From NCBI RefSeq assembly GCF_900313065.1, contig NZ_OMPU01000011.1, positions 186,001-250,000 on the forward strand: a stretch of DNA of 64,000 nt. The letters run 5' to 3'. Below, one piece after another: positions 1 to 64,000 of this stretch. The notes below the pieces were generated by a model. The model was given only the letters and a program-made list of their open reading frames with translations, was not told where the DNA came from and searched no databases. Made by a program: the position numbers and the translations under genes. The DNA is from Kiloniella sp. EL199. GTDB lineage: Bacteria; Pseudomonadota; Alphaproteobacteria; Kiloniellales; Kiloniellaceae. Every line of letters begins with the position of its first letter. Position 1 is the first letter of the stretch.

Positions 1-94
1 CCTTTGTCTTTTTCAACATTGTTCTCGCACAAGCGATACTCGCCCTTCATCAGAACATGATGTATTTGTAAGTATATCAATTGAAGATCAACGA

Positions 95-895
95 TTACTG
101 CGTTGTTGGCTCTTTCCCAACAGTGGGGTCATAAGCGCCATCATCTTCAGATAAAGGATCAAAACCAACCGATACAAAATAAAGTCCCCAAGCTGGAGCC
201 ATCTCACCAGCCTGACCACGATCTTTTGCTTCCAAGACACGCTTCAAATCTTCTTTTGTCCACTTTCCAATCCCGACCTTTTTTAAAGATCCTGTGATGT
301 TACGCACCTGATGATAAAGAAATGAGCGGGCAGATAGTTCGATGCGAATTTCTTCACCATGTTGTGTAACAGAGATCCGGTTAATGGATTTCACCGGTGA
401 TTTCGCCTGACAATCCTTGGCACGAAAAGACGTAAAATCATGAACGCCGACCAGAATCTGAGCAGCTTCATGCATTGCCTGCACATCCAGTTTCTGGGGA
501 ACGAACCACGCTTTATTATGATCAAGAACAAGATGCGCCCGACGGTTTATGATGCGATAGAGATAACTGCGTTCCGTCGCAGAAAATCGTGCATGAAAAT
601 CATCATCGACAAACTCTGCGTCCAACACGGCGACCTTGGCCGGGCGAAGATGGAAATTAATCGCTTCCCTGACTTTGTGAGCAGGAAAATCCTTTTCCAA
701 GTCCACAGATGCAACCTGCCCAAGGGCATGCACACCACTATCAGTCCGTCCCGAAGCAAAAATCTGTACACGCTCACCACTGAATTTGAAGATTGCGTCT
801 TCCAAGACTTCCTGCACAGAGATCTGTTCTTTTTGGCGTTGCCAGCCAAAAAAATCTGTTCCGTCATATTCAATGGTAAGCTTATAGCGAGGCAT
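95..895 (-). CDS. truA: tRNA pseudouridine synthase A
   Basis: Converts uridines 38-40 of the tRNA anticodon stem-loop to pseudouridine in the cytoplasm. The 266-residue length is normal for TruA. The N-terminal strand with EYDGTDFFGWQRQ and the catalytic motif GRTDSGVHA (nucleophile Asp at about residue 52) are both present. The start codon overlaps the stop of fmt by one base (TAATG), so translation is probably coupled. It is the last gene of def-fmt-truA, an order seen in many proteobacteria. The identification rests on clear family motifs. Confidence 0.96.
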   Translation of the reverse strand: MPRYKLTIEYDGTDFFGWQRQKEQISVQEVLEDAIFKFSGERVQIFASGRTDSGVHALGQVASVDLEKDFPAHKVREAINFHLRPAKVAVLDAEFVDDDFHARFSATERSYLYRIINRRAHLVLDHNKAWFVPQKLDVQAMHEAAQILVGVHDFTSFRAKDCQAKSPVKSINRISVTQHGEEIRIELSARSFLYHQVRNITGSLKKVGIGKWTKEDLKRVLEAKDRGQAGEMAPAWGLYFVSVGFDPLSEDDGAYDPTVGKEPTTQ

Positions 896-1848
896 TATTC
901 GCCCTTAACCTCAGATACTTGAGATAAATTTACTCCCTTTTTGAGAGGAAACCCATTCAAGAATGCCTTTCGATCCATCACGCCTTTACCCGGACGCTGT
1001 AATCTCTCAATCCGCAGAGCATTTTTGCCACAGGCAACCAATAGATCATTATCAAGTAAAGTTCCCGGCACAGGGTTTCCAGCACTCTCAACAAAAGAAA
1101 CTTCCTGAACCTTAAAACGATCCCCCTGATAAGTGAAATGTACGCCCGGCCACGGCGTCAAGGCACGTACTTTACGTTCAAGGTTTTGTGCAGGTTGTCC
1201 CCAATCCAATTCGCTTTCATCACGAGATAATTTTTGAGCGTAAGTTACGCCGTCTTCGGGTTGAGGGGTCGGCACCAAAGCACCACTCTCTAGTCCGCCA
1301 AGAGCTTCAACAATCAACTTACCTCCAAGAGCAGACAGCGCATCGTGCAACGAGGATGCCGTTGTTGTGGATGTAATATCAATCCGACCTTCGAGAATAA
1401 CATCGCCAGCGTCAAGCTCTTCAACCATTTGCATAATACAGACACCGCTTTCAGCATCACCAGCTTCTATCGCCCTTTGAATAGGTGCCGCCCCGCGCCA
1501 ACGCGGCAACAACGAGGCATGTACATTTATACATCCCATTTTCGGTGCATAAAGGGCTTCTGTCGGCAGGATCAAGCCATAGGCAACCACCACAGCCACA
1601 TCAGCGTTATGATTTCTGAAAGCGTCCTGAACATCAGAACTTCTGAATGTTTTGGGTGTAAACACGGGCCACCCCTGATCAGCAGCGTAAGCATGAACAG
1701 GTGATAGCTTCTCTTTCTGGCCTCGTCCTGCCGGGCGCGGCGGTTGACTGTAGACAGCAACAATCTCGTGCCCGTTTTCCGCCAGGGACCGTAAACAAGG
1801 AACAGAAAAATCCGGGGTTCCCATAAAAACGATGCGTAATGGTTTCAT
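895..1848 (-). CDS. fmt: methionyl-tRNA formyltransferase
   Basis: Formylates the amino group of initiator Met-tRNA using 10-formyl-tetrahydrofolate. The protein is 317 residues from the chosen ATG at 1848. The open frame runs further upstream, but only this ATG gives the family N-terminus (IVFMGTPDFSV), and an AAGGA ribosome site lies 8 bases before it. Catalytic residues are visible: Asn108 and His110 in the N-x-H motif before SLLPRWRGAAPIQ, and Asp146 in ELDAGDV. It lies 76 bases after def and overlaps truA by one base, so the three genes probably form one operon. Confidence 0.96.
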   Translation of the reverse strand: MKPLRIVFMGTPDFSVPCLRSLAENGHEIVAVYSQPPRPAGRGQKEKLSPVHAYAADQGWPVFTPKTFRSSDVQDAFRNHNADVAVVVAYGLILPTEALYAPKMGCINVHASLLPRWRGAAPIQRAIEAGDAESGVCIMQMVEELDAGDVILEGRIDITSTTTASSLHDALSALGGKLIVEALGGLESGALVPTPQPEDGVTYAQKLSRDESELDWGQPAQNLERKVRALTPWPGVHFTYQGDRFKVQEVSFVESAGNPVPGTLLDNDLLVACGKNALRIERLQRPGKGVMDRKAFLNGFPLKKGVNLSQVSEVKGE

Positions 1849-1924
1849 CCCATATTCCTTATTTTCTTTGATCGTGCTATTTTGAAAAGTCCGATTGTGG
1901 GAGTGATGAACACGAAGCAGGCTG

Positions 1925-2443
1925 TTATCCCGCAGCCTTGGCCGCAATGACTTTCTTTAATTTTTTCATGATCATGCCACGCTTTAGCTTTGAGATATGA
2001 TCGACAAAAAGCACGCCATCAAGATGATCAATCTCGTGCTGGATACAAGTTGCCAAAAGACCATCTGCCTCAAGCTCAACCTTTTTTCCTGCCTCATCAA
2101 GGTAGGTCATTTTGATGGCGGTCGGACGTTCCACATCAGCGTATTGTTCCGGTAAAGAAAGACAGCCTTCCTGATAAACCGAATATTCGTCTGATTCCCA
2201 TGTAACTTCAGGATTTACCATGCAATAAGGCTGATTTTCTTCTTTATCATCACTGACATCAACAACAATAACCCGCTTGGTCACACCAACCTGACAAGCG
2301 GCAAGACCAATACCCGGTGCTTTATACATTGTTTCCAACATATTGGTCAGTAGCTCACGAATTTCATCGTTCACTTCTTTAACAGGCTCACAAACGGTCT
2401 TCAAAACCGGATCCGGGGCAATGACGATATCAAGAATAGCCAT
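1925..2443 (-). CDS. def: peptide deformylase
   Basis: Metalloenzyme that removes the formyl group from nascent proteins, the step that follows Fmt-dependent initiation. All three family motifs are present: GIGLAACQ (residues 45-51), EGCLSLP with metal ligand Cys94, and QHEIDH with His136, Glu137 and His140. The length of 172 residues is typical of bacterial type 1 enzymes. It is the first gene of the def-fmt-truA run and is divergent from rmuC. Confidence 0.96.
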   Translation of the reverse strand: MAILDIVIAPDPVLKTVCEPVKEVNDEIRELLTNMLETMYKAPGIGLAACQVGVTKRVIVVDVSDDKEENQPYCMVNPEVTWESDEYSVYQEGCLSLPEQYADVERPTAIKMTYLDEAGKKVELEADGLLATCIQHEIDHLDGVLFVDHISKLKRGMIMKKLKKVIAAKAAG

Positions 2444-2648
2444 GATTTCTCGCTATTTTCACATATTGAAGTTGATATGCTGATGCCTCTGAATTGATAA
2501 GCTTCAGCTCTTTTCTCTTAGGTATTGCCTCATTGCCGTCAGGTCAAGCAAAGCCTGAGGCAAAAGCCCCTACTGACTAAGTCCACAAGCCCATGTTAGA
2601 CTTATCCTCGAATCGCGAAATGCTCTTTTACACTCAATTGGATAACCT

Positions 2649-4157
2649 ATGGATCTCACTGTTCTCCTGATTGGCGGCACTGCCGGTTTCGGCATCGCAC
2701 TTATTATCGGTCTTCTTTTAAACCTTAAAACCAGAGGGCAGGTATCTGAACTTGGTGCGTTAAACCAAAGCCTTGCAGACAGGAAGCAAGAACTCTCTCA
2801 AGAGCTGGAAAAGCAACAGATTGAATATACAAAACTACGCACGGAGCGTGAAGAATTACACGAGGCCTATATCGATGCGACAACTCGTGCTGCCACTGAA
2901 GAACAGAAAGCATCGCGCATTCCGGAATTGACCGATCAAATAAAAACTCTTGAACAGGACAATCTGAATTTACGAAATCTGATGGCGCGATTAGACGCTG
3001 AAAAAGCTGAAATGCGGACAATGCTCGCGAAAGAACGTGAAGCACAAACAGAGAAGCTACAGATTCTCGACGAAGCGCGAATAAAACTTACTGAACAGTT
3101 TGAAAACCTCGCTAATCGAATTCTAGACGAGAAGTCACAGAAATTTACCGAGCAAAACAAAAAAGGGTTGGAAACGCTTTTAAACCCCTTGAAAGAAAAT
3201 ATTCAGGGTTTTCAGAAACGTGTTGAAGAAACCTATGACAAGGAATCAAAAGAACGCTTTTCTCTGCATAAAGAAGTTCAAAGACTGGCAGACCTGAATA
3301 AACAAGTCAGCGAAGATACCAATAATCTGACCAAGGCGCTCAAAGGACAAAGCCAAACCCAGGGCGCCTGGGGCGAAATGATTTTGGAAATGGTTCTAGA
3401 GAAGTCCGGCCTGAGTAAAGGGCGAGAATACGACGTTCAACAATCGATGAATACAGAAGAAGGAAAACGTTATCGCCCTGATGTCATCGTTCACCTGCCC
3501 AACGGCAAAGACATTGTGATTGATTCAAAAGTATCCCTGACCGCATACGAACGGTTTCATTCCTCTGAAGATGAAGATCAAAAAAGCATTGCCCTTTCCG
3601 AACATGTCACGTCGATCCAAAATCACGTCAAAGACCTGTCGCAAAAATCCTATCACGATCTGGAAACTATTCGTTCCCTTGATTACGTCCTGCTCTTTAT
3701 GCCAATCGAAGGGGCTTTCAGTGCTGCTGTTCAGCGTCAGCCCGATCTGGTCGGACAAGCCTTGGAAAAGAATGTTGTCATCGTGACCCCCTCCACGCTA
3801 TTGCTCGCCCTGAGAACGGTCGAAAATATCTGGCGTTATGAGGATCAAAACCAGAATGCTCAGAAAATTGCCGAAAGAGCAGGGAAACTCTATGACAAGT
3901 TTGTTGGGTTTGCAGAAGATTTGAACAAAGTGGGTGATTTTCTGACCAAAGCCCAGCATAGCCATGATGAAGCCTTCAAAAAACTTTCCAATGGCCGAGG
4001 CAATATCGTCAAGCAGGTTGATCAACTTCAAAAAATGGGCGCAAAAACCAATAAAACTCTGCCAGGCAATCTGACAGAGTTTCTGGAAAGTGACGATTCA
4101 GGAGATATTCAGCAAGCAGAACAAACACTTCTCGCTGATGATCTGTCTGATCGATAG
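2649..4157 (+). CDS. rmuC: DNA recombination protein RmuC homolog
   Basis: RmuC proteins limit inversions between short repeats and have a nuclease-like domain; their exact activity is unsettled. This 502-residue protein has one N-terminal membrane helix (about residues 4-25), then a long charged coiled coil to about residue 230. The conserved RmuC core follows, with GAWGEMILE, RPDVIVHLPNGKDIVIDSK and PSTLLLALRTV. It stands alone on the + strand and ends 30 bases from the convergent DUF4139 gene. No strong ribosome site is visible. Confidence 0.93.
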   Translation: MDLTVLLIGGTAGFGIALIIGLLLNLKTRGQVSELGALNQSLADRKQELSQELEKQQIEYTKLRTEREELHEAYIDATTRAATEEQKASRIPELTDQIKTLEQDNLNLRNLMARLDAEKAEMRTMLAKEREAQTEKLQILDEARIKLTEQFENLANRILDEKSQKFTEQNKKGLETLLNPLKENIQGFQKRVEETYDKESKERFSLHKEVQRLADLNKQVSEDTNNLTKALKGQSQTQGAWGEMILEMVLEKSGLSKGREYDVQQSMNTEEGKRYRPDVIVHLPNGKDIVIDSKVSLTAYERFHSSEDEDQKSIALSEHVTSIQNHVKDLSQKSYHDLETIRSLDYVLLFMPIEGAFSAAVQRQPDLVGQALEKNVVIVTPSTLLLALRTVENIWRYEDQNQNAQKIAERAGKLYDKFVGFAEDLNKVGDFLTKAQHSHDEAFKKLSNGRGNIVKQVDQLQKMGAKTNKTLPGNLTEFLESDDSGDIQQAEQTLLADDLSDR

Positions 4158-4187
4158 GTCAATCATTCATGATGCTGAATTAAAGAT

Positions 4188-5621
4188 CTACTCATTAGAA
4201 ACCCGAAGTTTATAGTCAAAAGAGGCTTTACCTTCAGCAGGGATTTCAAGGGTCCAGATAATTTTGTTCGCCGACTTTTTCTCATGTTTGAGGCTTTCGT
4301 TCAAAATCTTCCAGTTTCGGGGCATATTTCCGACAACGTCAACAGACACTGCCTTGTCACCACTATTCCTTAGAGTAATTTCCTGGGTAAGCTGATAGCT
4401 ACTACGAGAGAGATTTTCATAGGATAGCTGCTTGCCGCTTCCGGTCACCTGATTGGCAGAGCCAATAACCAATTCAACCTCTTCGCCTTTGGGGACTGCT
4501 CTCATATGCTCTTCACCCATGAAAATGGATGAATTTGCGTCTTTAACCTGTTGATAAACGCGGATCGTGCCCTCGGGAAGTGGTTGCCCCAACCCTTTAT
4601 CGTCCGTGTTTTCTGTTTTCAAAACAATGTCAGCTTGCTGACGGCCTGTTTCATCCGCACCGGGATAGGGTTGGATCAACTGTCGAAAACGATAACGTTT
4701 TTCAATTTCAACAGCATCATTTTCAAGCAACGTCACCTGTTTTGTTTCGACGCCACCAATATCAATCTTATCCGGTAGGCGATAGACATCCCGATCAGCC
4801 ACAGACTGTCGTTGAGGCGCTACAGCTTTTGCCTTTGAGTACATCATATCGCTCTCTGCGCTCATCATTGCCATCCGTGGCGCAGGGGCAGGCTGAACAC
4901 GCTGGACATTACCAGCGACCAATCGAACATCAGCATCAACGAACTCAACGCCTGTTTGATTTGTCAAAGTTGCCATCGCCTTCAATGATAATTTCTCACC
5001 CGTGGGATCCAGATCCGCAACATAAGTGACCCGCCAATCCAGACCACCAGTCAGGTAAGTCAATTTAAGATCTTTCTCCCCACCCTTTGTACTATCAATA
5101 ACAGCAAGTAGTGTAGGACCTGCCCTTAAACCTTCGGGAATTGAATCATATACTAGACGTCCCGAAACCCCGGTTTCAATTTTACCGTCAATCCTGAGCA
5201 CGACACCTTCACGAACAGCCAATACATCTGCTTTTAATTCGTGTTCTTCGCCCGTTTCCGGATTGGTACGAATCAAGGTTACGGTTTTACCTAAAGAGGC
5301 TTCCAATAATCGTTGTGGAGAGAGGATTTGTTGATCGAGACGCTGCTCCCGAACACGAACCCCCTCTCCGGCAATGAAAAGGCTATCAAGTAAAAGATGC
5401 GGGCTGACATCTTCCAATGCCAAAGTACTGCCACCAGCTGACAATTTACTACGGCGTGTCTGACTCACTTGCCCTAGATTATTACTGTAGAAAACCAACT
5501 CGGTAGATTGATTAGCATCTTCGCCAATTGGAATTTCCTGGGCAACCGCAAGGCTACTACTCGCCAAAACAGTTGCACCAACAAGATAGCTTGTTTGTAA
5601 AAATTTAGAAATAATAGTCAT
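4188..5621 (-). CDS. exported DUF4139 domain protein
   Basis: A 477-residue protein with a clear N-terminal signal peptide ending near ASSSLAVAQ, so it is probably periplasmic or surface-exposed. The C-terminal half has the DUF4139 pattern: a GGLDWRVTYVADL segment, beta-rich repeats, and a closing stretch with NMPRNWKI and FDYKLRVSN. The biochemical role of this family is not established. An AAGG ribosome site sits about 8 bases before the ATG. It is followed on the same strand by nothing obviously related, so function stays open. Confidence 0.8.
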   Translation of the reverse strand: MTIISKFLQTSYLVGATVLASSSLAVAQEIPIGEDANQSTELVFYSNNLGQVSQTRRSKLSAGGSTLALEDVSPHLLLDSLFIAGEGVRVREQRLDQQILSPQRLLEASLGKTVTLIRTNPETGEEHELKADVLAVREGVVLRIDGKIETGVSGRLVYDSIPEGLRAGPTLLAVIDSTKGGEKDLKLTYLTGGLDWRVTYVADLDPTGEKLSLKAMATLTNQTGVEFVDADVRLVAGNVQRVQPAPAPRMAMMSAESDMMYSKAKAVAPQRQSVADRDVYRLPDKIDIGGVETKQVTLLENDAVEIEKRYRFRQLIQPYPGADETGRQQADIVLKTENTDDKGLGQPLPEGTIRVYQQVKDANSSIFMGEEHMRAVPKGEEVELVIGSANQVTGSGKQLSYENLSRSSYQLTQEITLRNSGDKAVSVDVVGNMPRNWKILNESLKHEKKSANKIIWTLEIPAEGKASFDYKLRVSNE

Positions 5622-5706
5622 CTCTGCGCCTTAGCAAGGTAATAATAGAAGTATCAACAGTACCATCAGATTGGGACAAGAAGATGTCACCATTAAGGTT
5701 TAAAAA

Positions 5707-6273
5707 CTATGAGAAAGAAAAGCTCTTGGAAAAGTCCATGATCTCATTCTCAGAAGGACGATTGGCGCCACATTCGTACCCGGAAAGATATCCGCTTGGT
5801 TTCCCTGTTTCGATAAATCCAGCTACAGTTTTCTCGGGTATAGATTGCAGAAATGTCCAACACTCTTGATTGGCATCATTTTTCACATCCGCATAATAAA
5901 ACTTACCATATTTGTTTCGGACAGTTCGAACATCACTGGCTGAAATCTTTTTCCCACTTTCTTTAAATGCGTTCCACCCTTCCATAAAGGTGCCAAATTT
6001 CTGAGGGGATGTTTCTTCGCGAAAATGATATGCATGACCAGCAGTTTCAACAAACAGAGAACCGTTTTTCCATTCCCAATGTTCTTGATAAGCGCCATTG
6101 TAAGATAATTTTCTGGCAAACAGTTCGGTCGGTTTGGAAGGTTCCCATTCCAGCATCGCCTCATGATGTGGAATAGACTCCCAATCGCTCCAATACTCCT
6201 TATTGCCTGTCGTCTGGCAAGCAGCGAGAACTAATAATGAAACTCCTGATAAAGATAATACAATTTTAGACAT
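5707..6273 (-). CDS. putative lipoprotein of unknown function
   Basis: From the ATG at 6273 the protein is 188 residues and starts with a lipoprotein signal peptide whose lipobox is LVLAACQ. The longer upstream reading would bury this signal, and a GGGG ribosome site precedes the chosen ATG, which decides the start. The mature part is hydrophilic, rich in Trp and Tyr, with two late cysteines (around ECW and YECG). I do not recognise the family. It lies just downstream of the MITE-like element in genome order, with its own promoter region. Confidence 0.65.
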   Translation of the reverse strand: MSKIVLSLSGVSLLVLAACQTTGNKEYWSDWESIPHHEAMLEWEPSKPTELFARKLSYNGAYQEHWEWKNGSLFVETAGHAYHFREETSPQKFGTFMEGWNAFKESGKKISASDVRTVRNKYGKFYYADVKNDANQECWTFLQSIPEKTVAGFIETGKPSGYLSGYECGANRPSENEIMDFSKSFSFS

Positions 6274-6383
6274 GTAACCCCACAAATATAATAGACAAAC
6301 TTCGGCATCTATTGTCGTAATGAGTATTATATCTGCTTGCAATCACTAATTGAGGTTCAATAAAACGATAACCTATTTATTAA

Positions 6384-6566
6384 AGAGACCTCAGCAAAAC
6401 GATCCACACTGAGAAAAAAACCGAAATAGTATTTGGCACGAGTTAATTCACGCAAACATATCAAGATCAAAAAGAGAACAAATGAGAGCCAACTGGCAAA
6501 AATTATGCAAATCAACTCATAGTTTTATAATGAACGTAACCGCTGTAGAGTTTTGCTGAGGTCTCT
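6384..6566. mobile_element. MITE-like element, about 183 bp
   Basis: Two 17-base perfect inverted repeats bound this gene-free stretch: AGAGACCTCAGCAAAAC at 6384-6400 and its complement at 6550-6566. Each is flanked by a direct TAA (6381-6383 and 6567-6569), a plausible 3-bp target duplication. Termini reading GAGACC...GCAAAAC resemble those of IS5-family insertion sequences, some of which duplicate TNA; that link is from memory of the family. No transposase frame lies inside, so it would need a full-length relative to move. It ends 6 bases from the recR stop codon. Confidence 0.75.
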
Positions 6567-6575
6567 TAAAATGAT

Positions 6576-7172
6576 TTAGCTCGTTGATCGCCGAGCTTTC
6601 AACGCAGCAGTAAGAGTTCCATCATCCAAATAATCCAGACTTCCCCCGACAGGTACTCCGTGGGCCAATTTGGAAACATCAACTTCATACCCGGCCAGAC
6701 ATTCGGTTAGATAATGTCCTGTCGTTTGTCCATCTACTGTGGCGCTCAGAGCAAGAATAATTTCCTGCACATGCGCTTCACCAGCTCGATCCAACAGCTG
6801 ATTAACATTAAGTTGTGCCGGACCACGCCCATCTAGGGCGGATAATGTTCCACCCAAGACGTGATACAACCCTTTAAAGGCACCGCTTCGCTCCAAAGCC
6901 CAGAGATCACCGACCTCTTCAACCACACAGATTTTACTGTGATCTCTTTTCGGGCTCTGACAAATGGCACAGGGGTTTTCTGTGTCGAGATTACCGCAAG
7001 TCTGACAGTTTGTAATGCTAGAGGCAGCGTCAGTCATTGCTTTGGCCAGCGGTAACATCAAACTCTCGCGCTTTTTCATCAAAAAAAGCACAGTCCTTCG
7101 CGCTGACCTGGGCCCCAGTCCCGGTAAGCGCGAAAGAAGCTGTGTCAGGCGATCAATCTCGGTTTTAGCCAT
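6576..7172 (-). CDS. recR: recombination mediator RecR
   Basis: Helps load RecA at gapped DNA together with RecF and RecO. The 198-residue length fits RecR. An N-terminal helix-hairpin-helix ([11 protein letters not shown]), a four-cysteine zinc motif (CQTCG...CAIC, about residues 57-72) and a Toprim domain starting at ICVVEEVGD are visible. It is the last gene of dnaX-ybaB-recR, with 10 bases between ybaB and its start. The MITE-like element sits immediately after its stop and may supply the transcript end. Confidence 0.95.
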
Positions 7173-7182
7173 GCACGCAGAC

Positions 7183-7506
7183 CTAGAAAGGTAATTTCAT
7201 GCCAGCAGGAAGGTTAAGACCGCCGGTCACGTCCTGCATTTTTTCCTGTGTGGTCGCTTCGACTTTTGAACTTGCATCATTCACAGCAGCCAAAATCAAG
7301 TCTTCAAGAACTTCGACATCATCCGCATTAACAAGCGATGGATCGATTTTGATAGAACGGAGATTATATTTGCCACTCATAACTACCTTGACCATACCAG
7401 CACCGGCAGCACCCTCGATTTCCAAGTCAGCCAACGCTTCTTGCATTTCCGCCATTTTGCTCTGCATCTGCTGAGCTTGCTTCATTAAGCCGGCCAGATT
7501 TTTCAT
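7183..7506 (-). CDS. YbaB/EbfC family nucleoid-associated protein
   Basis: Small DNA-binding protein of 107 residues, normal for the family. It starts with an amphipathic helix rich in Met, Gln and Lys ([18 protein letters not shown]), followed by the beta-rich core ([18 protein letters not shown]). The start codon overlaps the dnaX stop by one base (TGATG), which implies coupled translation. The conserved position between dnaX and recR supports the call. Confidence 0.93.
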
Positions 7507-9413
7507 CAGATTTCATCTCCATTATTAAGGCGCTGTAGTAATTCCGCATCATCAAGATCCGGATCTTCCATATCTGGGTCCATGATCTGATCAATCAAGG
7601 ACTTTTCATCCACGCCTTCTACTACATAGTTGTCAGGCATCAAGCCTTTTCGGCTGATTAGTTTCGTGCCCGGGAATAATTTGAGGACAGATAAAACAAG
7701 CGGATCTTGCATCGCCTTATCATCAAGCGCCTGATTGATCTGCTTTTCCTGCGCCCGGATAGTATCAACGCCTTCTTTAGCCGTTTCGGTAACTTTCCAG
7801 GTTTCTCCCGTCCACTCGCTCAAATGACGTTGGATTTTTGCAGATAAATCACGGGGCGCATTCTCAGCAGGTTTATACTCTATTTCGCCCGGGATAAAGC
7901 GAATCAGATGAACATCATTTCCCAAATAAGCAGACAAGATTCTCTCGCCCCGGTCTCGGGCCAGATTAATAACATCCCGGAAGGTTTTTGGTGATGCGTA
8001 AACCTCTTCTTCAAACTCGACATCCGGGGAAGTATTATCCACCACCAGTTCCGGTTTTGTTGCCGCACCTGATGAGACCGCGACACCCGGGTCCATGGCC
8101 ACAGCCTGACCAGTACCTGCTATCCCCCGCACAGATTTTGATGAACCCGTTGAGATTGTCGCGCCTTGGCCGCCAGCTTTATTTTGGACGCCACCAGCAG
8201 GGGCGTTACCCGCTGGAGCGTCCTGGAGCTTTTTTATGAGATCCCCCGGGGTTGGAAGGTTACTCGCATAAGCCAAACGGATAATAACCATTTCGGTTGC
8301 TTGCAACGGATGAGGTGCAATTTGAATTTCTCCCAATCCCTTCAGCAACATTTGCCAGGTTCGAGCCAGAAGAGGCATGGAAAGCTTTGCGCACATCTCC
8401 CCACCACGAACGCGCTCGGCTTCGGGGATACCCGGTGCTTCCAAAGTTTGGGGAACCAGTTTGGCACGGGTCAAAAGATGGCTCAGTTCCAATAGGTCCT
8501 TCATTACAACAAGAGGTTCAGCCCCCCCGTTATAAAGGTCGGACAAAATGTTCAAAGATTCCGGACAATCACCTTGCATCAACGCATCATAAAGATCGAA
8601 AATTCGGGTCCGATCTGCCATACCAAGCATATGGCGAATGGGCTCACTCTCGATCTTCTCCCCCCCTCCGAGGGCAATTGCCTGATCAAGAAGTGACAAT
8701 CCATCACGCGCAGAACCATCGGCAGCACGAGCAAGAAGACCAATGGCTTCTTGCTCAAATTCGATTTTCTCTTTCCCAAGGATCATTGTGAAAAGCTTAA
8801 TCAGCTCTTGATGTTCCAAACGTCTGAGATCAAAACGCTGACAACGTGAGAGAACGGTTACAGGTACTTTGCGAATCTCTGTCGTCGCAAAAATAAAGAC
8901 AACATGCTCAGGAGGTTCTTCCAGTGTTTTCAACAATGCATTAAAGGCACTGTTGGAAAGCATGTGAACCTCATCGATAATGTATACTTTCTTGCGCGCA
9001 GAGACTGGGCGATAACGTACAGATTCGATCAACTCGCGGATGTCACCCACGCCAGTACGGCTCGCCGCATCCATTTCCATCACATCAACATGACGATCTT
9101 GCGCAATCGATGTACAGCTCTCGCATACACTACATGGATCAGCCGTCGGGCCACTTTGTCCATCGACACCGATACAGTTCAACGCTTTGGCAATGATACG
9201 GGCTGATGTTGTCTTCCCAACACCGCGAACACCAGTTAAAATGAACGCATGGGCCAGACGATCTGTATCAATCGCATTCGTTATTGTTTGAACAAGTGCG
9301 TCCTGACCATAGAGATCACTGAAAGAGGCAGGTCGATACTTTCGCGCCAAGACCTGATAAGCTGCGGTGGATTCGTTTTCCGAGTCCGCTGATTCTGTAG
9401 AAATATCGCTCAT
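7506..9413 (-). CDS. dnaX: DNA polymerase III subunits tau (and probably gamma)
   Basis: Clamp-loader ATPase of the replicative polymerase. The full 635-residue reading (tau) has Walker A GVRGVGKT (61-68), a zinc motif CSVCESC (94-100) preceded by Cys80, the DEVH Walker B, and the SRC sensor in VLSRCQRFD. Domain IV-V sequence after about residue 440 is variable, as usual. At codons 393-395 a frameshift heptamer followed by a strong stem could yield a 402-residue gamma product (separate entry). The first residues are a Ser/Glu-rich tail. It is the first gene of dnaX-ybaB-recR. Confidence 0.96.
8186..8247 (-). other. programmed -1 ribosomal frameshift signal in dnaX
   Basis: Read on the minus strand, the heptamer A AAA AAG (8235-8229) is in the correct phase: codons are ATA AAA AAG. 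A GGGGGA run lies 6 bases upstream (8247-8242) and could pair with 16S rRNA. Five bases downstream starts a stem: GGACGC (8223-8218) with GCGTCC (8191-8186), then CCAGC (8216-8212) with GCTGG (8198-8194), then GGG with CCC. In the -1 frame seven codons follow and a TAA stop occurs at 8208-8206. This matches the layout that makes gamma from E. coli dnaX. Confidence 0.8.
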
Positions 9414-9512
9414 ACTACTGCTAAATTTATCTCGATTAACCCCACTTTACCCCATTGAAGCATCAAGGCAATCATCCACAGCAAAGTTCTTGAAAAAGAG
9501 GTAATCAGGCAT

Positions 9513-9537
9513 AAAAAAACGAGCCAAAAGCTCGCTA
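9513..9537 (-). terminator. rho-independent terminator after ffs
   Basis: On the minus strand the stem CGAGC-TTTTG-GCTCG (9534-9520) is followed directly by a run of seven T. It lies about 30 bases beyond the end of the SRP RNA and upstream of dnaX, so it most likely ends the ffs transcript. Confidence 0.8.
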
Positions 9538-9564
9538 TTACAGTAACTTAGCATCAAGATAAAA

Positions 9565-9665
9565 GGTGAGAGGCTGAACCACGACCCGCGGCAAACTCGT
9601 TACGGCTGCTTCCTTCCGGACCTGACCGGGTTGGCGAGCGCTACGCCCATAGCCAACCTCTCGCC
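9565..9665 (-). ncRNA. ffs: signal recognition particle RNA (4.5S type)
   Basis: Scaffold RNA that binds Ffh and targets membrane proteins. The minus strand carries the universal tip GGTCAGGTCCGGAAGGAAGC (9628-9609) with its GGAA-type tetraloop region. The flanking sequences pair to give one long hairpin of about 100 bases, with GGCGAGAGG at the 5' end and CCTCTCACC at the 3' end. Ends are inferred from this pairing. A promoter and a terminator bracket it. Confidence 0.93.
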
Positions 9666-9668
9666 CCC

Positions 9669-9697
9669 TATATCGGACTTCTCTGCCTCGAACGCAA
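9669..9697 (-). promoter_or_regulatory. sigma-70 type promoter of ffs
   Basis: On the minus strand TTGCGT (9697-9692) and GATATA (9674-9669) are separated by exactly 17 bases, and the predicted RNA 5' end follows after a few G residues. The position just before ffs supports a housekeeping promoter. Confidence 0.55.
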
Positions 9698-9771
9698 GCC
9701 CTTTTGCAGGAAATTAATTTTCGTACACTCTAAATGTTTACAGATCGGCTTCTCTGGTACACCCTCTGGCC

Positions 9772-10689
9772 ATGACCACAAAATTACACATCTATACCTC
9801 TTCTAAACTTGATCGTGCGGCCCATTTGCGCGTTCATCCTGATACGCTGCAAAGCTACCGGAGCTCTCCAAATAGCTTGGTTACCATCGTCTGGCGCCAC
9901 ATGGGGCTATTCTCGTCTCAAGACAATCTGAATAATATTGATCCTCTTTTTATCCCAGCAAGCGATGCCGGAGAAATTCTGGATCTGGCAGAGGAAGTTG
10001 TTTTCCTCGGCCTTCAAGATGACAAACCAATTCTTGCAGCTATGTTACCGCACAGCGAAGCAGCACCAGAACTTTCACAAGGAACGTTCCTGGATTTACG
10101 GGATCACTGGTCGCTATTAAATCACGATGATGCCGCGATTATGGCCTATGCTCGCGGTCTAAGCCACTGGCATAAGCATCATCGCTTCTGTGGGCATTGC
10201 GGTAACCCAACCCGTTCTACAGAAGGGGGACATGTACTGGAATGTACAGGAAGCAACTGTGGCAAGCTACATTATCCGCGCACTGATCCTGCCGTGATCA
10301 TGCGCGTTACCGATGGTGACTGGTGCCTGCTTGCCCGCAACGCAGGATGGCGCGCGGGAGGACACTCCGTTTTGGCTGGTTTTCTGGAGATCGGAGAAAG
10401 CCTTGAACAAACTGTCATCAGAGAAGTGAAAGAAGAAGTTGGTATTACAGTTCGAAATGTTCGCTATCATTCGTCCCAACCCTGGCCTTTCCCTGCGTCT
10501 TTGATGGTTGGCTTTACGGCCGAAGGATCTCGCCACGATCCCTTGGTTTTGGATTCAAATGAAATTGAATCAGCCCAGTGGTTCCATCGTGATGAACTCC
10601 TTGCCTCGCCTGAGGACGAAACTTTCAACCTTCCGCGCAAAGACTCTATTTCACGCGTTCTTGTCGATGACTGGCTGAAAGAAAAATAA
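9772..10689 (+). CDS. nudC: NAD(+) diphosphatase / RNA decapping Nudix hydrolase
   Basis: Cleaves NADH to NMNH and AMP, and in E. coli removes NAD caps from RNA. The 305-residue protein has the full family layout: a variable N-terminal half, a four-cysteine zinc motif (CGHCG ... CTGSNCG, about residues 140-163), and the Nudix box starting GFLEIGESLEQTVIREVKEE. It also has the NudC marker SQPWPFPAS. It is divergent from ffs and convergent with pheA; a shared hairpin lies between them. Confidence 0.94.
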   Translation: MTTKLHIYTSSKLDRAAHLRVHPDTLQSYRSSPNSLVTIVWRHMGLFSSQDNLNNIDPLFIPASDAGEILDLAEEVVFLGLQDDKPILAAMLPHSEAAPELSQGTFLDLRDHWSLLNHDDAAIMAYARGLSHWHKHHRFCGHCGNPTRSTEGGHVLECTGSNCGKLHYPRTDPAVIMRVTDGDWCLLARNAGWRAGGHSVLAGFLEIGESLEQTVIREVKEEVGITVRNVRYHSSQPWPFPASLMVGFTAEGSRHDPLVLDSNEIESAQWFHRDELLASPEDETFNLPRKDSISRVLVDDWLKEK

Positions 10690-10702
10690 TTACACCAAAA
10701 GA

Positions 10703-10735
10703 AGAAAAGCTGGACAACAAACCCAGCTTTTCTTT
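10703..10735. terminator. bidirectional terminator between nudC and pheA
   Basis: An 11-base perfect inverted repeat (AGAAAAGCTGG at 10703-10713, complement at 10723-10733) with a 9-base loop sits between two convergent genes. It is followed by T residues on the + strand and preceded by A residues, so it can serve both directions. Confidence 0.75.
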
Positions 10736-10764
10736 GATCTAAAATCGTTATGCAAATCTGAGGT

Positions 10765-11613
10765 TCAGGATTGTGTCCTGAAAGAATTGGCAGGATAAAC
10801 ACCTAGTATCTTAACTTCTTTCGAGAAGAAGCTCAATTCTTCAAGAGCTAGTCGAACCAGACGCTCTGAAGGATGCCCTTCTACATCGGCATAAAACTGC
10901 GCCACTGAAAAGCTACCATCCGTGATATAGCTTTCCAGCTTGGTAATGTTCACACCATTTGTCGCAAAGCCACCCAGTGCCTTGTAAAGTGCAGCCGGAA
11001 CTGACCGTACTTTGAAAACAAAAGTGGTTACCACCATACCGTCTTTGGGATCCGGATCAATCGGGTCCCGCGCCATAATCAAGAAGCGTGTCGTGTTATC
11101 TGCATTATCGTTTACATCTGTACCCAGTGTATCGAGGCCGTATATTTCACCCGCCATAGAAGTCGCAATCGCACCAACATCTTTGTTATTCCACAAAGAT
11201 ACCTGTTCAGCAGCCCCTGCTGTATCCGCGGCAACAATCGGCTCGATATTGTGTTCGCGCAAAAATTCCCGACATTGTGCCAAGGCCTGAACATGAGAGT
11301 GAACCTGGCGTAACCCTTCCAGAGTCGCACCTTTGGGGGCGAGCAATTGATGTTCAATTTTCTGATAGTGCTCACCAATGATGTGTAATCCCGATTCTGG
11401 CATCAAATGATGATTATCAGCCACACGTCCTGCGCTAGAGTTTTCAATGGGAATCATAGCAAGACGGGCTCTACCATCTCGAACCGCTGCAAAGGTGTCT
11501 TCAAACGAATAGCATGGCAGTGTTTCCATGTCTGGAAATACCGCTCGACAGGCTATGTCAGAGTTTGCACCTTTGACGCCTTGAAAGGCGATCAGATTAT
11601 CAGCATCGGTCAT
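10765..11613 (-). CDS. pheA: prephenate dehydratase
   Basis: Converts prephenate to phenylpyruvate in phenylalanine synthesis. The 282-residue monofunctional form lacks a chorismate mutase domain. The catalytic domain has the TTRF motif in DNTTRFLIM, and an ACT regulatory domain follows (about residues 195-275) with GVNITKLESY, where phenylalanine would bind. It lies 48 bases after kdsB on the same strand, a common alphaproteobacterial pairing that suggests cotranscription. Confidence 0.94.
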   Translation of the reverse strand: MTDADNLIAFQGVKGANSDIACRAVFPDMETLPCYSFEDTFAAVRDGRARLAMIPIENSSAGRVADNHHLMPESGLHIIGEHYQKIEHQLLAPKGATLEGLRQVHSHVQALAQCREFLREHNIEPIVAADTAGAAEQVSLWNNKDVGAIATSMAGEIYGLDTLGTDVNDNADNTTRFLIMARDPIDPDPKDGMVVTTFVFKVRSVPAALYKALGGFATNGVNITKLESYITDGSFSVAQFYADVEGHPSERLVRLALEELSFFSKEVKILGVYPANSFRTQS

Positions 11614-11661
11614 TGGTCTAGGCCCTAAAATATATCGTTCATCATATTCGGCAATACAGCC

Positions 11662-12420
11662 TCAGGATCCAGCAAGAATCTGTCTCGCCTTTTCAAGATC
11701 CGCAGGAGTATCAACCCCAAGCGGAACAGTGTCAACGAGCGCAACGTCAATACGCATTCCGGCTTCCAACGCCCGAAGTTGCTCTAATCGCTCGCGTTTT
11801 TCCAAAGGTGATGCTGGCAAAGTGACAAATTTTTCCAATGCTTCCCTACGGTAGGCATACATACCAATGTGGTGATAGAGAGGTTGATCATCATTACCCT
11901 CATCCCAAGGTGCTTTGCTTCTTGTAAAATAAAGGGCGCGCGAAACCGTTTGCCCTGCTTCAAAACCAGCGACAGCCTTAACAACGTTTGGATTATTTCG
12001 CTCTGCCAATTCTGAAATCTCAACTGCCAAGGTCCCAATATCAACGCCTTCCGTTGCCAAAAGCTCGAACGTTTGCCGGATCAATCTCGGCTCGACAGTT
12101 GGCAAGTCCCCCTGAACATTGATGATGGCGTCATGTTTGTTTGCTGGATCAAACTTTTGCAAAGCCTCATAAATCCGATCCGAACCTGAAGGATGATCGG
12201 GATCCGTTAAAACGGAATGTCCGCCAATCTTTTCAATTGCATCCGCGATTTCCTGTTCCGCACAGGCAACAACAACAGGCCCAAGATTAGCTTCGACAGC
12301 ACGTTTATAACACTGGGCAATCATCGGCAAACCTGCAATATCTGCCAAGGGTTTATTCGGTAAGCGCGAAGAGGCCATGCGCGCAGGGATTAGAACAACA
12401 GGATTTTGAGGACAGGACAT
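11662..12420 (-). CDS. kdsB: 3-deoxy-manno-octulosonate cytidylyltransferase
   Basis: Activates Kdo with CTP for lipid A core synthesis in the cytoplasm, which marks a Gram-negative outer membrane. The 252-residue protein starts with the nucleotide-binding loop [15 protein letters not shown]. It contains INVQGDLP and [12 protein letters not shown], all typical of KdsB. It heads the kdsB-pheA pair and is divergent from the cytochrome c gene. Confidence 0.95.
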
Positions 12421-12668
12421 GAAAGGCCTTTAACAATTGAGTTTAACCCACGGATTCACTTTTGCTTGGCTGATAGAGAGAATCCTTTTCTTCGCGCTAA
12501 CATAGTTAAGAAAAAGCTTCTAAACAAAGTGCTTTGCGCTTTTTTCACTATAACTATTCAAAAAATCTGCTTAAGCTTGGCAAAAATCAATTGAAACTAT
12601 TGAATGCTTGGCTTCAGAACGCTATTGTCTGCCGGAAATTCAAATATAAGCCCAAAGGGTCAGGAAGA

Positions 12669-13211
12669 ATGTCTTTAGAGAATAATAAGGCTTTTGCCTC
12701 AGTACTAACTGCCGGCATCATCTTAATGGCATCTGGTTTTGCAGCGAACATGCTCTACCAACCAAAAGACTTGGAAGAAAATGCCTATAAAGTTGAAGTC
12801 GCTGATAGCGGTGCTGAAGTAGCATCTACAGCCCCTGCTGGCCCGATTATTGAACCTGTAAGCGCCCTTCTTGCTTCTGCCGACGTTGCTGCCGGTGCAA
12901 AAGGATTTAAGAAATGTGCTTCCTGCCACACGGTTGAAAGTGGTGGCGCAAATAAATTAGGCCCTGCACTTTGGGGCATTGTGGGCGCGCAACGCGCATC
13001 AGTTGGTGGATATCCCTATTCCGATGCTCTAACTGCAATGAATGGCGAAACATGGGATTACGAAGCTCTCAACGAATTCCTGACCAAGCCAAAAGATTTT
13101 GCACCGGGAACGAAAATGAGCTTTGCCGGACTCAAAAAAGTTGACGCCCGCGCGAACCTGATCGCCTTCCTGCGAGAGCAAAGTGACAATCCAGCGGCTC
13201 TGCCAGAGTAA
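12669..13211 (+). CDS. membrane-anchored cytochrome c (CycM-like)
   Basis: From the ATG at 12669 (AGGA site just upstream) the protein is 180 residues. An uncleaved N-terminal helix (about residues 9-29) anchors it, a linker rich in Ala, Val and Pro follows, and a class I cytochrome c domain ends it. Heme attachment is at CASCH (83-87), with a likely Met ligand in GTKMSFAG. Alphaproteobacterial relatives carry electrons from the bc1 complex to the terminal oxidase. An upstream-extended reading would add an unlikely 45 residues. A strong terminator follows. Confidence 0.88.
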   Translation: MSLENNKAFASVLTAGIILMASGFAANMLYQPKDLEENAYKVEVADSGAEVASTAPAGPIIEPVSALLASADVAAGAKGFKKCASCHTVESGGANKLGPALWGIVGAQRASVGGYPYSDALTAMNGETWDYEALNEFLTKPKDFAPGTKMSFAGLKKVDARANLIAFLREQSDNPAALPE

Positions 13212-13229
13212 GCTGAATAATTTGCATTC

Positions 13230-13260
13230 AAAAAAGGCGATCCAACGGATCGCCTTTTTT
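13230..13260 (+). terminator. rho-independent terminator after cytochrome c gene
   Basis: The stem AAAAAGGCGATCC/GGATCGCCTTTTT with a three-base loop ends in T residues, 20 bases after the cytochrome c stop codon. Confidence 0.9.
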
Positions 13261-13347
13261 ATATCTTGCCTTTATTTATGTACCGCTACGAAAAGCAAAA
13301 TTTGACAACTGCGTGTTAAATCAAATTGCAAACAGGATTCCTATACA

Positions 13348-14139
13348 ATGAGTTCCAATTTCCATTGCCCCAATGAATTTATTCAACTTGGCGAAAAACT
13401 TTGCGACGCGGCGCAAGACGTAATCCTTAAACACTTCAGACAGCCTCTTCATGTCGAAGGGAAAAGTGATGCTTCCCCTGTCACGATAGCAGACAGAAAT
13501 GCCGAAAGTGCCATGCGGGATCTCATCAACGCAACTTATCCCGATCATGGAATTGTTGGCGAGGAACATGGTTCTGAAAAACTTGATGCAGAATTTGTCT
13601 GGGCGTTGGATCCAATCGATGGCACCCGGAGTTTTATTTCCGGACACGCAATTTTCGGTACTCTCGTGGCTCTTTTACGAAACAACCAACCTGTTATGGG
13701 CATTCTGGCGATGCCTGTTCTGGGTGAACGCTGGATCGGGGCAACAGGACATAAAACCCTTTTTAAGGACTTCAGGGGTATCACCGAAGCAACAACACGC
13801 GATTGCGCCAAGCTATCAGACGCTACAATTGCAACCACTTCGCCCCACCTGTTCAAAGAAGATGAGTTTCCAAAATTCGACAAGGTTCGTAAAAACACCA
13901 AAATGCCTCTCTTTGGTGGAGATTGTTATAACTATGGCCTCGTCAGCAGTGGGTTGATTGACCTAACTGTTGAGGCAGGTATGGGTGTATATGATTTTCT
14001 GGCGCAAGTTCCTATTTTGACTGGTGCAGGTGGCATCATGACGGATTGGGAAGGTAAAGCCCTTGGTATGCACTCGGATGGAAAAGTCATTGCAGCCGGC
14101 GATGTTCGCGTACATCAGGAAGTCTGCAAAATGATCTAG
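13348..14139 (+). CDS. hisN: histidinol-phosphatase, inositol monophosphatase family
   Basis: Metal-dependent phosphatase of 263 residues. The family metal sites are visible: GEEHGSE, the signature WALDPIDGTRSF (Asp ligands) and a late VEAGMGVYDF, where classic IMPases have AWD. The HisN branch supplies the histidinol-phosphatase step in many alphaproteobacteria, but an inositol monophosphatase role cannot be excluded from sequence. No histidine genes lie nearby. Confidence 0.75.
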   Translation: MSSNFHCPNEFIQLGEKLCDAAQDVILKHFRQPLHVEGKSDASPVTIADRNAESAMRDLINATYPDHGIVGEEHGSEKLDAEFVWALDPIDGTRSFISGHAIFGTLVALLRNNQPVMGILAMPVLGERWIGATGHKTLFKDFRGITEATTRDCAKLSDATIATTSPHLFKEDEFPKFDKVRKNTKMPLFGGDCYNYGLVSSGLIDLTVEAGMGVYDFLAQVPILTGAGGIMTDWEGKALGMHSDGKVIAAGDVRVHQEVCKMI

Positions 14140-14250
14140 TCAGGTATTTTCTAGCATCTGTGTCCTGTGTAAGCTTTTTTTGCAACAATAGTATTTATTG
14201 TTCATGTTTACACATGTTGGATGGTTGAGTTATTTGCGAGGATCTCTTTG

Positions 14251-15663
14251 ATGGACATCATAAGCTTTGTACTATGTCTGGCTTTGTTTGCCGTTATTGG
14301 CATCTGGTCTTCGAGAAGATCTTCTCCTGAAAAACAAGATTATCTACTTGCGGGAGGGAATGTCTCTCCTCTACTAACGGCACTTTCTGCTGCTGCGACT
14401 AAGTATAGCGGCTATATATTTATTGGATTGATGGGCTATGTTTATACTCATGGTCTTTCTGCGATATGGATTGCCTTCGGGTTCTTTTTCGGAGATCTTT
14501 TGGCCTTCTTTTTTGTTCACAAGAAGGTTAGTGAGGCCACAGCGCGAACAGGTGCTTTAAGTTTTGCAGAACTCTTATCCCTTTGGCCCGGCGGGAATTA
14601 TCGTATTCTTCGGGTTGTTATAGCTCTTATTACGCTCGTTTTCCTTCTTACCTATGCCGCGGCACAGTTCAATGCTGGTAGTAAGGCTCTGCACGTCCTC
14701 TTTGGATGGGAATATTATATCGGCTCTGTTGTCGGCGCCGGTGTCATACTTACCTACTGCTTTACAGGTGGGTTAAGAGCTTCGATCTGGACTGATGCTG
14801 GGCAATCCATCCTGATGATGTTTGCCATGGCTTTGCTTCTGGTTTCGGCCATCATCGCCAATGGAGGTCTCGTTCCTTTTCATGAGGCCCTAAACAATGT
14901 GTCTCCCTCTTTCCTGGATTTGGGAAGCGAGCGCTTCGGGTCTTTTGAAGCGATGGCACTTTTTGGGTTCGGCTGGCTTTTCAATGGGATTGGCGTTGTG
15001 GGACAACCCCACATTATGGTGAGGTTTATGGCGTTAGATAACCCTGACCACATTCGCAAAACCGGCGTCATTTATTTTACCTGGAGCGGTGTCTTCCTGT
15101 TGATTTCAATCACAGTAGGTTTAGCTGCGAGGTTATACATACCAGATACTAGCTCTTTAGATGCCGAGCTGGTTTTACCTATGTTAGCTGATGTCCTTTT
15201 ACCCGGATTTGCCGTTGGAATCATCATAGGTGGCGTCTTCGCAGCTGCAATGTCCACAGCTGACAGTCAGGTTTTAAGCTGTTCGGCTGTTTTAAGTGAA
15301 GACTTCAAGATTGTTGGCCGCGGTATTGGCGCCCGACGCATTGCAACAGCCATCGTCGTTATCCTGTCTCTCGTTTTGGGACTTGTCGCCTCTGCGAATG
15401 TTTTTACTCTTGTTATTTTTGCCTGGTCTGCTCTGGCCTGCTCTATTGGGCCAGTTGTCATTGTCTTGGCACTTGGTTGCCGGCCCTCTCAAACCACTCT
15501 ATTGATTATGATGGCAGTCGGAATGGGCGTTGCCCTCCTATGGCGAGAAATGGGTTTAAATACGACGGTTTATGAAGGCTTTCCGGGTATCATCGCGGCC
15601 CTAGGCGTTTATATGCTGACTTTGCCTTTTTCCTCGTCCTCCAAAGAGCAGTCTGAAGCTTAA
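14251..15663 (+). CDS. sodium:solute symporter family transporter
   Basis: Integral inner-membrane protein of about 470 residues with some 13 hydrophobic helices. The SSS-family N-terminal pattern is visible, with DYLLAGGNVSP and TKYSGYIFIGLMGYVY (helix 1-2 region with Na+ contacts), and AAAMSTADSQVLSCSAVLSEDF, the usual signature near helix 8. It is nearest in style to the PutP/PanF branch, so it probably imports an organic solute with Na+. The substrate is not readable. The ATG at 14251 is preferred over 14221 because GAGGA lies 9 bases before it. Confidence 0.85.
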   Translation: MDIISFVLCLALFAVIGIWSSRRSSPEKQDYLLAGGNVSPLLTALSAAATKYSGYIFIGLMGYVYTHGLSAIWIAFGFFFGDLLAFFFVHKKVSEATARTGALSFAELLSLWPGGNYRILRVVIALITLVFLLTYAAAQFNAGSKALHVLFGWEYYIGSVVGAGVILTYCFTGGLRASIWTDAGQSILMMFAMALLLVSAIIANGGLVPFHEALNNVSPSFLDLGSERFGSFEAMALFGFGWLFNGIGVVGQPHIMVRFMALDNPDHIRKTGVIYFTWSGVFLLISITVGLAARLYIPDTSSLDAELVLPMLADVLLPGFAVGIIIGGVFAAAMSTADSQVLSCSAVLSEDFKIVGRGIGARRIATAIVVILSLVLGLVASANVFTLVIFAWSALACSIGPVVIVLALGCRPSQTTLLIMMAVGMGVALLWREMGLNTTVYEGFPGIIAALGVYMLTLPFSSSSKEQSEA

Positions 15664-15721
15664 TCTCAGGAAATTAATCAGTCTTAATGCACATCCCTCT
15701 CCATTAAATTGAATTGGGTTT

Positions 15722-15793
15722 GTTAACCATTTTTCATTATTCACCTGCCACTATCCTCGTTCAACTTTGTTTGAGGTACGAAAAATGGTTAAC
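15722..15793. repeat. 14-bp perfect inverted repeat around a mini-ORF start
   Basis: GTTAACCATTTTTC (15722-15735) is exactly complementary to 15780-15793. The right arm covers the ATG of a 23-codon frame, and the candidate ribosome site GAGG (15773-15776) falls in the 44-base loop. The layout suggests either a DNA operator or an mRNA hairpin hiding a start codon upstream of the yej operon. Confidence 0.7.
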
Positions 15794-15856
15794 GAAGTCC
15801 TTGATCATAAAACCAAAACACCTCAAACTGTCCACGTAGGGGCCTTCGCCCTCTAA
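15785..15856 (+). CDS. possible 23-residue leader peptide
   Basis: A short frame of 23 codons begins at an ATG 8 bases after GAGG and stops 29 bases before the yejA-like start. The peptide is MVNEVLDHKTKT followed by PQTVHVGAFAL. Its start codon lies in the arm of a perfect inverted repeat. Whether it is translated is not known; position and ribosome site make it a candidate leader of the peptide-importer operon, but chance is possible at this length. Confidence 0.35.
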   Translation: MVNEVLDHKTKTPQTVHVGAFAL

Positions 15857-15885
15857 ACAGACATTCCGGGGGTTATGACAAGACG

Positions 15886-17994
15886 ATGCGCGCACTCTTT
15901 CTGGTCAACTTTGTCCTCTGCGTCCTCTTGCCGTTTTCAGCTACCGCACAAACGACAAAATCCCACGGCATCGCGATTCATGGGGAACCGGGGTACCCAG
16001 CCGATTTCACTCATTTTAAGTATGTAAATCCCGATGCCCCCAAAGGCGGTGAAATTCGTATTGCTAGCGAGGGCACTTTTGACAGTTTTAACCCCTATAT
16101 CATCAAAGGTGTTCCCGGTCCGGGCTTTACGCCCGAGAGCCTCTTGGTCGCGAGTGCCGATGAAGCCGCAAGTGAATATGGGCTCATAGCAGAAAGCCTT
16201 GAATGGCCCGAGGACAGATCTTGGGTAATCTTTACCATGCGCCCCGAAGCAAGATGGCACGATGGTGTTCCCATAACTGTCGACGATGTTATTTTTTCCT
16301 GGGAAACCATACGTAATGACGCCGGACCTTATGTAAAAAACTTCTTTGCCATTCTTGAAAAGGCCGAAAAGGTCGGGGATAATCAGGTTAAATTTACTTC
16401 AGGAGAACCCGGAAACAAAGAATTTCCTATTCGTGCCGGATCCTTACCAATTATTGCCAAACATTATTGGAAAGACAGAGATTTTTCCAAAACCACACTA
16501 GAGCCTCCTTTGGGAAGCGGCCCATACAAAATAACAGACTTTGAAGCTGGTCGGTACGTGGTCCAAGAACGAGTAAAAGATTACTGGGGGAAAGATCTGC
16601 CCGTAAACAAGGGACAGGATAATTTCGACAAGATAAAAACCACCTATTATCCAGATTCTGACATTATCAAGCTTGCAATAAAATCTGGGGAAATCGACTA
16701 TCGAAACGAACGCTCTTCAAGCGCCTGGGCACAGGATTATGATGTTCCTGCCATTACCAAAGGTTGGTTAAAAAAAGAATCAATCCCTCATAAGCGTCCT
16801 CAGGGAATTCAGGGTTTCTTCTTAAATACTCGCAGAGATATTTTCAAAAATCCTAAAGTCAGAGAAGCTATCGGTTATTTTTACGACTTTGAATGGTCTA
16901 ATAAAAATTTGTCTTATGGCCTTCTTACGCGCACAACAAACTATTTTGGAAACTCTGAATTATCCTCAACAGGACTTCCCACAGGTCGCGAGTTGGAAAT
17001 ACTTGAAAAGTATCGCGGCAAAGTGCCCGATAATCTTTTCACCGAAACATTTCATGTGCCGACATCTGATGGGAGTGGTTGGCCGCGACACAACTATCGC
17101 AAAGCTTTCGAGCTTCTTGCCGAAGCAGGTTGGGTTGTCAAAGACCTAAAACTAGTGAATGAGAAAACCGGGGAACAAATGTCTATTGAAATGCTTATTT
17201 CATCCAAAGGCATGGAACGAACTATTCTCCCTTTTGTCACGACCTTAAATAGATTTGGTATAGACACCAGTATTCGCCTTGTTGATAGATCACAGTATAC
17301 GAACAGAATTAGAGATTTCGACTTTGATATCACAATAATAAAACTTTCAACAAGTATTAGTCCCGGCACTGAACAACGCGGTTTCTGGACGAGTAAACTT
17401 GCTGATAAGAAGGGGAGTGGTAATTTTTCTGGTATCAAAGATCCCGTTGTTGATGAGTTGGTCGAAGCCATCGCCAATGTCGATAATCGAGAAGAATTGG
17501 TGGCCACTGTCCGCGCACTGGATCGAGTATTGCTCTGGGGATTTTATGTTATTCCACAATTCCATACCGAGGATGATCGCGTGCTTTATTGGGATAAATA
17601 TTCACGCCCTAAGATAACGCCTTGGCGCGGAACCAGTACATCCTATTGGTGGTTTGATAGCGATAAAGAAGCTGCATTGATGGAATCAATGGCAAAGAAC
17701 GAGCTTAGACAAGCAAATGATGCAATAGAAACCGATGAAACACCTGTTGCAGAATCACCCAAGAATGATGAACCGTTCTTTGATCCGTTAATTGTTGATA
17801 CCTTTTTAAATAATTTCGAAAAACTGGGCCTCAATCCCGAAACTTTGAAAGAGTTTTTCACCTTTCAAATCTTTGTCGATCCCGATGCTTTTTTCAAAAA
17901 GGATAACTGGCGTCCCTATGCACTGGGTATCAGCCTTTTGATTATTGGCCGCTGGCTCATACGAAGACGTCGACGTAACAGGGGGCAAATCTAA
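15886..17994 (+). CDS. yejA: peptide ABC transporter binding protein (YejA-like) with C-terminal anchor
   Basis: Extracytoplasmic solute-binding protein, family 5, for oligopeptide uptake with the next three genes. A signal peptide (about residues 1-22) leads into YejA-type sequence, including HGIAIHGEPGYP, ARWHDGVPITVDDVIFSWE and WWFDSDKEAA near residue 590. YejA proteins normally end about there. This one adds roughly 100 acidic and aromatic residues, a hydrophobic helix (ALGISLLIIGRWLI) and a polybasic end (RRRRRNR), so it may be tethered to the inner membrane. Its stop overlaps the next start (TAATG). Confidence 0.85.
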   Translation: MRALFLVNFVLCVLLPFSATAQTTKSHGIAIHGEPGYPADFTHFKYVNPDAPKGGEIRIASEGTFDSFNPYIIKGVPGPGFTPESLLVASADEAASEYGLIAESLEWPEDRSWVIFTMRPEARWHDGVPITVDDVIFSWETIRNDAGPYVKNFFAILEKAEKVGDNQVKFTSGEPGNKEFPIRAGSLPIIAKHYWKDRDFSKTTLEPPLGSGPYKITDFEAGRYVVQERVKDYWGKDLPVNKGQDNFDKIKTTYYPDSDIIKLAIKSGEIDYRNERSSSAWAQDYDVPAITKGWLKKESIPHKRPQGIQGFFLNTRRDIFKNPKVREAIGYFYDFEWSNKNLSYGLLTRTTNYFGNSELSSTGLPTGRELEILEKYRGKVPDNLFTETFHVPTSDGSGWPRHNYRKAFELLAEAGWVVKDLKLVNEKTGEQMSIEMLISSKGMERTILPFVTTLNRFGIDTSIRLVDRSQYTNRIRDFDFDITIIKLSTSISPGTEQRGFWTSKLADKKGSGNFSGIKDPVVDELVEAIANVDNREELVATVRALDRVLLWGFYVIPQFHTEDDRVLYWDKYSRPKITPWRGTSTSYWWFDSDKEAALMESMAKNELRQANDAIETDETPVAESPKNDEPFFDPLIVDTFLNNFEKLGLNPETLKEFFTFQIFVDPDAFFKKDNWRPYALGISLLIIGRWLIRRRRRNRGQI

Positions 17995-19091
17995 TGTTGG
18001 CCTATATTGTTCGCAGACTTTTATTGATGATCCCGACACTTCTGGGGATCATGGTTTTGAACTTTGCCATCATTCAGCTTGCCCCGGGTGGCCCTGTAGA
18101 ACAGGTACTTGCCAAGCTGTCAGGGCAAGGAGCAGAGATCTCAGAACGTATAACCCAGAACAAAGATGATCTGGCGCCTGTCAGTGATACGGAAGCCTCA
18201 AACACCAGTAAGTATAAAGGTGCTCAAGGACTGGACCCGGAACTCATCAAAGAACTAGAGGCACAATTTGGTCTGGATAAGCCCTTGCACGAACAGTTTA
18301 TCGTCATGATGGGCAACTATTTAACTTTCGATTTTGGCGAGAGCTTCTTTCATGATCGAAAAGTTGTTGATCTCGTGATCGACAAAATGCCTGTTTCTAT
18401 TTCTCTGGGTATCTGGACCACATTACTTGTTTACTTGATTTCCATTCCCCTTGGTATAAAGAAGGCAACGCGTGACGGCTCTTCTTTTGATATATGGACC
18501 AGTGGCGTCATTATTGTTGGTTATGCCATTCCCGGATTTATCTTTGCTGTTCTCCTGCTCGTTGTGTTTGCCGGGGGCAGCTATCTGACAATTTTTCCCC
18601 TTAGCGGGTTAACATCAGATAATTGGGATGAGCTTTCTACGCCTAACAAAATACTCGACTATCTGCACCACATCATTTTGCCAGTCACAGCTATGGTGAT
18701 CGGAGGTTTCGCCAGTTTGACCATGCTAACCAAGAATTCGTTTCTGGATCAAATTGGCCAACAATACGTTACAACAGCACGGGCAAAAGGCCTGACAGAA
18801 AGCCGTGTGCTTTACGGTCATGTATTTCGCAATGCCATGCTCATCGTCATCGCAGCCTTCCCAGCCAGTTTCATCGGTGTCTTGTTCACAGGCTCAGTCT
18901 TAATCGAAGTTATTTTTTCTCTGGATGGCCTAGGCCGCCTTGGCTTCGAAGCGGTTTTCAATCGAAACTATCCCATTGTTTTTGGCACTCTTTACTTCTT
19001 CACTCTTGTTGGACTGCTTATGAACATCATTGGTGATCTTGCCTACATGCTTGTCGACCCCAGAATTGACTTTGAAAGTCGGGAGGGATAA
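17994..19091 (+). CDS. yejB: peptide ABC transporter permease (YejB-like)
   Basis: Inner-membrane permease of 365 residues from the DppB/OppB family. It has an N-terminal helix with IVRRLLLMIPTLLGIMVLNF, a long periplasmic insert rich in charged residues (about 40-90) typical of YejB, and the EAA loop region with TTARAKGLTESRVLYGHVFRNA that contacts the ATPase. It overlaps yejA by one base and is followed by yejE after 3 bases. Confidence 0.92.
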   Translation: MLAYIVRRLLLMIPTLLGIMVLNFAIIQLAPGGPVEQVLAKLSGQGAEISERITQNKDDLAPVSDTEASNTSKYKGAQGLDPELIKELEAQFGLDKPLHEQFIVMMGNYLTFDFGESFFHDRKVVDLVIDKMPVSISLGIWTTLLVYLISIPLGIKKATRDGSSFDIWTSGVIIVGYAIPGFIFAVLLLVVFAGGSYLTIFPLSGLTSDNWDELSTPNKILDYLHHIILPVTAMVIGGFASLTMLTKNSFLDQIGQQYVTTARAKGLTESRVLYGHVFRNAMLIVIAAFPASFIGVLFTGSVLIEVIFSLDGLGRLGFEAVFNRNYPIVFGTLYFFTLVGLLMNIIGDLAYMLVDPRIDFESREG

Positions 19092-19094
19092 TCG

Positions 19095-20162
19095 ATGAGA
19101 GGTGATACTCAAAAATTATTTGGCATAACACTCGCCCCGATGAATCAAAGACGGTTGCAGAATTTCAAGAAAAACCGTCGTGGATATTGGTCTCTTTGGA
19201 TCTTTATCGTTCTTTTTGGCTTGAGCCTGTTCGCAGAAATCATTGCCAATGATAAACCTATTGTCGTCTTTTATGACGACAAACCTTACTTTCCTATTAT
19301 AGAGGCACTACCAGAAACTCATTTTGGTGGCGAATTCGAAACTGAAACAGACTACCACGACCCTTATGTTCAGAATTTAATTTCGGCAAAGGGATGGATG
19401 ATTTGGCCCTTAATTCAATACAACTACAAAACCGTTGCCTACAAGCTGCCGACACCGGCCCCTTCTCCCCCAGATTTTGATCACTGGCTCGGGACAGACG
19501 ATCAGGCCCGGGATGTTGTTGCGCGCCTTCTATACGGTATGCGAATATCAATTATATTTGGATTACTCTTAACTGCCATCAGTGCCGTTATCGGTGTAAC
19601 AGCCGGGGCAATCCAAGGCTATTTCGGGGGCATCCTTGATCTCGTTGCACAGCGATTTATTGAAATTTGGAGTGGCCTGCCGACACTCTATATTCTCATT
19701 ATTGTCAGCTCCGTTCTTGTTCCAAGTTTCTGGACGCTTCTGGGGATCTTAATGCTCTTTAGTTGGGTCGGCTTTGTCGGTGTCGTCAGGGCCGAGTTTC
19801 TCAAAGTTCGAAACTATGATTATATCAGATCTGCAAAGGCATTGGGGGTCAGCGATAGAATGATCATGTATCGCCATATTCTCCCCAATGCGATTGTTGC
19901 AACACTCACTTTTTTGCCCTTTACTTTGACCGCAGCAATTACAGGTCTGACATCGCTAGATTTTCTTGGCTTAGGACTTCCGGCGGGGTCAGCATCGCTT
20001 GGTGAACTACTTGCGCAAGGCAAAGCAAATCTTCAGGCGCCATGGTTAGGCTTAACAGCCTTTGTTTCGCTCGCGATAATGCTCAGCCTTCTGGTGTTTA
20101 TTGGCGAAGCAGTGCGCGATGCCTTTGATCCCAGAAAGCTTTTTAATGGAGATCGCTCATGA
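19095..20162 (+). CDS. yejE: peptide ABC transporter permease (YejE-like)
   Basis: Second permease, 355 residues. A first helix (about 30-50) is followed by a long periplasmic loop containing FDHWLGTDDQARDV, then five helices. The ATPase-contact loop is RSAKALGVSDRMIMYRHILPNA. The size of the first loop is characteristic of YejE against DppC. It overlaps the following ATPase gene by 4 bases (ATGA), so translation is coupled. Confidence 0.92.
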   Translation: MRGDTQKLFGITLAPMNQRRLQNFKKNRRGYWSLWIFIVLFGLSLFAEIIANDKPIVVFYDDKPYFPIIEALPETHFGGEFETETDYHDPYVQNLISAKGWMIWPLIQYNYKTVAYKLPTPAPSPPDFDHWLGTDDQARDVVARLLYGMRISIIFGLLLTAISAVIGVTAGAIQGYFGGILDLVAQRFIEIWSGLPTLYILIIVSSVLVPSFWTLLGILMLFSWVGFVGVVRAEFLKVRNYDYIRSAKALGVSDRMIMYRHILPNAIVATLTFLPFTLTAAITGLTSLDFLGLGLPAGSASLGELLAQGKANLQAPWLGLTAFVSLAIMLSLLVFIGEAVRDAFDPRKLFNGDRS

Positions 20163-21820
20163 GTGTTATCGTCGATCGTTCCAGCGAAGAAGAACAAGCT
20201 CTCTTGGACATCACCAGCCTTTCGGTGCAGTTCCACGGAGAAAATGAAACCGTCGATGCCGTTGCTGGCATTACCTACAAGCTGATGGAAGGGCAGACCG
20301 TTGCTCTTGTGGGGGAGTCTGGATCTGGAAAGTCTGTCAGTGCACTGTCCATCTTGCAACTGCTCCCTTATCCCCAAGCTCAACACCCACAAGGAAGTTC
20401 CATAAAATACAGGGGCAAAGAAATTATTGGTGCAGACGATGCGACCATGCGGGATATCCGTGGGAACAAGATTTCGATCATTTTCCAGGAACCCATGACA
20501 TCGTTAAATCCTCTGCATACAATTGAAAAACAAATTAACGAAGTCCTGTTTGTACATAAAGGCATGCAGAAGATAGAAGCACGGAAACGAACTCTGGAAC
20601 TTCTAAAGCTGGTCGGCATCAAAGATCCCGCTGGCCGTCTCAAATCCTATCCACACGAACTGTCTGGCGGGCAGCGACAGCGCGTCATGATTGCTATGGC
20701 ACTCGCCAATGAACCAGATCTTTTGATCGCAGATGAACCAACAACAGCACTGGACGTCACCATTCAGGCACAAATCCTTGAACTCTTGAAAGACCTTCAG
20801 GAAAAGCTGGGCATGTCTATTCTGTTAATCACACACGATCTTGGCATCGTCAGAAAGATGGCTGATCGCGTTTGCGTCATGACCAAGGGGCAAATTGTCG
20901 AACAAGGCACGACCGAAAAAATCTTCTCACGCCCAGAGCACCCTTACACTCAAAAATTACTCGCAGCAGAACCCCAGGGAAAACCTGTCGAGAGTAATCT
21001 GGACGCACCAGAAATCATGGCCTGTGAAGATATCAAAGTTCACTTTCCCGTTAAACGCGGCATCCTGAGAAGAACTGTCAGTCACATCAAAGCGGTTGAT
21101 GGTATATCTCTTACCCTGCAAGAGGGACACACAATTGGCATTGTTGGCGAATCAGGATCGGGAAAGACGACTCTGGGGCTCGCCCTTTTACGACTGATAT
21201 CAAGTAAAGGCGCAATTCGTTTTGACGGTAAATCCATTGCCAATTCCAAAGGGTCAAAGCTCAGATCGCTTCGGCAAGAAATGCAAATTGTTTTTCAGGA
21301 CCCTTATGGCTCACTCAGTCCCCGTCTCTCTATAGGACAGATTATAGAAGAAGGCCTGAAAGTTCATCGACTGGGCGGCAACGCTAAAGAAAGAGAAGCA
21401 TTGATTATCGAGGCCTTGAACGAAGTAGGCCTGAACCCGGAAAACCGCCACCGTTATCCTCATGAGTTTTCAGGCGGTCAGCGGCAGAGAATTGCTATCG
21501 CACGCGCCATGGTCTTGAAGCCCCGGTTTCTGGTATTGGATGAACCCACCTCGGCACTTGATATGTCAGTTCAGGCACAGATTGTCGATTTGCTCCGCAA
21601 TCTACAAGTTAAACACAATCTTACCTATCTTTTCATTAGCCACGATTTAAAGGTTGTTCGCACACTTGCAGATAATGTCATCGTGATGAAAGACGGCAAA
21701 GCAGTCGAGACAGGTACCGCCAAAGAAATCTTTGAAGCTCCACAAACCGCCTATACACAGGCTTTAATCAAAGCTGCATTTGATCTTGAGGTTGTTAATC
21801 AAGAAGCGATAAGCGCCTAG
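20159..21820 (+). CDS. yejF: peptide ABC transporter ATPase with two cassettes (YejF-like)
   Basis: Cytoplasmic ATPase of 553 residues made of two tandem nucleotide-binding domains. Cassette 1 has [25 protein letters not shown] and [12 protein letters not shown]. Cassette 2 has [26 protein letters not shown] and [11 protein letters not shown]. The oligopeptide-type C-terminal extension HPYTQKLL follows the first cassette, with the variant TAYTQALI after the second. It completes a YejABEF system; in enterobacteria this importer also takes up microcin C. Confidence 0.94.
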
Positions 21821-21976
21821 CAAGTCTTATTTACAATTATAAATCCTTGTGATTTATGAGAAATATTTCTTCAGGGATAACCCTCGGCGGAATAAAAAAC
21901 TTTTGTTGCCGGATTGCCATTCCTTTCCTCCATCCCCTACACTGTCTATTCAACGACTGATCATTAGAGGCTCTTG

Positions 21977-22906
21977 ATGGCACTACTTTTTATTTCCGAG
22001 ACAGACAGACTGGATTTATGGCGTAAGTATCTACTCGCTGAAATTCCAGATCTTGATATGCGTCTGTTGTCAGAAATTGGGAATAAAGAAGACATTGAGT
22101 ATGCCCTGGTCTGGCGCCCCCCCGCAGGGTTTCTCAAAACCCTTCCCAATCTGAAAGTTATTTTTTCTCTGGGGGCCGGCATTGATCACCTTGCTTCAGA
22201 TCCAGACTTGCCGGAAAACGTTCCCGTTGTCCGGATGGTTGATCCTTCTTTGACATCAGGCATGACAGAGTATGTTGTCATGGCCGTTCTCAATCACCAC
22301 AAAAGCATGCGGCTATATCGCGAACAACAAAGTCGCAAGGAATGGACGTTACATGAACCACCTGTAACTTGGGATAGACGAGTTGGCATTATGGGCATGG
22401 GCGTCTTGGGATCAGATGTAGCAGGGAAACTGAGCTATCTCGGCTTTGACGTCGCAGGATGGAGTAGGACCCAGCGAGAACGCCCGGGGATAAAAACCTA
22501 TGCTGGTGCAGATCAGCTCGAGGACTTTCTAAAAACAACAGAAATTCTGGTCTGCCTGTTGCCCCTTACAGACGAAACGGAAGATATTCTCAATAAAGAT
22601 CTTTTTTCCACGCTTCCCAAAGATGCCAGCATTATCAACGCGGCAAGAGGCGGTCACTTGGTCGAAGAAGACTTAATTAAAGCACTTGATTCAGGCCATC
22701 TGTCAGAAGCAACACTTGATGTATTCAAATCAGAGCCACTAGATAAAGATCACCCCTTTTGGGCACACCCTAATATCACCATCACACCACATGCCGCCAG
22801 TACGACACATCCAAGCTCTAGCGCCCGGAATGTTGCCGATGGCATACGACGCTTTGAAAGCGGAGAAGATTTATTAAACGTTGTGGACATGAAACGCGGA
22901 TATTAG
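21977..22906 (+). CDS. 2-hydroxyacid dehydrogenase (GhrA-like)
   Basis: NAD(P)-dependent dehydrogenase of 309 residues. The Rossmann motif GIMGMGVLGSDVAG (about 130-145), catalytic Arg in INAARGG and catalytic His in ITPHAAS are in place. Relatives reduce glyoxylate and hydroxypyruvate. The ATG at 21977 lies 6 bases after GAGG; a TTG just upstream is less likely. It is a single gene, convergent with the MarR gene. Confidence 0.88.
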   Translation: MALLFISETDRLDLWRKYLLAEIPDLDMRLLSEIGNKEDIEYALVWRPPAGFLKTLPNLKVIFSLGAGIDHLASDPDLPENVPVVRMVDPSLTSGMTEYVVMAVLNHHKSMRLYREQQSRKEWTLHEPPVTWDRRVGIMGMGVLGSDVAGKLSYLGFDVAGWSRTQRERPGIKTYAGADQLEDFLKTTEILVCLLPLTDETEDILNKDLFSTLPKDASIINAARGGHLVEEDLIKALDSGHLSEATLDVFKSEPLDKDHPFWAHPNITITPHAASTTHPSSSARNVADGIRRFESGEDLLNVVDMKRGY

Positions 22907-22979
22907 GCCTGATTTCAACAAGTCTGTAAGAACTTCGGTTTTAAGCGACAGAGAAGACTGATCTCAGTTTTCCCACAGA

Positions 22980-23324
22980 TCAGACTTCTTCAGCATAATC
23001 TTCGACCATGTCGCCAAATTCTCGTAAATAGACAGACCCCTTAATCGTACGCTGGACAAGAATTGAGCGACGATCACTTTCATCTGTTTTACGGCGAACA
23101 AAGTCATATTTGCCCAAACGATCCAAAGCGCGTGTGACCGCCGGTTTTGACATGTTCAATTCGTCAGCCAAACCACGGACTGTATGTGCTTGATCTTTGA
23201 GATATACGTGGAGCAATAAAGTAAATTGACGAGACGTCAGATCCGGTAGCCCCTTTTGCAGAGCTGTGACCATTACGCCTCGCCATAATTCTAAAGCTTG
23301 TTTTGCTGGTATGTCCACGATCAT
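22980..23324 (-). CDS. MarR-family transcriptional regulator
   Basis: A 114-residue winged-helix protein. The recognition region reads LADELNMSKPAVTRALDRL and the wing follows as RRKTDESDRRSILVQ, both typical of MarR. The length is short for the family, with the C-terminal dimer helix ending at DYAEEV. An in-frame TTG at 23363 would add 13 residues; ATG 23324 is the only ATG. The target and ligand are unknown, and the neighbouring stress-protein gene on the same strand is a possible target. Confidence 0.8.
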   Translation of the reverse strand: MIVDIPAKQALELWRGVMVTALQKGLPDLTSRQFTLLLHVYLKDQAHTVRGLADELNMSKPAVTRALDRLGKYDFVRRKTDESDRRSILVQRTIKGSVYLREFGDMVEDYAEEV

Positions 23325-23410
23325 TCCTAAACGTTCCGCAATCGCAATGATTCTAGAACACAATCACAATCGAACTCAAGACATTCCTTCGATAAGCTTT
23401 GAGAGATTGT

Positions 23411-23863
23411 TTATCGAACAGTTACACAGGTAACTTTGCTCAAACTTGCCACTTTATGAGAAACAGAACCAAGAAGGAGCGATTCAAGATCTCCATGTCC
23501 CCGGCTTCCCATTACAATCGCATCAATTTTATTTTTATCGGCAAACTCAACAATCGTTCTGGCAGGCGGACCAACTTTGACTTCAGTCGTAATGTTCTCC
23601 ACCCCGACTTTCTTGGCAATTTCCTTTGCCTCGCTGAGGACTTCCTGACTAAAGGAATCAAGAACATACTGCGCATCTTGACCAGACACATGTTCAACTT
23701 CCATAAAGCGGCGTAGTCCTTCGTTCATTTTCACAGCCTTTGCAACTGTTAGGAAAATAAGCTCACCTTCGAACTTAAGGGCAAGGGCTGCAGCTTTGGA
23801 GACAGCACGCATGCTGTGCTCGGAACCATCAACTGCACAAAGGATTTTATTAAACATTGTCAT
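23411..23863 (-). CDS. universal stress protein UspA family
   Basis: Single-domain Usp of 150 residues. The ATP-binding signature GSRGHGDLESLLLGSVSHKV (G2-x-G9-x-G-S/T) shows it belongs to the ATP-binding branch. The N-terminus ILCAVDGSEHS is standard. Such proteins help cells survive starvation and oxidative stress. It lies 47 bases before the end of the MarR frame on the same strand and has its own upstream region. Confidence 0.92.
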   Translation of the reverse strand: MTMFNKILCAVDGSEHSMRAVSKAAALALKFEGELIFLTVAKAVKMNEGLRRFMEVEHVSGQDAQYVLDSFSQEVLSEAKEIAKKVGVENITTEVKVGPPARTIVEFADKNKIDAIVMGSRGHGDLESLLLGSVSHKVASLSKVTCVTVR

Positions 23864-24012
23864 ACTCCATCTGTAAGACAGTCATTAAAACCAAATTCGA
23901 CAGAACATTAGCATAAAACAAGAGAATTTTCCCAATCTCTATAAACAACCCAGCGATGCAGAAACCTGATACGTAAAACAGGACATAAAAAATATCTCTG
24001 CCAACAGTGATT

Positions 24013-25392
24013 TTATTTCCCAACCATTTCTTTGATCATGGCATAAACGGCCCTCAAGCCAAGAGCTTCTCCGCCTTCCGGCTTACCGGGAGAAGACGCG
24101 TTGTTATAGGCCATGACATCAAAATGTGCCCACGGAATATCTTTTTCCACAAATTCCTGCAGATACAAAGCCGCGGTAATCGCACCAGCATAGGGGCCAG
24201 TGGCAACATTGTTCAAATCGGCAATCTTGCTATCAAGCATTTTGCGATAGGGTTGATGCAGCGGCATGCGCCAAACTTCATCACCCGTTTCAACAGAATG
24301 CTGACGCAGCTTTTCTGCTGTGGTATCATCATTACAGAACATGGCAGGCAGATCAGTGCCCAGCGCTACACGTGCCGCACCGGTTAAAGTCGCAAAATCA
24401 ATAATCAGATCCGGTTTTGCTCGACTAGCTTCTGCAAGAGCATCACAAAGAACCAAACGCCCCTCAGCATCGGTGTTCCCGACTTCAACGGTTAAACCCT
24501 TTCGGGTTTTAATGATGTCAGATGGTCTGAAGGCATTGCCAGCCACTGCATTTTCCACAGCAGGAATAAGTACGCGCAACTGGCAAGGAAGATCACTTTG
24601 CATAATAGCAGCAGCAATGCCCAGTACATGCGCAGCACCGCCCATGTCCTTTTTCATCAACAACATGCCAGCCGGTGATTTCAGGTCCAGACCACCGGTA
24701 TCAAAACAAACGCCTTTGCCCACCAATGTCACCTTGGGCCCTGCATCTCCCCATCTGAAATCGATCAACCGGGGCGCACGAACAGAAGCCTTCCCAACTT
24801 CATAAATCGCCGGATAATTCGCCTCTACGAGTTTGTCGCCAACAATAACATTGCAATCAGCTTCATATTCACCTGCCAGCTGGGATGCGGCTGTAGCAAG
24901 TTCTTCCGGCCCCATATCATTACTCGGTGTGTTAATCAGATCACGCGTAAGATGGACACCGCTTGCAAGAGCATGAACCTGTGTTTGATCCGTCCCTTTT
25001 GGCCAAACAAGCGTGGAAAGGGTTTTGTTGCTCTCTTTATAACGCGTGAACTGGTACGCGCCGATTGCCCATCCCAATGCAACCTGTGTTGCAATCTCGG
25101 CAGGAAGATCATCTTGAAGTACATAACTTCCCTCGGGAAGGCTATGGCTCAACCCCGCAACAGTCCAAGTCCCGGGTTCATCACGATCCCCAAGCCCGAC
25201 AACAACAGCTTTGATATCACCTTTTGGATCAGGCAGAGAGCAAGTAGCTCCTTCATCTGCTTTAAACCCATTGGCAATCATCCAAGAGGTTCCTTCAGCA
25301 CCGTCTTTACATTGTTCGTTAAATTTCTTTTTATTCAAAAATACTAAGGGAATGGTCTGCTTTGATACAGAATCAATCAGTTGAAAACTCAT
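24013..25392 (-). CDS. M17 family leucyl aminopeptidase
   Basis: Cytoplasmic two-metal aminopeptidase of 459 residues. The signature NTDAEGRL is present, as are metal-binding GKGVCFDTGGLDLKS and ILVG-type C-terminal helices (HFDVMAYN...GEALGLRAVYAMI). The N-terminal macro-like domain is shorter than in E. coli PepA, as in many alphaproteobacterial members. It may process peptides brought in by the nearby Yej importer, though no shared regulation is visible. Confidence 0.93.
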   Translation of the reverse strand: MSFQLIDSVSKQTIPLVFLNKKKFNEQCKDGAEGTSWMIANGFKADEGATCSLPDPKGDIKAVVVGLGDRDEPGTWTVAGLSHSLPEGSYVLQDDLPAEIATQVALGWAIGAYQFTRYKESNKTLSTLVWPKGTDQTQVHALASGVHLTRDLINTPSNDMGPEELATAASQLAGEYEADCNVIVGDKLVEANYPAIYEVGKASVRAPRLIDFRWGDAGPKVTLVGKGVCFDTGGLDLKSPAGMLLMKKDMGGAAHVLGIAAAIMQSDLPCQLRVLIPAVENAVAGNAFRPSDIIKTRKGLTVEVGNTDAEGRLVLCDALAEASRAKPDLIIDFATLTGAARVALGTDLPAMFCNDDTTAEKLRQHSVETGDEVWRMPLHQPYRKMLDSKIADLNNVATGPYAGAITAALYLQEFVEKDIPWAHFDVMAYNNASSPGKPEGGEALGLRAVYAMIKEMVGK

Positions 25393-25640
25393 ATTTTACC
25401 TACAAATTAACGGATAGTGAGCAATAAGACGATACTCACATAGGAAAGAATGCCATAGATATTACAACCGGATGGGGCAAGTGCACAGTATTTTTTGAGA
25501 TCATGAGCGATATAAAACTGTGACAAAATTATTGCGAAAGCTTCTGTAGTTTAATCCATATAACTAAAATAATCAGATAATAATCGTTACTATTTTTCAG
25601 CTCTCTGGATCAGCGTTTAATACCCCACTCATGATATGAG

Positions 25641-26816
25641 TTATTCTTCACTAACCACTTCATTATTACCCTGCGGCTTGTCTGTTGATGTTTCATCATC
25701 AACGACAATTTGATTATCTGCGACAGGATTCCCTGACTCTTTACCAGGCCGTTCATCTTCAAGGTTTTCTTCTACTTCCGGAATCATTCCAATTTCGCGG
25801 TAAAACCTCTCTGCCCCGGGATGTAGAGGCAAAATCAGCCCATCCAATGCGGTCTCACGAGTAATAAATCGACCAAGCGTATGACCTTTCGCCAGGTTTG
25901 CCGCCGTTGATTCATGCCACAGTGCTTTGGTTATACCATAAATCAAATCGTCATCCAGATCTTCACGCACCAGAAATTGTGCCGGTACCATCAAGGCCAA
26001 AGTGTCAGATGTATTCTTATAGGTCCCGACCCCGATCATCCCTCCGGAAAAGAAAGGGTAGATTTCTTCAAGTATTTCAACATCTGTTTTACTGAGAGAC
26101 AGAAGTCTCGCCTTGTGTCGATCAGTCAAAACGGTGACTAGTCTGGCCGGTGTTCCTGCAATAATAAAAAAGGCGTCAATTTCACCGCTTGTTATTGCTT
26201 CGTATGACTCGCTGTCAGACAACGTGAACATATTTTCCTCGGGAATTCTGACGCCCCTTGTTTCTAATAACAATTGAGCGGCAGCATTTGTGCCAGAACC
26301 TGCAGGCCCGATTGAGACTTTTTTCTGAGCAAGATCCTCCAGTGATCGAATATCACTATTAATGCCAACCACAAGATGCATTGCTTCCGGATAAAGATTC
26401 GCAACACTTCGAAGATTGCCAATGGCCCCGCGTGTGCGAAAAACATGTTCGCCTCGCAATGCCCAAAAAACAACATCAGCTTGTGCAAAGCCCCCTTCAA
26501 GTGTGCCATTAGAGATGCCAATAACGTTAGAGACAGATCCCTGTGTCGAAACACTAACAGACAGAAGACCATCAACGCCACAGCTGCCACCTTTTTCACA
26601 TGCACGGGATCCAACAGGTTTACTGATAGAACTGGCAATAATACCGCCCAATGGAAAATAATTCCCAATGGTCGCTCCGGTCCCTATTCGAAATACAGGT
26701 GTGTTCTGAGCAAAACCGATGCTTGAGGATAGTGATAAAAATAAAATGAAAGCGACAAAAACGGCGTTTTGAAAGTTTTTTATAAAGAAACGGTACTTTG
26801 AGGACGTCGAAAACAA
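25641..26816 (-). CDS. TAXI family TRAP transporter binding protein
   Basis: Exported binding protein of 391 residues. The signal peptide ends near SSSIGFAQ, and the mature part begins FRIGTGATIGNYFPLGG, the TAXI hallmark. The only available start is TTG at 26816, with AAAGG 8 bases before it. A 60-residue acidic tail rich in Asp, Glu and Asn ends the protein. No TRAP membrane subunits lie in the window, so partners would be elsewhere. Glutamate or similar acids are substrates of some TAXI systems. Confidence 0.88.
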   Translation of the reverse strand: MFSTSSKYRFFIKNFQNAVFVAFILFLSLSSSIGFAQNTPVFRIGTGATIGNYFPLGGIIASSISKPVGSRACEKGGSCGVDGLLSVSVSTQGSVSNVIGISNGTLEGGFAQADVVFWALRGEHVFRTRGAIGNLRSVANLYPEAMHLVVGINSDIRSLEDLAQKKVSIGPAGSGTNAAAQLLLETRGVRIPEENMFTLSDSESYEAITSGEIDAFFIIAGTPARLVTVLTDRHKARLLSLSKTDVEILEEIYPFFSGGMIGVGTYKNTSDTLALMVPAQFLVREDLDDDLIYGITKALWHESTAANLAKGHTLGRFITRETALDGLILPLHPGAERFYREIGMIPEVEENLEDERPGKESGNPVADNQIVVDDETSTDKPQGNNEVVSEE

Positions 26817-27113
26817 CCGACTGCCTTTCTCTTATAACAAATTAGTCGCTGGGAAGCTTTTCTTATCCTACGACATAACTAGTTAAAAGTTAATTATAAC
26901 CTTGTGCCGCTAGCGATTTTTTTATTACTCAAAAATTTAACGAACCAAGTATGCCATTTAGTGAGGTCAGGCACTATTAACCCAACAGTAACTCCTCACT
27001 TACTTTCATTGTTGGTAAGTAAAATGTAACAACTAATAATGACAGCGGATGGGTACAATTATGGCAGTATTGGGTAAATCCGCATTTAGAGGGTCATGCG
27101 CAGAACCTTATAC
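26817..27113. other. intergenic stretch without recognisable gene
   Basis: About 300 AT-rich bases between the TAXI gene and the end of the cobalt operon. I see no convincing coding frame, hairpin terminator or repeat. It must contain the TAXI promoter and the 3' end of the cbi transcript. Confidence 0.5.
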
Positions 27114-27773
27114 TCAGGCAGCTTGTTCCATAAGAATACCATCAGACAATTCAACCTGTCGATTTGCCACTCTGTTCAGGAAATGATGGTTGTGTGACAC
27201 AATAATCATGGCTTGCGGAAGCTCTGTTAATAACGAGATCAAATGCTGTTTCGTATCCCGATCCAAATCATTTGTCGGCTCATCAAGTAAAAGCACTTCA
27301 GGTTCCAATGCCATAACGGTTGCAAGAGCAACAAGACGTTTTTGGCCGCCAGATAGCTTATGTGTAATTCTATCGACCAAATGCTCTAGTCTTAAAAGTT
27401 CCAGCGTGCGTCCAACAATTTCACTAACTTCTTCAGATGACTTCCCCAGGTTCAAAGGACCAAAGGCGAGATCTTCAGCAACCGTTGGGCAAAAAAGCTG
27501 ATCATCGGGATCTTGGAAAACCAATCCGGCACGCACGCGAACATCGCGAAAGTCTTTTTCCTGTCGCCGCACAGCACCAAAAGCATAAATTTCGCCACTA
27601 TCAGGAGTTTCCAAGCCATTTATCAAACGTAGGAGCGTACTCTTCCCAGCACCATTACTTCCTGTCAAAGCCACACGGTCCCCTGCATTGAGTTCAAAAT
27701 CGACACCCTTGAGAACATCAAATCCGCTTGCATAAGAAAAGTGCAGTCCACGTAGCGCAATCAGCGACGTCAT
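27114..27773 (-). CDS. cbiO: cobalt/nickel ECF transporter ATPase CbiO
   Basis: ATP-binding subunit of 219 residues that powers metal uptake with CbiM and CbiQ. Walker A GSNGAGKST, signature LSGGQKRLVAL and Walker B VLLLDEPTND are all present. The ATG at 27773 overlaps the cbiQ stop (TGATG); a longer upstream reading lacks the family N-terminus (IALRGLHFSY). It is the last gene of a five-gene operon behind a cobalamin riboswitch. Confidence 0.93.
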   Translation of the reverse strand: MTSLIALRGLHFSYASGFDVLKGVDFELNAGDRVALTGSNGAGKSTLLRLINGLETPDSGEIYAFGAVRRQEKDFRDVRVRAGLVFQDPDDQLFCPTVAEDLAFGPLNLGKSSEEVSEIVGRTLELLRLEHLVDRITHKLSGGQKRLVALATVMALEPEVLLLDEPTNDLDRDTKQHLISLLTELPQAMIIVSHNHHFLNRVANRQVELSDGILMEQAA

Positions 27774-28558
27774 CAAAAATACTCCACAGCTATCAGGCTC
27801 AAAATAACCGCCGCCGCACAACCGGCAAAAATACGGTCGCGTGTTTCTATCTTCATACTATTAAGAATATGGAACCGTCCGTCGAAGCCCCGACATTTCA
27901 TTGCTTCCATAATACGATCCGATCTCTCAAGGCTTCGAACCAACATCATCCCGATCAAATATCCAATAGATCTGAGTGTATGGATATTCGTCCGGGGAAC
28001 AAAGCCTCGGGCTTTCATCGCCATACGCATCGTTTTGTATTCTTTGTAGAACACATCGATATAACGCACGGTGAAAAGAAAAAGATGGACCAATTTCGCC
28101 GGAACTTTAAGACGATAAAGTGCGTGCCCTAGGACAGATGGTTCCATAATGCCCACCAATCCCATCAGGGAAAACAATATCGCATTTGCCTTGAGACCTA
28201 CTTCTGCCGCACGATAAAGACCTTCTTTACTGGCGTCCCATCCCCAAACAGAGAAAAGAGTTTCCCCCTCCATTGTAAAAGGCAATGTCAGTATCAATAC
28301 AACAATGAATGAGTCGACAACAATCACCTTTCGGATTGTTGTCCATAGCGGCAAACGCGATAACAGGGAAAGCCCCAAGCCAATCCCAAGCGCAAGAGTA
28401 AGAGCACCCAAATCATGCATTGCTGAAATAAGAAATGCGAACAACACACAGGAAACAAGGCGCACGCGCGGATCAAGGCTCTTTAAAATCGCTTCAGATC
28501 TACTCTGATCATCTTTAACAGCCCAGGACCGCGAAACTTCGCCCAAAACCTGTGTCAT
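27773..28558 (-). CDS. cbiQ: cobalt/nickel ECF transporter transmembrane subunit CbiQ
   Basis: Membrane coupling subunit (T component) of 261 residues with about five helices. The conserved ARG motif near the ATPase contact reads MAMKARGFVPR, with a second one in MEAMKCRGFDGRF. It overlaps cbiO by one base and follows the NikL-like gene by 1 base. The position between CbiM and CbiO genes supports the call. Confidence 0.9.
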   Translation of the reverse strand: MTQVLGEVSRSWAVKDDQSRSEAILKSLDPRVRLVSCVLFAFLISAMHDLGALTLALGIGLGLSLLSRLPLWTTIRKVIVVDSFIVVLILTLPFTMEGETLFSVWGWDASKEGLYRAAEVGLKANAILFSLMGLVGIMEPSVLGHALYRLKVPAKLVHLFLFTVRYIDVFYKEYKTMRMAMKARGFVPRTNIHTLRSIGYLIGMMLVRSLERSDRIMEAMKCRGFDGRFHILNSMKIETRDRIFAGCAAAVILSLIAVEYF

Positions 28559-28559
28559 A

Positions 28560-29195
28560 TCATACGCCCTTAGTTGTCTTGAAGCGGCCGAGAAGGAAAG
28601 ATGCTATACCAAAGATCCCGAGGATATACCCAATACCCCCCAGGATATCCTGCATGCGACGTTCTTCTTTATATTGCGCCAGTTCTTTCCGCAAAGAACG
28701 AACCTCTTTTGAAGTTTTTGAGACAAGCTTCTCTAATCCAGCCTGATCAATCATCACTAGTTTTGTATCAGACAAGTTCGATTGAGTGACAACACCTTCT
28801 TCAGAAGACACAGCTTCTTGGCTCGACGGGGTACTAGCAACACTTCCACCTTCCAGATCATCAGGCAATTCGTCTGCAGTTACCGTGAGCGTAGCAACAT
28901 GTCCTGCACTCAAATTAGCGCGAAAAATATGGTCGACCTTTTTTGTCGCAGTGAAGACAAAAAAGCCTTCTTCGTCCGTAGTTGTTTCACCCAGTTTGTT
29001 ATCTTCCGAGTCAAAAACCTCAACAAGAAGATTTTTAGCCATATCCCCATTGGAAAATCCAATTTCACCTTCAATCAGATCTCCATCAGGATAAGCAGCT
29101 GAGATCACTTTGTGTGCCCATGCATTCGAATAAAAGCCAAGCACTAGCGATGATACGAACAAAAGCGTTGCAAATTTTAATTTACCGAACAGCAT
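28560..29195 (-). CDS. NikL/CbiL-like membrane-anchored component of metal importer
   Basis: A 211-residue protein with a cleavable signal peptide (ending near NAWAHKV), a beta-sandwich domain like carboxypeptidase-regulatory folds (GETTTDEEGFFVFTAT), a Ser/Glu-rich linker, a coiled coil (LEKLVSKTSKEVRSLRKELA) and one C-terminal helix. This layout matches the accessory component called NikL in some nickel/cobalt ECF systems; it occupies the place where CbiN is normally found. Its start overlaps the cbiM end by 14 bases. The exact role of NikL is not well defined. Confidence 0.7.
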   Translation of the reverse strand: MLFGKLKFATLLFVSSLVLGFYSNAWAHKVISAAYPDGDLIEGEIGFSNGDMAKNLLVEVFDSEDNKLGETTTDEEGFFVFTATKKVDHIFRANLSAGHVATLTVTADELPDDLEGGSVASTPSSQEAVSSEEGVVTQSNLSDTKLVMIDQAGLEKLVSKTSKEVRSLRKELAQYKEERRMQDILGGIGYILGIFGIASFLLGRFKTTKGV

Positions 29196-29979
29196 TGATC
29201 AGCTCCGGTTTAACCTTAGTAATTAATTGAATAGTCGCAGCCGTTAAAATACCTTCCACAGCCATAATCGGGAAATGTGCGACGATGACAAATTCCGCCG
29301 CCTTTGCAAACTCATCTCCGGACAAAGCCAACGAAATAGCAACCATAACGGCGGTAAAGAAGATCGATAAAGATCCGCCCAAAAACCCCCAAAACCCGGC
29401 AACAGACAAGGTTTTTCGACGATAAAGGACGTAGCCATAAATCATCACCAGAGCAAAAAGTGCCAAGGAGATACTGTTCACGGAAACGCGCCATGTTGCT
29501 CCTTCCACCTGATAGGCGTCATAGAGAGAAACACCAGCCCAGATAGACAAAAGAAAGAAAATGGCAAACAGCATATCAGCTACAAGTTTGGCTAGGTTCT
29601 GTTGCTGGGCTGTAATCCCCCACCGACAGATAAAGAAAACCATTACGGCCGGAAAAGCAATGTTCACAGTATTTACGCCCAGTACGGTCAATCCGCCAAA
29701 GCCAAAGAAAACGGCCTGAAGCAACAAAGCGACAACAAGGGCCGGAAAGGCCGTCCACCCAAGAATAATACCCAACAATCCATTCAGGATAAGATGAACA
29801 GAAGAAAAGCCGAGCGGTACATGAATCAAAGAGACCACGAAAAAAACGGCCGACAAAACACCAACTCGAGGCAAATCTTCTGGCTCCAGCTTTTTCAAGC
29901 TATAGGCCACACCAGCAGCGGCAATAGCGCCGCCGCCGATAAGAACTGGATTTGATAAGGCACCATCAACGATGTGCAT
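29182..29979 (-). CDS. cbiM: cobalt/nickel ECF transporter substrate subunit CbiM
   Basis: Substrate-specific membrane subunit (S component) of 265 residues. The mature N-terminus is MHIVDGALS; in CbiM/NikM the amino end and His2 bind the metal, so the start is firmly set. Seven or so helices follow with HVPLGFSSVHLILNGLLG, another family marker containing histidines. Riboswitch control by cobalamin favours cobalt as the substrate, while the accessory proteins resemble those of nickel systems. Confidence 0.93.
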   Translation of the reverse strand: MHIVDGALSNPVLIGGGAIAAAGVAYSLKKLEPEDLPRVGVLSAVFFVVSLIHVPLGFSSVHLILNGLLGIILGWTAFPALVVALLLQAVFFGFGGLTVLGVNTVNIAFPAVMVFFICRWGITAQQQNLAKLVADMLFAIFFLLSIWAGVSLYDAYQVEGATWRVSVNSISLALFALVMIYGYVLYRRKTLSVAGFWGFLGGSLSIFFTAVMVAISLALSGDEFAKAAEFVIVAHFPIMAVEGILTAATIQLITKVKPELINAVR

Positions 29980-29991
29980 CGCTATTTATCC

Positions 29992-30795
29992 CTAATCAAT
30001 ATCTCGAGCCTGAATCCAGATAACAGCATCCTGTGAGAGCTCTTTGCCTTCATGCTCTTTATCCGGCCCAACCCCAAGAGCTGCAAAGCCCCAAAACCCT
30101 TCTTTCGGGATTCCAAAAGTAAAGGTACCGGACGCATCCGCTAAAATCGCATGCGCTGGCGAAGAAAGCTTACCCTCACTAGCAAAGCGGTTATTTTCTG
30201 GGTCAGCCGGATAGTTAAGATACTCAATTTCAATCTCGGCAAAAGGAACTGGCTTTCCCTCGGATAAAACCACCCCGGAAAAAATTCCCCCCGCAATAAC
30301 ATTATAAGGTTTTATTAGTGGGCGAATTTCTGTTTTCAATCCCTGAGGTTCAGCCCAATCAGTTGGAAGGTCACCCACATTCACATAGGATTTTGTAATT
30401 TGCTGGATAAAAATATCTTCACTTGCTTCGTAAAAGGGAGCAGGTTTCAAGACAAAAACATTATCACCAAGACCGCGTAACTTCACGGAAGCTTCATAAG
30501 CTTTTCCTGTATTCTCACGACTGGTCCATTCAATGATATTCAAGCGATCTATCAGGTTTTTCTTTTTACCTTTGCGAATAACATAAAACTCTTCAGGTGT
30601 TCCCATTTCCATCACGTGCCCAGATTCAGCAGGATGAGTGAATGGCATCTTCAACGTTAATTCCCCACCTTTCTCAAGCATTGTTTCAGGTGTAAAAATC
30701 AATTGAAAATGTGCCTGCGCACCAGAAATAAATGTTGTCAGCCCGCCAGCGACGACACCACAGGCAATAATCCCACAAAAGAGAATTTTCTTCAT
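29992..30795 (-). CDS. DUF4198 exported protein (NikK-like), first copy
   Basis: A 267-residue exported protein with a signal peptide ending near SGAQAHF. DUF4198 features are clear: AHFQLIFTP at the mature start, KMPFTHPAESGHVMEM with His and Met residues suited to metal binding, and a closing GFWGFAALGVG segment. Related proteins are called NikK in nickel/cobalt uptake operons. It is the first gene after the minus-strand cobalamin riboswitch and lies 12 bases before cbiM. ATG 30795 is chosen over the preceding GTG. Confidence 0.85.
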   Translation of the reverse strand: MKKILFCGIIACGVVAGGLTTFISGAQAHFQLIFTPETMLEKGGELTLKMPFTHPAESGHVMEMGTPEEFYVIRKGKKKNLIDRLNIIEWTSRENTGKAYEASVKLRGLGDNVFVLKPAPFYEASEDIFIQQITKSYVNVGDLPTDWAEPQGLKTEIRPLIKPYNVIAGGIFSGVVLSEGKPVPFAEIEIEYLNYPADPENNRFASEGKLSSPAHAILADASGTFTFGIPKEGFWGFAALGVGPDKEHEGKELSQDAVIWIQARDID

Positions 30796-31004
30796 CACGT
30801 TCTAATTATCCCTTATCTTCAATGCATACATTGAAGATAACGTTCCTAAATTTAAGCTGATTGAATTCCGAGAGATACATCAGACATCTCATCAAAGCAT
30901 AAACAGACATACTGATTACACTTATTCCAGCAGCTTGGCTCAAAGGCACGCCACAAACGGATGTCCGTCACCAATGGTACTCCCCGCCCTTTGGTCTAGT
31001 GACA

Positions 31005-31188
31005 TTATGCCGGCAGGTCTCCTGGCTCACGGATCGTTGCTCAATCACCAAACCTTCCCGGCATTAAACTTTTCAGTCCTGCCAGTGGTTATAATTGGTA
31101 AGAACTCACCGTTTACAGTTGCGGGGGCAGCCACGGTTCAAGATCCCCTGATGGGTAGATCTCTCCGTGTTCCCTTTTAATCCCCGGA
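31005..31188 (-). promoter_or_regulatory. cobalamin riboswitch controlling the cbi operon
   Basis: On the minus strand the conserved elements occur in order: AGGGAACACGG, the core TGCCCCCGCAACTGTAAACGG, an ACCACTGGC stem, CCGGGAAGG, and the B12 box AGCCAGGAGACCTGCCGGC (about 31025-31006). A GTCAC...GTGAC hairpin (31003-30967) follows and may be the expression platform. It sits in the 5' leader of the DUF4198-cbiM-cbiL-cbiQ-cbiO genes, so cobalamin should shut the importer off. Confidence 0.93.
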
Positions 31189-31213
31189 CGACTTCATCCA
31201 TGGGGAACCATGC

Positions 31214-31564
31214 ATGGCGCGAGTTTATGCGGAGAAACAAAATCCTGCAAGTCCAAGATTTCAAAAAGATCTCGCCATTGATTTAGCCATTCGTGCATGG
31301 ACATAAGCAGATCATCAAGTGAGGGATGTTGTCTCCAAAGTCGATGAAATTTGCATTAACATTCTGATTGAGATGTACCAGAAAGCTTCTGACCTGTCTC
31401 AGGAAGCCGCACGTAATTATGCCGTAGTTGAGTACATCGGATTCTACAACCTGTTCCCCAATGCCCTGGATAGCTGAGCGCGTGATCTTGCCTCTAACGA
31501 CATAATTAAATTGATCTGTCCGCACGAAAAAGAGACACTGCGCCGGAATCGGTTTTTCGGATGA
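31214..31564 (+). pseudogene. possible degraded gene between the two riboswitches
   Basis: One + strand frame of 116 codons starts at an ATG (31214) and reads as plausible protein (MARVYAEKQNP..., then SKVDEICINILIEMYQKASD, then YAVVEYIGFYNLFP) but is broken by in-frame TAA at 31304 and TGA at 31475. I do not recognise the family. The opposite strand is open for 129 codons over much the same bases, but part of that frame reads through the riboswitch core, so it is less likely to be a gene. A decayed gene is an inference from amino-acid texture only. Confidence 0.35.
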
Positions 31565-31577
31565 AAATTTGATCCGG

Positions 31578-31762
31578 GAATAATAGGGAACACGGAGAGA
31601 TCTACCCATCAGGGGATCTTGAACCGTGGCTGCCCCCGCAACTGTAAACGACTTAAAGCTTCTTAAAACCACTGGTATGTTTCTGAGATAATTGAAGTCT
31701 CTGGAACTTCATACCGGGAAGGAACAGTACTCTTACGTTGTAAGCCAGGAGACCTGCCGATT
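31578..31762 (+). promoter_or_regulatory. cobalamin riboswitch controlling second DUF4198 gene
   Basis: A second, + strand copy of the element: AGGGAACACGG, TGCCCCCGCAACTGTAAACG, ACCACTGG, CCGGGAAGG and the B12 box AAGCCAGGAGACCTGCCG (31742-31759). About 65 bases are nearly identical to the minus-strand copy, so the pair forms an inverted repeat. A GTCAC (31767-31771) to GTGAC (31815-31819) hairpin follows, as in the first copy, before the coding start at 31921. Confidence 0.93.
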
Positions 31763-31920
31763 TAACGTCACCTTTCTGATGAACGGGGTGTTCATTAGGG
31801 CGGTTTTCCGTCGAGTGACGTGCCTGTCGATAGTGGCAAGGCGCGGTTCTATACTGATTGATCTAATCGGTGCCTAACTCGCACTGCCATTGTCATAACT
31901 TTTTAGACAAGGCGCGTACC

Positions 31921-32745
31921 ATGTTTTTAAAATCTAAAGAAAAAAGACTCTCACATTCATTGAGAATTCTTCTCTTAGCTATTTCTCTAACAGTACTTTC
32001 ACCACAAAAGGCCACGGCTCATTTTATCGAGCTAATTCCCTCGTCTTCCCTGATAGTCAAGAGTGCTGAAAGCGATTTTTCATTTGATATCCGCTTCACT
32101 CATCCGATGGAAGGGGCACCGCTTATGGAAATAGAACGCCCGGATTTATTCGGCGTTCAAGTCGCAGGCAAAAAGTATGATTTAACGAAATCCCTTCACC
32201 CCATAAAACTTAAGGGAAAGCTTAATCCTGCGAATGCCACGTCCTACAAAGCAAACTATAAAATAAAGCGTGCAGGCGATTATAGTTTCTACCTCATCCC
32301 CAAACCCTATTGGGAGCCTAAAGAACAGGCGATGATCATCCACTACACAAAAGTCATTGTGAATGCTTATGGTTTGGAAAACGGATGGGAAACCCCTGTC
32401 GGGCTACCTGTTGAGATTATTCCCCTGAGCAGACCATATGGCCTGTGGACCAATAATCTTTTTTCCGGCCAGGTACTCAATAATGGCCAACCAGAGCCAA
32501 ATGCAATCATCGAAATCGAATATCGGGGCGAAGGAAAGGTCGATATTCCTGCAACACCCTTTATCACTCAGATTGTTCGCGCCGACAAAAATGGCATCTT
32601 TCACTATGCAATGCCAAAGGAAGGATGGTGGGGTTTCGCTGCCCTGATAGATAATGGCAAAACTTTACCCGCTCCGGACGGGACAGAAACACAGGTTGAA
32701 GAAGGTGGATTGATTTGGGTTCATACTCAGAACATGCCCCAATAA
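31921..32745 (+). CDS. DUF4198 exported protein (NikK-like), second copy
   Basis: A 274-residue exported protein; the signal peptide ends near PQKATAHF. It shares the layout of the first copy: IRFTHPMEGAPLMEI with His and Met residues, PYGLWTNNLFSGQVL in the middle and GWWGFAALIDNG near the end. The ATG at 31921 is chosen because it gives the signal peptide directly and has AAGG 9 bases upstream. It is the only gene behind the + strand riboswitch. The two copies are clearly related but divergent, so the duplication is old. Confidence 0.85.
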   Translation: MFLKSKEKRLSHSLRILLLAISLTVLSPQKATAHFIELIPSSSLIVKSAESDFSFDIRFTHPMEGAPLMEIERPDLFGVQVAGKKYDLTKSLHPIKLKGKLNPANATSYKANYKIKRAGDYSFYLIPKPYWEPKEQAMIIHYTKVIVNAYGLENGWETPVGLPVEIIPLSRPYGLWTNNLFSGQVLNNGQPEPNAIIEIEYRGEGKVDIPATPFITQIVRADKNGIFHYAMPKEGWWGFAALIDNGKTLPAPDGTETQVEEGGLIWVHTQNMPQ

Positions 32746-32810
32746 CGACGCCTGATGAAAGAACTATACCCTAAAATTAGCCTCAAAAAACAACAGGCTA
32801 TAAAACAACA

Positions 32811-32843
32811 AAGCGGTGGGCTCAGTTATAGAGTCCGCCGCTT
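32811..32843. terminator. terminator between DUF4198 and CBS genes
   Basis: A 12-pair stem with two G-U wobbles (32812-32823 with 32831-32842, 7-base loop) lies between convergent genes. T-rich sequence follows it on the minus strand and a short TATT on the plus strand. Confidence 0.65.
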
Positions 32844-32880
32844 ATTCAAAAAATCCAGCTACATGCTTGTCACAACAGAT

Positions 32881-33393
32881 TTAGCCCGACATATAAGCCA
32901 TCATCTGTTCATTTTCATACTCTAGTTCCAGAAGACGTTTACGCACCACGTCACCAATAGAGATCATACCGCACAGCTTGCCATCAGAAACAACCGGCAT
33001 ATGACGAAAACGGCCATCAGTCATTTTTTGCATTACTTCGTGTACTCTTGCATCCGGTGCGCAACACACAGGATTGGCCGTCATAATCGTATCAACTTTT
33101 TCCGCAAAAAGCTCTTTACCTTTTTGCCCAATCCCGACCACGATATCACGCTCGGATACAATACCAATTGGACGCTTATCATCATCCGCAACGACCAAAG
33201 CACCAATTTTAAATGAGTTCAGCGTATCGATTACTTCCTGAACAGTATGCCCCGTTGTGATGGTATGAATTTCACCCCCTTTATCAGCGAGGATATCCTT
33301 AACCGCCCCACCGGAAGTCCCTCCCGACTGTCCTGAGCCAGAACCGCTGTCACCTTGATAAACCGCGGCACTGAAATCAACGGAAAATTTCAT
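32881..33393 (-). CDS. CBS domain protein
   Basis: A 170-residue cytoplasmic protein made of a CBS pair (about residues 38-160), with IGIVSERDIVVGIG and the typical second-repeat end LCGMISIGDVV. CBS pairs sense adenine nucleotides or related ligands. A strong AAGGAGG site 6 bases before the ATG sets the start. The first 35 residues include a Gly/Ser-rich stretch (GDSGSGSGQSGGTSGG) not common in stand-alone CBS proteins. Confidence 0.88.
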   Translation of the reverse strand: MKFSVDFSAAVYQGDSGSGSGQSGGTSGGAVKDILADKGGEIHTITTGHTVQEVIDTLNSFKIGALVVADDDKRPIGIVSERDIVVGIGQKGKELFAEKVDTIMTANPVCCAPDARVHEVMQKMTDGRFRHMPVVSDGKLCGMISIGDVVRKRLLELEYENEQMMAYMSG

Positions 33394-33461
33394 TTATCAT
33401 CCTCCTTGTGTTCTGCTGTCTTATAAGTATAGCACAAGAATTTTAGGACATAACTTTTGTT

Positions 33462-33520
33462 TCAAAAAAGTTCCCGGAAGATCTAATCAAAGAAAGCTTT
33501 TCCCAAAAAACCTTCCGGGA
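33462..33520 (-). terminator. terminator after mipA-like gene
   Basis: On the minus strand TCCCGGAAG and CTTCCGGGA (33520-33512 and 33480-33472) pair perfectly across a 31-base loop, followed by ACTTTTTTG. It lies 40 bases beyond the MipA-like stop codon. Confidence 0.6.
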
Positions 33521-33562
33521 CAGTTGGCGGATCGAAAAGTCCTGTACGTGATGACAGCGACG

Positions 33563-34399
33563 TTAAAAATGATAAGTAATAGCAAGACCACCAAAGACTT
33601 GATTTTCACTTTCAACGAATGGGCTATCTGCGGCATCGCCCAGCAATCGCGCATAGCCCAATGAACCTGTCATTGCCCAATTTTCGTCGAAGCTATACAT
33701 TGCCCCCACGTTAAAGCCGACATCCTTGAAGCCTGCATCAACATCATGTTGGTTATATCTACTTCTGGAAGCCTGTTTACTGTCCACACCAAAATAGGAC
33801 TGCATATAATCTTCTGATGCCCAGCTAACAGTTGGTCCGGCTGAGATCCAAAGACGTTCATCAAAGAAACTATGACGATATTCGGCACTGAAATTAGCCA
33901 AAAGACCTTTGTCCTCTCCACTTAGGTCCTGTGTAACATCCAGCCCTAACGCGTACATTCCCAAATCAATTTCGGCAAAAGCCGAACCTGCTAGTCCTGC
34001 TTCGACATCGCCTAATCCTTTGAGAGCTGAATTATCATCCTCATCCCGACCCCAGTCATAATTCAAGGAGACACCACCACTAAAGTGTTCTGAACGTAAC
34101 AAAGTTGCACCAATGCCACGATCAACCGAGACAAAAAATGTGTCGTCCCGCCAGGATGCTTCAAGAATAGGCATTGCTCCGACGCCATAATCGTCTGAAC
34201 CTTCATAATCAGGTCCAAATCCGGCCCCAGCACCAATAGTAAAATTCCAATCACTTAACGCAGCATCGACAAAACTGCCCGATTCCGTATTACTTGCAGT
34301 GGTTTGGCCGTCAGCTATGGCCGGCGACATAAGGCCTAAGGAAATAAATGAAGTGAAGAGTACAAACCTGACTGGTTTGCTTTGTAAAAAATAACTCAT
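33563..34399 (-). CDS. MipA/OmpV family outer-membrane protein
   Basis: A 278-residue outer-membrane beta-barrel. The signal peptide ends near SPAIADG, the MipA start is WNFTIGAGAGFGPDYEGSDDY, and the protein ends in a strand with terminal Phe (QVFGGLAITYHF), the outer-membrane insertion signal. Family members act as scaffolds for murein enzymes or as stress-related porins; which applies here is unknown. The ATG at 34399 gives a proper signal peptide; the longer reading does not. Confidence 0.87.
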   Translation of the reverse strand: MSYFLQSKPVRFVLFTSFISLGLMSPAIADGQTTASNTESGSFVDAALSDWNFTIGAGAGFGPDYEGSDDYGVGAMPILEASWRDDTFFVSVDRGIGATLLRSEHFSGGVSLNYDWGRDEDDNSALKGLGDVEAGLAGSAFAEIDLGMYALGLDVTQDLSGEDKGLLANFSAEYRHSFFDERLWISAGPTVSWASEDYMQSYFGVDSKQASRSRYNQHDVDAGFKDVGFNVGAMYSFDENWAMTGSLGYARLLGDAADSPFVESENQVFGGLAITYHF

Positions 34400-34554
34400 C
34401 TTGACACCTGCGCCTGTAGCTACAGATGAAGACATATTAGAAAGTGTAGAACAGCGCCGAAGCATGAGTCCCTCATTAAACAACGAAAATATATCGTGGT
34501 TATAAGAGAGCTTTCTGACAGAGGGCTGACTGTTCTGATTAAATAGAAATTATT

Positions 34555-35127
34555 TTATGCCAAGGCCAATTCTGTGCCCGTAAAATCGCCAAAGTAAGGT
34601 GCTGGGAAAATCTCATTATAAGGCTTGTTACTATTCTTCGTTACAGGTCCAACTCTTTCGAAAAGACATTGAACATCCCGTACTGACAAACCATCCCATG
34701 ACGGTTGCAATACCTGACAGATAGAATCTTCCAGTTGCTTATAAATAGTTTTGATAAAGTTTTTTTGATCAGAAGATGTTTTCAGCGCGTTGATACCTGG
34801 CATTTGCCAGTGCACTCTCAATGCACCTAAGGGTCCCAGTACAAGTTCATTCTCATCTGGCGCACTCATGCTAATGACCAGATCAATATCGGGGGCGCCA
34901 TCTTCCATAAAGAGTTTATGCGTTTTTGAAAAAAGACCCGCCGTGTCATATCCCTTGGTCTGAAGAAGTTGCTCAACCATCGGCAACATTTGTCCATCAG
35001 GTTGCGTTCCGGCACTAAAGGCCCGGACACGCCCGCCGCCAAAGTCCCGCAGAAGCGTTTCAGCAATCAAGCTTCGGGCCGAATTGGCTGCGCTTAAAAA
35101 AAGAATGTGAACTGGTTTTTGAGCCAT
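34555..35127 (-). CDS. ArsC/low-molecular-weight phosphatase-like protein lacking the catalytic Cys
   Basis: A 190-residue protein with the fold of low-molecular-weight tyrosine phosphatases and thioredoxin-type arsenate reductases. The P-loop, normally C-x5-R-S, reads LSAANSARSL here (about residues 11-20): the nucleophilic Cys is Ser (AGC codon), while the NSARS part is intact. It retains the DLVISMS segment but lacks the usual DP-type acid motif. With no Cys nucleophile it is probably inactive as a phosphatase or reductase, or acts as a binding protein. No ars genes are adjacent. Confidence 0.7.
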   Translation of the reverse strand: MAQKPVHILFLSAANSARSLIAETLLRDFGGGRVRAFSAGTQPDGQMLPMVEQLLQTKGYDTAGLFSKTHKLFMEDGAPDIDLVISMSAPDENELVLGPLGALRVHWQMPGINALKTSSDQKNFIKTIYKQLEDSICQVLQPSWDGLSVRDVQCLFERVGPVTKNSNKPYNEIFPAPYFGDFTGTELALA

Positions 35128-35247
35128 TATTCAAAACCTTTATGAGCAACTGTCTGTTTCGGAATGTCTTGCCTACTAAGGCCAGATTTATATACCGGAG
35201 ATTGATACGTCAGAAAGATATCAACCAAATGAAAGCCACATGACCTA

Positions 35248-35478
35248 TTTATGAATTCCTGTTTTATGGATTTCGGTCATCAAGCGATTGCACGAACAAC
35301 CGATGTGGTTCTGCTAACTCCCTTAACCTATAGTTCGATCTTATTTTCGGTTCTGGTAGGCTTTCTGCTCTTTGGCGAACACTTGAGCTGGTACACAGCA
35401 CTCGGCGCAATCATCATTATTACGGGCTGTTTGATTGGAATGGGCATTTATCGTAAAAGGCTTCCACAATCTCAATGA
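35248..35478 (+). pseudogene. C-terminal fragment of an EamA/DMT transporter
   Basis: Seventy-five codons encode only the last part of a drug/metabolite transporter: AIARTTDVVLLTPLTYSSIL, then FGEHLSWYTALGAIIIITG, matching the closing helices of EamA proteins. The frame opens after a TGA, and no matching upstream half exists before the divergent ArsC-like gene. It is most likely the remnant of a deleted transporter gene. Confidence 0.7.
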
Positions 35479-35562
35479 GATATTAATCTCCAAATTTTGT
35501 GTACTATAGTCCGATAAAGTGACCAAAGCATCACAAACGAGAAGGTTTGACAAAAGCACTCT

Positions 35563-36261
35563 ATGACCAGCGATCACAACGACTTAAAAAGCATCGTCTC
35601 TCGTTTTACTGATGAGCAGGTATCGACCCCTGTTTTTGTCGCCAACGTCCTGCGTGAAGCAATCATCTCGGGCACCTTACCCCCCCACAGTCTCGTCCGC
35701 CAAGATACAGCCGCCGATGCAATGGGCGTCAGCAAAATCCCGGTCAGGGAAGCCCTGAGAACACTGGAAGGTGAAAACCTCATTAGTTTTGAGCGGAACA
35801 GGGGTGCGCGAGTTTTGCCGGGTTCAATTCGGGAAATGATTGAAATTTTTGAGTTGCGAAAAGTGATAGAACCGCATTTATTACAGCTCTCAATCCCGAA
35901 CCTTGCTGATGAAGATCTAACTAACGCTCAAAACCTGATCACCCGCGAAGCCCAATCAACGAACCAGAAAGAACTGGGCGAACTTAACCGCCAGTTTCAC
36001 GAAATCATTCTATCTGGTGCCAAAGAAACCATCGGGTACAGGTTTCAAACTATTCTCTTTACAACATCAGAACGCTATTTGAGATTGAGCTTAAAAGAGC
36101 CCTCTTCCCAAACCCGAAGCAACGCAGAGCACCAACAACTAATTACGGCCTGTATTGCCCGCGATGGCAACAAGGCAAAAGAGCTTCTCGTGAAACATCT
36201 GGAATCAGCCCAGAAAGTCATCCACGAAAAGCTCAAACAGGATAAATCCGTAGATCCGTAA
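35563..36261 (+). CDS. GntR-family regulator with FCD domain
   Basis: A 232-residue repressor-type protein. The winged helix reads LREAIISGTLPPHSLVRQDTAADAMGVSKIPVREALRTLE (in two parts), followed by an FCD ligand domain with histidines at LNRQFHEIIL and AEHQQLI placed to bind a metal. FadR/FCD proteins usually sense organic acids. It is convergent with the demethylase gene, ending 16 bases from it, and may regulate the catabolic cluster. Confidence 0.9.
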   Translation: MTSDHNDLKSIVSRFTDEQVSTPVFVANVLREAIISGTLPPHSLVRQDTAADAMGVSKIPVREALRTLEGENLISFERNRGARVLPGSIREMIEIFELRKVIEPHLLQLSIPNLADEDLTNAQNLITREAQSTNQKELGELNRQFHEIILSGAKETIGYRFQTILFTTSERYLRLSLKEPSSQTRSNAEHQQLITACIARDGNKAKELLVKHLESAQKVIHEKLKQDKSVDP

Positions 36262-36276
36262 GCTTACTAGCCTTTC

Positions 36277-38316
36277 CTATAAATCTTTTGCAAGTCTGAG
36301 CGCATCATAGATCGCCGCATGAGTATTCCGCGCAGCCACGGCATCACCAATTCTGAAAAGCTGAAACTTGCCCCCCGCATTCGTGGTAATATTTTGCGGC
36401 TCACCCTTAATAAAGGCTTTGTGGTCAAGCTCACCAAGATTTACCGAAGCTGGTTTGAGATCAAAATAAATATCATCCATCGGAATAGTTCCGTGATTAA
36501 CAACAATCTGATCGTAGTTTTTTTCTTTGATCAAATCACTATAGTCAGTGCCGATTTTAGCCCGTAGTCGGTTGCCATCACGCTCAACATCTTTCAAGCG
36601 ATAGGTAACAGTAAAGGTTACATCCTTTTCTTGCATCGACCGCATATAAGGAACCAGGTTCATCGCCATCACATCAGGCGCAAAGCTGCGATCCGGCGTC
36701 ATGATTTCAACTTTTGCGCCCGTGTTGGCAATGACTTCTGCGGCTTGCAGTCCGGCATGATCCCCAGCATCGTCATAGACCAACACATCTTGTCCCGGTT
36801 TGATATCCCCAGCAATGATGTCCCAGCTGGAAACCACTAACTCATTTCCGCGTTTAAGAACTTCCGTATGGGGCAGCCCACCTGTCGCGATAATAACGAC
36901 GTCCGGGTTTTCTGCCTCAATATCTGCCGCTTCTGCCCAGGTATTAAAACGAAACTCAACATCCCGTGCAGCACATTGCGCCATGCGCCAATCAATGATC
37001 GAAATCATCTCAGCCCGCCGTTGACTTTGCGCAGACAAACGAATTTGTCCTCCTGGTTCCGGGGCAGCTTCAAAGACAACAACATTGTGTCCGCGTTCAG
37101 CAGAAACACGCGCAGCCTCTAGTCCCGCAGGACCAGCCCCGACAATAACAACTTTACGCTTTTCACTGGCGACAGGAATGTCGTGCGGCATTGTCAGTTC
37201 TCGACCCGTTGCCGCATTGTGTATGCACAAAGCATCGCCACCTTGGTAGATACGATCCAGACAATAGGTCGCGCCAACACAGGGGCGAATATCATCTTCG
37301 CGACCAGCCATGATCTTTTTCACAATATGCGGATCAGCCATATGGGCCCGGGTCATCCCCACCATATCCAAGAGCCCTTCGGCAACTGCGTGACGCGCTG
37401 TTGCAACATCAGGAATACGCGCGGCATGGAAGGTTGGCATACCTGTGGCTTTTTTAACTTCCCCTGCAAAATCCAGATGGGGGGCTGATTTCATTCCCTG
37501 CACAGGAATAACATCTGTTAAGCCTGGGTCCGTATCAATATGCCCGCGAATAACGTTAAGAAAATCAACCATTCCGGAACGCTGCAAACGCTTTGAAATC
37601 TCGATCCCCTCTGCAGCGGAAATCCCATCCCTGTCTGCTTCGTCCGCGGTATAGCGAATACCAACGATAAACTTGTCACCCACACGCTTTCGAATTGCCT
37701 CAAGCACGTTAAGTGAAAAGCGCATTCTGTTTTCCAGTGATCCGCCATATTCCCCATCCAGTGTATTGGTGCGCGGAGACCAGAACTGATCCATCAGATG
37801 ACCATAGGCTTCCAATTCAATACCATCCAGTCCTGCAGCTTTCATTCGTTCTGCCGCATCGGCATAATCTTCGATAATTCTGAGGATATCCCAATCTTCC
37901 AATTGCTTCGGGAAGGCCCGGTGCGAAGCTTCGCGATGATGAGACGGCGCAACAGCCGGTAACCAGTCCCCTTTGTTCCACCCAGTTCTGCGCCCAAGAT
38001 GGGTCAACTGGATCATCACGGCACACCCGTGTTCATGGCATGCATCGGTAACCTTTTTCATCCAGGGAACAACTTCGTCCTTGTAGGCCAACACATTATT
38101 GAACACAGGCGGACTATCACGGGATACGGCGGCGGATCCCGCAGTCATGGTCATCCCCACCCCTGCCTTTGCCCGCTCTTCATGATAGGCGCGATAACGA
38201 TCTTTGGGCATCCCGTCCTCGGGATAAGCAGGTTCATGGCTTGTGGTCATGATCCGATTTTTGATTATCAAATGTTTCAGCTTATAGGGCTGCAACAAAG
38301 GATCATTACTGGCCAT
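36277..38316 (-). CDS. StcD-like flavin oxidoreductase, probable N-methylproline-type demethylase
   Basis: A 679-residue protein of the trimethylamine dehydrogenase / 2,4-dienoyl-CoA reductase family: an FMN TIM barrel (1 to about 370), a cysteine cluster, then an FAD/NAD(P) half with GAGPAGLEAARVSAERGHNVV. The iron-sulfur region reads CVGATYC...C, so one Cys of the usual CxxC is Ala. Proteins of this subfamily remove methyl groups from N-methylproline in proline betaine breakdown (StcD); the substrate here is inferred from that and from context. An AGGAGA site precedes the ATG. Confidence 0.78.
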   Translation of the reverse strand: MASNDPLLQPYKLKHLIIKNRIMTTSHEPAYPEDGMPKDRYRAYHEERAKAGVGMTMTAGSAAVSRDSPPVFNNVLAYKDEVVPWMKKVTDACHEHGCAVMIQLTHLGRRTGWNKGDWLPAVAPSHHREASHRAFPKQLEDWDILRIIEDYADAAERMKAAGLDGIELEAYGHLMDQFWSPRTNTLDGEYGGSLENRMRFSLNVLEAIRKRVGDKFIVGIRYTADEADRDGISAAEGIEISKRLQRSGMVDFLNVIRGHIDTDPGLTDVIPVQGMKSAPHLDFAGEVKKATGMPTFHAARIPDVATARHAVAEGLLDMVGMTRAHMADPHIVKKIMAGREDDIRPCVGATYCLDRIYQGGDALCIHNAATGRELTMPHDIPVASEKRKVVIVGAGPAGLEAARVSAERGHNVVVFEAAPEPGGQIRLSAQSQRRAEMISIIDWRMAQCAARDVEFRFNTWAEAADIEAENPDVVIIATGGLPHTEVLKRGNELVVSSWDIIAGDIKPGQDVLVYDDAGDHAGLQAAEVIANTGAKVEIMTPDRSFAPDVMAMNLVPYMRSMQEKDVTFTVTYRLKDVERDGNRLRAKIGTDYSDLIKEKNYDQIVVNHGTIPMDDIYFDLKPASVNLGELDHKAFIKGEPQNITTNAGGKFQLFRIGDAVAARNTHAAIYDALRLAKDL

Positions 38317-38441
38317 TTCTCTCTCCTGTTTATTCTTGTCCCGGTTCAGTTTCCTGATGTAGCTTTGTACCTGCCCGAGATTTTCATTAACGTAATATCA
38401 TGGTGGAAACTCGGCAGAAAACTTACACCGAGTTCAACTAG

Positions 38442-39626
38442 TTAATTAAGCGGTAACTGGCGAAAAAGACCGGGGTTATTTGGATCATTGAAATGGCTCA
38501 TGGGGCCATGTTCAACGAAGTGTCCATGCCAGCGCTTCATCTCCTCTCTATCCAGTTCCACACCCAAGCCTAACCCTTCCGGTACTGCTATGGTGTTATT
38601 TGTCTGACGGAAGGGGCCGTTTTCAATGACGTCCCCAATTTGCCAACGGAACAAGGATTGCGATGGCTCTGTAATCCACGGCGTTGCAGCCACTACATGC
38701 AGATAAGCCGCAGTCATAATGCCCAGATCATTTGAATAGCACCAAAAGCCCTTACCCATGGCTTCACAGGCAGCAATGAATTTCATTGTTTTCCCAATGC
38801 CACCCAGCGCCGCAAAGTTACAGACAAAATAATCAGGGGCGCCCAAGGAAACAGCACGCCGTAAATCCGGTACGTGCGTCGAAAACGGAATGATCGAATG
38901 ACGGCGTAATTCTACCATTTCCTCAAAGGTCGCAACCGGATCCTCATAATTTCGGATATTATAAGGTTCAAGTTCTCTTAAAACCCAACGTGCCGTTGTC
39001 AAAGACCATTGCATATTTGAATCAAGGCGCAGCATGGCATCAGGCCCGAGCGCTTCTCTCAAAAGGCGAACCGTTTTGATTTCAAGCTCGGGATCTCCCT
39101 GAATAAGTTTGCCTTCAAAGTAGCTAGAGCCGTGCTCGTCTTTCATCTTCAAACAGTAATCAACAATGGCCTCTGGTGTCATTTCACCACCTGCACCATT
39201 GTTTTCCGGTCGAAAAGCGAAATACTCTGTGAAGGGAATTTCCTTCCTTACAGCTCCACCCAATAATTTATAGAGTGGCATGTTCATGACTTTTCCACGA
39301 ATATCCCAAAGTGCGAGTTCCAACGCACCAAAGGCTATGGTGATTGCATTTTCACCTGTATTTGCCGTTATCTGCCACGGCGGCACACAACGCGCTTCAC
39401 AATTAGCGATATCCAACGGATCTGCACCAATAAGAGCTGGGGCAATCTCTTCCTTGATAATCTCACCAAAATGCCACCAGGGCGCTTCCCCCAATCCGAC
39501 GACACCTTCATCAGTAAAAACTTCAATGATGGATTTTGACGCCCCGGGGTAAAGTCCTGCTGTCCACCAGAAAGGCGCATCAAAAGGTACATTTACATGA
39601 GTGACTTTAATATCTGTGATTTTCAT
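38442..39626 (-). CDS. enolase-superfamily (mandelate racemase type) enzyme
   Basis: A 394-residue TIM-barrel enzyme that abstracts a proton next to a carboxylate using Mg2+. Metal ligands are visible as Asp in MLRLDSN and Glu in NYEDP; a Lys lies in FEGKLI. The C-terminal part (STHVPDLRRAV, then YSNDLGIMTAA, then SLFRWQIGD) resembles the glucarate dehydratase branch, but the His usually found in SNNHFD appears to be Leu or Gly. It lies 51 bases after the MttB-like gene. A betaine epimerase role is possible by context; a sugar-acid dehydratase is the alternative. Confidence 0.75.
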   Translation of the reverse strand: MKITDIKVTHVNVPFDAPFWWTAGLYPGASKSIIEVFTDEGVVGLGEAPWWHFGEIIKEEIAPALIGADPLDIANCEARCVPPWQITANTGENAITIAFGALELALWDIRGKVMNMPLYKLLGGAVRKEIPFTEYFAFRPENNGAGGEMTPEAIVDYCLKMKDEHGSSYFEGKLIQGDPELEIKTVRLLREALGPDAMLRLDSNMQWSLTTARWVLRELEPYNIRNYEDPVATFEEMVELRRHSIIPFSTHVPDLRRAVSLGAPDYFVCNFAALGGIGKTMKFIAACEAMGKGFWCYSNDLGIMTAAYLHVVAATPWITEPSQSLFRWQIGDVIENGPFRQTNNTIAVPEGLGLGVELDREEMKRWHGHFVEHGPMSHFNDPNNPGLFRQLPLN

Positions 39627-39677
39627 GACCAGTCCTCACCAATTTCCCAAGCTTCGTTCAACTAGACAAAGTAGCTT

Positions 39678-41273
39678 TTAATACCAGGCATCTTTCATTT
39701 CAGTTTTCCGCCGGTTCATAAAATCAAGCAATGCTTCGTCTGTGTCTTCAGCCAAATGCGGTGCCTGATAATCTGCCAATATCTTTTTCCATCTACGATT
39801 GGCCCGAATCATGGCGTCATCTCCACCTTGTTCGCTCCAACTCTCAAAAGGTTGATCATCGTTGAGTTCTGTATCCCAATAGGCCGTCTCATAATGAGAA
39901 AGCGTATGTGCGGTGCCAAACATATGCTCTCCGGGGCCACCCTCGCGCAAAGAAGAAAGGCCCAAGGTATCATCATTGATTTCAAGACCTTTGAGATAAG
40001 CATGTAATGCTCCGCAAAGATCTGTATCCATGATGAACTTTTCATAAGACATTGAAAGCAAACCATCCAGAAAGCCCGCGGAATGCAAAACGTAATTCAC
40101 ACCCCCCTGTACAGCAGACATCATCGACATCATGGCCTGTACCATCGCCTGACCATCAGGCAGTTTTGACGTCGCGAAATTACCTGCACAACGCAGAGGT
40201 AATTTTAATCTCCGTGCCAACTGTCCCATAACCAGACTCCCCAGTGCTGGCTCTGGCGTTCCAAAAGTTGGGCTACCGGACCTGAGGGACATTGACGACA
40301 GAAAAGAAGCCAGAATGGCGGGTGCACCAGGTCTGACAAGTTGAGTCAAAGCACAGCCAACCATGGACTCAGCCAAACCTTGCGCAACAGCCCCCGGCAT
40401 TGTCACCGGGCAAACTGCACCACCCAGCAAGAACGGCAGATGGATGGAACCTTGCCCCGCTGCGGCATAGGCCCGGATACCTTGGGTTGAAATTCCATCC
40501 CAAACCAAAGGAGATGTAGAGTTAAAGTTCCCCATAATCACACAGTTTTGGTCAACAAACTCCGAGCCAAACAGAATACGACACATTTCAATGTTATCTT
40601 CAGCGCGTTTAGGGGCCGTGATCGACCCCAGAAAAGGTCGATCAGAATACCGAATATGGGCATAAACCATATCAAGATGCCGCTTGTTAACCGGGATATC
40701 CGTCGGCTCACAGATCGTTCCTCCGGAATGGTGAAGCCATGGACTGGATTGTGCCAACTTCACAAAATTTTCAAAGTCATCAAGAGTTCCATAACGCCGC
40801 CCCTTATCCATATCCATCACAAAAGGTGAACCATAGGCCGGGGCAAAGACCATGGCATCACCACCGATTTCAACTGATTGAGCTGAATTTCTCGCATACT
40901 GTGTAAAACGTTCAGGGGCCGTCTTGAGGAGCTCTCGAATCATGCCGGGTTCGAATTTGATATTCCAAGCTTCCGCAGAAATATCTGTGACTTGTCCACC
41001 CGCCTTTCGAAATAAATCTACTGTTTCAAGGTCTTCTCGAAACTCGATACCAATCTCTGCCAGAATCGTATCTGCAGCTTTTTCGATTTTGATTAAATTC
41101 TCTTCATCAAGAAGATCATAGGTTGGAATGTTGCGACATATAAAAGGCGTCTGCAGATGCGCGTTCTGTCCGGCACCATCCATGCGACTTGCCTGTCTGG
41201 CAGCTCGGCCGCGACTGCGTGCCCTGCCTACCCGATGCTCATTACCATCAACATGATCAACCGATTGCCCCAT
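39678..41273 (-). CDS. MttB-family (non-pyrrolysine) methylamine:corrinoid methyltransferase
   Basis: A 531-residue member of the trimethylamine methyltransferase family. In methanogens MttB uses pyrrolysine; here the frame has no internal TAG, so it is the non-Pyl kind that demethylates quaternary amines such as glycine betaine or proline betaine. Family sequence includes MGNFNSTSPLVWDG and CAGNFATSKLPDGQAM. The first 50 residues are Arg-rich and odd. No corrinoid protein gene is present in the window. It heads an operon with the enolase-type and StcD-like genes. Confidence 0.82.
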   Translation of the reverse strand: MGQSVDHVDGNEHRVGRARSRGRAARQASRMDGAGQNAHLQTPFICRNIPTYDLLDEENLIKIEKAADTILAEIGIEFREDLETVDLFRKAGGQVTDISAEAWNIKFEPGMIRELLKTAPERFTQYARNSAQSVEIGGDAMVFAPAYGSPFVMDMDKGRRYGTLDDFENFVKLAQSSPWLHHSGGTICEPTDIPVNKRHLDMVYAHIRYSDRPFLGSITAPKRAEDNIEMCRILFGSEFVDQNCVIMGNFNSTSPLVWDGISTQGIRAYAAAGQGSIHLPFLLGGAVCPVTMPGAVAQGLAESMVGCALTQLVRPGAPAILASFLSSMSLRSGSPTFGTPEPALGSLVMGQLARRLKLPLRCAGNFATSKLPDGQAMVQAMMSMMSAVQGGVNYVLHSAGFLDGLLSMSYEKFIMDTDLCGALHAYLKGLEINDDTLGLSSLREGGPGEHMFGTAHTLSHYETAYWDTELNDDQPFESWSEQGGDDAMIRANRRWKKILADYQAPHLAEDTDEALLDFMNRRKTEMKDAWY

Positions 41274-41306
41274 TGCCTTGCTTTCTTCAGAAAATAATAG
41301 AAATAG

Positions 41307-41325
41307 GCATATGGTATACTTATGC
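41307..41325. promoter_or_regulatory. candidate LysR-type binding site
   Basis: GCATA and TATGC arms (41307-41311, 41321-41325) with a GTATAC centre give an interrupted palindrome holding the LysR pattern ATA-N9-TAT. It lies between the divergent MttB-like and LysR genes, where such a site is expected. Confidence 0.45.
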
Positions 41326-41375
41326 AATATAGTTGTGACTGACTAAAAATCTTATTCTTAGGCCAAGTTTAATTT

Positions 41376-42299
41376 ATGCGAAAATTAAAATCACTTATCC
41401 AATCTCCTGCCTCACTCTTCTCGTTTGAGGCCGCAGGAAGGCACTTATCCTTTGCCCGGGCCGCAGAAGAACTCAATGTCAGTCAAGCCGCTATAAGCTA
41501 TGCGATCAAACAGCTTGAGACTGCCTTGAATGTTCAACTTTTTTATCGGGGGCATCGCTCGGTTGAGCTAACTAATGCAGGTAAACGCTTTCACAACGAT
41601 GTCACTATGGGACTTGGTCATATTCACCGTTCTGCCGAAGAACTCTCACGTTCGGATAGTGAAGGCAGTATAACCCTTTCTTGCTCAACAGCCTTTGCCA
41701 ACTATTGGATCGTGCCAAGGCTGGGCACACTTCGGGCCAAGAACCCTGAAATTGATCTGCGGCTACAAACCACAGATAAGGATATAGATCCTGCGATAGA
41801 AGGAATTCCACTGGGCATCCGACGTGGCACAGGCAATTGGCCCGGTCACGATGCCATTCAAATCGCCAGTGAAGAGGTCTATCCGGTTGCCAGCCCAAGA
41901 TATCTTGCTGAAAACGGGCGCCCGAAAAACCCCAACGAGCTGGCAGAACGACGCTTGATATATCTGGAAGAACCCTACAGAGATCGGCCAAACTGGCATA
42001 ACTGGTTTCAAGCCAAGGGTTTGGTCTGGAAAGATTACGGCGAAGGATTACGCTTGAACGATTATGCTTTGGTCATTCAGGCTGCGTTAGCTGGTGGTGG
42101 CATTGCCCTGGGTTGGTGGCACCTTGTCGATCACCTTGTTGAACATGGCCTTTTGGTCAAGCTGGATGACGAAGCAGTTCATTTTGGTGGAGATTTTTGG
42201 GTTTTATGGCCCAACCATAAACCACTAAGCCCTCAGGCCGAACGTGTACGTGACTGGTTAACGTCTTCGCAAAATTCCTTGGACAATGGCCTCTATTAA
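41376..42299 (+). CDS. LysR-family regulator (GcvA-like)
   Basis: A 307-residue transcription factor. The helix-turn-helix reads FEAAGRHLSFARAAEELNVS, then QAAISYAIKQLE, and a periplasmic-binding-like effector domain follows. The pattern is the GcvA branch of LysR. It is divergent from the MttB-like operon and ends 34 bases before methylglyoxal synthase, so it probably controls the former and may be cotranscribed with the latter. Confidence 0.93.
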   Translation: MRKLKSLIQSPASLFSFEAAGRHLSFARAAEELNVSQAAISYAIKQLETALNVQLFYRGHRSVELTNAGKRFHNDVTMGLGHIHRSAEELSRSDSEGSITLSCSTAFANYWIVPRLGTLRAKNPEIDLRLQTTDKDIDPAIEGIPLGIRRGTGNWPGHDAIQIASEEVYPVASPRYLAENGRPKNPNELAERRLIYLEEPYRDRPNWHNWFQAKGLVWKDYGEGLRLNDYALVIQAALAGGGIALGWWHLVDHLVEHGLLVKLDDEAVHFGGDFWVLWPNHKPLSPQAERVRDWLTSSQNSLDNGLY

Positions 42300-42333
42300 C
42301 GCGATATTATGCAGAACAAACAAGGAGATAATA

Positions 42334-42792
42334 ATGTCCAGCAGTTCTGACAATCGTCCCAAACGTACAATTGCAATGGTTGCCCATGACCGTATGAAGC
42401 CCGTGCTTCTTGAATGGGCAGAGGAGAACAAAGGAAAGCTCAAAGAGTTTCGCATTGTTGCAACAGGGACAACAGGCCGCCTGTTGGCAGAAAACCTTCC
42501 AGATCACGATATAACGGCTTTCAAAAGTGGACCACTTGGCGGTGATCTACAAATTGGGGCCTTGATCTCTAACGATGAACTGGACGCACTTTTCTTTCTC
42601 GTTGACCCGATGACCCCTCAGCCCCACGATGTTGACGTCAAAGCCTTAATCAGGATATCAACGCTCTATGAAACACCTGTGGCCTGTAATCGGACAACAG
42701 CAGATTTTATCCTTCGTGGCATTACCGAAAAAGGCTATCAAAAACGCCCGACCCATCCCATGATCGAAGAGTACGTTACACGCACAGTTTAA
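42334..42792 (+). CDS. mgsA: methylglyoxal synthase
   Basis: Converts dihydroxyacetone phosphate to methylglyoxal and phosphate, a bypass that relieves sugar-phosphate stress. From ATG 42334 (AAGGAG just upstream) the protein is 152 residues, the family length. Active-site segments are visible: AHDRMKP, ATGTTGRLL for phosphate, SGPLGGDLQIGA with the catalytic Asp, and the FLVDPMTPQPHDVDVKAL motif. Confidence 0.95.
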   Translation: MSSSSDNRPKRTIAMVAHDRMKPVLLEWAEENKGKLKEFRIVATGTTGRLLAENLPDHDITAFKSGPLGGDLQIGALISNDELDALFFLVDPMTPQPHDVDVKALIRISTLYETPVACNRTTADFILRGITEKGYQKRPTHPMIEEYVTRTV

Positions 42793-42826
42793 AACCGACA
42801 GGTCAACAAAATTACCCAAGATGCCA

Positions 42827-44320
42827 TCACTGAATAGCATGGATTACCTTGGTAACAGGAGTATCCAAACCTTCGACATACCAATTCGCCCACAGACGAT
42901 TTTCCTTATCCGGCTCTAAACTCAGAAAATTCCGGGCAAGGAGATATTTTTTGCGCTGTGTCGGAAGCTCCATCATCCGTGCTGTAATGCCTTGCTCAAT
43001 CGGTTCAACTTCATCACTTAGTTGCGTTAACAGCCACCCCGTCAGCTTTGGAGGAGAAGGATGAACGATCCCCGAAGCTGTCAATTGGTTTATGACCTTT
43101 GAGCGCCCGGGCACAGCTTCGCCGCGTTCGCTTTCAATAACGCCCAGACAAGCAACATGGACATCACCGGACAAAATCGTCACACGGCAGGCTTTATCGG
43201 CCATAAGCCCCAGTAAACGGTGGATCATCCGCAAACGTTCTGCACGATGGTTCGGACTCTGCCAATGATCCCGTAAATCATCTTCAAGTTCCTGTTCCCC
43301 CGGCAGCCAGCCAATGAGGCTTTCAATAGATCCAAAATCAGCATGAACCACGGGTACGGGAGACACAAAAAGCAAATGCCTCGGTCCACCCTCACTCACT
43401 GAGTTCAATTCATAAAGATACTGCCAAATCAGATCCCAGCTTTCCCGGGAGAGAACCTGTTTTTGCGTTCTTTCTGTGCGAGTATCCAGAGATAAGACCA
43501 GATAGTTTCCTGCCCGGTAGGCCGTTGAAAAACCTTTGGTAGGTAAAGCCGCGGGATGTTTTTCATTTTCTGATATCGAAAGCTGTTGCTGGAAGAGAGC
43601 AAAGTACTTGCGAGCGATACTAAAAATTCCCTGATAAACATCACATTCCTGATCTTCCGCAGCATAAGACCCCCACCCATCAAAGATATCGTGATCATCC
43701 CACATCATGGCTGTCGGAATAGAGGCCAGGGCTTCAGCCACAACGGGCTGTTTCCAGCGCTGGCAATAGAGATCAAAATAAAATCGATCAACCTGATCTC
43801 GCATCGCGGCCGTAAACTTACGCTTCCTACGTTCCGCCCTTGATAATTCAACCCATTTCTTGATCTCGGAACAGCGTTCCCATATCTCATCGGCATAGAC
43901 CTGATCACCGCCCATAATCATCAAATTATAAGGCGTTACCCGATGCTGGAAGAGCAAGGTCTTCCACATGGCATTTTTGTCATCCACTTTTTTGATTTCG
44001 CTCGGGGCAGAAAAGCCATTACAGGAAAGAAAAGTCATTTGAGGATCAGTACCGCGTGCCGGCACAGTGAACATCCAAAAATCAAATCCAATGAAATACT
44101 TAACCTCTACGGAGTCTTTTTCACGCAGAACTCGGACATCAAACCGCGATGTAATAAAACCTTTTGATTCATATAGTGTAGAACGAGATACACATTCCCC
44201 TTTTTCCAACTTGAAGATCAAATCAGAGGTCGGCGTCTTTGACACAACCAATATCGACAGATCCCAAAAATCCTCTTCCGCTGTTCGCAAATTCAAAATT
44301 GGTCCAAGTTTGAGGTCCAT
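42827..44320 (-). CDS. PhoD-like alkaline phosphatase / phosphodiesterase
   Basis: A 497-residue metallophosphoesterase. Metal-binding segments are MIMGGDQVYADE, MMWDDHDIFDGWGS and ILSGDVHVACLG, as in PhoD-type enzymes. There is no signal peptide or Tat motif, so unlike classical PhoD this one looks cytoplasmic. The ATG has GGGAG 8 bases upstream. A tandem repeat of 20 bases lies in its upstream region. The natural substrate is unknown. Confidence 0.85.
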   Translation of the reverse strand: MDLKLGPILNLRTAEEDFWDLSILVVSKTPTSDLIFKLEKGECVSRSTLYESKGFITSRFDVRVLREKDSVEVKYFIGFDFWMFTVPARGTDPQMTFLSCNGFSAPSEIKKVDDKNAMWKTLLFQHRVTPYNLMIMGGDQVYADEIWERCSEIKKWVELSRAERRKRKFTAAMRDQVDRFYFDLYCQRWKQPVVAEALASIPTAMMWDDHDIFDGWGSYAAEDQECDVYQGIFSIARKYFALFQQQLSISENEKHPAALPTKGFSTAYRAGNYLVLSLDTRTERTQKQVLSRESWDLIWQYLYELNSVSEGGPRHLLFVSPVPVVHADFGSIESLIGWLPGEQELEDDLRDHWQSPNHRAERLRMIHRLLGLMADKACRVTILSGDVHVACLGVIESERGEAVPGRSKVINQLTASGIVHPSPPKLTGWLLTQLSDEVEPIEQGITARMMELPTQRKKYLLARNFLSLEPDKENRLWANWYVEGLDTPVTKVIHAIQ

Positions 44321-44335
44321 GATATCGCTCCCTAA

Positions 44336-44375
44336 ATTTTTATATTTATTTAAAGATTTTTATATTTATTTCAAG
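44336..44375. repeat. 20-bp tandem repeat, two copies
   Basis: Positions 44336-44355 and 44356-44375 repeat the same AT-rich 20-base unit (ATTTTTATATTTATTTMAAG, where M is A or C). It lies just upstream of the PhoD-like gene and may affect its promoter spacing or A/T content. Confidence 0.8.
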
Positions 44376-44435
44376 AGGGTATCTGACGCAGAAAACTTAT
44401 TCCATATCAAGTTGAATTTGACTCCAATAAAATCA

Positions 44436-46232
44436 CTAAACAGGCGATGAAGCAGCATTTAAAATCAGCCTTAGATCATTCTGCATGTGCCCCAAAGCTG
44501 ATTTAATCAGATCGGACGTTTTCATCAATTTGTCAGTTGCATCACCAGTGGTTCGTGACGCGTCCCGCATAGCAGCAGTACTACCAGATACCTTTTGGGC
44601 ATTTTCTACAGAGTCTTTGACAAATCGTGCAATTCCATTAGATGCATTTGACTGTGCCTCAAACAACTGGACCAGGCCACGCATCGACTGATCTACCTGA
44701 TTGATACGCCCTTCGATAGTCGTAATACCCTGTGCTGCCTGCTCCGATACATCGCGGATAGATTTAACCCTGACAGCTATCGCATCTGTCGCTTGTGATG
44801 TTTCCGCAGACAACTTCTTAACTTCTTCGGCAACAACAGCAAACCCGGCACCTGCCACCCCGGCACGAGAAGCCTCAATAGTTGCGTTCAAAGCTAAGAG
44901 ATGGGTTTGCCCGGCAATCTTCTGAATCATCTCAATAATCTCTTCCACCTGATTAGCCGTTTCATAAAGATCTTCAACAGTGGAATGTGCCTCTTTGGTA
45001 TCCATAGTTGCCAAAGAAGTCAGCTTGATTTGCTGATCAACAGCTTCTGACATTTCTGAACTACAGGATATGAGATCTTCAGAAAGTTCTCTGATTTCGC
45101 CAGCCATTTTCGCATTGATATCTGCCAGCTCGATTGTCTCGCCAGCCTGTTGATTGGTATTGGTCGCAAAGCTTTGCAGTTGGTCAGACATAACAGCCAG
45201 ATCGTCGGCATGTAAGGTAACATTTTTCACGCTGGAATTCATGCCACTTTCAAGTTGGGATGCCACATTGACAAGTCTATCTTCAACGGCTTTTTGATTA
45301 CGCAGACGCTCCTTCTCGTTTTCTTCTCGTAAAACAGCCGCTTCATCCCTTGCCTGCTGAAAGCGTTCAATGCCCCGAGCAAGAGAGCCTATTTCATCAA
45401 TACGGCTTGTTTCACCTAAATCGACATTTTCACCATCTGCAACTTCACGGGCGGCAGCCTGCAAGCGAACGAGTGAACGCGTTACCAGACTGCGGCTAAC
45501 ACCAAAAATAACACCAAGGATCAAAACAACAGCCAACCCGCCGAGGCCAATTGAAATTAAAAGTGCCAAATCCGCAAAAGCTTTTACCTCTTCATCTTTC
45601 TCGCGAATGACATCCACATGTTGAAGAATGGCAATGCGTTTCTGTTCCGCTTCCAGTGTTGCATCGGCCAGTATTCCCTTGAGCGACAGAACCTTTCGCC
45701 CCAAAGCATCATCACCTGAATTTTCCTGAGAAATTCTGGCCACTTCACGGTCAACATCAGCAAGAGCAAGCTGATCAAAGCGAAACTCCTTCACCTTGTC
45801 CTGATATTTATTACCTGCAAAAACTCCAAGGGATACAGCGGGTTTTCCGCCCGCCTCATCGATGACAAAAAATCCGTTCTTGGACAGATCCCTGCGCTGA
45901 TTTCTTGTTTTATAACGGGCCTTAATGTCATTTCGTCCGTCATGAATTGTAATGATTCCACCTTGAGAAACAGCCCAATTCTCTATTTCTTTAGAAGCGT
46001 TGACTTCAAGATGCGTCCCAATGGAAAGATAACTTGTCTGCAGATCTGTTATCTCTGTCCGCAACATCTGATTCATTTCACGTAAGAGTTGGTTTCGAGC
46101 CTCTTCTTTTTCCATGATGTTTTTCATCAGAAGCTCAAACCCGAAAAGAAGCCCTGCCATAAGCGGAACCAGCACTGCGATCAAAGAGATAATCAGTTTG
46201 ATATCAATTCGGGATTGTATAGCGGTAAACAT
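44436..46232 (-). CDS. methyl-accepting chemotaxis protein
   Basis: A 598-residue receptor: first membrane helix (about 12-35), a periplasmic domain of about 180 residues, second helix (about 227-248) ending in [13 protein letters not shown], a HAMP domain, then a signalling coiled coil. The hairpin tip reads [34 protein letters not shown] (in two parts). The sensed ligand is unknown. A GAGG site precedes the ATG. Confidence 0.93.
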
Positions 46233-46372
46233 AACGACCTCACACCAACAACAAAGGGGATAACATCTTTTTGGTCAGTGATCGGTAAAGCGAAAGTATT
46301 ACATCTTAACGATAATTAAATGACTCTAAATCTAAATCTCTATTAAATTTCAAATACTTCTAAAACACAACG

Positions 46373-47365
46373 TTAACGTAAATTCCTTTGCCTGTCAGAT
46401 ATCAGGCAAATTAACTCAAACATGATAGACATCGCGACCATGGAAGTAATTTTATTTGGATTATCCTTTGTAGGCATCAGGCAGACCACATCACCGCCAA
46501 TAATGTTTAAACCTCTTATCCCACGTAAAAGACTATTGGCCTGATCTATTGTGAAGCCATTTGATCCTGCCTCTAGATTTGAAACGGCAGGGGCTATGGA
46601 TGGATCGAGGCAATCCAAATCAAAGGTGACATAGACAGGATCATCCCCAATGCGATTACAAAATCGACGAATTGTTTCTTCGATCCCAATCTCATCAAAC
46701 TGCTCTTTCGTTATCAACTGATACCCCAGATCATCACTTGTATTGGTCCAGTCCAGTGTTCGTAAGTTTCCTCGGATACCAATCTGCGAACTTAAGTTTC
46801 CATCAACCTGCCCTTGCTGAACGAGATAACTCCCCCAATGAGCCGCAGATTTTTTAGCACCCAACCAATGATCAAGATTATGAAAAGTATCCGTATGCGC
46901 ATCAAAATGTAATAGCGCTATCTTTTTCCCTTTTGTTAGTTTTGATCCTTCACAGCCAAGCCCCTGAATGATGCCGCCTGTTACTGAATGATCCCCGCCA
47001 ATAGACACAACAGGTATTCCGCGTTGCGCCAAGCGAGTATAATAATCGGTTATACGTTGAATTGACGCTTCGTTATCATTTGCCTCTGGAAGAGGGACAT
47101 CCCCCAAGTCAAAAATTTTACTCTCGGCCCAGGGATCAAGTTGGTATTTTCCATGAACACGTCGACCAATTGGTGAAACATCTCTAACAGCGCGCGGCCC
47201 CAAATGTTGATCTTTTTCAGTAGTCCCATTCCCGGACGAATGCGGAACACCAACCAACGCAATATCGCATTCCGTTGGATTTTCCTCATACGGGCAGCGG
47301 AATAATGTTGGAAGTCCCCACCAATAAAGTGCTTCCATAACCTTTTTATGATCATCATCCGACAT
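46373..47365 (-). CDS. arginase/agmatinase family ureohydrolase
   Basis: A binuclear Mn2+ enzyme of 330 residues that hydrolyses a guanidino group to urea. Metal motifs are GGDHSVTGG, HFDAHTDTF and TFDLDCLDPSIAP, and GVPHSSGNG lies at the N-terminus. The substrate (agmatine, guanidinobutyrate, guanidinopropionate) is not decided by sequence; the Cys in DLDCLDP replaces the usual Gly. Start at 47365 is preferred, though its ribosome site is weak. It is divergent from a LysR gene that probably regulates it. Confidence 0.88.
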   Translation of the reverse strand: MSDDDHKKVMEALYWWGLPTLFRCPYEENPTECDIALVGVPHSSGNGTTEKDQHLGPRAVRDVSPIGRRVHGKYQLDPWAESKIFDLGDVPLPEANDNEASIQRITDYYTRLAQRGIPVVSIGGDHSVTGGIIQGLGCEGSKLTKGKKIALLHFDAHTDTFHNLDHWLGAKKSAAHWGSYLVQQGQVDGNLSSQIGIRGNLRTLDWTNTSDDLGYQLITKEQFDEIGIEETIRRFCNRIGDDPVYVTFDLDCLDPSIAPAVSNLEAGSNGFTIDQANSLLRGIRGLNIIGGDVVCLMPTKDNPNKITSMVAMSIMFELICLISDRQRNLR

Positions 47366-47462
47366 CGCCACTTGCTTGAACTCCCGAAGATATAGAGTTG
47401 AGATTTTCTCAAGAAATAATTCTCCAGAACATCTTAAACATCTTGGACATATTAGATATTCA

Positions 47463-47476
47463 GTTTTGATCAAAAC
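47463..47476. promoter_or_regulatory. 14-bp palindrome in divergent promoter
   Basis: GTTTTGATCAAAAC is a perfect palindrome between the ureohydrolase gene and the divergent LysR gene. It is a candidate operator for that regulator. Confidence 0.45.
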
Positions 47477-47529
47477 CTGATTGAGTTTTATTCAAGTTCC
47501 CTATTTTCAAAAAAATGATAACGTGAAGC

Positions 47530-48462
47530 ATGCCACGAAACGCAATGATCCCTCTTAACGCTATCCGTGCCTATGAGGCGACCATTCGCTTGGGCAGCGT
47601 AAAGGCAGCCGCAAAAGAGCTTTGCGTAACCGAAGGCGCGATCAGTCGACAAATTAAAAAGCTTGAAAATGTATTGGAGCTTTCGCTTGCGAGAAGAGAT
47701 CAACATAAGATCGCAGCAACTGCTGTAGGCAACAAGCTTGCGCAAAATTTGACAACTGCCCTTGATCTTGTTGATCAAGCCGTGTCAGAAGCACAAAACA
47801 AACACACAAGAATAAGATTACAAGTGGCCCCAAGCTTTGCCATCAGGTGGCTCATGCCCCGATTAGAACAGCTCCACCAATGCCTTCCCTTGCTTGACAT
47901 ACGCGTAACAACTACGCTTCTGGATAATCAATTTGATCAATACAGCTTTGATGTTGGTATTATTTACGGCGACGGGAAATGGCCTAATCTCAACACCACA
48001 AAGCTTTCAAACGAGTATTTGCTTCCTGTTGTATCATCAAATACCTCAACACAAGCAGTTAGAAACTTCCAAGAACTAACCTTTTTGCACACCACTGTAG
48101 ATCAACGGGACTGGAAATTGTGGGTAAAAAAATCAAAACACGATCAGTCGGTAGCCCTGACAGGACCAACCTTTGAAACATTAGATCTAGCCGTACGTGC
48201 AGCAGAAAATGGCTTTGGCATCTCCCTTGGTGATCTCAGTTTAATCCATGACAATATTCGCGCAAATAGCCTCAAGACACCATTTGGGCCAATGATTAAA
48301 ACTGGACGCGGGTATTATCTCGTGCATGAACCAAATCATTTATGTGGGGGCGCCATTAATGACTTTAAACGATGGCTTCAACCTCAGAGCCCTATTGAAA
48401 GAATAGATGCTGAAGCTATTGCCCAAAGTATGGGAATTAATCTGATTTCAGCAACTTCTTAG
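47530..48462 (+). CDS. LysR-family regulator
   Basis: A 310-residue LysR protein of the GcvA branch, with helix-turn-helix VKAAAKELCVTEGAISRQIK and an effector domain starting near RLQVAPSFAIRWLMPRL. It is divergent from the arginase-family gene and its end overlaps the P1 peptidase gene by 4 bases on the opposite strand. Confidence 0.93.
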   Translation: MPRNAMIPLNAIRAYEATIRLGSVKAAAKELCVTEGAISRQIKKLENVLELSLARRDQHKIAATAVGNKLAQNLTTALDLVDQAVSEAQNKHTRIRLQVAPSFAIRWLMPRLEQLHQCLPLLDIRVTTTLLDNQFDQYSFDVGIIYGDGKWPNLNTTKLSNEYLLPVVSSNTSTQAVRNFQELTFLHTTVDQRDWKLWVKKSKHDQSVALTGPTFETLDLAVRAAENGFGISLGDLSLIHDNIRANSLKTPFGPMIKTGRGYYLVHEPNHLCGGAINDFKRWLQPQSPIERIDAEAIAQSMGINLISATS

Positions 48463-49535
48463 ATCAGTATAGAAGTTAATCGTTCCAACGGTAATTCATG
48501 AACAACCCTGCCTTTATAGCCGATTGTTGTTGTCGCCTTGCAAATAGAATTAACGATTGCTTCCTCGGTAGCCTGAACCACACCGTGAAAGAGCGGATTG
48601 ATATCTTTCTCAGGAACAATTTTCAAATTTGCATGCATCCCCTCTTCTCGTAATTCGAGAATATTACCTGTAGAGAAAGCGATAGCATAATCGCCACTAC
48701 CATTATGACCATAGCCACCTGTTCGTCCCAATCCTAATGTTGCTCGTCGGGCCAGACGATCACACTGTTTGGATGAAAGAGGAGCATCAGTGGCAACAAC
48801 GATAATAATGGATCCATCTTCGACATGAGGTACCCGCTTTCGATCTGGCACAGGAACATCTGCATCCGGAATCTGTTCCCCAACTGAGACACCATTGATA
48901 CGCAAGTCTTTTCGGTCACCATAATTGGCCTGTACCAACACACCCACCGTATAGGTTTCACCCAGAACATTTACTTCCCGAGAAGATGTCCCAATACCTG
49001 CCTTGAAGTCATGGCAAACCATGCCAGTCCCACCCCCCACGCAACCTTCTTCCACAGGGCCAGAATGTGTATCATTCATTGCCCTGGCAACGTGCTCGGT
49101 CGTCAAGGCAAATGCATTAGGGTCACTCAACCACCCGTCCCAGGTTTCAGCAACAATCGGATGGGTACCACTATGCGTATCCTTATCATCACAAAGCTGG
49201 TTTATTCCCCGGTGAACTGCCCCCACTCCATAATAGGATGTTAAAAGAATAGGTGATGACAGTTGACCAGCTTCTTCCAACCAGCCCCGCCCGGTCATTT
49301 CGCCATAGCCATTGAAGACACTCGATCCCGCAAAAACGCCATGGCTCCAGAGTTTCTCTTTCCCAAGCGGTAATATCGCCGTAATACCTGTGCGTAATAC
49401 CGACGGCGTCTCTTCCCAAACGGTACAGTGTCCGACTTCAAGTCCGGATACGTCTGTGATTGCGTTTAGGGGGCCAGTCGGTAAATCACCAACTTCTATA
49501 CCTAAATCACGTAGCCGTTTTCTCTGGTGTGACAT
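48459..49535 (-). CDS. P1 family peptidase (DmpA-like aminopeptidase/esterase)
   Basis: Self-cleaving N-terminal nucleophile enzyme of 358 residues. The expected autoproteolysis site Gly-Ser is in EDGSIIIVVATDAP, with GTGMVCHDFKAGIGTSSR and GLGRTGGYGHNGSG around it, as in DmpA (beta-aminopeptidase or D-aminopeptidase). The ATG at 49535 is preferred to a TTG at 49559. The substrate is unknown; proximity to a ureohydrolase suggests amino-acid or amine breakdown, but that is inference. Confidence 0.9.
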   Translation of the reverse strand: MSHQRKRLRDLGIEVGDLPTGPLNAITDVSGLEVGHCTVWEETPSVLRTGITAILPLGKEKLWSHGVFAGSSVFNGYGEMTGRGWLEEAGQLSSPILLTSYYGVGAVHRGINQLCDDKDTHSGTHPIVAETWDGWLSDPNAFALTTEHVARAMNDTHSGPVEEGCVGGGTGMVCHDFKAGIGTSSREVNVLGETYTVGVLVQANYGDRKDLRINGVSVGEQIPDADVPVPDRKRVPHVEDGSIIIVVATDAPLSSKQCDRLARRATLGLGRTGGYGHNGSGDYAIAFSTGNILELREEGMHANLKIVPEKDINPLFHGVVQATEEAIVNSICKATTTIGYKGRVVHELPLERLTSILI

Positions 49536-49737
49536 TTTCAAATCTCTCTGCTTAGCCAAGATCCTCGACCTTAAATCAAGCCTTGCTGATTCGTACAGAG
49601 ATCTAGATAAAAAATGACGTTCATAAACAGATTTATCGAAAAGCCTTGTTCAAAGCGTTTTCAAAAATCTTTCCTTTGACGGTATTCACTCAACGAAATG
49701 TGATATGCACTTTATCCCCATACCACTTATCTATTCC

Positions 49738-49800
49738 TTGCCAGTTATTCATGGGGCTAGTTATTTATTGGGCTAGTCATTTATTCTGGGCAACTTATCT
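49738..49800. repeat. degenerate 16-bp tandem repeat
   Basis: Units 49754-49769 and 49770-49785 read GGGCTAGTYATTTATT with one difference, and weaker copies flank both sides. The array ends about 15 bases before the AGGAG site of the YHS gene, so it overlaps the likely promoter. Confidence 0.65.
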
Positions 49801-49830
49801 TGTTAAGCAAAGATTTTAGGAGAAAAAGCA

Positions 49831-50319
49831 ATGTCCCGCTCGCACGATATAAACAGACGCAATTTACTGAAAGCTACCGGATCAGCGCTTGCCGCAGTCT
49901 TTATTATATCTGGGCCGACAAAATCCTTTGCCGCCCAAGATCCGGTTTACACCAGCTTTCTTTCTTCAGTCGCAATCAATGGTTATGATCCCGTCGCCTA
50001 TTTCAAAGCAGGCAAGCCGGTAGAAGGGTCCCAAAACCACAAGACGGAATGGATGGGGGCAACCTGGTATTTCGCGAATAAAGAGAACCTGGATACCTTT
50101 ATCGCATCACCCGAGGCCTATGCCCCACAATATGGCGGCTATTGTGCGTGGGCCGTTGCTCAGGGAAATACAGCCTCCACAGATCCTCATGCCTGGAAAA
50201 TTATCGATAACAAACTTTATTTGAATTACAGTGCTGATATTCAAAGTCGATGGGAACGTGATATTGCCGGGAACATCAAAAAGGGCGACAGCAACTGGCC
50301 CAAAGTGCTGAACGATTAA
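49831..50319 (+). CDS. Tat-exported YHS domain protein
   Basis: A 162-residue protein with a twin-arginine signal (NRRNLLKATG, then a hydrophobic stretch ending KSFAAQ), so it is exported folded, possibly with a bound metal. The YHS domain (about 50-110) has INGYDPVAYFKAGKPVEG, then WYFANKENLDTFIASPEAYAP, and QYGGYCAWAVAQG. YHS domains are found in metal-linked proteins; the exact role is unknown. An AGGAG site lies 9 bases before the ATG. Confidence 0.88.
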   Translation: MSRSHDINRRNLLKATGSALAAVFIISGPTKSFAAQDPVYTSFLSSVAINGYDPVAYFKAGKPVEGSQNHKTEWMGATWYFANKENLDTFIASPEAYAPQYGGYCAWAVAQGNTASTDPHAWKIIDNKLYLNYSADIQSRWERDIAGNIKKGDSNWPKVLND

Positions 50320-50392
50320 AGTCAGATAACCAGATGAAAACTCTTTAGCTGTCCTCTTTCCATAGACAAACTTTCGAGTTAGTACTTATGCG

Positions 50393-50703
50393 CTAAAACA
50401 AATCTAATCTTTGGCCAGATGGATCACCGATGTGATCACCAAATGCCCGTCGGCTGACACTATAGTGTTTTGTAATATTTGCCACGTAGTTCATTGTTTC
50501 GTAATCGATAATCTTACGTGTGATTTGCTCAATGTTGGAAACCATTTATTGGAATTCAACCCTTTCTTTACAGCCTGCTCCCACATGAAGTGAACTTTGT
50601 TTGGCACTGCATTACAGGCCGTAAACGTGAAATCAACAATACCTGAATTCACCCCATAGTTTTCACCAAGCTCAACCAAAAGAAAATCAATAACAGTTTC
50701 ACT
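50393..50703 (-). pseudogene. frameshifted gene fragment of unknown family
   Basis: On the minus strand one frame reads SETVIDFLLVELGENYGVNS through HFMWEQAVKKGLNSN (about 50703-50549), then becomes less protein-like. A second frame carries on with MVSNIEQITRKIIDYETMNY and KHYSVSRRAFGDHIGDPSGQ to a TAG at 50393. The join suggests one ancestral gene broken by an indel near 50548. I do not recognise the family and no start codon with ribosome site is seen. Confidence 0.45.
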
Positions 50704-50955
50704 CTAAGTAATTATTTATTAAGGGCTACAAGTTATTATTTTCATGAAAACAAGGGTAGTGAACTGAGAGAATTCGCATTTTATATACATAAAAATAAAT
50801 GTGAAATCATACCCTCTTTTCATAAAATCTTAACATGTGCGGTACCAAAGCTAAGTGCGTTAAACCAGAAAAACTGAACGCAACTAATCGTTCACTTTAG
50901 TGTTCGCAGTGCAACTGGATCTTACTCTACTTTTGCCACCCTCTCAGAGGTCCAA

Positions 50956-51489
50956 ATGAAAAACTTACCCATTACAAACAAGGAACGTTTTTTTGCCGAT
51001 GATGATATAATTGTCAGCAAAACCGACCTGAAAGGCCGTATCACCTATGTCAATCAAATATTCCTTGAAATTGCAGATTACAAAGAGCAAGACGTCCTCG
51101 GACAACCCCACAATCTGATCCGCCATCCCGACATGCCACGCTCAATTTTCAAACTTCTTTGGGATACCTTACAGAATCAACAAGAAATATTCGCCTATGT
51201 AAAAAACCGTGCCAAAGATGGCGATCATTACTGGGTTATTGCCCATGTTACGCCCAGTAAAAATGCTCAGGGGAAAATTATCGGTTATCATTCAAACCGA
51301 AGAGTCCCTGATCGCAAAACATTAGATGAAACGATTATCCCCCTATATCGCAGCCTTCTTGAAATTGAACAAAGCTCGGATAGAAAAACCGGGTTGGACA
51401 ACTCATACAATAAACTGACGACCATCCTTCATGATCATGGTTTGGCGTACGATGAATTTATTGCAAATGTCATGAGAAAAGCGGGGTAA
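50956..51489 (+). CDS. PAS domain sensor protein (Aer-like)
   Basis: A 177-residue cytoplasmic protein. The PAS domain (about 15-115) closely follows the Aer pattern: GRITYVNQIFLEIADY, GQPHNLIRHPDMP, FKLLWDTLQ and a WVIAHVTP strand; in Aer this domain holds FAD and reports redox state. It has no membrane segment or signalling domain of its own. The stop is 4 bases before the MCP-like gene, so the two probably work as a split energy-taxis receptor. Confidence 0.88.
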   Translation: MKNLPITNKERFFADDDIIVSKTDLKGRITYVNQIFLEIADYKEQDVLGQPHNLIRHPDMPRSIFKLLWDTLQNQQEIFAYVKNRAKDGDHYWVIAHVTPSKNAQGKIIGYHSNRRVPDRKTLDETIIPLYRSLLEIEQSSDRKTGLDNSYNKLTTILHDHGLAYDEFIANVMRKAG

Positions 51490-51493
51490 AGTT

Positions 51494-52645
51494 ATGTTTG
51501 GGAGCAGTTCAAGCAAAGAATTACAGCAGATACTCGATGTATGCCAAGCCGTATCCAACGGGGATTTTGAAGCCCGTATCACCGATATAAAATCAACAGG
51601 CAAGACTGCAGAGATCATGCACGCGATTAACCGGATGATTGACCGTACAGATGCCTTCATGCGCGAGGCAACGGCTTCGCTGGAATATGCCAGCCAAAAC
51701 AAATATTATCGTCGCATTGCTGAAAAAGGCATGGTTGGGTCCTTTGGTGTTGCTAGTCAAACAATCAACGAAGCCATGGATTCAATGGAAAACCGAGTGC
51801 ATTCTTTCTCTGATATTGTGACAGACTTTCAGGAATCAATGAACTCAATTGTGTCAACAGTTTCGTCTGCCTCGACCGAGCTTAATGCCACATCCGAAGC
51901 CATGACAGCCACAGCAAGTCAAACCAGTGAACAGGCAACCGTTGTCGCCGCAGCATCGGAAGAAGCTGCCGTCAATGTGCAAACCGTTGCATCTGCTGCA
52001 AACCAGCTTTCGAGTTCAATTAACAAGATAAACAAACAGGTCTCGCAATCATCAAGCATTTCCATCGAAGCCGTTGCCGAAGCCCAGGAAACAGCTGCGA
52101 TGATTTCCACGCTGTCAGAATCATCAGAAAAGATCAGTGAGGTCATGAAGCTGATCAAAGACATTGCAGAACAAACCAATCTGCTTGCTCTTAACGCCAC
52201 CATTGAAGCTGCCCGCGCCGGAGAAGCAGGAAAAGGTTTTGCCGTTGTCGCCTCAGAAGTCAAAAATCTTGCAAATCAGTCAGCAAAAGCAACCGAAGAA
52301 ATTGCCTTGCAAATTTCCAGTGTACAGGACGCAACAAAAAATGCTGTCTCGGCCGTCGACAAGATCAAAACGGTTATTGAGCAGGTCAACGATAGCTTCA
52401 CAAACATATCTGCCGCAATAGAGGAACAAGGGGCAGCTACACAGGAAATAGCCCGTAACGTCGACGAAGTTTCCACGGGAACAAATGAAGTCACCAGCAA
52501 TATTCAGAAAGTAACGGCTGGATCTGTTGAAACCGGTAATGCATCAAAAGATGTATTAGTTGCGTCGTCTGAACTTTCCAAACAAGGAGAGATGCTAAAC
52601 GGTGAAGTTAATCGCTTTCTGGAATCTGTGCGCGCCGTGATCTAG
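51494..52645 (+). CDS. soluble methyl-accepting chemotaxis protein
   Basis: A 383-residue receptor with no membrane helix. An N-terminal HAMP-like region (NGDFEARITDIKS, then AINRMIDRTDAFMREA) is followed by a long signalling coiled coil whose tip reads [35 protein letters not shown] (in parts). The upstream PAS gene probably supplies its sensory input. A methyl-acceptor-rich Ala/Ser/Thr/Gln pattern runs along both arms. Confidence 0.92.
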   Translation: MFGSSSSKELQQILDVCQAVSNGDFEARITDIKSTGKTAEIMHAINRMIDRTDAFMREATASLEYASQNKYYRRIAEKGMVGSFGVASQTINEAMDSMENRVHSFSDIVTDFQESMNSIVSTVSSASTELNATSEAMTATASQTSEQATVVAAASEEAAVNVQTVASAANQLSSSINKINKQVSQSSSISIEAVAEAQETAAMISTLSESSEKISEVMKLIKDIAEQTNLLALNATIEAARAGEAGKGFAVVASEVKNLANQSAKATEEIALQISSVQDATKNAVSAVDKIKTVIEQVNDSFTNISAAIEEQGAATQEIARNVDEVSTGTNEVTSNIQKVTAGSVETGNASKDVLVASSELSKQGEMLNGEVNRFLESVRAVI

Positions 52646-52682
52646 CCAATCCATTGGCCGTTAAAGCCACGACTTTTATATT

Positions 52683-52747
52683 TTAACCCCCGTACAGTTC
52701 GGCTATTCTGCTTCGCAATGGCAGTACGCCGACGGTACGAGGGTTTT
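52683..52747. other. long imperfect hairpin after the MCP gene
   Basis: Nested complementary segments are AACCC/GGGTT, GTAC/GTAC, GTTCGGC/GCCGAC and CTGC/GCAG, giving a stem of about 65 bases. It lies about 40 bases after the MCP stop. It could be a transcript-end structure or part of a small RNA; there is no clean T-run. Confidence 0.4.
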
Positions 52748-52833
52748 ACACTGGCCGTTCACAGTCGCCAAAGACAGGCAATAACACCAGATCTCAATAA
52801 ATACAGGTCGCAGTAAACAAGGAAGAATTTACG

Positions 52834-53319
52834 ATGCCATCATTTGATATCGTCTCAAAAACCGATATGCCGGAAGTTAACAACGCGCTTGATGGTGTGC
52901 GCCGGGAAGTCACCCAGCGCTATGATTTCAAAGGCTCAAACTGTGAAATCACAATTGAGGGCGAGATCATTACCATTCTGGCCGATGATAATCTGAAATT
53001 GACCCAGATGCAGGAACTCCTGAAAGGTCATGTTACCCGTCGTGGTATTGATGCCGCGGCACTCGATTTTGGCAAGGAAGAAGCCGCATCCGGCAATATG
53101 GTACGTCAACAAGTTACCCTTAAACAGGGTATTGACCGCGAGCTTGCCAAAAAGATCACCACAGCCATCAAGCAATCCAAGCTCAAGGTTCAAGCCGCTG
53201 TTCAGGGCGATGAAGTCCGTATCACAGGTAAAAAACGTGACGATCTCCAGGGCGCTATCGCCATGATTAAAGAACTGAACATCGAACAGCCGCTACAGTT
53301 CGAAAACTTTAGAGATTAG
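52834..53319 (+). CDS. YajQ family nucleotide-binding protein
   Basis: A 161-residue protein with the YajQ N-terminus MPSFDIVSKTDMPEVNNALD and the motif TQRYDFKGSNCEI. Family members bind nucleotides, and a Xanthomonas homolog binds cyclic di-GMP and regulates virulence genes. Length and full-length pattern are normal. A terminator-like hairpin follows at 53344-53371. Confidence 0.95.
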   Translation: MPSFDIVSKTDMPEVNNALDGVRREVTQRYDFKGSNCEITIEGEIITILADDNLKLTQMQELLKGHVTRRGIDAAALDFGKEEAASGNMVRQQVTLKQGIDRELAKKITTAIKQSKLKVQAAVQGDEVRITGKKRDDLQGAIAMIKELNIEQPLQFENFRD

Positions 53320-53343
53320 GACTACAATTTTGAGTAAAGCTGC

Positions 53344-53371
53344 GAAAGCCCGGCATTCATGTCGGACTTTC
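53344..53371 (+). terminator. terminator after yajQ
   Basis: GAAAGCCCGGCAT pairs with ATGTCGGACTTTC with one mismatch and one wobble, followed by a short T-rich tail, 25 bases after the yajQ stop. Confidence 0.6.
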
Positions 53372-53561
53372 TTCCAGCAAATGTCAACAGTAGTAGACTC
53401 TTCCTCCTCAAGCATATTCTACCTAGCCGAACTTACTTTAGCTGGTTATCGGAGACAGCCCCTGATATAAAAAAATGCGTGCAATAGAACCCATCCATAC
53501 CGAAATCGAAGAACTCGCCTCTGTTATGGACATAATCCATAAGCTGTGCCTATAACGGTTT

Positions 53562-54071
53562 ATGGATACTCAAATTATCAGAAACTTGTTTTTATTCTTG
53601 GGAGCTTCATTATCGCTAACAAGCATGAGTTTTGCGCAAGAAAAAGTTAACGTTGTCAGTGAATCAAATTTTCATGCCTTAATCATTGATAAAAATGGTG
53701 TCACACGAAAATATGAGACAACTGTGATTCCAAACATACCAGACTTTGTTTGTTATGGTTGGCAATTACAACTCACTAATGCTGACAATCTTGTCAAGTT
53801 TACAGAAAAATTCTCACTGCCATCTGAACCTGACTATTGGGCAAACGAAGATAATAAGTACGCGACAAATACTATTTCAAATGATCGGAAAACTTCCGTG
53901 ACCGAAAAATTTGTAGTGCCTGACAATGAGTGGATTGAAAACAGTTGGTGCATAGCTGAAGGTGATCCCAACGGAATCTACACAATGGAGGTTTTCATTT
54001 CGGGTGCTTTAGCCCATGAATTTAAGTTTGAAATTGTATCTGTTAAAGAATTTCAGAAACTTCAAAATTAA
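53562..54071 (+). CDS. exported protein of unknown function
   Basis: A 169-residue frame with a signal peptide (MDTQIIRNLFLFLGASLSLT, ending near MSFAQ). The mature part holds two cysteines (DFVCYGW and ENSWCIAEG) that could pair, and looks beta-rich. I do not recognise a family. The coding sequence is noticeably more AT-rich than its neighbours and ends 17 bases from tRNA-Ser, on the side where integrated elements usually sit, so it may be acquired. No ribosome site is obvious. Confidence 0.6.
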   Translation: MDTQIIRNLFLFLGASLSLTSMSFAQEKVNVVSESNFHALIIDKNGVTRKYETTVIPNIPDFVCYGWQLQLTNADNLVKFTEKFSLPSEPDYWANEDNKYATNTISNDRKTSVTEKFVVPDNEWIENSWCIAEGDPNGIYTMEVFISGALAHEFKFEIVSVKEFQKLQN

Positions 54072-54087
54072 GAATGCATCAAGATAA

Positions 54088-54178
54088 TGGCGGAGAGAGA
54101 GGGATTCGAACCCTCGATACGCGATTAACGTATACACACTTTCCAGGCGTGCGCCTTCAGCCACTCGGCCACCTCTCC
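54088..54178 (-). tRNA. tRNA-Ser (anticodon GGA)
   Basis: Minus-strand sequence starts GGAGAGGTGGCCGAGTGGCT and ends in the T-loop GGTTCGAATCC, acceptor arm CTCTCC, discriminator G and an encoded CCA. The anticodon loop is CTGGAAA, so the anticodon is GGA (reads UCC and UCU). The long variable arm is typical of serine tRNA. Confidence 0.95.
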
Positions 54179-54404
54179 AGCATTATAGGGCACCCTTGGG
54201 TGCGAGGCGGAATTTAATGGGTATGGGCAGAGGATGCAACCATTTTTTGCACCAGATTAGCACACCATTTATTGAACTTCTGGCAAAGCAGTTAAGTCTT
54301 GATTTTGACAGACAAAATTTCTTTACTCATCCTTATACTATTGGGTTTTATGCTGACATTCGTGACGGCATAACTTGAGCTAAAATTTTATCGGAATAGA
54401 AAGT

Positions 54405-54719
54405 ATGACTCTCGTCCTGCGAATACTCGGCTGGCTCTTTCTGGCAATCGCCCTCGCGTCGCTCGCCTTTGATCTCTTCCAGTTGATGGGAAAGGATAGT
54501 TTTCGGCTCTCGTTGTTGGGAGAAAACTGGTTTGCCGTGCATTCCGGCTCACTCAATCTGTTACAAGCCATCACCGAACGCTATATCGGATTATGGCTAT
54601 GGGATGATGTCTTCTCGCCCCTACTCTTTCTTCCGACCCTGGTTTTCGGCCTTATCGCCGCCGCGATCTTCTTGATACCCGGTTATCTGTTTAAAAGTAG
54701 CCGCAGAAGACGCCGCTAG
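54405..54719 (+). CDS. small membrane protein of unknown function
   Basis: A 104-residue protein with two hydrophobic helices (about 5-24 and 72-94), a middle segment with Trp and Phe, and an Arg-rich end (SSRRRRR), which should sit in the cytoplasm. I do not recognise a named family. A perfect 21-pair hairpin terminator lies about 150 bases downstream. Confidence 0.65.
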   Translation: MTLVLRILGWLFLAIALASLAFDLFQLMGKDSFRLSLLGENWFAVHSGSLNLLQAITERYIGLWLWDDVFSPLLFLPTLVFGLIAAAIFLIPGYLFKSSRRRRR

Positions 54720-54870
54720 AGAAAATTCGGTTAAACAGAAAATAATGCAAAAAGCGGTACGACAAAGCCTCGGAATATCTAAAGTGTTATGCTTTTTACA
54801 AACATAAAAGCTCATGCCCCGATACTCTCAATTACTTCAGGCATCATAAAAAATTTTATAACATTTCCTC

Positions 54871-54920
54871 ACATAAAAGAGGCAGAAAGATAATAACAAA
54901 TCTTTCTGCCTCTTTTATGT
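54871..54920. terminator. bidirectional terminator
   Basis: A 21-base perfect inverted repeat (54871-54891 and 54900-54920, core AAAAGAGGCAGAAAGAT) with an 8-base loop sits between convergent genes. A and T runs on the outer parts of the arms allow termination both ways. Confidence 0.88.
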
Positions 54921-54978
54921 ATAAGTCTCGCGATTGCAGGGCTTTGACAACTAAGCTTAAAGTCTGCCGCAGATTATT

Positions 54979-55326
54979 TTACTTCTGCACCCAGGAACCA
55001 TCTTCAGCCTGGAACCATGTTCCACTTGGTGCTTTGTTCATAATCTGTTTGGCGTAAACCATACCGACCTGCTTGACACTGACGCCTTCTTTATTCGCCC
55101 GCTCCTGATAAATTTGTGTCCGTTTTGCATTTGTAGCAGACACAAAATCAGATGCCGAACCATCACGTGCAACCGCCAAGCCATCGTAACGCTCACCGAC
55201 AGCGCCAGAACTACGCAAGCTATCAAGATCAGCGGCCCAGGCTGTTGGCCAGGCTATTGGAATGACCGATGCAAATGCAAAAGCCACAAACAGAACTCTC
55301 AACATTTTCATGCTTTTAAAAACCAT
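54979..55326 (-). CDS. ydbL: YdbL-like DUF1318 exported protein
   Basis: A 115-residue protein; signal peptide ends near TAWAADL. The DUF1318 body has SSGAVGERYDGLAVARDG, then AKRTQIYQERANKEGVSVKQVG and WVQK at the end. In E. coli YdbL is a periplasmic partner that helps YnbE join YdbH. The ATG at 55326 follows GGAGG by 10 bases and removes an unlikely 32-residue extension. It is the last gene of ydbH-ynbE-ydbL. Confidence 0.85.
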   Translation of the reverse strand: MVFKSMKMLRVLFVAFAFASVIPIAWPTAWAADLDSLRSSGAVGERYDGLAVARDGSASDFVSATNAKRTQIYQERANKEGVSVKQVGMVYAKQIMNKAPSGTWFQAEDGSWVQK

Positions 55327-55351
55327 TGTTTCAGTTTCCTCCACCGACAAT

Positions 55352-55564
55352 CTAGAAGAGATCTGGGTTATTATTGATGTCATCTTTCGCCTGATCTTCA
55401 AGACGGACGCGGACTTCGGCATCCAGCTTGATATTCAGGTTGATTGTGATCGGCTCTTTTGGGGCCTCAACCTTGACCGTTGGCGTACAAGCCTGAAGCC
55501 CCATTACAACCGTGGCAACAAGAACAAGCTGCTTGTTTATATTTTCATTCAGAAGGCCACCCAA
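55352..55564 (-). CDS. ynbE: YnbE-like outer-membrane lipoprotein
   Basis: A 70-residue lipoprotein; lipobox GLQAC followed by TPTVKVEAPKEPITINLNIK, the YnbE pattern. It is thought to complete the YdbH bridge at the outer membrane by adding beta strands. No ATG fits; TTG at 55564 with AGAGG 9 bases upstream is the likely start. It lies between ydbH and ydbL genes. Confidence 0.82.
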   Translation of the reverse strand: MGGLLNENINKQLVLVATVVMGLQACTPTVKVEAPKEPITINLNIKLDAEVRVRLEDQAKDDINNNPDLF

Positions 55565-55684
55565 GGCGTTATCCTCTGTTATTAGTCATTAAATTCTCTG
55601 AAGAATAGTCATCGAAATAAGGCAAGGGAAAGGCATTTTTACGCCCGCTTGCGATTTCGATACCATTTCAAACATTATTATTGC

Positions 55685-58672
55685 TTATTTATTCAACAGC
55701 CCCGAAACCAACCCTTGTGAAAGTTTTTGCCCTTGCAAAAGGACCTCAAGCAAAGGTTCTACCTTGGTTTCAAGATTAATATTCAATCGAAAAGGATGCC
55801 CGTCGAGAACGTCTTTATTAGCGCCACTAATGCCCAAACTTACCTGAGCTGGAGAGTTGATTGGCTTATCAATATCCAATGTGAGTTCTGTGTATTCAAA
55901 ATTCTGCAAAGCTTTCACCAAGAGCTCGACCTGTTCCCCCCCTGCTGCCAAGGCATCCGCGATTAACTGCGAACGAATTTGTAAAACTCCCGGCCCTTCC
56001 GTCGCCAAAGCGCCTTTTTCAATAATAATTTGCTCCCCTTCAAACTTAATAGGGATCTGCCCCGTAAGCTGCCCTGTACCACTGAGATCTTCGCGCCCAA
56101 TCAAGGTAAAAAGCTCTTTTAAATCCAACTTTTCTACTTGTAGAAGTATCGATTTTCGATCTGCGAGAACTGGAATTTTTTGCGGTTCAAAACCAAGATT
56201 CCCCCCCGCGATCATCAATCCGGCGTTACGGAGATCAACAATAAAATCATCCTCTTTGGACTCTATACCAAACACCAATTCTATATTTGAAATTGGTACT
56301 CCCGCATCAAAAGATGCAACCTCAAGCTTCTGACCGGGCGGCAAGACTAGTTCTGCTATGCCTTGAAAGAAAAATCGCCCGACCAAATTCTTGAAAGGAA
56401 GTTCATTAATCTCTGCGTCGGATAGATCCACATTCAAATACCCGTGCCCATCGGGAACACCCTTGTTGAGATCCAGCTCAACACGCCCGGAAACCGAGCC
56501 ATCACTGACCTTTAGATCAGACAGATGCGAGGTGAATATCTTCGGTTGGATCCCATTTTCACTAAAGGAAATCTGAGGAATAGCCGCTTCAATCTTTCCA
56601 TCAAGTGAAATCAAATCCATATTCCCGACAAGGTTCAATAACTGTGTACCCTCGAGAAGCTTCACATCAGCAGACAGATCTGTCTTTTCCAATGGCCCCG
56701 AAGTCTTCCCCATAAAGGTAAATACAGGTAAAGCAAGCTCGGGATCTTCCGGTTTGATGTTAGCTTCGAACAAGCCATCAAGAAAAAGTTTCTTAACATC
56801 AAAATCGCTGGTCAGTTGAAAGAAAGGCGTGGTGACATCATTACGAATAGCGTTGATCTTTAACTTTTGATCCGGCAATTCGATTTCAGATATTGTTGTC
56901 CCGATATGCCATTTATCCCCCTCGCGTCCTCGAAGTTTGCTCGAAAAATTAGAAACAATAATATCATTGTTTTCTTTGACCAGATTGAGTTTCAGCGCTT
57001 TAGCACGAAAATCACCAGAAACACTTTTGAGTTCAACAGCATTTTCTGCCGCGTCCGGCAGAAGTTGGAGCTCACTCTGAAAATCCTTAAAAGAGAAGAC
57101 CTCTTTGGCCTGAGTTCGAATAACACCAGGAACTTCGAACTTTGCAAGCTTGATTTGTCCCTCACCACCGATGAATATCAGCTTCTCTCCATCTAAAGCT
57201 AGCCCCCCTTGTGCTTTGCTTTGTGTAGCATTGAGAAGATAATCTTGCTGTTCTTTAGACTGAGTATTATCAACACCCTCTGTTTTCACGCTCCAGTCAC
57301 CCCGCCAACCTTCTGAAGCGCCTTTCAAGAGATTGATAGCTAAGGATCCGTCAGATATTTTATGTCCAGCAAACTCTAGTGCTCTTCCTCTGACATCAAG
57401 AGCCGCATTTTCGAGTTGTACTTGGTCATATCCTCGACTGATTCTTCCCGTTGCCTGCATCAAAGACGTTATCTCAACAGGTGTTTCTCCGCGGATTGTA
57501 ACCCCAATCCTACCCGTAACAGGCTGTTCATCATTCAGGTTAAAGGTAATGATCGTTTCGGCAGGGTCGATTTCCCCGGATAAGGACGGACCGAACATTT
57601 GTTTTATGGCAGGGGGAATTGTTTCATCGGTGGCCCAATTCTTTAAATTGAACTGCCCAACTTCTCCAAGGCCAATTTCGGTCTCGGGACCTTTTTGTAT
57701 AAGCTTTAAGGGTATTTGCCCATCAAAACGAGCTCCTGAAATCAGCTGCCCCTCTGCCCAAAGATCTGTAATCAAGTTCACTGTCGCTTGCCCCAGATGA
57801 AGCATCAGGGGATTGATTGCCTCTCGCCATCTTGAGAGCTGGACCTCACCCGTATCAATCTGGCCAACACCATCCAGATTAACCTTTACCCGGGTACGTT
57901 CTATATCTGGTGGCAAAAAAGCCTTTGGAATATTACCTGTTATATCTCCGAAAGCATTCCAATTCAGGCCGGGGTCATCCAGAAAAAAGGATGCCGCACC
58001 TTCCCCTGAAACACCAACCTTCTGCCACTTGATATCCCAGTCAATTTGCAGGTCAGAACTTGAAAAAATAGCTCCGAGATAAAATTCTTCCGGTTCATAA
58101 TCGGCCAGATGGCCCCCTTCAAAGCTAATCCATCCCTGCAGATCATCTTCCGAATGCCCCCTGACTTCGACAGCAAAGGGCAACTGCGCAGCCCCCAGAT
58201 CAGTCATAATTTGAAGATTACTATTATTGATTTTAAGTGCGGGCCTAAAAGGGAGTACAGGTAAAGATGATTGAGACTCTGTTTGCCCTTCAGATCCAAA
58301 CAAACTGTCCAAAGATCCTAAAACAGGCCCTTGACCAGTGACATCAAGCGACAAGAATAAACGATCGATATCAACCGCCAACTCACCCCCTTGCCACAAA
58401 TCGATCAGATCATAGGTCAAAACAAGACGATCAAGGGTAATCTCTCGCTCGTCACCAATGACTATGTCCTGAACGACAACTTCATGGTGGGATAGTTCAG
58501 AAACTTCGGCAAAAAAACCGGGTACTACCAAATTGTCTGCTACCTGATCCAATAGATACTGAGCAAGCGAGAGACGATAATAGATTGCGGAACCGCCAAT
58601 CAAAAGCATCACGGCCCCGAACCACAAGAGCCTAAGCCCCCATTTTTTCAAGCTATTTTTTCCTGCAATCAT
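55685..58672 (-). CDS. ydbH: YdbH-like AsmA-family phospholipid transport protein
   Basis: A 995-residue protein with an N-terminal inner-membrane helix (about 12-30) and a long beta-rich periplasmic body of repeated short strands, as in AsmA-like bridge proteins. The C-terminal end has the YdbH dicarboxylate-transport-like pattern (FTYTELTLDIDKPI-type segment, here FEYTELTLDIDKPINSPAQ, then HPFRLNINLETKVEPLL). In E. coli YdbH, TamB and YhdP jointly carry phospholipids to the outer membrane. The ynbE and ydbL genes follow. Confidence 0.87.
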   Translation of the reverse strand: MIAGKNSLKKWGLRLLWFGAVMLLIGGSAIYYRLSLAQYLLDQVADNLVVPGFFAEVSELSHHEVVVQDIVIGDEREITLDRLVLTYDLIDLWQGGELAVDIDRLFLSLDVTGQGPVLGSLDSLFGSEGQTESQSSLPVLPFRPALKINNSNLQIMTDLGAAQLPFAVEVRGHSEDDLQGWISFEGGHLADYEPEEFYLGAIFSSSDLQIDWDIKWQKVGVSGEGAASFFLDDPGLNWNAFGDITGNIPKAFLPPDIERTRVKVNLDGVGQIDTGEVQLSRWREAINPLMLHLGQATVNLITDLWAEGQLISGARFDGQIPLKLIQKGPETEIGLGEVGQFNLKNWATDETIPPAIKQMFGPSLSGEIDPAETIITFNLNDEQPVTGRIGVTIRGETPVEITSLMQATGRISRGYDQVQLENAALDVRGRALEFAGHKISDGSLAINLLKGASEGWRGDWSVKTEGVDNTQSKEQQDYLLNATQSKAQGGLALDGEKLIFIGGEGQIKLAKFEVPGVIRTQAKEVFSFKDFQSELQLLPDAAENAVELKSVSGDFRAKALKLNLVKENNDIIVSNFSSKLRGREGDKWHIGTTISEIELPDQKLKINAIRNDVTTPFFQLTSDFDVKKLFLDGLFEANIKPEDPELALPVFTFMGKTSGPLEKTDLSADVKLLEGTQLLNLVGNMDLISLDGKIEAAIPQISFSENGIQPKIFTSHLSDLKVSDGSVSGRVELDLNKGVPDGHGYLNVDLSDAEINELPFKNLVGRFFFQGIAELVLPPGQKLEVASFDAGVPISNIELVFGIESKEDDFIVDLRNAGLMIAGGNLGFEPQKIPVLADRKSILLQVEKLDLKELFTLIGREDLSGTGQLTGQIPIKFEGEQIIIEKGALATEGPGVLQIRSQLIADALAAGGEQVELLVKALQNFEYTELTLDIDKPINSPAQVSLGISGANKDVLDGHPFRLNINLETKVEPLLEVLLQGQKLSQGLVSGLLNK

Positions 58673-58874
58673 ATCCTCAGATTAACACAGGAAGCGTCGG
58701 AGGAAAGTCACTATTCATTTCATACTTTAGAATAATCAGGTAAAAATTTCATAGGGAAACAAACACTTAATCCAGAACACTTTATGGTAAAGCCATGTCG
58801 CATATTGTACCTTGTCTGATGAGAGCACACCTAAACATAAGCAGATAGATAATATTTCAGGAGCACGTGAGGCT

Positions 58875-59831
58875 ATGGCACAGAGGATCAAGGTTCTTAT
58901 TAATGCAATCAAGGATCAAGCCCTCAACATCAAAACCTATGAACTTGTCAGCTCCGACGGCGAACCTCTTCCCCCCTTCTCCCCCGGTGCACATATTGAT
59001 TTTTTCCTGCCTAATGATCTGATCAGGCAGTATTCCCTGTCAAACTCTGCCAATGAGAGAAACCGATACGTCGTTGGCATTCAAAAAGAAGAGCAAGGCC
59101 GTGGAGGATCACGCCTCATCCACGATCACTTCAAGGTCGGTGATGAAGTCGAAATTTCTCCACCCAGAAATAATTTCGAGCTAGATGAGACAGCCCAACG
59201 CTATAAGCTGATTGCTGGCGGAATTGGCATTACCCCGATCATGTCCATGGCGCGCCAGCTGAAAGCCATCGGTAAACCTTTTCAACTCTATTACGCTTGT
59301 CGCAATGAACAACGTGCAGCTTTTCTTGAAGAGCTGAGGTCAACAGAATTATCGAAGCACGTGGTGCTTTCCTATGATGATGTTCACGGCCCCCTGAATA
59401 CATTAACCCTGTTCGGACGAGCAGAGCCAAATGTGCAAATATATTGTTGTGGCCCAACCGGGTTGATGGGTGCCGTAAAATCAGCGACGAGATCCTGGCC
59501 AGCAGAAAGCGTTAGATTTGAACATTTCTCAGCAAGTGAAGACACTGGCCCGCGAGACAATGACGGCAGTTTCGAGGTCATCATTCAAAGTACGGGACGT
59601 GTTTTACAAATCCCCGCAGATAAAAGCATCCTCAGCGTTCTGGAAGAAAACGGAATCTTTATAGATCATGCCTGTTGCGAAGGTATTTGCGGCACATGTG
59701 AAACAGGTCTTATCGACGGGGAGGCAGATCACCGTGACATGATCTTAACCGAAGCTGAAAAACAGGAAAATCAACAAATCATGGTTTGTTGCTCCAGAGC
59801 AAAAACGCCAACACTGACACTGGACCTTTAA
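58875..59831 (+). CDS. PDR/VanB-type flavin-ferredoxin reductase
   Basis: A 318-residue electron-transfer protein: FMN-binding RQYSLSNSANER (about 48-60), NAD-binding GGIGITPIMSMARQL, CCGPTGLMGAV, and a C-terminal plant-type [2Fe-2S] domain with CCEGICGTCETG and a distal Cys in MVCC. Such proteins feed Rieske oxygenases, including those demethylating vanillate or betaines. No oxygenase gene lies in the window. ATG 58875 is preferred to the TTG at 58812, although GAGG is close. Confidence 0.88.
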   Translation: MAQRIKVLINAIKDQALNIKTYELVSSDGEPLPPFSPGAHIDFFLPNDLIRQYSLSNSANERNRYVVGIQKEEQGRGGSRLIHDHFKVGDEVEISPPRNNFELDETAQRYKLIAGGIGITPIMSMARQLKAIGKPFQLYYACRNEQRAAFLEELRSTELSKHVVLSYDDVHGPLNTLTLFGRAEPNVQIYCCGPTGLMGAVKSATRSWPAESVRFEHFSASEDTGPRDNDGSFEVIIQSTGRVLQIPADKSILSVLEENGIFIDHACCEGICGTCETGLIDGEADHRDMILTEAEKQENQQIMVCCSRAKTPTLTLDL

Positions 59832-59972
59832 GATGTTGCTGACTGTACTAGGCTGTAAAAAAACAATGTTTTCTCCTTAAGTAAAATCACGAGGTGGCAT
59901 CAAACGTTTTTCTGACCTATCATGTTTGCAGTTTAATCCTTTACCCATTCATAACCTATTTCGGGGGAATTT

Positions 59973-60137
59973 ATGACTTACTTAAAACTTGCTCTTGCCG
60001 CTCTTTTTATTACAGGTCTTAGCGCCTGTTCACCAGAAGTTGGTAGCACAGAATGGTGTGATGCACTGAAAGAAAAACCAAAAGGTGATTGGTCAGCCAA
60101 TGAAGCCGCTGATTTCGCAAAGCACTGCATTCTATAA
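59973..60137 (+). CDS. DUF3012 small lipoprotein
   Basis: A 54-residue gene. The signal peptide (MTYLKLALAALFITGLSA) ends in lipobox LSAC, and the mature part SPEVGSTEWCDALKEKPKGD, then WSANEAADFAKHCIL, matches DUF3012 with its two conserved cysteines. A GGGGGA site lies 6 bases before the ATG. The function of this family is not known to me. The next gene starts 28 bases later. Confidence 0.88.
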   Translation: MTYLKLALAALFITGLSACSPEVGSTEWCDALKEKPKGDWSANEAADFAKHCIL

Positions 60138-60165
60138 ACACACACTACTTTACAAAGGTATGCCT

Positions 60166-61146
60166 ATGAGTGAGGGGTTGGATAAAGAACTTCAGGAGTT
60201 CGTCTCGGTATCAGAGAGTTTTTCTATACCAGGAACAACCGACCTGAAGGATATCAGAGCCGGTTACAATCTGATGTGTCAGCATTACAATACCCCTCAC
60301 CCCGAGGACCTTAAGATTCTCGAGGGCGTTGTCGAAGGCCCGGAAGGTGACATTCCTATCCGGGTTTATCGCCCCATTGAAACGATTGAAGAAGCAGACC
60401 CAAGAACGCCGACTAAACTTCCAACTTTCTTGTATTTTCACGGTGGTGGATGGGTACTTGGTGATCTTGATAGTCACGATGCCATTACGGCTGATCTTGC
60501 CAGTCAGGCAAAAGTACAGGTCATCGCCGTCGATTACCGATTGGCCCCAGAACATGTGTATCCGGCAGCTCTGGACGATTGCTGGGCAGTCTATCAGGCC
60601 ATTACAGAAAACCCGAAAATATTTGGTGTTGATAGTAATCGTTTAATTATCGGGGGTGATTCAGCTGGCGCTTCGTTGGCTGCAAGTGTTGCCCTTATTG
60701 CCAGAGATATGAATCTTCTGGGGCTTAATGCTCCGTCATTAGCAGGCCAGTTGCTGATTTATCCTGCTCTAACAAGTGAAAACCTGCCATCACGCACAAC
60801 ACAGGCACAAGCACCTTTGTTCAGCACATCCGATCTGGATAACTTCATCGACTATTATCTCGGGCATAAAGCCATCGAAGAAAACAAACAAGATTTCAAA
60901 ATCTTCCCAGCCCAAGCGGAAGATTTTTCAAAGTTACCAGCTGCCTTTATCAGTGCCGCAGAGCTTGACCCCCTCGCAGACGACGGTCCGGATTACGCTG
61001 ACAAGCTGAAAGTTGCGAGTGTTCAGGTAAAATCCATCGTCGAACCCGGCCTGATGCATGGCTGGCTGCGCGCCCGACACACCAGCCCAAGAGCATCTGA
61101 AGCCTTTGCCAGAATCGTGCAAGCACTAAAGAGTTTGTCTATCTGA
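60166..61146 (+). CDS. alpha/beta hydrolase fold-3 esterase (HSL family)
   Basis: A 326-residue esterase or lipase. Oxyanion-hole motif HGGGWVLGD, nucleophile motif GGDSAGAS, acid in AELDPLADDG and catalytic His in LMHGWLR are in order. The ATG at 60166 lies 7 bases after AAAGG; the longer reading overlaps the DUF3012 gene. The natural substrate is unknown. Confidence 0.9.
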   Translation: MSEGLDKELQEFVSVSESFSIPGTTDLKDIRAGYNLMCQHYNTPHPEDLKILEGVVEGPEGDIPIRVYRPIETIEEADPRTPTKLPTFLYFHGGGWVLGDLDSHDAITADLASQAKVQVIAVDYRLAPEHVYPAALDDCWAVYQAITENPKIFGVDSNRLIIGGDSAGASLAASVALIARDMNLLGLNAPSLAGQLLIYPALTSENLPSRTTQAQAPLFSTSDLDNFIDYYLGHKAIEENKQDFKIFPAQAEDFSKLPAAFISAAELDPLADDGPDYADKLKVASVQVKSIVEPGLMHGWLRARHTSPRASEAFARIVQALKSLSI

Positions 61147-61641
61147 AATAAAACTTACGATACTCAGTTGATACTTTAAAATTCACTAATCTGGTCGTTA
61201 TTTTCCCAACGAAATGTTCGATTAAACAGTTTTATTTTGACTGATTTAAACGACACTCTCTTATAGTCGCCATTTAATATTATCACGGACATCCCTTATA
61301 GAAATTTAAGCAATACATAACTTATCTTTTGACCAAGTCCAGAATTAGAATTTTCAGTTATAATGACTATCGGAAAACTCCTACAATTTCTCTTGGTCGA
61401 GGGCCAAGTGTTTTCTGTGAATCAGTTTCAATCCGCCACCTATAAGTAGCTAATATTTATTTAACCGCGAAGATCCGCTGCGTACGTGTCATTTGATTCG
61501 TTGCCGCTGTTTATCGCTATTTCTGGTGGGCTTTAAATTTATTTTCTAGGTTCGCCGCAGATATAGTGCTCTCCGATATTAAATCGATCACAAACACTAC
61601 CTATCCCAATAATATATATAGAAAAAATACCTATTTTAGAA
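61147..61641. other. long AT-rich intergenic stretch, no gene seen
   Basis: About 500 bases with stops in every frame and no clear repeat or RNA structure. It leads into the FNR-type site and start region of the cytochrome peroxidase gene. It may hold degraded sequence. Confidence 0.5.
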
Positions 61642-61655
61642 TTGATCTAAATCAT
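61642..61655. promoter_or_regulatory. candidate FNR/ANR binding site
   Basis: TTGATCTAAATCAT matches the FNR consensus TTGAT-N4-ATCAA in 9 of 10 fixed positions. It lies 61 bases upstream of the cytochrome c peroxidase start. Low-oxygen activation of such peroxidases by FNR-type regulators is known in other bacteria. Confidence 0.6.
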
Positions 61656-61716
61656 TGGCATAATAATTTTTAGATCGAATAGTTATCGAAACGAGTTATT
61701 AATATGGAGTAGAACA

Positions 61717-62763
61717 ATGAACACAAAACTCATGTTGACCAGTATCTTGTTTGCCTCAATATCTCAGGTGGCATTGGCCGACGAATTACGCGATGTAGCC
61801 TTGGAAACTTTCAAACCGCTACCGTCAACTATTCCTGCAGTAAATGATAACCCAATCACCAAGGAAAAAGTGGCACTTGGCAAAGCGCTTTTTTTTGATC
61901 CACGGATGTCTGCTTCTGGCGTGTTCTCTTGCAATTCTTGTCACAATCTAGCTACTGGTGGAGATGATAATCTTGAAACCTCTATTGGCCATGGCTGGCA
62001 AAAGGGCCCTAGAAATTCTCCTACGGCCTTGAACTCCGTCTTCAATGAAGCACAATTCTGGGATGGTCGCGCCGCTGATCTCGCCGAACAGGCAAAAGGG
62101 CCAGTTCAGGCTGGGGTAGAGATGGCCAATACGCCAGACAATGTGATTGCAACCTTAAAGTCCATGCCTCAGTACGTAACTTGGTTTGAATCTGCATTCA
62201 AAGGGGAAACAGATCCAGTCACATTTGACAATTTTGCAAAAGCGATTGAAGCATTTGAGGCAACACTCATTACTCCCGCTCCTTTCGATGCTTGGCTGAA
62301 TGGAGATGATGCTGCAATGTCAGAGATACAGTTGGCTGGTCTTGAAAAATTCATGGATCTGGGTTGTTCTTCTTGTCATTCTGGAATCAACGTTGGTGGG
62401 CATGGTTATTACCCATTTGGCCTGATTGAAAAACCAGGCGCAGATGTTCTTCCCGTTGGTGACAAAGGCAGATTTTCAGTAACGGATACAGTGGATGACG
62501 AGTATGTTTTTCGGGCGTCACCGCTACGTAATGTTTCCCTAACAGCGCCTTATTTCCACTCCGGAAAAGTTTGGGATCTGAAAGTCGCAGTCGAGATCAT
62601 GGCAGAAAGCCAATTAGGAGAAGAGATTGACGAAAAAACCACTACGCAGCTCGTGGCTTTCCTTAATAGTCTTACTGGAACATTACCTGAAGTAATTTAC
62701 CCTGTTTTACCAGCGGAAACGTCGAGTACTCCAAGGCCGAACGGTGAAGTTTTACCTAAATAG
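61717..62763 (+). CDS. di-heme cytochrome c peroxidase
   Basis: Periplasmic enzyme of 348 residues reducing H2O2 with electrons from cytochrome c. A signal peptide ends near QVALAD. Two heme sites are visible, CNSCH (about 71-75) and CSSCH (about 219-223), with RNVSLTAPYFHSGKVWDL carrying the typical C-terminal ligand region. The length fits the CcpA/MauG family. The gene is set apart by long AT-rich flanks and an FNR-type site. A small hairpin begins at the stop codon. Confidence 0.93.
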   Translation: MNTKLMLTSILFASISQVALADELRDVALETFKPLPSTIPAVNDNPITKEKVALGKALFFDPRMSASGVFSCNSCHNLATGGDDNLETSIGHGWQKGPRNSPTALNSVFNEAQFWDGRAADLAEQAKGPVQAGVEMANTPDNVIATLKSMPQYVTWFESAFKGETDPVTFDNFAKAIEAFEATLITPAPFDAWLNGDDAAMSEIQLAGLEKFMDLGCSSCHSGINVGGHGYYPFGLIEKPGADVLPVGDKGRFSVTDTVDDEYVFRASPLRNVSLTAPYFHSGKVWDLKVAVEIMAESQLGEEIDEKTTTQLVAFLNSLTGTLPEVIYPVLPAETSSTPRPNGEVLPK

Positions 62764-62788
62764 CCACTTTTCTCGAACGTAAAGTGGC
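62763..62788 (+). other. hairpin at the end of the peroxidase gene
   Basis: GCCACTTT (starting within the stop codon region) pairs perfectly with AAAGTGGC (62781-62788) across a 10-base loop. No T-run follows, so it may stabilise the mRNA end rather than terminate alone. Confidence 0.4.
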
Positions 62789-62795
62789 GCAACTT

Positions 62796-62880
62796 AAAGG
62801 CCTCCTATCAATACCACTTATTCAAGCTTGGCTGATCATTAGAAACCAAGTCTGGATTTCGTATATTTCAGGAGGCCTTT
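62796..62880 (+). terminator. possible terminator with long structured loop
   Basis: AAAGGCCTCCT (62796-62806) and AGGAGGCCTTT (62870-62880) form an 11-pair perfect stem followed by ATTTGTTTT. The 63-base loop contains its own CTTGG/CCAAG pairing. This is long for a terminator and could be a small structured RNA at the end of the peroxidase transcript. Confidence 0.5.
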
Positions 62881-62890
62881 ATTTGTTTTA

Positions 62891-63052
62891 TCAAATGTCA
62901 TTTTCTTCGCAGGTCTGGTAATAGGCTTCTGAAATAGTGGATTGAAATCCAACGATCCTAACCCTAATTCCACGATCTTGTGCTCCCTTACAAATTCGAC
63001 TGAAATGACTTCCATCACATTCTAGGTGTATTGCGAAGCTACTTATTCGTGC
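62891..63052 (-). pseudogene. fragment of a NYN/LabA-like nuclease gene
   Basis: A minus-strand frame of 53 codons reads FAIHLECDGSHFSRICKGAQ, then DRGIRVRIVGFQSTISEAYY, ending QTCEENDI. This resembles the second half of NYN domains, where SxDGDF and a following GxxVxVxGF pattern occur. The frame opens after a TGA, no start codon with ribosome site is visible, and the N-terminal half is missing, so it is probably a decayed remnant. The family call is from memory of the motif. Confidence 0.4.
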
Positions 63053-63162
63053 TCACACCTTAGCCAAGATAGAATCTCAATTAGATTTCGACCACTTCGG
63101 CACTTAACCTTGATAGCTTTTTTAAAGCGAGAATATTGCAATTTTTTATATGATAAACTTGC

Positions 63163-63819
63163 TTATTTTTTACGAACGAGTGTCATGCCATCCGAAAAGG
63201 GAAGCATCACCATTTCCACCCGTTCATCTTTAACAACAGCTTCATTTAATCGACGGATAGCGTCTGTAACGGGCTCTTTCACAGTTGCCTTGGCAACGTT
63301 TCCATACCAAAGAACATTATCAATCACCAACAAACCATCTGTCTTCAAAATTTTGAGGCAAGCCTCGTAATATTCAGGATATCGTTCTTTATCGGCATCA
63401 AGGAAAATCAAATCAAACTCAAGTCCCTTGTCCTGCAATCTGGCGACTTCTGCCAAGGCATCACACAGGCGGAGTTCGATCTTATTTTCAACACCAGCCT
63501 CGAACCAAAAGGCCTCGGCAATATCTGTGAACTTCTTTTGATTATCCAGCCCAAGCAGTACACCATCATCAGGCAATGCCCTGGCCATACACAAACTGCT
63601 GTAGCCGGTGAAAACACCAATCTCCAAAACGGATCGGGCCTTTAGCATCTTAACAAGAAAGAACAGGAATTGCCCCTGTTCCGGACACACCTGCATATGG
63701 CCGAATCTCATTTGCAATGTTTCTGCTCTCAATCGGGCTAGTAGCGAATCTTCCCGCCCGCCAAAATTGAGTAAATATTCTTGCAGTTCATCCGTAATAG
63801 AAACATGGCGAGAATTCAT
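63163..63819 (-). CDS. SAM-dependent O-methyltransferase (caffeoyl-CoA OMT type)
   Basis: A 218-residue class I methyltransferase. SAM-binding VLEIGVFTGYSSLCMA, the metal-site Asp in LIFLDADKERYPEYYE and VIDNVLWYG are the family marks. Bacterial members methylate catechol-type or small phenolic acceptors; the substrate here is unknown. It stands alone at the end of the window. Confidence 0.92.
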   Translation of the reverse strand: MNSRHVSITDELQEYLLNFGGREDSLLARLRAETLQMRFGHMQVCPEQGQFLFFLVKMLKARSVLEIGVFTGYSSLCMARALPDDGVLLGLDNQKKFTDIAEAFWFEAGVENKIELRLCDALAEVARLQDKGLEFDLIFLDADKERYPEYYEACLKILKTDGLLVIDNVLWYGNVAKATVKEPVTDAIRRLNEAVVKDERVEMVMLPFSDGMTLVRKK

Positions 63820-64000
63820 AAAAAAATTCCATTGTTTTCAAATAATCACGACACCTTTTACCATGGCAACGACCTATTTTCACAAGCATAAATTACAGTG
63901 TCGCAAACGTCGATCTCGCTGTCGTTTTTCAAGGCGCCCAAGTGACAGGGTTTCATAAAATCGGCCTAAGAAATGAACTTAAAAATGACAACTCCTCCAG

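Follow-up and report, generated by a model that had tools for sequence, protein, structure and literature searches.

The C-terminal part of tau, the full-length product of the replication clamp-loader gene dnaX, contacts other parts of the replisome, and the need for a short DnaX form in cells has long been argued. To our knowledge, only one member of the Alphaproteobacteria has been studied for its short DnaX, which is made there by protease cutting. This species, Caulobacter crescentus, uses ClpXP proteolysis and has no frameshift site (PMC7566177, PMC5422525, PMC5009743); an earlier, sequence-only reading of the DNA described here had rightly pointed to proteolysis in it. In E. coli, by contrast, the short form, gamma, comes from −1 frameshifting at A_AAA_AAG. 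This heptamer is one of the motifs most prone to slippage in that species (PMC4066793), and its strong tendency to shift there is ascribed to the weak pairing of the only tRNA-Lys with AAG (PMC5009743). Thermus has a further tRNA-Lys, one that serves AAG, and has been suggested to rely on transcriptional slippage rather than frameshifting (PMC5009743).

Here we describe a block within the dnaX gene of Kiloniella, a marine member of the same class, that is very probably a programmed −1 ribosomal frameshift signal giving a gamma-like subunit. Our literature search, with most subscription papers outside its reach, found no report of dnaX frameshifting in Alphaproteobacteria.

Anatomy of the probable shift site in Kiloniella dnaX

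We analyzed a window of 64,000 nucleotides from Kiloniella sp. EL199. In the list of its open reading frames, dnaX occupies 7506-9413 on the minus strand and encodes 635 amino acids. Downstream lie ybaB/ebfC and then recR, the same gene order as in E. coli, and a bacterial small SRP RNA gene sits directly upstream (9565-9662, minus strand). Elsewhere in the window stand two cobalamin riboswitches in divergent orientation, with about 300 bases between them (30995-31228, minus strand; 31533-31775, plus strand). The gene and the elements of the block are as follows.

7506..9413, minus strand: dnaX, tau-like full-length product of 635 aa (TIGR02397, 422 bits)
8206..9413, minus strand: predicted frameshift product, gamma-like, 402 aa with the tail KK-APGRSSG
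8243..8247, minus strand: GGGGG, a possible internal Shine-Dalgarno-like element, 7 nt ahead of the heptamer
8229..8235, minus strand: slippery heptamer A_AAA_AAG, codons 393-395 (ATA AAA AAG), in the slippery phase
8186..8223, minus strand: stem-loop, putative stimulator, 15 pairs (7 + 8) with one bulged base and a 7-nt loop
8206..8208, minus strand: TAA stop in the −1 frame, within the loop of the stem, kept in all eight Kiloniella species compared

The sequence-only reading had placed the heptamer in the phase used by E. coli dnaX, with a two-part stem starting 5 bases downstream, and both placements were confirmed in the sequence. Every coordinate of that reading that was checked proved right. 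The spacer between heptamer and stem is CTCCA, and the stem has a folding energy of −27.7 kcal/mol. Translation likewise bore out the predicted end of the short product: seven codons (APGRSSG) follow the heptamer in the −1 frame before the TAA at 8208-8206, so that the product would be 402 residues long. Pfam places domain III of the Kiloniella protein at residues 256-396 and the C-terminal domain, DUF3646, at residues 475-586, and the structure of E. coli gamma (1JR3) aligns over residues 18-390. Since the 402-residue product retains domains I-III and ends close to the end of domain III, it would comprise the whole clamp-loader module without the C-terminal part.

An internal Shine-Dalgarno sequence is a stimulator of −1 shifting and is not mandatory for it. 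Such stimulation has been reported for sequences 9-14 nt upstream of the shift site (PMC5009743), and the GGGGG of Kiloniella, at 7 nt, falls outside this range. A Shine-Dalgarno-like role is therefore doubtful, and the G-run is perhaps suboptimal or irrelevant in that respect. Its duplex with the anti-Shine-Dalgarno CCUCC is calculated at −8.6 kcal/mol, versus −6.3 to −7.4 kcal/mol for E. coli dnaX, and the CCG GGG codons at the G-run are invariant in all eight Kiloniella species. RNAalifold also pairs the G-run with the CUCC of the spacer, a pairing that may be due to chance. The earlier description of a complete cassette was borne out for the heptamer, the stem and the −1 stop, but it was too strong as a whole, because GGGGGA lies 6-7 nt, not 9-14 nt, from the shift site.

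Chance expectation and conservation within the genus

In the 52 larger open reading frames of the window, to which this estimate of the background rate is confined, in-phase A_AAA_AAG occurs 4 times in 17,871 codons. Only 0.05% of 53-nt coding windows (n = 5,630) fold to −27.7 kcal/mol or better. When the same peptide was recoded with random synonymous codons drawn by local codon usage, 2.2% of the recodings folded as well, the native stem beating the other 97.8%. These frequencies of heptamer and folding would not by themselves prove a signal, and conservation is the real test.

The whole block of heptamer, stem and −1 stop is present in eight of eight near-complete Kiloniella genomes, among them K. 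laminariae (L038/L039); the ninth genome is a 77% complete assembly from which dnaX was not recovered. Within the genus, DnaX protein identity goes down to 75%, and about 44-50% of dnaX synonymous codons are identical between the three Kiloniella clades. We took the cassette from the coordinates of the earlier reading, which run from codon −4 to codon +16 relative to the shift site, and compared it with the rest of the gene. Fourteen of its 17 amino-acid-invariant codons are identical across the eight species, versus 2.27 expected from the same amino acids in the rest of dnaX. This degree of identity was reached in none of 200,000 simulations, and the cassette is the top-scoring window of dnaX. 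Four codons for alanine and two for proline do not vary among the eight species; three of the former and both of the latter lie inside the cassette. Synonymous constraint begins at the G-run just upstream of the heptamer and stops with the stem, and the linker that follows diverges freely.

The heptamer, the spacer and the −1 stop are invariant in all eight species. The stem has 13-15 pairs, always 5 nt from the heptamer, with folding energies of −21.6 to −27.9 kcal/mol, and the position of its bulge is shifted in the K. laminariae pair. The sequence-only reading had proposed aligning dnaX from related genera and looking for conservation of these elements beyond coding needs. The heptamer, stem and −1 stop are indeed kept beyond coding need throughout the near-complete Kiloniella genomes, but they are absent in the related genera. 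As for the stem pairing, which was part of the same proposal, the stem is kept in all eight species, while compensatory changes are scarce: we found one double change (U-G to G-C) and some broken pairs. Covariation is scarce because the stem is almost invariant, and covariation tests had little power. The putative role of the stem is thus argued from its strength and invariance, not from covariation.

A second block under strong synonymous constraint was seen in the eight species at 7584-7643 (minus strand), roughly 80-140 bases upstream of the stop codon of dnaX. It may be a promoter inside dnaX, or a regulatory site, that serves ybaB-recR, and a sigma-70 scan of this block on the dnaX strand gave no promoter match.

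Distribution in the class and the tRNA-Lys setting

We looked across 229 evaluable distinct alphaproteobacterial dnaX genes and found in-phase A_AAA_AAG around or after the end of domain III in the eight Kiloniella only; none of the 221 other linkers carries the heptamer in phase. Searched in 385 alphaproteobacterial genomes, a 20-base pattern around the site matched in Kiloniella alone. At the positions of the two lysines, the nearest genera have K-Q, E-R, D-R or Q-R. Because the heptamer and the 20-base pattern are confined to Kiloniella, the putative frameshift signal is genus-specific and, measured against the age of the class, young. By the best reading it originated in Kiloniella or shortly before the genus did, separately from that of E. 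coli. Kiloniella counts as a single evolutionary origin.

Other dnaX linkers of the class hold motifs of different kinds. The Nisaea linker (L095, L113) carries G_GGA_AAG, on which E. coli shifts very efficiently; a −1 stop follows after one codon, and a stem begins only 2 nt downstream. This candidate was seen in two near-identical species. Runs of nine As lie just past domain III in dnaX of L224 and L237, with −1 or +1 stops nearby, and could be Thermus-like transcriptional slippage sites. The linker of G255 (L222), from another family, has an in-phase T_TTA_AAG. Its stem, at −33 kcal/mol, begins 6 nt further on, and the −1 frame stops after a single codon. None of these features is kept in its congener or its family, and we regard the G255 site as due to chance or species-specific rather than as a conserved frameshift site.

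The genome of Kiloniella sp. EL199 has 41 tRNAs, including two tRNA-Lys genes, both with the anticodon UUU; across Kiloniella the tRNA-Lys(UUU) genes often stand in a tandem pair. When Kiloniella genomes were searched with a tRNA-Lys(CUU) probe from a sister genus, only tRNA-Lys(UUU) and other tRNAs matched. We found tRNA-Lys(CUU) in 42 of 47 scanned non-Kiloniella members of the order, and the five members without it are fragmented or incomplete assemblies. Class-wide, 34 of 125 genomes (27%) have no strict CUU match, and no such cassette was found in those CUU-lacking genomes outside Kiloniella that were examined. Judged from these gene sets, the branch on which tRNA-Lys(CUU) was lost is also the one on which the cassette was gained. 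This correlation is one coincidence and not a statistical series.

We propose that ribosomes at A_AAA_AAG would be slowed by the stem standing at the mRNA entrance, and that the sole tRNA-Lys(UUU), a weak reader of AAG, would re-pair with AAA after slipping back by one base. A fraction of the ribosomes would then add A-P-G-R-S-S-G and stop. The outcome would be a 402-residue gamma-like subunit (domains I-III, no C-terminal region) beside the 635-residue tau. Slippage itself, the rate of shifting and a use of this gamma in the clamp loader are what we infer from the block.

In sister genera, tRNA-Lys(CUU) should hinder slippage on AAG. We offer, as a tentative and possible history, that loss of tRNA-Lys(CUU) in the ancestor of Kiloniella made A_AAA_AAG slippery, that dnaX captured the site, and that frameshifting replaced an earlier route to gamma, perhaps ClpXP. 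If true, this would be a case of convergence in which the tRNA set gated the change from one mechanism to another for the same protein. With tRNA set and slippery site changing together, Kiloniella offers a direct, testable case of how a decoding apparatus permits or forbids frameshifting.

Other explanations and comparison with known dnaX systems

The anatomy of the block, its conservation, the synonymous constraint and the tRNA set are observed directly in the genomes. The block might instead be a conserved RNA or DNA element that has nothing to do with frameshifting, such as a regulatory hairpin, an internal terminator or a promoter, with the phase of the heptamer and the −1 stop incidental. 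Synonymous constraint alone proves only selection on nucleotides, and the other constrained dnaX block, at 7584-7643, may be an element of this sort. We nevertheless consider it improbable for the cassette, where the constraint runs from just upstream of the heptamer to the end of the stem, and where heptamer, spacer and −1 stop do not vary. Scans of either strand found no promoter- or terminator-like site on the cassette, and there was no credible match to an Rfam family; the only Rfam match at the site, to Giardia U2, is meaningless. On the opposite strand the stem is followed by T6, and this arrangement, with a gap of 5-6 nt between stem and T run, failed the terminator scan.

Gamma might also be made by ClpXP processing, as it is in Caulobacter, a member of the same class (PMC5422525), and the cassette would then be minor or vestigial. 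This seems improbable to a similar degree, since a vestigial signal would not keep 14 of 17 codons invariant beside a diverging linker.

Transcriptional slippage on the A run is less probable still. The site is an A homopolymer, and Thermus dnaX does use slippage (PMC5009743), but the run has only six As in all eight Kiloniella species, versus nine in Thermus (PMC3711429), and slippage of this kind needs neither a strong downstream stem nor an in-phase heptamer. Lookalikes such as that of G255, absent from its congener and family, show that single cases can mislead, but a chance resemblance to a frameshift cassette is scarcely credible for a block common to eight species, under extreme synonymous constraint, whose in-phase A_AAA_AAG occurs in 0 of 221 other alphaproteobacterial linkers.

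Read as a programmed −1 frameshift signal, the Kiloniella block can be set beside the three described routes to a short DnaX. Caulobacter crescentus belongs to the same class and has a gamma-like short DnaX, but makes it by ClpXP proteolysis and from a gene with no frameshift site. Thermus thermophilus resembles Kiloniella in having two DnaX products from one open reading frame with an A-rich site. It differs in having A9 and two tRNA-Lys species (PMC5009743, PMC3711429), whereas Kiloniella has A6 with a stem and one tRNA-Lys species; a run of about nine or more As, the mark of the Thermus type, was found in none of the eight Kiloniella species, all of which have A6.

The block would work like that of E. 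coli. The gene is the same, A_AAA_AAG stands in the same phase, and it is accompanied by a short spacer, a strong stem-loop and a near −1 stop; the short product keeps domains I-III, and there is a sole tRNA-Lys. The position is different: the Kiloniella site, at codons 393-395, lies directly after domain III, about 50 residues before the place of the E. coli site, where gamma has 431 aa. Kiloniella has seven extra codons in the −1 frame versus one in E. coli, and its G-run is spaced at 7 nt versus 10 nt. The stems are unrelated in sequence, with −27.7 kcal/mol for Kiloniella versus −19.7 kcal/mol for the E. coli control in a window of the same size. RefSeq labels the E. coli site 'DnaX frameshifting element', and the Rfam covariance model of that element gave no match to the Kiloniella site even at E <= 10. 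Given the nonhomologous position in the protein and the lack of a match to the Rfam dnaX element, an independent origin of the Kiloniella signal is the natural reading.

A further lineage with the mechanism of E. coli, evolved anew at a different position of the protein, would support the idea of selection for gamma itself. Frameshifting in dnaX by a −1 shift is known from E. coli; what Kiloniella would add is a convergent origin and the tRNA background of the site.
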